From: a virus | DNA: 22,912 bases | Reading direction: 5' to 3' (one strand) | Virus record (IMG/VR): IMGVR_UViG_3300025890_000171 | Location: 1-22,912 of that record | Part shown: positions 1 to 22,912 of the stretch, one piece after another | Layout of the letters: every line of letters starts with the position of its first letter | Position numbering within the stretch: position 1 is the stretch's first letter | Made by a program: the position numbers and the translations under genes | Notes under the pieces: generated by a model | What the model was told of the DNA's origin: nothing | Seen by the model: only the letters and a program-made list of their open reading frames with translations | Database searches by the model: none

Positions 1-75
1 AACTATAGGTTTCTGTTTATTAATGTTTTTTTTATAGACCTAACCAAAGAAATAATGTAGGTTTATAAATGATTT

Positions 76-80
76 GGAGA
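76..80 (+). promoter_or_regulatory. RBS that sets the lipoprotein start
   Basis: GGAGA lies six bases before the ATG at 87. It sits inside the first possible start codon frame (ATG at 69), so the downstream ATG is the better start. The 19 bases GATTTGGAGATCAAAAATG (71-89) recur exactly before the initiator gene at 3415-3433. Confidence 0.7.
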
Positions 81-86
81 TCAAAA

Positions 87-392
87 ATGTATAAAACAAT
101 TTCAATAATTTTCGTTCTAGTATCTATAGGGGGGTGTTCTACAATGCCAATAGTAGATAGTAGGGGAAAATCATCAGCTAATATTAAGGGCGATCACAAT
201 CGATTTCATGATGATTATTTTACTTGTAAAAGCCTAGTGGAAGACCAGACCAGTGCAGGTTGGAACATAGGCAAAACCATCTATAATAATCTTAGATGGA
301 AAGTATTGTGGTTAAGTCCAAAATTAGACACTCGCACAGACTTCATTAATAGATGTCTTGAGGGTCGTGGCTATAATGTAATAAATAAATAG
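87..392 (+). CDS. Small phage lipoprotein of unknown role
   Basis: A 101-residue protein starting MYKTI. Residues 1-16 form a short signal peptide (Lys3, then a hydrophobic run) ending in the lipobox S-I-G-G-C, so Cys17 should be lipidated and the mature protein anchored to a membrane facing the periplasm. Two further cysteines, in FTCKS and NRCLEGRGY, could form a disulfide; a C-terminal CxxxRGY ending is common in small bacterial lipoproteins. I chose ATG 87 over ATG 69 because 87 has a GGAGA ribosome site and gives a proper signal peptide. It lies at the head of the early gene cluster, nine bases before the next gene. Lipoproteins of other phages (T5 Llp, for example) block superinfection by masking receptors; that role here is inference. 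Confidence 0.75.
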   Translation: MYKTISIIFVLVSIGGCSTMPIVDSRGKSSANIKGDHNRFHDDYFTCKSLVEDQTSAGWNIGKTIYNNLRWKVLWLSPKLDTRTDFINRCLEGRGYNVINK

Positions 393-400
393 AGGGTAAA

Positions 401-847
401 ATGGCTAATATAATAGATAAAATTTATGATAACACTAAAGATGGTGTTCCTAACTATTCAATAAATCTAATTGATGGAACTAGATTGTATTATAGGGGTG
501 TAGTAATGAACCCTATGCCCAATTCTGGTGATGCTATCAACTACACTATAATGAATGTTAAAACGTCAGCAAATGGCAATCAGTATACTAACGTAAAAGA
601 TGTTCAAATTGCTGATAATAATGTTGAGCAAAATAATGCACCTCAAACTTTAGGTAATGTTGTAAACAATTCAAACTTTAAACCACCTACTAATGGTTTT
701 AATAAAGGCGATACACAAAGATTAGATATTTTTGTAACTGGTATTGTTGGCAGGTCAATGGGTTCTGGACATTTTAGTGTTGAGGATATTGAAAAATTAA
801 CAAGAAATGCAGTAAGTGCTTTTAATGAAAACCTCAAAAAATTATAA
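401..847 (+). CDS. Hypothetical early protein, 148 aa
   Basis: I do not recognise this protein. The N-terminal half (to about residue 70) has alternating hydrophobic and polar residues, as in a small beta-sheet domain. Residues 72-103 are rich in Asn, Pro, Gly and Thr and look like a flexible linker. The last 45 residues, starting about RLDIFVTGIVGRSMGSG, look like a compact mixed segment ending in a helix. The start has an AGAGGG ribosome site. It lies just before the HNH gene, which starts inside its last codons, and close to SSB and a PD-(D/E)XK nuclease, so a role in DNA metabolism is possible by position only. Confidence 0.6.
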   Translation: MANIIDKIYDNTKDGVPNYSINLIDGTRLYYRGVVMNPMPNSGDAINYTIMNVKTSANGNQYTNVKDVQIADNNVEQNNAPQTLGNVVNNSNFKPPTNGFNKGDTQRLDIFVTGIVGRSMGSGHFSVEDIEKLTRNAVSAFNENLKKL

Positions 848-1127
848 AAAACTATTTGCCGACTTTTGGGGGTATCATGCAGACGATATTCCCATTTGTT
901 GGGGTTGCTTTAGACAGCAAGCTGTAGATATACATCATCTTATTCCTAAAGGCATGGGTGGTGTTAAAAACAACAGATTAAATAGAATTGATAATTTATT
1001 TCCAGTTTGTAGGTCATGCCATGATTTGGCACACAAAGATAAGTCTATAAACAAGGAATGGATAGAAAAGTTAAAAGAAAGAATTTATAATAAAGAGTGG
1101 GGTGATTTATATGACAATAAAAAATGA
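825..1127 (+). CDS. HNH nuclease-like protein
   Basis: A 100-residue protein with a compact HNH/zinc-finger layout. With Met at 825 as residue 1, C25-x2-C28 and C62-x2-C65 would bind structural zinc. His37-His38 (in DIHHLIP), Asn57 (in DNLFPVC) and His66/His70 (in CHDLAH) fit the catalytic HNH positions. The family nicks or cuts double-stranded DNA. Phages carry such proteins either for recombination or as free-standing nucleases. A GTG at 816 is an alternative start, but neither site has a clear ribosome site, so translation is probably coupled to the previous gene, which it overlaps by 23 bases. Whether it is a selfish nuclease or a recombination factor cannot be told from sequence. Confidence 0.7.
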   Translation: MKTSKNYKKLFADFWGYHADDIPICWGCFRQQAVDIHHLIPKGMGGVKNNRLNRIDNLFPVCRSCHDLAHKDKSINKEWIEKLKERIYNKEWGDLYDNKK

Positions 1128-1299
1128 AATAAATCTAAATAGTTTTGTTATTCATTGTAAGGAAACCAAATATTACAATGTTAATATTAAAGCCAGAAAT
1201 TATGAGGAAGCAGAAAAAAGGTGGAAAAGTATTGCTAAAAGGCGAGATTATCAAACCCTGCATAATGAACTAGAAGTTATCAGCATAAGTGAAGAGTAA
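1111..1299 (+). CDS. Hypothetical protein, 62 aa
   Basis: A small protein starting MTIKNEINL. The GTG at 1102 in the same frame is unlikely because the GGGGTG ribosome site (1099-1104) overlaps it and is well spaced for ATG 1111. The predicted fold is a short beta strand pair, then a helix with NYEEAEKRWKSIAKRRDY, then a strand. It overlaps the 3' end of the HNH gene by 17 bases and ends 12 bases before SSB. I see no family signature. The order HNH, small gene, SSB suggests a recombination/replication operon. Confidence 0.55.
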   Translation: MTIKNEINLNSFVIHCKETKYYNVNIKARNYEEAEKRWKSIAKRRDYQTLHNELEVISISEE

Positions 1300-1311
1300 A
1301 AGGGAGTTAAA

Positions 1312-1665
1312 ATGAATAATTGTAATTTTGATGGCAGACTTGCAAAAGATGCCGAATTAAAAGAAGTAAGTGGATATAATGTTTGTAATTTTTCTATAGG
1401 AACTAATGTTGGCTATGGAGATAACAAAAAGACCTTATGGGTAGATTGTGCCATCTGGGGAAAGCAAGGTGAGGGAGCAGTAAAGTATCTTTTAAAAGGT
1501 CAGCAAATATTCGTAAATGGCGAGTTATCCACAAGAGAATATGAAAAAGATGGTGTAAACAAAACCATTCTTAGCTTAAAGGTTAACAGCTTTTCATTTG
1601 GTGCAAAACCTGCACCTGCTCAAACTAACAATATTCCAAGTTTAGATGATGAGATACCATTTTAA
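1312..1665 (+). CDS. ssb: Single-stranded DNA-binding protein
   Basis: A 117-residue SSB. The N-terminal 100 residues match the bacterial SSB OB-fold pattern: a first strand ending in GRLAKDAEL, VCNFSIGTN, then the WVDCAIWGKQGE strand, LLKGQQIFVNGEL, and a final strand near LKVNSFSFG. A short linker of Pro, Ala, Thr and Asn leads to the acidic tip DDEIPF, the segment by which SSBs recruit partner enzymes. It should coat single-stranded DNA during phage replication and recombination. Length is shorter than host SSBs (about 150-180 residues), as is usual in phages. A GGGAG ribosome site precedes the ATG. The next gene starts on the stop codon (TAATG). Confidence 0.92.
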   Translation: MNNCNFDGRLAKDAELKEVSGYNVCNFSIGTNVGYGDNKKTLWVDCAIWGKQGEGAVKYLLKGQQIFVNGELSTREYEKDGVNKTILSLKVNSFSFGAKPAPAQTNNIPSLDDEIPF

Positions 1666-2021
1666 TGAGTGATATTTATTTAGTAGATTTTGAACCAAAC
1701 AAATTATCTTATCAGCAAGAAGAACTAGGAATTACATTTGCTGATTTAGATACTGCTGTAGAATTAATGAAAAAAGAAGAAAAAATGATTGTTGCAGAAT
1801 TAACAGTTTACTTCAGCAGACAAGGTGGTTACAAAAATATAACCGAATTAAATGGTTTAATTTATTCGGACACAAAGTTTAAGGATTATTTTGATAGATA
1901 CGAGATAACCTTAAAAAAGAGGAATCAAGCTAAAATTAGATTTGAATCCTTTAAAGCCTTTCGTGATGACCTAAGAACTAAGGTGGTCAATGAAAGGGAA
2001 ATGGCAAAACATAATTTATAG
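1665..2021 (+). CDS. Helical hypothetical protein next to SSB
   Basis: A 118-residue protein, mostly alpha-helical, charged and without cysteine. Residues 24-55 form a long amphipathic helix (AVELMKKEEKMIVAELTVYFS) and residues 78-113 another rich in Lys, Arg and Glu. No catalytic motif is visible. Translation is coupled to ssb through a TAATG overlap, so the two are probably made together. I recall similar helical proteins beside SSB or nuclease genes in marine phages, but I know no assigned function. A role as an SSB partner is inference from the coupling. Confidence 0.55.
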   Translation: MSDIYLVDFEPNKLSYQQEELGITFADLDTAVELMKKEEKMIVAELTVYFSRQGGYKNITELNGLIYSDTKFKDYFDRYEITLKKRNQAKIRFESFKAFRDDLRTKVVNEREMAKHNL

Positions 2022-2032
2022 AAAGGATTATT

Positions 2033-2251
2033 ATGTCACAAACACAAGCAATCTTAGAGTACCTTAAAAAAGGTAACACAATAACTTCTTGGGAATGTAT
2101 TCATAAATTTAGATGCACCAGATTAAGTGCTAGAATTTATGATTTACGAGATCAAGGTTATAATATAATCACAAATAACATCACCGAAAATGGCAAAACT
2201 TTCGCTGAATATACTTTGTTAAGCAGTACATTGTTAAAGGAGAAAGATTAA
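2033..2251 (+). CDS. Winged-helix DNA-binding protein (HTH_39-like)
   Basis: A 72-residue protein matching the small phage winged-helix family Pfam HTH_39. The opening SQTQAILEYLKKGNTITSWE, the recognition helix around CTRLSARIYDLRDQGYNI, and a wing of two short strands ending FAEYTL are all typical. Such proteins are thought to bind DNA as transcription or replication accessory factors; no target is known here. An AAGGA ribosome site sits before the ATG. The following gene starts on its stop codon. The position in the early cluster makes it a candidate local regulator, but nothing in the sequence shows its operator. Confidence 0.75.
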   Translation: MSQTQAILEYLKKGNTITSWECIHKFRCTRLSARIYDLRDQGYNIITNNITENGKTFAEYTLLSSTLLKEKD

Positions 2252-2496
2252 TGTCAGATAAATATAATCTTGAGGAAGAATTAAACCAAAGAGAATTAGA
2301 GCAGGACAAAGAAAAAGAAACTGCAATGTTTAAACATTTAGCTGATATAGGTGTAATGGATAAACTAGTTTTTGCTCTAAATGAATATATCATTAAGTTT
2401 GGCAGGACTAGCAATGTTCACGATCAATGTTTTGATTTAAAGCTACAAGTTCTTGAAAATAAAAAACATCTTCAAGAGTGGATTGACAAAATATGA
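2251..2496 (+). CDS. Hypothetical acidic helical protein, 81 aa
   Basis: A small protein with a Glu/Lys-rich first 25 residues (LEEELNQRELEQDKEKE), probably one long helix, then hydrophobic helices around MFKHLADIGVMDKLVFALNEYI. I do not recognise a family. It overlaps both neighbours by a few bases (TAATG at its start, ATGA at its end) and has an AAGGAG ribosome site, so it is translated in line with the HTH protein before it and the nuclease after it. It may act with either, but there is no direct evidence. Confidence 0.55.
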   Translation: MSDKYNLEEELNQRELEQDKEKETAMFKHLADIGVMDKLVFALNEYIIKFGRTSNVHDQCFDLKLQVLENKKHLQEWIDKI

Positions 2497-3284
2497 TAGA
2501 GCATTTTGAAAAGTTTAATGATTATGGAAAGGGTTTACTTCCATTGTCATTTAGTCATCTTAATGAATTTGCTTTTTATCGTGAAAGGTGGGCATTAAGG
2601 CGAATATTTGGTTATCAATTCCCAACATCTGCACCTGCTATTAGAGGTCAAGTTGTTGAATCTGGTATCAATATGTTCCTTAATGGAATACCTATTGAAG
2701 AAGCTAGTGAAAAGATGATAGCTGAATATGATGCTAATTGTTTAGAGATAAATGACCCCAAAATAGATGATGAAAGGGCAAACCTAGTTCCATTATTAGA
2801 ATTAGGCACTAAAACCTTTCAAGAGTATGCTTATAGGTGGACATTACTAAACTATCAAAAAAAGGTAGAATTAGATATAAAAGGTATTCCATTCATAGGT
2901 TATACCGATTTTCATTTTGAAGATAAAAATACTAAAGAAGATTTTTTTATTGATTTGAAAACATCTAAACTTTTACCTCAAAAGATAAGTATTTCTCATG
3001 CTATGCAACAAGCTATTTATCAAAAGGCAACTAATGCCAAGCAGATATTATGGTATCTTAAAAACCCAACTAAAACTAAAGATGCTGAATATATTGCAAT
3101 GTCATTAGATGATTATGTAATGCCTATGAAAATATGTGAGCATATAGTTGAAGTGATGGGTAATTACTTAAAAACTGTTAATAGTCCAGATGACGTTAAA
3201 AACTCTTTGATACCAAACCCTGATAATTGGATTTGGAAAGAAGAAACTGTTTTAAATGCCAGAAAAGAAGTCTGGGGATATTAA
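2493..3284 (+). CDS. RecB/Cas4-like PD-(D/E)XK nuclease
   Basis: A 263-residue protein with the core of the RecB/Cas4-type PD-(D/E)XK exonuclease family. The visible motifs are: RGQVVESG (51-58) with an acidic residue on the first helix, GYTDF (136-140, Asp139), DLKTSK (154-159, Asp154 and Lys156 as the D-x-K pair) and QQAIYQK (172-178) giving the QxxxY motif (Gln172, Tyr176). Asp139, Asp154 and Lys156 should coordinate metal and cleave DNA. Four cysteines of an iron-sulfur cluster, as in Cas4, are not present. In phages this enzyme resects DNA ends for single-strand annealing or degrades host DNA. It lies in the SSB cluster and is followed by a 147-base non-coding gap. Confidence 0.82.
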   Translation: MIEHFEKFNDYGKGLLPLSFSHLNEFAFYRERWALRRIFGYQFPTSAPAIRGQVVESGINMFLNGIPIEEASEKMIAEYDANCLEINDPKIDDERANLVPLLELGTKTFQEYAYRWTLLNYQKKVELDIKGIPFIGYTDFHFEDKNTKEDFFIDLKTSKLLPQKISISHAMQQAIYQKATNAKQILWYLKNPTKTKDAEYIAMSLDDYVMPMKICEHIVEVMGNYLKTVNSPDDVKNSLIPNPDNWIWKEETVLNARKEVWGY

Positions 3285-3306
3285 AGATATTTAAAAATAA
3301 TTATAC

Positions 3307-3318
3307 GTTTTTAAAAAC
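3307..3318. repeat. Perfect 12-base palindrome, operator candidate
   Basis: GTTTTTAAAAAC is exactly equal to its own reverse complement. It lies 22 bases after the nuclease stop codon in the non-coding gap before the initiator gene. Its A/T core is too weak for a good terminator hairpin, and its symmetry fits a dimeric DNA-binding protein. In so AT-rich a region chance palindromes are more likely, so confidence is low. Confidence 0.3.
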
Positions 3319-3369
3319 AAAAAAATAATTTTAAACACGAGTAATATTTTTTAATTATAAAAACCAAAA

Positions 3370-3399
3370 AACCCCTTTAGGTTTATGCTTAGAGGGGTT
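3370..3399 (-). terminator. Hairpin before the initiator gene; terminator if read on the - strand
   Basis: AACCCCT (3370-3376) pairs with AGGGGTT (3393-3399). Read on the - strand, the stem is followed by a T-rich tract (TTTTTTGGTTTTT), the form of an intrinsic terminator that would stop antisense transcription. Read on the + strand the stem extends to 12 pairs (3370-3381 with 3388-3399) by two G-U pairs that would be A-C mismatches on the other strand, but no T run follows. It could therefore also be a structured leader of the initiator mRNA, ending 31 bases before its ATG. Confidence 0.5.
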
Positions 3400-3419
3400 A
3401 CAATAAACTAAATAGATTT

Positions 3420-3424
3420 GGAGA
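3420..3424 (+). promoter_or_regulatory. RBS of the initiator gene
   Basis: GGAGA six bases before ATG 3431, inside a 19-base stretch identical to the one before the lipoprotein gene (71-89). A near copy, CTTGGAGATTGAAAATG, precedes the gene at 4827. Confidence 0.65.
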
Positions 3425-3430
3425 TCAAAA

Positions 3431-4324
3431 ATGTTTATAGACGAAAATTCAAAACCTAGAGAAAAATTAAAAGCATGGTATCTTTTTACAGAAGATTTCA
3501 TTGCAGGTACTCAAGCCTTAACAAATGAGGAAATAGGCATATATATTAGATTACTTTGTTATAACTGGAACAAAAGATGTTCTGGAATACCATGCGATAA
3601 TACGAAATACTATAGGATAGCTAGTTGTTTTACAGAAAGTGAAAAAGAAAGTTGTCATAAAATTTTAGAACAATTTTTTATTCAAGTTGGGGAACATTTT
3701 CAGAATGAAAGACAATTACAAGAGTATCTTTTTATTACAAGAAGAATGGAAGCATCTAAGGAAAATGGCAAGTTAGGTGGTAGACCAAAAAAACCTAGCC
3801 TAGAACCTAGACCAGAACCTAGACTAGAACCTAAAGGTAACCTAGATGAAACCCCTCCTACCCCTACCACTACCCCTACCACTACTAAAACCACTAAAAT
3901 AAGTTATAATCCCTTTTTTCATAAGTTCTGGAATAAGGTTTCCAATAAAGTGAGTAAGGGGATAGCTGAAAAGAATTTTATCAAGCTAGAACCAGAGTGG
4001 ATAGAAAAAGCAGAAGAACTAGCAGACATGTATAACAAATATTATAATTCTGTTGAGGATAAACAATTTGCTAAACAACCTGCATTCTGGTTATCAGCTA
4101 AAAAGTATGAAGATATAAAACCAACTAAAAAAGAAGAACTAAAAACAGATCAATATTCTATGAGGTTAAAAGTTTTTAAAGAAGCAGTTGATAACAAAAA
4201 GGGTAGTGCTTTTGTACACAAATATGCAAAACAACACCCCTATGACGTTCAAAGAGCCATTAATGAGGGTGTATTTAGTAGAGAAGAAGCTGTAATTTAT
4301 TTAGATATGGGGAGTTGGGTATGA
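3431..4324 (+). CDS. Replication initiator (DUF1376/YdaU-like)
   Basis: A 297-residue protein in three parts. Residues 14-105 match the DUF1376/YdaU winged-helix pattern (WYLFTEDFIAGTQALTNEEIGIYIRLL, then a second wing). Residues 108-158 are a linker opening with ENGKLGGRPKK and continuing with EPRPEPRLEP and TPTTTPTTT repeats. Residues 159-297 start FFHKFWNKVSNKVSKGIAEKNF, the kind of C-terminal region phage initiators use to load a helicase. By analogy with lambda O it should bind the origin through its N-terminal part and recruit the host helicase; no helicase gene is in the window. The DNA encoding residues 121-139 is a 12-base tandem repeat that may itself be the origin. DUF1376 function is only partly established. 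Confidence 0.7.
   Translation: MFIDENSKPREKLKAWYLFTEDFIAGTQALTNEEIGIYIRLLCYNWNKRCSGIPCDNTKYYRIASCFTESEKESCHKILEQFFIQVGEHFQNERQLQEYLFITRRMEASKENGKLGGRPKKPSLEPRPEPRLEPKGNLDETPPTPTTTPTTTKTTKISYNPFFHKFWNKVSNKVSKGIAEKNFIKLEPEWIEKAEELADMYNKYYNSVEDKQFAKQPAFWLSAKKYEDIKPTKKEELKTDQYSMRLKVFKEAVDNKKGSAFVHKYAKQHPYDVQRAINEGVFSREEAVIYLDMGSWV
3792..3845 (+). repeat. Five iteron-like AACCTAG repeats inside the initiator gene
   Basis: AACCTAG begins at 3792, 3804, 3816, 3828 (as AACCTAA) and 3839, giving spacings of 12, 12, 12 and 11 bases. They encode the Glu-Pro-Arg repeats of the linker. The layout (repeats in mid initiator gene, then pyrimidine-rich and AT-rich DNA) resembles the lambda origin. A purely protein-level repeat is the alternative. 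Confidence 0.6.
3861..3884 (+). repeat. Tandem 12-base repeat CCCCTACCACTA x2
   Basis: Two perfect adjoining copies of CCCCTACCACTA (3861-3872, 3873-3884), part of a strand-biased C/T/A tract (about 3850-3900) with very little G, directly after the AACCTAG repeats. AT-rich DNA begins at about 3884. A G-poor strand beside iterons could help unwinding, but it also simply encodes a Thr/Pro linker. Confidence 0.55.
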
Positions 4325-4617
4325 ATAATATGAAAGTATTGCCAGATGATTTTGAAGAAGCATTTATTGGATTTACTGAAAAAAACATGAAAAGTAAATT
4401 TATAGCTATTTATGATCGAAACAAATGTATTGAGATTGCTATGAGAAATTTAAAATCTGATAGAGATACAGCAATAGTATGGTTTGAAAAAAATATTGAT
4501 GAAACACTTTTAGGCGAATATGACCCTTTAATAGTATTTCCTATGAGTTATATTCAGTATCTTGGTTTATTTACTGCAATGCATACTATCAAAGATGAAG
4601 ATGAAGATGATTATTAG
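4321..4617 (+). CDS. Hypothetical protein, 98 aa
   Basis: A protein starting MNNMKVLPDDFEEAF. A TTG at 4315 is in frame, but GGGGAG (4309-4314) is well spaced for ATG 4321, which overlaps the stop of the initiator gene (ATGA). The sequence is mixed alpha/beta, with an internal helix around NKCIEIAMRNLKSDRDTAIVWFEKN and an acidic end (DEDEDDY). I see no known motif. Coupling to the initiator suggests a replication helper, by position only. Confidence 0.6.
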   Translation: MNNMKVLPDDFEEAFIGFTEKNMKSKFIAIYDRNKCIEIAMRNLKSDRDTAIVWFEKNIDETLLGEYDPLIVFPMSYIQYLGLFTAMHTIKDEDEDDY

Positions 4618-4626
4618 GAGATTAAT

Positions 4627-4824
4627 ATGAATGTAATAGATATTAGAAATCCATTAGAAAAGAAACGTCAAACATATTTAGCATTTTACAAAGATGGTAT
4701 TTATGATGGCATATTAAATCAAAAGCCAGACCCCAGAAATAATTCATCAGCTTATTATAAAAAAGGTTTTGATGATGGTTTAAAGTTGCTAGAGTTAATT
4801 AAAGAATATGATCTTGGAGATTGA
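4627..4824 (+). CDS. Hypothetical protein, 65 aa
   Basis: A small protein with two similar short motifs, FYKDGIYDG (about 20-28) and YYKKGFDDG (about 44-52), each aromatic-rich and ending in a Asp-Gly turn. This points to an internal duplication. A TAGGAG ribosome site precedes the ATG. It is not recognised as a named family; the GxxDG pattern is common in short phage early proteins. It is followed two bases later by the next gene. Confidence 0.55.
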   Translation: MNVIDIRNPLEKKRQTYLAFYKDGIYDGILNQKPDPRNNSSAYYKKGFDDGLKLLELIKEYDLGD

Positions 4825-4826
4825 AA

Positions 4827-5123
4827 ATGTATGTAAATAGCGAAGTTAAAAATAGTTATTATGGTTTAAAAAAGGTTTTTAGAGACTTTAAAAATAAAAA
4901 CAAACGACCTAAAACAGAAGATGAGGGTAAATTTGAAGATGTACCCAAAGAACTATCAGATAAAGACAAAGAGGGTTCTTATAAGTTTATTGGTTATATG
5001 GATTACTATTTAGGTGTAAAGTTCGATCAAGATAAAGATTTAGAAGTGCAACCATCTGGAGTTACTGCTAAAAACAGAAATTACGATTATGCCAATGCAA
5101 AGTTTGTAGGGAGTTTAGACTAA
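4827..5123 (+). CDS. Hypothetical lysine-rich protein, 98 aa
   Basis: A protein starting MYVNSEVKN. The TTG at 4821 overlaps the previous stop, while GGAGA (4816-4820) serves ATG 4827. It is rich in Lys, Asp and Tyr, with a charged middle (about 25-50) likely to be disordered and an aromatic C-terminal part (GYMDYYLGVKF, NYDYANAKF). I see no family or motif. It is the last gene of the early cluster; its stop codon touches the structured non-coding element at 5124. Confidence 0.55.
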   Translation: MYVNSEVKNSYYGLKKVFRDFKNKNKRPKTEDEGKFEDVPKELSDKDKEGSYKFIGYMDYYLGVKFDQDKDLEVQPSGVTAKNRNYDYANAKFVGSLD

Positions 5124-5180
5124 TTTAAGAGGTGCAATCATACCATAGGGTTAGTTAACCCCTGCTCTATGGCTCTTAAA
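5124..5180. other. Nested stem structure between early genes and TerS
   Basis: The 57 bases after the stop codon form a nested fold. TTTAAGAG (5124-5131) pairs with CTCTTAAA (5173-5180); CCATAG (5143-5148) pairs with CTATGG (5167-5172); GGTT (5149-5152) pairs with AACC (5157-5160) around AGTT. All three stems are perfect. No T run follows on either strand, so it is not a standard intrinsic terminator. Its place directly upstream of the small terminase gene is where many phages carry cos or pac. A regulatory RNA or a terminator of another kind is also possible. The rest of the gap to 5271 is AT-rich with no gene. Confidence 0.6.
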
Positions 5181-5246
5181 TCAAGCCTAAAATGTATAAA
5201 ATATAAAAATATGTAGCTTTTTTAGAAATAATTATATAAATCTTAA

Positions 5247-5265
5247 TTACCTAACTATGGGGTAA
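5247..5265 (+). promoter_or_regulatory. Small hairpin covering the TerS ribosome site
   Basis: TTACC (5247-5251) can pair with GGTAA (5261-5265), enclosing TAACTATGG. The best ribosome site for TerS is GGGGT (5259-5263), which this stem would partly hide. The stem is only five pairs, so any effect would be mild. Confidence 0.3.
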
Positions 5266-5271
5266 ATAGGA

Positions 5272-5577
5272 ATGGCAAGACCAAAAAAATATAATATCGA
5301 TACTAAACAATTAAGTAAATTAGCTAAATTGGGTTGTACTAATAAAGAAATGGGTGACTTTTTCGGTTGTTCAGCAGACCTATTAGAAAAGAGTTATTCG
5401 GAATTTCTGATAAAAGGTAGGGCAGAACAAAAAATGAGGTTAAGACAACTTCAATGGGCATCAGCAGAAAATGGCAATGTTACAATGCAAATCTTTCTGG
5501 GAAAGAATATGTTAGGTCAGCAAGATAAGATAGAGCAAAATGAATTAGAAGAACCTTTAGTCTGGTCATCAGATTAA
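5272..5577 (+). CDS. terS: Terminase small subunit
   Basis: A 101-residue protein directly before the large terminase gene. Residues 12-45 form a helix-turn-helix (LSKLAKLGCTNKEMGDFFGCSADLLEKSY), then a charged helix (RAEQKMRLRQLQWASAENGN), then MQIFLGKNMLGQQDK, an ending I recognise in many phage small terminases. It should bind the packaging site on phage DNA and hand it to TerL. It is shorter than average for the family (about 140-180 residues). Its stop overlaps the TerL start (TAATG). The structured element 92 bases upstream is a natural candidate for its binding site. Confidence 0.85.
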   Translation: MARPKKYNIDTKQLSKLAKLGCTNKEMGDFFGCSADLLEKSYSEFLIKGRAEQKMRLRQLQWASAENGNVTMQIFLGKNMLGQQDKIEQNELEEPLVWSSD

Positions 5578-6794
5578 TGGCACTCACCAAACCTCAAAAG
5601 AAAGTAATAAGTAACGAAGCAAGGTTTAGGGTTCTTATTACTGGTAGAAGATTTGGTAAAACATTCCTAGCGATTAATGAATTAGCTAAGTTTGCCAGTA
5701 AACCTAATCAAAGAGTTTGGTATGTTGCACCAACTTATAGACAAGCTAAAGCTATATGTTGGAATGTATTAAAAGAAAAAATGATATATCACAAATGGGT
5801 AAAGAACATAAACCATAGTGATTTGACTATTACACTCAAAAACAATTCAACTATTACACTTAGGGGAAGTGATAATGAGCAATCATTAAGAGGGGTTGGA
5901 TTGAATTTCTTATGTATTGATGAGTTTGCAGATGTAAGCCAAGAAGCATGGTTTGAGGTTTTAAGACCTACATTGTCAGATACAAAAGGTCATGCTTTAT
6001 TCTGTGGTAGTCCAAGAGGGTTTGGTAACTGGTCTTATGAATTATTTAAGCAAGGTGAAACCAATAAAGAGTGGGCAAGTTTTAAATATACGACTATTGA
6101 GGGTGGTAATGTAGATCAAGACGAAGTTGAGCAAGCCAAACAAGATTTAGATATAAGAACATTTCAGCAGGAATATGAAGCCACATTTGTTAATTATTCT
6201 GGAATGATCTATTACAATTTCAGTAGAGAAAGTAACATCATTGAAAAATATCAGAAAGAAACAGCAGTTTTACACATAGGTTTAGACTTTAACGTAGACC
6301 CTATGAGTGCTGTAGTTTGTATTATAGTTAATGAGAAAATAATAGTTGTTGATGAGATACAAATTTATTCGTCAAATACCCAAGAAATGTGTGATGAAAT
6401 AAAGAATAGATACAAAAATAAACAGATAGTTGTTTATCCAGACCCTAGTGCTAGACAAAGAAAAACATCAGCAGGTGGATTTACTGATTTAAGTATCTTG
6501 AAAAATGCAGGATTTGATGTAAAATGTAAAAATACAGCACCTTTAATTAGGGATAGAATTAATGCAGTTAATGCAAAATTAAAAAATGTTAATGGGAAAA
6601 ATAGTCTGTTTATTGTTAAATCTTGCAAAAATGTTATTAAAAGCATAGAACGACAAATATACAAAGAGGGAACTCATGTACCTGATAAAGATAGTGGGTA
6701 TGACCATATGAATGATGCTCTTGGCTATTTAATAGAGTTTAATTTCCCACTAAGACGTAATTTTGCACCTAGCCAACCTAAGAGGTGGAGTTAA
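5577..6794 (+). CDS. terL: Terminase large subunit
   Basis: A 405-residue packaging motor and nuclease. ATPase motifs: Walker A TGRRFGKT (22-29), Walker B FLCIDE (111-116, Asp115-Glu116) and the coupling motif CGSPRG (143-148). Nuclease domain, RNase H-like: GLDFNVDP (235-242, Asp237), VYPDPS (286-291, Asp289) and DHMNDAL (376-382, Asp376/Asp380), all expected metal ligands. It docks on the portal, pumps DNA into the prohead and cuts the concatemer. The length is typical of compact terminases. It overlaps TerS and the portal gene by one base each, so the three are translated together. Confidence 0.97.
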   Translation: MALTKPQKKVISNEARFRVLITGRRFGKTFLAINELAKFASKPNQRVWYVAPTYRQAKAICWNVLKEKMIYHKWVKNINHSDLTITLKNNSTITLRGSDNEQSLRGVGLNFLCIDEFADVSQEAWFEVLRPTLSDTKGHALFCGSPRGFGNWSYELFKQGETNKEWASFKYTTIEGGNVDQDEVEQAKQDLDIRTFQQEYEATFVNYSGMIYYNFSRESNIIEKYQKETAVLHIGLDFNVDPMSAVVCIIVNEKIIVVDEIQIYSSNTQEMCDEIKNRYKNKQIVVYPDPSARQRKTSAGGFTDLSILKNAGFDVKCKNTAPLIRDRINAVNAKLKNVNGKNSLFIVKSCKNVIKSIERQIYKEGTHVPDKDSGYDHMNDALGYLIEFNFPLRRNFAPSQPKRWS

Positions 6795-8212
6795 TGGATA
6801 GAGAAACACTTACACAAAAACATGATTTATGGCACTCAAATATAAGTAATTGGGAGTTTTATATAAGAAGCTATTTAGGTGGTAATGACTATAAAAATGG
6901 TTATTACTTACACAGATATGTTTTAGAATCGCCAGAAGAATATGACCAAAGAGTAAGGCATACACCCCTTGATAATCATTGTAAGAATGTAGTCCAGATA
7001 TACACCAGTTTCTTATGGAGAGTACCACCATCAAGAGATTATGGTGATTTAGATAATGAGCCACAATTAAGTTCATTTATTCAAGATGCTGATTTAGATG
7101 GTAGGTCATTTGATTCAGTTATGCGAGAAGTCCAGATGAATGCTAGTATTTATGGTAATTGTTGGGTTGTAGTTGATAAGCCACAATCTAATGCAAAGAC
7201 TAGAGCCGAAGAACTGGCACAAGATATTAGACCTTATATTTCAATATATACACCAGAAAACATAGTTAATTGGAATTATGCTAGATCAGCTAGTGGAAGA
7301 TTTTATTTAGATTTACTGGTTATTGTTGAAGATATAAATGCAGATAGAGCAATCATCAAAGTATTTACAGAAGAAACTATAACTACATATTCAGTTGAAG
7401 AATACGATCAACCAACATCAGAGGGTGAAGTTAAGTTATTAGAAGAAATACCTAACCCAATAGGAACTATTCCTGCTGTTAATGTTTATAATTTACGAGG
7501 TAATAAGCGACCTATTGGTATTAGTGATTTAGCTGATGTGGCACATTTGCAACAATCTATTTATAATGATTATTCCGAGAAAGAACAATTAATCAGATTA
7601 GCTAATCACCCAAGTTTAGTTAAAACACCTAATGTTGAAGCTAGTGCAGGTGCAGGTGCTATAATAGAAATACCAGAAGATTTAGATGCATCTTTAAAGC
7701 CTTATATAATACAACCTAGTGGTCAAAACCTAGATGGCATCATGAAGTGTATACAAAACAAAGTTGATGCTATTGATAGAATTACCCATATGGGTTCTGT
7801 TAGGGCAACTGGTACACAAATAGCTAGTGGAATTGCCTTACAAACAGAATTTCAACTTTTAAATGCTAGATTATCAGAAAAAGCCGATTATTTAGAAAAT
7901 GCAGAAGAACAAATCTGGGGTTTATTTGCTAAATGGCTAGATAAACAATGGAATGGTTCAGTTAATTATCCAGACACTTTTGATATTAGAGATTGGGCAA
8001 ATGACCTGCAATATCTACAAATGGCTAAAGCATCTGGCATAAAATCAGAAACCTTTAATAAAGAAATAGATAAGCAAATAGCAGAAGCAGTAATAGATGA
8101 TAACGAAACTATGAAAACTATTAATGAAGAAATAGATGCTGTAAGAACTGTTAGAGGGCAATTCCAGACAACCGAAGTAGAGGGTCAAACAGTTGGCGAG
8201 GAAAGTTCCTAA
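6794..8212 (+). CDS. Portal protein
   Basis: A 472-residue protein directly after TerL. The start is ATG 6794 with GGTGGAG at 6784-6790; a GTG at 6785 lies within that ribosome site and is unlikely. The N-terminal part (DLWHSNISNWEFYIRSYLGG, then EEYDQRVRHTPLDN) and the phrase VYNLRGNKRPIGISDL resemble portals of the DUF4055 type. An Asp/Glu-rich C-terminus follows long helices (about residues 340-400), expected for the portal stem and wing. Twelve copies should form the ring at the capsid vertex through which DNA passes. Assignment rests on size, position and overall pattern. Confidence 0.88.
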   Translation: MDRETLTQKHDLWHSNISNWEFYIRSYLGGNDYKNGYYLHRYVLESPEEYDQRVRHTPLDNHCKNVVQIYTSFLWRVPPSRDYGDLDNEPQLSSFIQDADLDGRSFDSVMREVQMNASIYGNCWVVVDKPQSNAKTRAEELAQDIRPYISIYTPENIVNWNYARSASGRFYLDLLVIVEDINADRAIIKVFTEETITTYSVEEYDQPTSEGEVKLLEEIPNPIGTIPAVNVYNLRGNKRPIGISDLADVAHLQQSIYNDYSEKEQLIRLANHPSLVKTPNVEASAGAGAIIEIPEDLDASLKPYIIQPSGQNLDGIMKCIQNKVDAIDRITHMGSVRATGTQIASGIALQTEFQLLNARLSEKADYLENAEEQIWGLFAKWLDKQWNGSVNYPDTFDIRDWANDLQYLQMAKASGIKSETFNKEIDKQIAEAVIDDNETMKTINEEIDAVRTVRGQFQTTEVEGQTVGEESS

Positions 8213-8366
8213 AGATAAAAAGACCAAGATACCTAAAAAATATCTATCTGGTTTAAAAGGTGCAAAAAGAAATGCTAGAGCAACCTTATTGAAACAGATT
8301 AGTTCTTTGTATAAGGCAGGTGCAAGAATACCAATGGCATTATTAAAGAAAAGGAATAAGTCTTAA
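8193..8366 (+). CDS. Very basic 57-aa protein in the head cluster
   Basis: A short gene starting at TTG 8193 inside the end of the portal gene, with a GAGGGT site (8180-8185) seven bases upstream. It reads MARKVPKDKKTKIPKKY..., continues with SGLKGAKRNARATLLKQIS and ends RNKS. More than a quarter of the residues are Lys or Arg and there is almost no acid, so it should bind nucleic acid or pack inside the head. Small proteins of this kind, with a PKKYL..GA..NA pattern, are familiar to me from marine phage head clusters, without known function. Its stop overlaps the next start (TAATG), which supports it being a real gene. Confidence 0.7.
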   Translation: MARKVPKDKKTKIPKKYLSGLKGAKRNARATLLKQISSLYKAGARIPMALLKKRNKS

Positions 8367-8629
8367 TGGCAGTCAAAAGAAAACCTTTATCAGCTAGAAC
8401 TATTGCAACACTTAAAGCAAAAGCAAAAAAATCGAAATTATTTAATTTAACAGATTTAAAAGCTAGTTTTCGCAGGGGTCAAGGTGCTTTTCTTTCATCT
8501 GGTTCAAGACCTAGAATACCTATGTCAGCATGGGCAATGGCTAGGGTTAATAAACTAATTAGTCGTGGAAAGTCTGGTACATTTGATAAAGATATTATTA
8601 CAAGAGCCAGTAAAAGGAAAAAGAAATGA
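8366..8629 (+). CDS. Basic 87-aa protein, DUF5824-like
   Basis: An 87-residue, strongly basic protein (MAVKRKPLSARTIATLKAKA, a middle RRGQGAF..G.RP, then WAMARVNKLISRGK and an end in RKKK). The order KPLS, RGxGA, W-A-M-A-R-V-N matches a small family of phage proteins of unknown role that I recall as DUF5824. It sits between portal and a probable virion protein and overlaps both neighbours (TAATG, ATGA), so it belongs to the head operon. High positive charge suggests an internal head or DNA-contacting role; this is inference. Confidence 0.7.
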   Translation: MAVKRKPLSARTIATLKAKAKKSKLFNLTDLKASFRRGQGAFLSSGSRPRIPMSAWAMARVNKLISRGKSGTFDKDIITRASKRKKK

Positions 8630-9339
8630 GTTTTGCCAGTATAAATAATGCACCATTTGGTTTAGCTTTACAAAAAGGCGAAATAAACAGATTTGGTGGT
8701 ATTCATAAGTTTGGACTTAACACAGCAGTTGGAACTTCTTTTGAAACTATTTGGGATGGAAATAATACTTACACATATCCATCTTCAGCAGGAACAGCCA
8801 CAGTAACATCTTCTAATACATCAGCAGATAATGCAGGAACAGTTGAAGTTGAGGGTTTAGATGCAAATTATGATGTAGCCACAGAAACTATTACAATCGG
8901 TGGAAGTGCAGGGAGTACATCATTCATAAGAGTTTATAGAGCAGTAATGAAAACTGCTAATACTGGTAATGCTAATGTTGGTGATATAACAATTACAGTT
9001 TCAAGCACAGCAGTTGCAAAAATTCAAGCAGGATATGGGCAAAGTCTAATGTGTGTTTATACTGTGCCAAGAAATTATATTGCTTATCTTATGCAAATAG
9101 ATATAGGCAGTTCTAAAGATTTAGAAAATGAAATAAGATTTATAACTAAAGAAATATCAAATGGTAATGTATGGAATACAAGGGCATTTATTACAACTAG
9201 AGGTGGCTTTATGGAAAAGAATTATGTCATACCAGTTAAAATATCAGAAAAAACAGATATTGAATTAATTGCTAAAGCTAGTGCAACATCTTCAATTTCT
9301 GGTGGGTTTGAACTTGTTTTACAAGATTTACAAGAATAA
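8626..9339 (+). CDS. Probable virion surface or head protein, 237 aa
   Basis: A 237-residue protein rich in Thr, Ser, Gly, Ala and Val with little charge, as in beta-sandwich virion proteins. Residues about 45-90 (YPSSAGTATVTSSNTSADNA...) look like an exposed beta/loop region. The C-terminal half (GYGQSLMCVYTVPRNYIAYL, then TTRGGFMEKNYVIPVKISEKTDIELIAKA) is a pattern I have seen in marine phage structural proteins, often beside the portal. It may be a decoration or head fibre protein. It starts within the previous gene's stop (ATGA) and has an AAAGGA ribosome site. No enzymatic motif is present. Confidence 0.6.
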   Translation: MSFASINNAPFGLALQKGEINRFGGIHKFGLNTAVGTSFETIWDGNNTYTYPSSAGTATVTSSNTSADNAGTVEVEGLDANYDVATETITIGGSAGSTSFIRVYRAVMKTANTGNANVGDITITVSSTAVAKIQAGYGQSLMCVYTVPRNYIAYLMQIDIGSSKDLENEIRFITKEISNGNVWNTRAFITTRGGFMEKNYVIPVKISEKTDIELIAKASATSSISGGFELVLQDLQE

Positions 9340-9362
9340 CCTTATAAGAAAATGATGCACAT

Positions 9363-9482
9363 ATGGAAAAGCCAAAAAAAATATGTGTAATTTGTAAGGT
9401 GTTTTTAATAGAGGTTTTGAAAGATGTTTATAAATGCCCAGTATGTAAGGCAATAGTTAACGAAAGATTAAATGATAGGTAA
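9363..9482 (+). CDS. 39-aa zinc-ribbon-like miniprotein
   Basis: A short reading frame MEKPKKICVICKVFLIEV..., with C8-x2-C11, 13 residues, then C25-x2-C28 (KCPVCKA), and a Lys/Arg-rich end. The two CxxC knuckles fit a zinc ribbon. It fills most of the otherwise empty 181-base gap between two head genes. No good ribosome site lies before ATG 9363, which lowers confidence; coupling to the preceding gene, 23 bases away, is possible. It could bind DNA or another protein. The chance of two well-spaced CxxC pairs in a random 39-codon frame is low. Confidence 0.5.
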   Translation: MEKPKKICVICKVFLIEVLKDVYKCPVCKAIVNERLNDR

Positions 9483-9520
9483 TAATCCTGGGAAAAACCT
9501 AGTAAAAACAAGGACTTAGT

Positions 9521-9808
9521 ATGGCATTATATAGAGGTAGAAACGTAGCACTAAATAAACCATTTAGATTGTCAGCAACCGAATCTAAAAGAAAAAAGTT
9601 TGGGGTTTATGTTAAGAATAAATCTACTGGTAATGTTAAAAAGGTTACATTTGGTGCTAGGGGAATGACCATAAAGAAAAACATACCTGCAAGACAAAAG
9701 TCTTTTTTAGCTAGAATGGGTGGGGTTTTAAAAGAAGTTAAAGGGCAAAAGACACTTTCACCTGCTTACTGGTCAATAAGGGCATGGAAAAAGAACTTTC
9801 CATTATAA
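9521..9808 (+). CDS. Basic 95-aa head-cluster protein
   Basis: A 95-residue, strongly basic protein: MALYRGRNVALNKPFRLSAT, a core FGVYVKNKSTGNVKKVTFGA, MTIKKNIPARQKSFLARMGG, and an end PAYWSIRAWKKNF. I recall related small proteins in head clusters of cyanophages and other marine phages, with a shared core K-F-x-V-Y-V-K-N..G-N-V-x-K-V-x-F-G and a following A-R-x-K-S-F-x-A-R; their job is not established. The fold is likely a small beta sheet plus helix. An AAGGA ribosome site precedes the ATG and the MuF-type gene starts three bases after the stop. Confidence 0.65.
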   Translation: MALYRGRNVALNKPFRLSATESKRKKFGVYVKNKSTGNVKKVTFGARGMTIKKNIPARQKSFLARMGGVLKEVKGQKTLSPAYWSIRAWKKNFPL

Positions 9809-9811
9809 AAT

Positions 9812-11602
9812 ATGTCAAGAATTTTAGAAAAATTAGCCGATCAGCATGAAGAACGTATAATAAACGTATTGTATAAGCTAGAAGATGACGTAGTTAATGA
9901 AATTACCAGAGCCACAAAAGGTAACTTAGTTTCTCAAAGATTAGCTATCCAGTTACAACCCAGACTAAGAACCATAATTGAATCTACCTTTTTAAATGAA
10001 GCTGATTTACTAATTAATGATGATTATAATAAAATAGCGAAAGAAACATTAGATACTTTTGGTAAAATGCCTATTCCTGCAAAGTTTAAGAACCTAACAG
10101 ATGTAGATTTAGCAACCATCAATGCCTTGAAAACCCAATCATTTAGTGGCTTTGAAGATATAGCAGAACGATTTCTAAAGGTAATTAATGATGAGGTTTA
10201 CCAAAGTACAATAGCAGGTAGACCATTTAACGATATGGTTAGTAATATCAAATCACATATCAATGGAGTTTATAAATCCTCAAATACTCGTGAGATAAAT
10301 GAATTAGTTGATTTTGTTAACGAGAATAAATTTGATAGTGCAAAAAAAGCACAAGTAGAAGATGCAGTAAGGAAATTGCACACTCAATATGCGAGTGATA
10401 GGGCAGGAAACAATCTAAGACGTTATGCCAGTCAGATTGCTCACGATAGTGTTATGCAGTTTCATGGGCAGTTTACAGTAGCAAAAGCAAAAGAAGCAGG
10501 ATTAAATCATTTCACATATACTGGTACATTAGTCCGAGATAGTCGTGAATTTTGTGTAAATATGCTTAATAAGACACTCACAGAAGAACAAATTAGGGAT
10601 ATGTGGAACACTAGAGCATGGCAGGGAAAATCAACTGGAGACCCTTTTATTGTAAGGGGTGGTTATAGATGTAGGCATACTTGGATACCTACAGACCCTG
10701 CATGGGGTGAAGAAACAGTAGATGAAGTGCCAGATGAACCAGTAGTTGAGGAAGTACCACCACCACCAATAAAAAAGGGTAGAAGATCAACATTAAATAA
10801 TCCAGTTAAAGAAGAAGAAATTAATATTATATCAAGTGCTTCTGTTTTAGCTGATTTAAAAAAACAAATAACTAAAAATGCAAAAGATGAACGATACCCA
10901 CTTGATGCTAGAGGGTTGCCAGTATCTAGGTTCAGAACATCAAATGTTGGAAATGTAAAAGGTATTGAAAAATTAGATGATGAAATAGCAAGTCAATTAG
11001 GTGCTATTATGAAAGAGTTAGACGATTTAGCAGAATTATATAATGTTCCAAAACTTAGGTCTATAACTGTTGATGCAAGAAAAAAATCTTTAATGTCTAT
11101 GGGTGATGGTAATTTATATATAAACCCCAAATATTTTAATAGAAAAAATGTTGATGTAAAAACACAAAGAAATTTTAGAGATGTTTTTTTGGGCAAGGGT
11201 TATTACAAAACAGATCAAGATTTAGCTAATAATTTTAAACTTGGTGATAGTGTTGCTAAAGAAACTAGACGAAATTCTAATAGTTGGAAAAGACCACACA
11301 ATGCTTTTTACTATTTTAATGAAGAAATTGATAGATTAAGAAATATATTATATCACGAATTTGGTCATCAAGTTCACCAAATGAAAAATATGAAAGCCTT
11401 AAGAACTTTTGGTTTTGGTGAATTTGACATACCAGTTGAAGATGCTTTAAGAGGAAAAAATATTGGAGGTGGAGCATCAAGATATTCTTCTAAAAATAGC
11501 AAAGAATGGTTTACCGAAAATTTTAGTTTGTTTCACATGGGTAGAGAAGAATTAGTTGACCCAAAGTTTATAGAATTTTTAGAAAATGAGGTATTAAAAT
11601 GA
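9812..11602 (+). CDS. MuF-type head protein fused to a zinc metallopeptidase domain
   Basis: A 596-residue two-part protein. Residues 1 to about 300 are a MuF/SPP1 gp7-like minor head protein: long helices, then TYTGTLVRDSREFCVNMLNKTL (236-256) and GGYRCRHTWIP (283-293). An acidic, proline-rich linker (305-320, with four prolines in a row) leads to a C-terminal domain. Here LYHEFGHQVHQM (513-524) is an HExxH site (His515, Glu516, His519), and SKEWFTENF (563-571) supplies Glu565 or Glu569 as a possible third zinc ligand. MuF proteins enter the head with the DNA and some carry toxin or enzyme domains at this end. The domain could be an injected effector or a head-processing protease. GC content falls sharply in the C-terminal half. 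Confidence 0.85.
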   Translation: MSRILEKLADQHEERIINVLYKLEDDVVNEITRATKGNLVSQRLAIQLQPRLRTIIESTFLNEADLLINDDYNKIAKETLDTFGKMPIPAKFKNLTDVDLATINALKTQSFSGFEDIAERFLKVINDEVYQSTIAGRPFNDMVSNIKSHINGVYKSSNTREINELVDFVNENKFDSAKKAQVEDAVRKLHTQYASDRAGNNLRRYASQIAHDSVMQFHGQFTVAKAKEAGLNHFTYTGTLVRDSREFCVNMLNKTLTEEQIRDMWNTRAWQGKSTGDPFIVRGGYRCRHTWIPTDPAWGEETVDEVPDEPVVEEVPPPPIKKGRRSTLNNPVKEEEINIISSASVLADLKKQITKNAKDERYPLDARGLPVSRFRTSNVGNVKGIEKLDDEIASQLGAIMKELDDLAELYNVPKLRSITVDARKKSLMSMGDGNLYINPKYFNRKNVDVKTQRNFRDVFLGKGYYKTDQDLANNFKLGDSVAKETRRNSNSWKRPHNAFYYFNEEIDRLRNILYHEFGHQVHQMKNMKALRTFGFGEFDIPVEDALRGKNIGGGASRYSSKNSKEWFTENFSLFHMGREELVDPKFIEFLENEVLK

Positions 11603-11811
11603 GTGCATTAGTGAATGAAGCAGGTGATATTTTAGAAAAAAAAATAATAACTGTTCAAGATTATAAAAGATTTAGAGAAATAGGAAGAATAATTGAAGAT
11701 GGTGATAATTTATATTATTCTAGTTATGACGAGGGTATGTTTCAAAGGTTACCAGAGATAGCCAAAAAAGAGGGTAATTATGATTGGCTAGAGCCAGAAG
11801 ATGACGATTAG
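11599..11811 (+). CDS. Small acidic protein, possible immunity partner
   Basis: A 70-residue protein with about 18 Asp/Glu against 9 Lys/Arg, ending EPEDDD. It starts on the stop of the MuF-peptidase gene (ATGA) with a GAGG site upstream, so the two are co-translated. I know no family for it. Small acidic partners next to secreted or injected toxins are often immunity proteins, and its GC content matches the low-GC peptidase domain rather than the scaffold gene after it. Alternatives are a head accessory protein or an unrelated small gene. Confidence is high that it is coding and low for the immunity idea. Confidence 0.65.
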   Translation: MSALVNEAGDILEKKIITVQDYKRFREIGRIIEDGDNLYYSSYDEGMFQRLPEIAKKEGNYDWLEPEDDD

Positions 11812-11864
11812 TTGAAAATTAAAGAAGAAGATGCTATAAAGATACTACCAATATGGAGGTTTAA

Positions 11865-12566
11865 ATGGAAGAAAATCAAGTAGAACAAACTGCTGAAACT
11901 CAAGAAGAAGCACCACAAGTACAAGAACAGCCAACCAATACATTTACCCAAGATGAGGTTAATAACATTGTTGAAAGACGATTAGCCAAAGAAAGAGGTT
12001 CTATGTATAAGAAACTGGGTGTTGAAGATTTAGATATAGCTGTAAATGCTGTAAAGACACAAAAAGACCTAGAAGAAAAGCAAAGAATTCAAAAGGGTGA
12101 GTTTGAGGAAATACTTAAAACAAGAACCCAAGAGTTTAACAAAGAGAAATCAAACTTAGAAAATCAGCTAAAAGATATTAAGATTAATAAGTCTTTATTA
12201 TCATCAGCATCAAGAAATAAAGCTATTAATCCAGACCAAGTTGTAGAACTTTTAAAAAGCGATATTAAGTTAAATGAATCAGGTAATGTAGAAATACTTG
12301 ATAAATCTGGATTAGCAAGATATAACAAAATGGGTGAACTTTTATCCACAGACGAATTGGTTCAAGAGTTCTTAACACAAAACCCTCACTTCGTTAGTGC
12401 TACCCCTAGTGGTTCTGGCTCGGTGTCAAATGTGGATAGGTCAGAACTCAACAAACCTTTAAATTTGAGTGATTTAGATATGAACAATCCAACGGATAGG
12501 AAAAAATATTCTGAATATAGAAAAATTAGAGATTCCAAACCTAGTACGATTGTTTTGAATAATTAA
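11865..12566 (+). CDS. Capsid scaffolding protein
   Basis: A 233-residue protein just before the major capsid gene. The first 25 residues are Glu/Gln-rich and probably disordered. Residues 26-50 (NTFTQDEVNNIVERRLAKER) are a motif seen in many phage scaffolds. Residues 62-110 are a charged coiled-coil stretch (KDLEEKQRIQKGEFEEILKT, FNKEKSNLENQL). A Lys/Arg-rich C-terminus (about 208-228) is the usual capsid-binding end. It should form the inner core that shapes the prohead and then leave. GGAGG before the ATG is a strong ribosome site. No separate prohead protease is visible. Confidence 0.85.
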   Translation: MEENQVEQTAETQEEAPQVQEQPTNTFTQDEVNNIVERRLAKERGSMYKKLGVEDLDIAVNAVKTQKDLEEKQRIQKGEFEEILKTRTQEFNKEKSNLENQLKDIKINKSLLSSASRNKAINPDQVVELLKSDIKLNESGNVEILDKSGLARYNKMGELLSTDELVQEFLTQNPHFVSATPSGSGSVSNVDRSELNKPLNLSDLDMNNPTDRKKYSEYRKIRDSKPSTIVLNN

Positions 12567-12582
12567 ATGACATTAAATTTAT

Positions 12583-12588
12583 AAGGAG
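12583..12588 (+). promoter_or_regulatory. Strong RBS of the major capsid gene
   Basis: AAGGAG seven bases before ATG 12596. The 11 bases ATAAGGAGTTA (12581-12591) occur again, exactly, before the tail tube gene (15322-15332). Confidence 0.8.
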
Positions 12589-12595
12589 TTAAAAT

Positions 12596-13441
12596 ATGTC
12601 TAATGAAACAACCAGTTCAACCATTTCGGAACTATACACCGAGATAGTTGCAGAAGCATTATTCGTTGCAAATGAGCAGTCAATAATGAGAAACCTTGTC
12701 AGAAACTACACTATTGTAGGTGGTGGTAAATCAGTAGAAGTACCGATTTATTCAGCAGTATCAGCATCAGCAGTAAGTGAAGCATCAGACCTTTCAAACA
12801 CAGCTATAAACCCAAGTTCAGTTACTATAACAGCATCAGAAGTTGGAATTATGACAACACTAACAGACTTAGCAAGAAATTCAGCATCAAGAAATGTTGC
12901 AGGAGATATTGGTAGATTGTTTGGTGAAGCTATAGCTAAAAAAATAGATGCAGATTTGTCAGCATTATTTACTGGCTTTTCTACCCAAAAAGGTGGTGGA
13001 GCAGGTGTAGAGTTAACAATACAAGATTTATTTGAAGCAGGTACAGAGTTAAGAACAAACAATGCACCTCAAGCCTACTATGGTGTATTTCACCCAAAGC
13101 AAATCTTTAATGTTAAAAAAGCATTAACAAATACATTTGCAGGTTCAGCTAATATTCCAGACTTAGGTAATGATGCTTTAAGAAATGGTTTTGTCGGACA
13201 AATCGCAGGAATACAAATATTTGAAAGTTCAAATGTTGCTGTAGATGGTTCTGATGACTCTATTGGTGGTGTATTCTCTCAAGATGCTTTAGGTTTAGCT
13301 ATGATGCAAGACCTCAAGATTGAATCACAAAGAGATGCTTCATTAAGAGCAGATGAAATCGTAGCCACAGCAGTTTATGGAGTTGCAGAACTTCACGACA
13401 GCTATGGTGTTAAGCTAACAGCAGATAGTTTAGCAAACTAA
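12596..13441 (+). CDS. Major capsid protein (HK97 fold)
   Basis: A 281-residue protein between scaffold and connector genes. The N-terminal helix (TISELYTEIVAEALFVANEQ), a following glycine-rich strand (TIVGGGKSVEVPIYS), the EVGIMTTLTDLARNSA segment, a long helix (DIGRLFGEAIAKKIDADLSA) and an ending QDLKIESQRDASLRADEIVA plus YGVAEL fit the HK97-like capsid fold with the E-loop near the start and the P and A domains after. There is no N-terminal delta domain, in line with a separate scaffold gene. It forms the icosahedral shell. The strongest ribosome site in the window and a terminator right behind it suit high expression. Confidence 0.92.
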   Translation: MSNETTSSTISELYTEIVAEALFVANEQSIMRNLVRNYTIVGGGKSVEVPIYSAVSASAVSEASDLSNTAINPSSVTITASEVGIMTTLTDLARNSASRNVAGDIGRLFGEAIAKKIDADLSALFTGFSTQKGGGAGVELTIQDLFEAGTELRTNNAPQAYYGVFHPKQIFNVKKALTNTFAGSANIPDLGNDALRNGFVGQIAGIQIFESSNVAVDGSDDSIGGVFSQDALGLAMMQDLKIESQRDASLRADEIVATAVYGVAELHDSYGVKLTADSLAN

Positions 13442-13448
13442 TTTAACT

Positions 13449-13470
13449 AGGGAGGGAAACCTCCCTTTTT
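13449..13470 (+). terminator. Intrinsic terminator after the capsid gene
   Basis: GGGAGG (13450-13455) pairs with CCTCCC (13460-13465) around a GAAA tetraloop, extended by an A-T pair (13449 with 13466), and is followed by a T run (13466-13470). It starts eight bases after the capsid stop codon. It probably ends or weakens head transcription, so the tail genes would be read at a lower level or from another promoter. Confidence 0.9.
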
Positions 13471-13487
13471 ATCTAAGGATTTGTATT

Positions 13488-13772
13488 ATGGAAATGATTA
13501 AATTAGTTAATGGTAAAGGCGATATAATTGAAAGAAAGAAAATTGATTACACGCCTAATATAAAAATCTGGGAACAAAGAGGGTGGAAACCTTATGTTGA
13601 GCCTAAAGTAGAGCCTAAGCCAGAACCTAAGCCAGAGCCAACATTAGATTATGAATGGCAAAAATCAAAACCAATATTAAAAGAAAATGAAAGCCAAGAG
13701 AATTTTGAAGAGCGTTTGACTGGTTGGGAAAATGCTAAACCTAAGAAAAAATCTAAAAAAAAGGGTAAGTAA
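13488..13772 (+). CDS. Pro/Glu/Lys-rich head-cluster protein, 94 aa
   Basis: A 94-residue protein with a small N-terminal domain (MEMIKLVNGKGDIIERKKI, then WEQRGWKPYV), a linker of VEPKVEPKPEPKPEP (38-52) and a very basic end (KPKKKSKKKGK). An AAGGA site lies nine bases before the ATG, between the terminator and the start. A second in-frame ATG at 13494 is possible. Its role is unknown. Position after the capsid suggests a minor capsid or head-completion helper. The linker DNA shows 12-base repeats like those in the initiator gene, a reminder that such repeats can be purely protein-level. Confidence 0.6.
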   Translation: MEMIKLVNGKGDIIERKKIDYTPNIKIWEQRGWKPYVEPKVEPKPEPKPEPTLDYEWQKSKPILKENESQENFEERLTGWENAKPKKKSKKKGK

Positions 13773-14249
13773 ATGGCTACATCTGAATTTGCAGTTGCTA
13801 ATACCGATTTACAAAAGATACAACCAGATATATTAGGTTTTGGCATTACCGATTTTGGCGATCAATTACAATTTGCTGAAAATGATGTTTTAAGACGAGT
13901 TCGTGAAGAATGGTGGGAAAGATATAGGCATCAAGTCAGATACAAAGATATTACTAAAGTAACATCAGTTGAAATGACTAATAGCAAATTAACAAACTCA
14001 CAATGGACACAATCAGTAGTTTATCTAGCTTTATGGAAATATGCCTATCCAATTCTAACTAAATGGAAAGACCCAGATACTGGAGAGGGCAAAGACACAT
14101 TCCAAGTTCAAATAGATTTCTATAGAGATAGGTATGAAGAAGAATTCCAAGCTATCCTAAGAGATGGTGTTGAATATGATGAAGATGGTGATAGTTCAGT
14201 AAGCGATAGTGAAAAAGAATCATTACATCAGTTAAGGTTAGTTAGATAA
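13773..14249 (+). CDS. Head-tail connector / adaptor protein
   Basis: A 158-residue protein adjoining the previous stop. It opens with a helical region (DLQKIQPDILGFGITDFGDQLQFAENDVLRR, given here as its key turn at about 10-40), has a conserved-looking EEWWERYR segment, and later LWKYAYPILTKWKDP and FYRDRYEEEFQAI, the kind of all-helical fold seen in gp6/gp15-type adaptors that bind under the portal. An acidic tail (DEDGDSSVSDSE) closes it. By gene order (capsid, adaptor, closure, terminator, tube) it should join the portal to the tail. Confidence 0.7.
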   Translation: MATSEFAVANTDLQKIQPDILGFGITDFGDQLQFAENDVLRRVREEWWERYRHQVRYKDITKVTSVEMTNSKLTNSQWTQSVVYLALWKYAYPILTKWKDPDTGEGKDTFQVQIDFYRDRYEEEFQAILRDGVEYDEDGDSSVSDSEKESLHQLRLVR

Positions 14250-14719
14250 TGTCAGTTGATGTAAAAGTTAACGTAAATTCTATAGAAATAACTAATCTAT
14301 TAAAGAAAATTAGTAGAAAACAAAAGGCAGTAATAACCAAATCACTTAATAGAGTTTCTAATATGGCTATATTGATGATTACAAAGCGAACACAATCAGG
14401 AAAGCTACCAGATGGGGGTAATATGAGGTCATATGCTTCTTCTACTGTGAGAAGCCGAAAAAAGAGGGGTAGACAAACTGGTTTTGTAGATTTAACAGAT
14501 ACTGGTAAAATGTTTAGAAGTTTAGACTTTAAAACTGGTGGTTTAAAAAGCACATTATTCTTTGCTAATAAGGAAAGAGAAAAGATTGCAAGTTATCACG
14601 ATAGTTTTGGAGTAGGCAAAAGAAACACAAAAAGACCTTTTTTTGCTATAGGTAACAAAGAAGAAGATAAAATAATTAAAGAATTTCAAAATTTTTATTT
14701 TAAAGAAATGAAATTATGA
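14249..14719 (+). CDS. Neck / head closure protein (HK97 gp10-like)
   Basis: A 156-residue basic protein starting on the previous stop (TAATG). It shows the pattern of the HK97 gp10 and phage virion morphogenesis families: an N-terminal helix (EITNLLKKISRKQKAVITKS), IMxxTPLDTG-type region here as ITKRTQSGKLPDGG, then DLTDTGKMFRSLDF and YHDSFGVGKRNTKRPFFAIG near the end. Such proteins close the filled head or complete the tail top. Its place between adaptor and tail terminator fits. The exact step is not provable from sequence. Confidence 0.75.
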   Translation: MSVDVKVNVNSIEITNLLKKISRKQKAVITKSLNRVSNMAILMITKRTQSGKLPDGGNMRSYASSTVRSRKKRGRQTGFVDLTDTGKMFRSLDFKTGGLKSTLFFANKEREKIASYHDSFGVGKRNTKRPFFAIGNKEEDKIIKEFQNFYFKEMKL

Positions 14720-15159
14720 GCAAAAGAGAAAACATAGCTAGTGATATAATCACAAAACTTGATGCTGTAACAAGTCCTATTGAGTTTAAAAAAATTACTA
14801 GAGAACCTTTTGAAGTTGAAGAATTAAGTGATGCCCAGTTTCCTGCAATGTTTATACAAAGTGGTGATGAAACAAGGGAAGTATTAAGCATAGGCGATAC
14901 TGGAGCAGGTACATATCGAGGTACAATAGATTTTTTAATAGTTGCTTTTGGTAAAGGCACAACAACAAATATAGATACTGTTAGAAATCAAATTATAGAA
15001 GTTGTTGAAGAAACTTTAGATAATGATATAACTAGAAATGGTAATGCGATAGATACCCAAATAATAGAGGCATCATCAGACGAGGGAACTATTTATCCTT
15101 ATGGTGGTGTAAGAATAACAGCAAGGGTTATTTATGAATTTACTAGAGGGAGTGCATAA
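14716..15159 (+). CDS. Tail terminator protein
   Basis: A 147-residue protein that overlaps the previous stop (ATGA). The order helix (RENIASDIITKLDAV), PAMFIQSGDET, a central strand pair (YRGTIDFLIVAFGK), helix (IDTVRNQIIEVVEETLDND) and final strand (YGGVRITARVIYEFTRG) is that of lambda U / HK97 gp tail-terminator-like proteins. It should cap the tail tube once the tape measure length is reached and dock to the head. Size and position just before the tube gene agree with this. Confidence 0.78.
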   Translation: MSKRENIASDIITKLDAVTSPIEFKKITREPFEVEELSDAQFPAMFIQSGDETREVLSIGDTGAGTYRGTIDFLIVAFGKGTTTNIDTVRNQIIEVVEETLDNDITRNGNAIDTQIIEASSDEGTIYPYGGVRITARVIYEFTRGSA

Positions 15160-15335
15160 TGGCTAAAAATGTTACTATGAAAAAAGGCGAAACTATTATA
15201 AAATGTTCAGAAGATCATGTAGAGCATTTTAAGAAAAATGGTTTTACTATAGGAAATGAAAAAGCAGTTGTTAAAAAAGCTGAAAAAATTAAAGAAACTA
15301 ACGAAACTAACGAAGCTAACGATAAGGAGTTATAA
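15159..15335 (+). CDS. 58-aa protein with 9-base coding repeats
   Basis: A short gene overlapping the previous stop (TAATG) and ending one base before the tail tube ATG. It reads MAKNVTMKKGETIIKCSEDH, then EHFKKNGFTIG and a Lys/Glu tail. Three nine-base units (GAAACTAAC twice, then GAAGCTAAC; 15294-15320) encode Glu-Thr-Asn, Glu-Thr-Asn, Glu-Ala-Asn. The tail tube ribosome site lies inside its last codons, so its translation may gate tube synthesis. I recall similar short genes next to tube genes in marine phages; function is unknown. Confidence 0.7.
   Translation: MAKNVTMKKGETIIKCSEDHVEHFKKNGFTIGNEKAVVKKAEKIKETNETNEANDKEL
15324..15329 (+). promoter_or_regulatory. Strong RBS of the tail tube gene
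   Basis: AAGGAG seven bases before ATG 15336, within the 11 bases ATAAGGAGTTA shared with the major capsid gene. It lies inside the final codons of the 58-residue gene. Confidence 0.8.
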
Positions 15336-15722
15336 ATGGCTACACATCATGGAAAAGAGGGAGTTGTTACAATAGGTAGTGATACACTAGGTAATGCTAC
15401 TGGATTTACTGTAGATACTACACAAGACGTTGTAGAAGATACACCTTTAGGAAATTCAATGAAATCCTATATAGTTGGTAGAGGTACTTATACAGCAAGT
15501 ATTGATATGAACTTTGATGAAACAGATACAGCACAAACTAATCTAGTACAAGGTGCAGAACTTACATTTGCATTTTTACCAGAGGGTAATGCTTCTGGGG
15601 ATAGAAAATTCTCTGGAACTGGTATTGTAACTGGAATGTCAGTAGGTGTTACATTAGATGGTGTTACAACTAGAACTGTATCAGTACAAGGCAATGGTGG
15701 TCTTACTATCGGTACTGTGTAA
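15336..15722 (+). CDS. Major tail (tube) protein
   Basis: A 128-residue beta-rich protein. Pattern: GKEGVVTIGSDTLGNATGFTV, then TPLGNSMKSYIVGRGTYTASIDM, then LTFAFLPEGNASGDRKFSGTGIVTGMSVG and a terminal strand, the usual layout of short siphophage tube proteins. Hexameric rings of it stack to form the tail tube around the tape measure. Position directly before the frameshifted chaperone pair, and a ribosome site equal to that of the capsid gene, support it as one of the two most abundant virion proteins. Confidence 0.85.
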   Translation: MATHHGKEGVVTIGSDTLGNATGFTVDTTQDVVEDTPLGNSMKSYIVGRGTYTASIDMNFDETDTAQTNLVQGAELTFAFLPEGNASGDRKFSGTGIVTGMSVGVTLDGVTTRTVSVQGNGGLTIGTV

Positions 15723-16088
15723 ATGACAGAACAAAAAATTGATTATTTTGATGGTATTAGAGACCATTTCAGTACCCTTGACACTCAAATAATTGAAGTA
15801 CCAGAATGGGATTTAGTAGGCGATAAAGCTATATTTTGTAAACCTTTTAATATGCTTGAAAAACAAAAGATTTTTAAAGGTGCTAGTGGCACAGATTTAA
15901 TTGTTTTGATTGATGTTATTATTGAAAAGGCATTAACAAAAGATGGTAATAAAATGTTTAATGGAAGTCATGTTCTAGCTTTTAAAACTAAAGCTGATAC
16001 CAATGTTATTGCAGATGTTGCCACAAAGATTATGGGAACTGGAAACACAGATATTGAAGATAATAAAAAAAACTTAGAAATGATGTAG
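15723..16088 (+). CDS. Tail assembly chaperone (lambda G-like)
   Basis: A 121-residue protein starting directly after the tube gene stop. It begins MTEQKIDYFDGIRDHF and includes VPEWDLVGDKAIFCKPFNMLEKQKIF and LIVLIDVIIEKALTKDG, a common pattern of alphaproteobacterial phage tail chaperones. It should coat the tape measure before tube assembly. Near the end the frame crosses AAAAAAC (16067-16073), where a fraction of ribosomes should slip back one base and make a longer G-T form. The unshifted product ends KKNLEMM. Lambda gpG and gpGT are the model. Confidence 0.85.
   Translation: MTEQKIDYFDGIRDHFSTLDTQIIEVPEWDLVGDKAIFCKPFNMLEKQKIFKGASGTDLIVLIDVIIEKALTKDGNKMFNGSHVLAFKTKADTNVIADVATKIMGTGNTDIEDNKKNLEMM
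16067..16073 (+). promoter_or_regulatory. -1 ribosomal slippery site AAAAAAC
   Basis: The heptamer A-AAA-AAC sits in the correct register of the chaperone frame (codons AAA, AAA, AAC at 16065-16073). A slip of -1 reads on from C16073 (CTT AGA AAT GAT) to TAG at 16244-16246. It is the classical type of slip site of tail chaperone genes. No strong downstream stem is obvious to the eye. Confidence 0.88.
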
Positions 16089-16246
16089 AATTACATAATA
16101 TTTTTGGGTTAGCAGAAAAACTACACAAGACAGTTTCCGAAATCTTGCAAATGTCAGTAGATGAGTTTAATATGTGGTTAGCATACTTTCAAATTCAAAG
16201 TGATGAACGAGAAAGACAAGAACGACTAGCAAAGGCTCAAAGATAG
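16073..16246 (+). CDS. Frameshifted T extension of the tail chaperone
   Basis: The -1 frame from C16073 to TAG 16246 adds 57 residues to the first 117 of the chaperone, for a 174-residue G-T form. The added part reads LRNDVELHNIFGLAEKLH, then EILQMSVDEFNMWLAYFQIQ and a charged helix ending LAKAQR. The V-x-E/D-F-N-x-W-x-A-Y-F segment is typical of T-type extensions in alphaproteobacterial phages. It has no start codon with a ribosome site of its own, which supports production by frameshift. The extended form should link the tape measure to tube subunits. Confidence 0.88.
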   Translation, partial: LRNDVELHNIFGLAEKLHKTVSEILQMSVDEFNMWLAYFQIQSDERERQERLAKAQR

Positions 16247-18357
16247 TGGCAACAAAACAAGTAAATATAGACATTATAGCCAAAGATAAGACCAGACAAG
16301 CTATGAGGTCTGCAACTGGTGCTGTTGATAAGCTAAAAGGTGCAGTCTTTAACCTTAGAAATGCTTTTATTGGTTTAGGTGCAGGTTTAGTTGCCAAAAG
16401 TTTCTTAGATACTGGTAGAGAAGTAGAAAATCTAAGGGTTAGGTTTAAATTTTTATTTAGTGATGCTAGAGAGGGTGAAAAAGCCTTTAAAGGTCTGGTT
16501 AAATTCGCAGGTCAAGTTCCATTTAGTTTGCAGGAAATACAAAGAGGTTCAGCAAACCTTGCAGTTGTTTCTAAAAATGCAGACGAACTTAACAATTTAT
16601 TAAAAATTACTGGTGATATTGCTAGTGCATCTGGGTTAGATTTTGCAACTACAGCAGAACAAATTCAAAGAACCTTTTCTAGTGGTATTAATTCAGCAGA
16701 TTTATTTAGAGAAAGAGGTGTTAAGGCATTATTAGGTTTTGAAGCAGGGGTTAAGATTAGTGCAGAAGAATCAAGGAAACATATATTAACAGCTTTCAAA
16801 GATGGAACATTATCAGTAGTTGGTGCTAGTGATGAAATGGCTAAAACATTTGATGGTGTTATGTCAATGATAGGTGATAAGTTTCTTGGGTTTAAAATGA
16901 CCTTAATGGATTCAGCACCTTTTGATTTTGTTAAATCTGGAGCAATGATTTTAGAACAAGAACTTGCTAAAAATTTCGGAAGTATTGAAAAACTAGCAGA
17001 AAGAATGGGTAAAGGGTTAGTTTCAGCTTTTAGAAGTTTTCTTTTAACTGGTGCTAAAGTATTCGATACCTTTCAACCATTGTTTTCTTTTCTTGGTAGA
17101 TCAATGGAAAACTTAGTTGCCTATGTTAAAGGATTACCTGCACCACTAGATACTATAGGTGTAATAGGTTTCTTGATGTTAGGGGGTAAGGGTAAAGCAT
17201 TAGTATTTCTTATTGGTGGTATTTTAGATGAAATAAGAAGTGTTATTGGGCATACAATCCAAGCTATGGCATTGCTACAAGAGCAAATGAATAAAATTAC
17301 TTTTGGCAGGTCTATAGAACAAATTGAAAAAGCAGATCAAGCCGTTAAAGATTTAAAACTTACTGCTGAAAAACTTAAAACACCTATGACAGAAGTTGCC
17401 GAAAAGTTTGGTGAAGCAGGGGAATTAGGTAGTACCGAATTTAAAGAACTTAATAATGTATTTGATTTAACTGCCGAGAAAATTGGTAAAAATGAAATGG
17501 CAATGATTAATTTTCTTAAAAAGATAGATCAAACAACCGAATCAACTAAAAAATTAAAAGAAACAATAGATGTTAATGGCTTTATGAGTGCAAGAAGTGC
17601 AGTTGGTTCAGAATTAGCTACTGGTTCAGAAACAGAATTTGGTGATGCTAAAGGTATGAAGATGACTGGTGATATAGATGCACTACAAGCCATTGCAGAT
17701 ATGGAAGTTGCAATAGCACAACAAACAGCAGATAAAACACTAGAAATAGCAAAGAAAACTGCATCAGATCAAAAAAATCTAAGACAAACATTTATAAATG
17801 AACAAACTGCAATAATGAAAGCAGGAAATTTTCAAGAATTAAAAATGGTTAATCTAACCGAGCAACAGAAAAAAGATACTTTAATAGCAGGTGGTAAGCA
17901 GGTTTTAAATGCTATGGCACAAAATAACGAAAAAGCATTTAAATTAAATAAAGCATTTAATATGGCAGAAGCAATAATGAATACTGCTACTGGTGTTACT
18001 AAGGCATTATCTACTGGTAATATACCTTTAGCTATTTTGATAGGTGTATTAGGTGCAGTTCAACTTGCTAGTATAAGTCAACAAAAATATCAAGGTAGAC
18101 GTTTGGGTGGTCGAGTTAATCAAGGTCAGCCATATATGGTTGGTGAAGCAGGTGCAGAATTGATAGTGCCAGATAGACCATCAAACGTAGTTCCGAATAA
18201 TAAATTAGGTGGAATGGGTAAAGCAGTAACAGTTAATTTTAATATAAGCACAGTAGATGCTAGAGGTTTTAACGAATTATTAGTTAATTCAAGAGGTACT
18301 TTAGTTAATATGATTAATAGTGCTGTAAATGAAAAAGGTAACATGGCAATAATATGA
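16246..18357 (+). CDS. Tail tape measure protein
   Basis: A 703-residue protein starting at GTG on the last base of the chaperone stop (TAGTG). It is largely helical. Hydrophobic stretches lie near residues 32-53 (FNLRNAFIGLGAGLVAKSF), 301-328 and 588-610 (IPLAILIGVLGAVQLASI). Residues 621-643 (GGRVNQGQPYMVGEAGAELI) are a signature of tape measure C-termini. It sets tail length and is released on infection, often helping to breach the envelope. At about 1.5 angstroms per residue it predicts a tail near 100 nm. No lysozyme or peptidase domain is visible. The next gene overlaps its stop (ATGA). Confidence 0.93.
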   Translation: MATKQVNIDIIAKDKTRQAMRSATGAVDKLKGAVFNLRNAFIGLGAGLVAKSFLDTGREVENLRVRFKFLFSDAREGEKAFKGLVKFAGQVPFSLQEIQRGSANLAVVSKNADELNNLLKITGDIASASGLDFATTAEQIQRTFSSGINSADLFRERGVKALLGFEAGVKISAEESRKHILTAFKDGTLSVVGASDEMAKTFDGVMSMIGDKFLGFKMTLMDSAPFDFVKSGAMILEQELAKNFGSIEKLAERMGKGLVSAFRSFLLTGAKVFDTFQPLFSFLGRSMENLVAYVKGLPAPLDTIGVIGFLMLGGKGKALVFLIGGILDEIRSVIGHTIQAMALLQEQMNKITFGRSIEQIEKADQAVKDLKLTAEKLKTPMTEVAEKFGEAGELGSTEFKELNNVFDLTAEKIGKNEMAMINFLKKIDQTTESTKKLKETIDVNGFMSARSAVGSELATGSETEFGDAKGMKMTGDIDALQAIADMEVAIAQQTADKTLEIAKKTASDQKNLRQTFINEQTAIMKAGNFQELKMVNLTEQQKKDTLIAGGKQVLNAMAQNNEKAFKLNKAFNMAEAIMNTATGVTKALSTGNIPLAILIGVLGAVQLASISQQKYQGRRLGGRVNQGQPYMVGEAGAELIVPDRPSNVVPNNKLGGMGKAVTVNFNISTVDARGFNELLVNSRGTLVNMINSAVNEKGNMAII

Positions 18358-18962
18358 GTGGAACTTTACCAAATACCAGATTTAATGCGATTAATTTTCA
18401 AAGTAATCAAAAAACTTTGGTATCTGAAACAGATAGTGGCAAAACATTTCGTAGACAAATACAAGGTCAAAGATTTAGTTTTACAATTTCTTATCCACCA
18501 ATGACTAGGTCAGAATTTGCACCTATCATGGCATTTATAATGAAACAAAGAGCCAGAAAAGAAGATTTTACTGTTACATTTCCTAGTTATTTAGATGCAC
18601 AAGGCAACGAAACAAATACCTTACTAGTTAATGGGGTTCATTCTGCATCTGATACTACCATAGCAATAGATGGTTTTGCAGGTGATGGTGCAGGTAGATT
18701 AAAAGCAGGTGATTTAATCAAATTTTCACACGATAAAGTTTATATGATTATAGATGACGTAACATCATCAAGTAATTCAGCCACAGTAACCATAGAACCC
18801 CCTTTAAGGACTGCTTTAGCTGATGATAGTTCAGTTACTTATGATTCAGTACCTTTTAAGGTGCATCTTGTCAGTGATGCTCAAGAGTTCAGCAGTGGGC
18901 AAGTTGATAAAGATGGAAACCTATTATTTGTTTATGAATTTGATGTTATCGAGAGTTTATAA
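18354..18962 (+). CDS. Distal tail protein
   Basis: A 202-residue beta-rich protein directly after the tape measure. N-terminal part: FNAINFQSNQKTLVSETDSG, FRRQIQGQRFSFTISYPPMT and FAPIMAFIMKQRARKEDFTV, a pattern of distal tail (Dit)-type proteins of alphaproteobacterial siphophages. The middle (about 87-165, with LLVNGVHSASDTTIAIDGF and GDLIKFSHDKVYMIIDDV) looks like an inserted beta domain. It closes with LLFVYEFDVIESL. It should form the ring joining tube to tip. The gene position, tape measure then this, then the hub, agrees. Confidence 0.72.
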   Translation: MSGTLPNTRFNAINFQSNQKTLVSETDSGKTFRRQIQGQRFSFTISYPPMTRSEFAPIMAFIMKQRARKEDFTVTFPSYLDAQGNETNTLLVNGVHSASDTTIAIDGFAGDGAGRLKAGDLIKFSHDKVYMIIDDVTSSSNSATVTIEPPLRTALADDSSVTYDSVPFKVHLVSDAQEFSSGQVDKDGNLLFVYEFDVIESL

Positions 18963-19528
18963 TGGCAAGAGGTTTAACAAGTGCAGTTAAAACAGAACTA
19001 GCTACTGGTAATATTTGTCCAGTTTTATTAATTGAATTAGGGTTTGCTACACCAATATATTTAACTAATGCTAGTTTTGACTTAACTTCAAGTGTTTCTG
19101 GAACTTCAAGAACGTATTTATCAAATGGACATTTAAGAAAAGTAGGTGGTATAAGTGAAACAAATAAGCCGACTAAAAATTCTTTAAATATAGTTTTGTC
19201 AGCAGTTGACCAAACATATGTTTCTATAGCCTTAAATGAAAATATAATTAATAATGATGTTTATATTTACAGAGGTTTTTTAGATATAAATATGGATTTA
19301 ATTGCAGACCCATTTCTATTATTTTATGGGACTATAAATGAATATAAAATTGTAGATTCCACAGATACTGCGAATATAAGTTTAGTTGTTACTTCACATT
19401 GGGGTAATTTTAGTAAAACAAATGGTCGTTCTACAACTGATAATTCACAACAAAGATTTTTTTCTGGTGATAAAGGAATGGAATTTTCAGCCCTTACTGT
19501 TAAGGATATTAAGTGGGGTAGAGAATAA
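18962..19528 (+). CDS. Tail tip hub protein
   Basis: A 188-residue protein beginning MARGLTSAVKTELATGNICP and ending SGDKGMEFSALTVKDIKWGRE. Middle strands include PIYLTNASFDL, GHLRKVGGISET and VYIYRGFLD. The ending R-F-F-x-G-D-x-G-x-x-F...I-x-W-G is common to tail proteins that sit between the distal tail protein and J-like proteins in phages of Alphaproteobacteria. It resembles DUF2163-like hub proteins, but the match is from memory. It overlaps both neighbours by one base (TAATG twice), so the three tip proteins are made in a line. Confidence 0.65.
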   Translation: MARGLTSAVKTELATGNICPVLLIELGFATPIYLTNASFDLTSSVSGTSRTYLSNGHLRKVGGISETNKPTKNSLNIVLSAVDQTYVSIALNENIINNDVYIYRGFLDINMDLIADPFLLFYGTINEYKIVDSTDTANISLVVTSHWGNFSKTNGRSTTDNSQQRFFSGDKGMEFSALTVKDIKWGRE

Positions 19529-22461
19529 TGGGTTGGAATCCTTTAAAAGCTGTTAAAAGTTTTGTATCTGATGCTGTTAATTTTGTATCTGATGCTTTTG
19601 ATTATACTGTTGATTTAGTTGTTGATGTTGTTGAATCAGCTATTGGGTTTTTAACACCAGAAATTGATGTACCTGATTTTGGAGAAATTAATGCAGACCA
19701 AACTGCAAAAGGCGTTTTAGTAAATAAATTTAGTGCTAATAGTTTTATACCAGTCGTATATGGTACAAGAAAAGTAGGTGGTAATGTTGTATTTTTAGAA
19801 ACATCTGGTGCTGATAATCAATATTTATATATGGCTATTATATTAAGTGAGGGTGAAATAGATAGTGTTCAAACATTAATAGTAAATGACCAACAAGTGA
19901 CGTTAACTGGTGCTTTAACTAATGGAACACAAAGAAGTGTAGCAAATTCAGATGCTAACTTTTATGATGGTGGAAGTTTAATAACAGTACAAGCACATTT
20001 AGGGTCAGATACACAAATAGCATCAAATTTATTAGACCAATTAGGTTCTTGGACAACAAACCATACATTAAGTGGATTAGCATATATAGCTTTAAAATTT
20101 GAGTGGAACGCTGATAAATTTGGTAGTTTGCCAAAAGTTCAAGCAGTTGTTAAGGGTCGTAAAGTATACAACCCTAATTTAGATGACACTGTTGCAGGTG
20201 GAAGTGGTAGCCATAGAAAAGATGATAGTTCAACTTGGGCATATTCAGATAATCCTATTATTCAATTATTAGATTATTTAAGAAATAACAGATTTGGAAT
20301 GGGCATTGCCAATAGTTATTTTGATACCAATTTTGCAGATTGGCAAACAGCAAGTGATGTTTGTGATACTCAGATAACACCTTTTAGTGGTGCTAGTCAG
20401 ATAGATTTAATGAATAGTCATGCAGTTGTTGATACTTCAAAAAAGGCTATTAATAACGTAAAAGATTTTATAAGAGGTTGTAGGGGTTATTTAAATTTTA
20501 CAGCAGGTAAATATAATATATTAGTTGAAACTACTGGTTCAGCATCTATCAGCCTTACAGAAGATAATATTATAGGTGGTATATCTGTTTCAAGTAAAAG
20601 TAAAAACTCAAGATATAATAGAGTTATTGTCACATTTATAAATCCAGATAAAGATTACCAATCGGATACAGCACAATTCCCACCAGTAGATGAAACTGGT
20701 TTAGTTAGTGCCGACCAACATTCAACAATGAAAACAGCAGATGGTGACTTACTATTAGAGGGTCGATTTGATTTTTCTATGCTTACAAGCCCATATCAAG
20801 CCCAAGAAATGGCTGAAATTATATTAAGGAGGTCAAGAACCAGTTTAGATATTTCTATTCAGTCAGATGCATCAGCATTGGATTTAGCAATAGGAGATAT
20901 AGTTAATATTACTCATGCTACACCAAGTTTTTCAGCAAAACCATTTAGGGTACAAGGTATGACCATAAATAGTGATATGACTGTTAGTTTGCAATGTACT
21001 GAACACCAAGACAGTTTTTATACCTTTGGTTTACAAATAGCTGTTCCAGAAATACCAGACACAACGCTTCCGAACCCATTTTTAGTACAATCACCAAGTA
21101 TTGAAGTTTCAGATGAATTAAGAGTTTTAAATGAAGAAGCTATAAGTGTCTTAATAGTTGATGTGGCTAGTTCAGATTTATTTACAGTTGATTTTGAAGT
21201 ACAAGCCAAAAAAACCACAGATGCAAATTATATTAATATGGGTAAAGCTAGTGGTAAAAGATTTGAATTAATTAATGTTAAAGATGGTATAGCATATGAC
21301 GTTAGAGCAAGAACAATAACGTCTATCAGTAGGTCTGTATTTATAGCCACAACCCATCAGATTGTAGGAAAAACTGCACCACCAGAAACAATTACAAATT
21401 TTTCAGTTAATATTGTAAATACTGATGCACATTTATCATGGACACCAGTAGGGGATTTAGATTTATCACATTATAGAATAAGACACTCAAGAGATACTAC
21501 AACAAGTGCAACATATGCCAATTCAGTTGACATAGAAGAAAAAGTAGCAAGACCTGCAAATACTGCTGTAGTTCCTGCAATGACTGGTACATATTTTATT
21601 AAGGCAGTTGATAAATTAGGTAATGAATCACTTGATGCAACAAGTAGTGTTGCAATTATTGAAGATATTAAAGGTTTAAATGCAGTTGTAACTACCACAC
21701 AAAACCCAACATTTTCTGGCACTAAAAATACCACAGTAGTTGTAGGGAATGAACTTAGATTAGGTACAAGTATTTTATTTGATAGTGGTGCAGGTAATTT
21801 TGATACAACTGGTGGTTTATTTGATGGTGGTGGTGGTAAAATAGCATCTTCTGGTACTTATGATTTTGATAATTACGTTGATTTAGGTGCAGTTTTCACA
21901 AGTAGAGTTACACAAAATGTAGTAATGAGGCGAGTTAGTTTTGGTCTTTCATTTGATGATGCTACTGGTAATTTTGATGACCGAGAGGGTTTGTTTGATG
22001 GAGATACTAATGAATTTGGTGACACAAATGTAGAAGTCCAAATTGCTACAACAGAAGATGACCCCTCAAGTGGAAGTCCAACATACACAGCATTTAGAAA
22101 ATTTATTGTTGGTGATTATAAAGCCAGAGCATTTAAATTTAAAGCATTATTAACAAGTAAAGATTCAGAAGCATCACCAAGTGTTAGTACTTTATCAATA
22201 GAAATAGATATGCCAGACAGAGTTATTGCTGATAATGACATTGTAAGTGGCACTGGCTCTAAGGCTGTTACATTTAGCCCAACATTTAAAGGGTTGCAAG
22301 GTATAGGAATTACTGCTCAGAACTTGGCTAGTGGAGATTATTATGCTATAACATCAAAAAGTACTAGTGGTTTTACAATTACTTTCTATAATAGTAGTAA
22401 TAGTGAAGTAAATAGAACTTTTGATTATGTGGCTAAAGGATTTGGCGAATTAGTAACATAA
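19528..22461 (+). CDS. J-like central tail tip protein
   Basis: A 977-residue protein. Residues 5-45 form an amphipathic, hydrophobic helix with an internal repeat (SFVSDAVNFVSDAF). Residues about 65-450 match J-type hub domains: VPVVYGTRKVGGNVV-like IPVVYGTRKVGGNV, LSEGEIDSV, PIIQLLDYLRNNRFGMGI and the GDIVNITH strand. Residues about 615-712 are a fibronectin type III domain (PPETITNFSV, LSWTPVGDLDLSHYRIRHS, YFIKAVDKLGNES). Then two similar turns, GNFDTTGGLFDGG and GNFDDREGLFDGD, and an end TFDYVAKGFGEL. It should form the tail tip that binds the host receptor, with specificity in the C-terminal part. Confidence 0.88.
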   Translation: MGWNPLKAVKSFVSDAVNFVSDAFDYTVDLVVDVVESAIGFLTPEIDVPDFGEINADQTAKGVLVNKFSANSFIPVVYGTRKVGGNVVFLETSGADNQYLYMAIILSEGEIDSVQTLIVNDQQVTLTGALTNGTQRSVANSDANFYDGGSLITVQAHLGSDTQIASNLLDQLGSWTTNHTLSGLAYIALKFEWNADKFGSLPKVQAVVKGRKVYNPNLDDTVAGGSGSHRKDDSSTWAYSDNPIIQLLDYLRNNRFGMGIANSYFDTNFADWQTASDVCDTQITPFSGASQIDLMNSHAVVDTSKKAINNVKDFIRGCRGYLNFTAGKYNILVETTGSASISLTEDNIIGGISVSSKSKNSRYNRVIVTFINPDKDYQSDTAQFPPVDETGLVSADQHSTMKTADGDLLLEGRFDFSMLTSPYQAQEMAEIILRRSRTSLDISIQSDASALDLAIGDIVNITHATPSFSAKPFRVQGMTINSDMTVSLQCTEHQDSFYTFGLQIAVPEIPDTTLPNPFLVQSPSIEVSDELRVLNEEAISVLIVDVASSDLFTVDFEVQAKKTTDANYINMGKASGKRFELINVKDGIAYDVRARTITSISRSVFIATTHQIVGKTAPPETITNFSVNIVNTDAHLSWTPVGDLDLSHYRIRHSRDTTTSATYANSVDIEEKVARPANTAVVPAMTGTYFIKAVDKLGNESLDATSSVAIIEDIKGLNAVVTTTQNPTFSGTKNTTVVVGNELRLGTSILFDSGAGNFDTTGGLFDGGGGKIASSGTYDFDNYVDLGAVFTSRVTQNVVMRRVSFGLSFDDATGNFDDREGLFDGDTNEFGDTNVEVQIATTEDDPSSGSPTYTAFRKFIVGDYKARAFKFKALLTSKDSEASPSVSTLSIEIDMPDRVIADNDIVSGTGSKAVTFSPTFKGLQGIGITAQNLASGDYYAITSKSTSGFTITFYNSSNSEVNRTFDYVAKGFGELVT

Positions 22462-22474
22462 AGAGGTAAAAAAA

Positions 22475-22912
22475 ATGACACAACATGATTTTGTAATAGA
22501 AGATCAAACATTTCCTAGTTTTAGGTCAGATTTAAATGGTGCTTGGTCAGCAATCGTTTCACAAAGTAGTGGAGGTACTGAACCTGCTACAAAATATGCT
22601 TATCAATTATGGTATGATTCTGGAAATAATATTTTAAAAATTAGAAATGCTGATAATGATGCTTGGATAAGTTTATTTACATTTGACCAAACTGCCGACA
22701 CAGCCGAAGTTTCAGCAGGTGGTGGTGCAGGGTTCTTTCAAGGCGATAACGGAACAACTGGTGATTCAACAAATGGCAAAAAAGATATTTTTAGAACCCA
22801 CGAGCAAGAACTAAATACAAATACAACTATAGCATCTGGAGATAATTGTGGTTGTTTTGTTAGTCTTTCAATAGCATCTGGTGTAACTTTAACCCTAAGT
22901 GGAAATTTGGTG
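22475..22912 (+). CDS. Tail fibre protein, 3' end outside the window
   Basis: An open frame of 146 codons running off the window end, starting ATG 22475 behind an AGAGG site. It begins MTQHDFVIEDQTFPSFRSDL and includes YQLWYDSGNNILKIRNAD, then GGAGFFQGDNGTTGDSTNGK and FRTHEQELNTNTTIASGDN. The run from FFQGDNGTTG onward is a recurring block of marine phage tail fibre and virion proteins, followed by a beta-solenoid-like segment (IASGVTLTLSGNLV). It should be a tail fibre or receptor-binding accessory. Total length and receptor-binding end cannot be seen. Confidence 0.75.
   Translation, partial: MTQHDFVIEDQTFPSFRSDLNGAWSAIVSQSSGGTEPATKYAYQLWYDSGNNILKIRNADNDAWISLFTFDQTADTAEVSAGGGAGFFQGDNGTTGDSTNGKKDIFRTHEQELNTNTTIASGDNCGCFVSLSIASGVTLTLSGNLV

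What the first reader, a model, noticed from the sequence alone, without database searches (positions are those of the whole stretch)
10800..11811. Low-GC island: MuF-fused zinc metallopeptidase plus a small acidic gene, a candidate virion-delivered toxin and immunity pair
The MuF protein carries a C-terminal HExxH domain, and the 70-residue acidic gene starts on its stop codon. Hand counts of GC per 60 bases are 27 (10381-10440) and 22 (10561-10620) in the MuF part, but 15 (10801-10860), 14 (11101-11160), 16 (11281-11340) in the peptidase part, 12 (11641-11700) in the acidic gene, and 24 (11881-11940) in the scaffold after it. The peptidase domain and acidic gene thus look like one acquired unit. 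MuF proteins with C-terminal toxin domains are known; a zincin with a paired acidic partner in an AT-rich marine-type siphophage would be new to me.
Basis: partly seen in the sequence, partly recalled or inferred. Interest (0 to 1): 0.75.

Follow-up and report, generated by a model that had tools for sequence, protein, structure and literature searches.

The report
Swappable phage head peptidase and partner
A marine phage, probably of the SAR11 bacteria, carries a zinc peptidase fused to a head protein together with a small partner gene, and close relatives lack or swap the two as one block, which suggests a virion-carried weapon and its antidote.

Summary
The tail of the 596-residue head protein is a zinc peptidase domain (predicted fold, mean pLDDT 92, closest to the anthrax lethal factor catalytic domain and PPEP-1). 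It is followed, on an ATGA overlap, by a 70-residue acidic gene. The GC drop is real but within the range of other genes in the window.

Relatives give stronger evidence. Against one near-identical phage (L108), DNA is about 95% identical on both sides of 10770-11831 and unmatched inside, where L108 has a different zinc peptidase and a different small gene; other relatives lack the block. On this head-protein backbone and its sister group, 26 of 26 readable long forms have a small gene next; of 135 short forms none does (120 judged, 15 cut by contig ends). The partner family persists down to about 31% domain identity; four divergent partners match by position only.

Best reading: a MuF-type polymorphic effector with its antidote, carried in the virion. 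MuF toxins, including metallopeptidase ones, are already described, so the kind is known. New here: block exchange in phages without a detected integrase (an earlier survey found toxin forms only in temperate phages), only zinc peptidases as cargo in this sample, and a conserved partner family. Toxicity, inhibition and delivery are inferred.

The parts
9812..10690 (+). N-terminal MuF-like head domain (residues 1-293), the constant backbone
   Evidence: Between portal and scaffold genes; PHROG 595 (head) E 5e-6 for the full protein, 2.2e-4 for this part; TIGR01641 SPP1 gp7 only E 0.018, below cut-off; profile-profile with MuF domains of relatives E 6.4e-4, probability 28. The assignment is moderate, not strong.
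10691..10789 (+). Acidic, proline-rich linker; left edge of the exchanged block falls here
   Evidence: Identity with L108 stops at 10769; short relatives end 12-20 residues after the RGGY[RN]CR motif.
10790..11602 (+). C-terminal zinc peptidase domain (residues 327-596), M34-like
   Evidence: AlphaFold2 mean pLDDT 92.2, pTM 0.92; VIA-align Z 9.8 to the anthrax lethal factor catalytic domain, 7.4 to PPEP-1; Pfam ATLF at E<=1 in 15 of 15 members of A1, best 1.2e-5, but only 0.095 for the window's own domain, below cut-off.
11354..11368 (+). HEFGH zinc-binding and catalytic motif (H515, E516, H519)
   Evidence: H, E, H in 52 of 52 aligned domains.
11483..11485 (+). Y558, aligned with a tyrosine of the lethal factor catalytic domain
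   Evidence: Y in 50 of 52, N in 2; alignment; its catalytic role is recalled.
11504..11506 (+). E565, likely third zinc ligand
   Evidence: E in 52 of 52; aligned with the corresponding Glu; its role as ligand is recalled.
11599..11811 (+). Small acidic partner gene (70 aa, three predicted helices), candidate antidote
   Evidence: ATGA overlap; related ORF at the same place in relatives; model pLDDT 88.9; net charge -9 by direct count.
10770..11831 (.). Exchanged block: replaced or absent in close relatives
   Evidence: DNA comparison with L108, L112 (replaced) and L115, L117, L123, L127 (absent).

Best explanation
The block encodes a virion-carried effector and its antidote. Shown by computation: an M34-like zinc peptidase domain with conserved ligand residues is fused to a head protein; its presence and type go together with a small downstream gene; and between close relatives the pair is present, absent or replaced as one unit. 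Inferred: the MuF-like part binds the portal and brings a few copies into the capsid; the peptidase enters the cell with the DNA and cuts a host protein early in infection; the small protein, translated in step through the ATGA overlap, binds and holds the peptidase inactive in the producing cell until it is packaged.
For: Fold and active site. Small gene next to the domain in 93 of 102 located loci; the other nine are two contigs cut at the 3' end (L053, L066) and seven bacterial loci (L098-L104) whose frames of 42-316 residues are too short for the fusion. Small gene after 25 of 25 long MuF genes read by script (23 distinct proteins) plus one read by hand, and after 0 of 135 short ones, of which 120 have a complete longer ORF next and 15 could not be judged. 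Block replacement at DNA level; MuF and scaffold 98-99% identical while the domain is 59%, 36% or unrelated (L107, L109, L108). Among 88 pairs with MuF at least 90% identical, domain and partner identity go together, Spearman 0.92. The same domain sits on proteins with PF04233 above cut-off in four of six checked. Precedents: SPP1 gp7 is taken into the procapsid in few copies by the portal (PMC6316719, passages); 89.4% of MuF toxin genes but 25.5% of short MuF genes have a small ORF next (PMC5576092, section 8).
Against: No activity, binding or virion proteomics. The window's own N-domain reaches no MuF cut-off. No integrase or resolvase family was found in 23 records, so the usual reason for immunity, protecting lysogens, is not in evidence, although the 21 IMG/VR records may be fragments. 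Partners in L017, L018, L096 and L097 are not demonstrably homologous to the family. Partner and MuF identity also correlate once domain identity is held fixed (partial 0.43, against 0.57 for partner and domain with MuF fixed), so part of the association is common descent. A chaperone role for the small protein would give the same gene pattern.
Confidence: 0.6

Rival explanations
1. Host-takeover or anti-defence effector with a dedicated chaperone: the peptidase is injected and cuts a defence or regulatory protein, and the small protein mainly stabilises it or loads it into the capsid rather than protecting the producing cell.
For: No lysogeny genes of the two families searched were detected, so there may be no lysogen to protect; the 26 readable cargoes here are all zinc peptidases, whereas more than half of published MuF toxins are nucleases.
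Against: The HEYGH peptidases have their own, unrelated small genes, as cognate inhibitors would; but cognate chaperones would look the same, and binding is untested.
Confidence: 0.22
2. Head maturation or internal processing protease with a regulator: the domain cuts scaffold, MuF or another head protein during assembly.
For: The gene lies next to the scaffold gene; PHROG 595, which matches the N-terminal part, is labelled head maturation protease; zincin domains of polyvalent phage proteins are proposed to self-process (PMC5512222, passages).
Against: Relatives with similar MuF, scaffold and capsid lack the domain and have nothing in its place (L115, L127); 55 of the 80 loci read by script are short, and 80 of 80 kept in the HTVC111P-type group. 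A protease elsewhere in those genomes was not searched for.
Confidence: 0.08
3. Weapon between phages: the virion-borne peptidase acts in cells already occupied by a competitor phage that lacks the matching small protein.
For: Near-identical phages carry different pairs, as expected of diversifying incompatibility types.
Against: No co-infection data; no orphan partner of the window's family in the nine short-MuF records searched.
Confidence: 0.1

Closest known systems
MuF polymorphic toxins of temperate phages (Jamet et al. 2017, PMC5576092; sections 7, 8, 13 read)
   Same: MuF head domain with optional C-terminal extension; 20% of 191 putative toxins with a metallopeptidase; small ORF after most toxin forms and a minority of short forms.
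   Different: That survey reports toxin forms only in temperate phages; here no integrase or resolvase family was found in 23 records, including the genomes of two isolated SAR11 phages. The 26 readable cargoes here are all zinc peptidases.
Peptidase family M34 / Pfam ATLF (anthrax lethal factor catalytic domain; Pro-Pro endopeptidase PPEP-1); the family number is recalled
   Same: Predicted fold, HExxH, Tyr and downstream Glu.
   Different: 14-17% identity to lethal factor in the structural alignments; fused to a phage head protein; window domain below the Pfam cut-off; substrate unknown.
Tox-ALF metallopeptidase of polymorphic toxins (Zhang et al. 2012, PMC3482391, passages)
   Same: ATLF-like peptidase used as a toxin tip.
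   Different: The passage seen lists PVC and type II secretion and the partner Imm-SuFu; the 14 partners scanned here have no Pfam match better than E 0.055.
Zincin domains of polyvalent phage proteins (Iyer et al. 2017, PMC5512222, passages)
   Same: Zincin domains in phage proteins that are thought to enter the host; enzymatic fusions to MuF are mentioned as likely effectors.
   Different: Two-domain protein here, with a dedicated overlapping partner gene.

Membership tests
MuF polymorphic toxin | N-terminal MuF domain | tested here: inconclusive
   Window domain below Pfam and NCBIfam cut-offs; profile-profile E 6.4e-4, probability 28; same peptidase on PF04233 proteins above cut-off in L020, L096, L017, L064, not in L019 and L054.
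MuF polymorphic toxin | Variable C-terminal domain on a conserved N-domain | tested here: met
   Short, HEFGH/HEFAH, HEIGH/HEMGH and HEYGH forms on N-domains 73-99% identical to the window's.
MuF polymorphic toxin | Small downstream ORF tied to the toxin form | tested here: met
   26 of 26 readable long forms; 0 of 135 short forms, 120 of them judged.
MuF polymorphic toxin | Temperate phage | tested here: inconclusive
   PF00589 0 of 23, PF00239 0 of 23; completeness of the 21 IMG/VR records is not given. Two relatives lie in Sphingobium assemblies among phage head genes.
MuF polymorphic toxin | Toxicity neutralised by the cognate small protein | not testable with these tools
   Needs expression assays.
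Peptidase family M34 (ATLF) | M34 catalytic fold | tested here: met
   The first 24 VIA-align rows are anthrax lethal factor or lethal toxin entries, Z 8.4-9.8; next PPEP-1, 7.4. Against: Foldseek alone gave no PDB match at E<=0.001, its best being lethal factor at 0.12.
Peptidase family M34 (ATLF) | HExxH plus downstream Glu ligand and Tyr | tested here: met
   52/52, 52/52 and 50/52; alignment; roles of Glu and Tyr recalled.
Peptidase family M34 (ATLF) | Curated Pfam score | tested here: not met
   12.8 bits against 27.4; hence described as M34-like, not filed as a member.
Head maturation protease | Needed for capsid assembly of the phage type | tested here: not met
   Close relatives with homologous scaffold and capsid lack the domain.

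The most novel reading that the evidence does not exclude
A phage group of the SAR11 bacteria that does not lysogenise carries polymorphic peptidase-antidote pairs as incompatibility types: each virion injects its peptidase, and only a cell (or a resident phage) expressing the matching small protein escapes. Recombination keeps swapping pairs between near-identical phages, so the pair decides which phage wins a co-infected cell.
Probability: 0.1. Interest if true: 0.85.

Novelty: new variant of a known kind. Interest (0 to 1): 0.56.

Why it matters
The published survey tied MuF toxins to temperate phages and to lysogeny. A conserved, swappable peptidase and partner block in phages related to isolated SAR11 phages, with no integrase found, asks what an antidote is for in a phage that may not lysogenise. 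Isolates whose records carry the block (HTVC026P, Kolga) or lack it (HTVC111P, HTVC112P, HTVC202P) make the question testable. It also offers a compact peptidase and candidate inhibitor pair.

Tried and rejected
GC as proof of acquisition: rejected as sole evidence, because the domain is only second lowest of 31 segments. Head maturation protease: disfavoured by relatives without the domain. Orphan partner genes: none in nine short-MuF records; HTVC026P has a weak second match at E 0.003. A search of 385 genomes of the Sphingobium seed's class with the partner alignment was empty, but no genome there was known to match, so this shows nothing; the same set with the domain alignment gave 1 of 385, the seed genome itself. 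Partner homology for L017, L018, L096 and L097: shuffled copies scored as high in 66, 67, 0 and 16 of 100, so only L096 is above its shuffles, and narrowly; all four remain partners by position. The final E-values are partly of sequences already in the profile. HEYGH domain versus the window's type: profile-profile E 1.8e-4 over 38 columns around the motif, so common ancestry beyond the motif is open; its small genes are not detectably related to the window's family (E 0.078). Small protein fold: no PDB match at E<=0.001. Foldseek of the domain: none against PDB at E<=0.001, 3 against viral models. A model of peptidase with partner was not made; the tool predicts single chains. Paper searches combining MuF with pelagiphage, with virulent phage and immunity protein, minor capsid with lethal factor, and SAR11 with toxin-immunity listed nothing on this block; the library holds only openly licensed papers.

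Full report
What is there. The window is a virus record of 22,912 bases. Its large terminase is closest to isolated SAR11 phages, 57.5% identical to HTVC026P and 56.0-56.5% to HTVC111P, HTVC112P and HTVC202P. ORF 9812-11602 lies after the portal gene and four further ORFs, and before scaffold (PHROG 2303, E 7e-13) and capsid. Its last part carries HEFGH; a 70-residue acidic ORF starts on its stop codon.

The N-domain. The window's first 293 residues reach no curated MuF cut-off. PHROG 595, a head family, matches the full protein at E 5e-6 and six of ten members of the N-domain alignment at E<=0.01. A profile comparison with the N-domains of five relatives, four of which pass the Pfam MuF cut-off (the fifth, L097, was not scanned), gives E 6.4e-4 over 215 columns, with probability only 28. 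Of six relatives scanned whole, four (L020, L096, L017, L064) have PF04233 above cut-off and two (L019, L054) do not; ATLF or Mx1 appears below cut-off in L020, L017, L064, L019 and L054. I therefore call the window's N-domain MuF-like.

The C-domain. AlphaFold2 on 52 sequences gives mean pLDDT 92.2 and pTM 0.92. VIA-align puts anthrax lethal factor or lethal toxin entries in its first 24 rows (Z 9.8 to 8.4, 170-180 residues aligned, rmsd 3.6-4.3) and PPEP-1 next (Z 7.4). H, E, H and the downstream E are in 52 of 52 sequences, the Tyr in 50 of 52.

The partner. The domain was located in 102 loci. In 93 of them a small ORF (58-81 aa) follows, from a 23-base overlap to a 1-base gap, 67 of these with the 4-base overlap. 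The nine without are L053 and L066, cut at the 3' end, and L098-L104, bacterial loci whose frames of 42-316 residues are too short for the fusion; I did not scan these for MuF. Several loci are overlapping stretches of one contig; there are 61 distinct small proteins. An iterated profile starting from the window's close group collects 56 of 61 at E<1e-3 for a database of a million (55 of them in the first round), L020 reaches 0.018, and L017, L018, L096 and L097 are not found. For L020 a profile comparison gives probability 81, above all 100 shuffles. Small protein model: three helices, pLDDT 88.9, no PDB match at E<=0.001.

One exchanged block. Against L108, the window is 94.6% identical in DNA over 9337-10769 and 95.1% over 11832-13450, with no match between; L108 has there a HEYGH peptidase and a small gene with no match to the window's. 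By protein, L107 has MuF 99%, scaffold 99%, capsid 85%, domain with linker 59%, partner 71%; L109 has 98%, 98%, 98%, 36%, 51%; L108 has 99%, 98%, 96%, only 15 linker residues matched, none. L115, L117, L123 and L127 skip from the MuF end to the scaffold. Over 60 unique complete fusions, 144 pairs have MuF parts at least 70% identical but domains at most 45%.

Presence and absence. 25 are long (23 distinct proteins) and all are followed by a complete small ORF; 55 are short, 49 followed by a complete longer ORF, 5 by an ORF cut by the contig end and one by nothing before the contig end; 5 could not be read by script. One of these, L142, was read by hand: HEYGH domain plus a 69-residue ORF. Of the 26 long forms 15 are HEFGH/HEFAH, 3 HEIGH/HEMGH and 8 HEYGH. 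In the HTVC111P-type group, best 80 of 346 kept, 80 of 80 are short: 71 followed by a complete longer ORF, 5 by a cut ORF, 4 by none. Together 135 short forms, 120 judged, none with a small ORF next. These loci are related, so no p-value is given.

Lifestyle. Phage integrase and resolvase families were found in 0 of 23 records, while the controls rang in 14 and 10 of 14 genomes. Kolga is reported as a siphovirus of SAR11; the same paper says that most of its isolates behaved as if lysogenic or chronic, or with host bistability, despite lacking the associated genes (PMC8163748, passages). Two relatives sit in Sphingobium assemblies between portal and scaffold genes, so related blocks occur in prophage-like settings.

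What it means. Jamet et al. reported MuF toxins only in temperate phages, with small ORFs after 89.4% of toxin forms and 25.5% of short forms, and 20% with a metallopeptidase (sections 7, 8, 13). The present block fits that design closely, which makes the effector-antidote reading the most likely, at 0.6. The missing integrases make its purpose puzzling. SPP1 gp7 shows that a MuF protein can be carried in virions in few copies and support infection (PMC6316719, passages). Entry of the peptidase into the cell, its target and its inhibition remain inference.

Noticed in passing
L146, contig IMGVR_UViG_3300017763_001268: A third cargo form: 411-residue extension with HEYGH and a 101-residue downstream ORF of net charge 0, by eye unlike the other small genes.
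   Followed up: partly
L098, L100-L104: Bacterial zinc peptidase genes related to the domain (254-316 residues) are each followed by a gene of 459-467 residues with a similar start. Titles name Fulvivirga, Agaribacillus, Marinoscillum and Cyclobacteriaceae or Cytophagales bacteria.
   Followed up: no
L105 21400-21813 (HTVC026P gp47): Annotated as toxin-activating lysine-acyltransferase among tail genes.
   Followed up: no
L105 1904-1993: Weak second match to the partner profile in HTVC026P, E 0.003, inside a 132-residue open frame.
   Followed up: no
window 9521-9808: A 95-residue gene upstream matches PHROG 7595 (E 1.8e-13) and, more weakly, a minor head and DNA pilot family; it is 81-100% identical in nine compared loci.
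   Followed up: no
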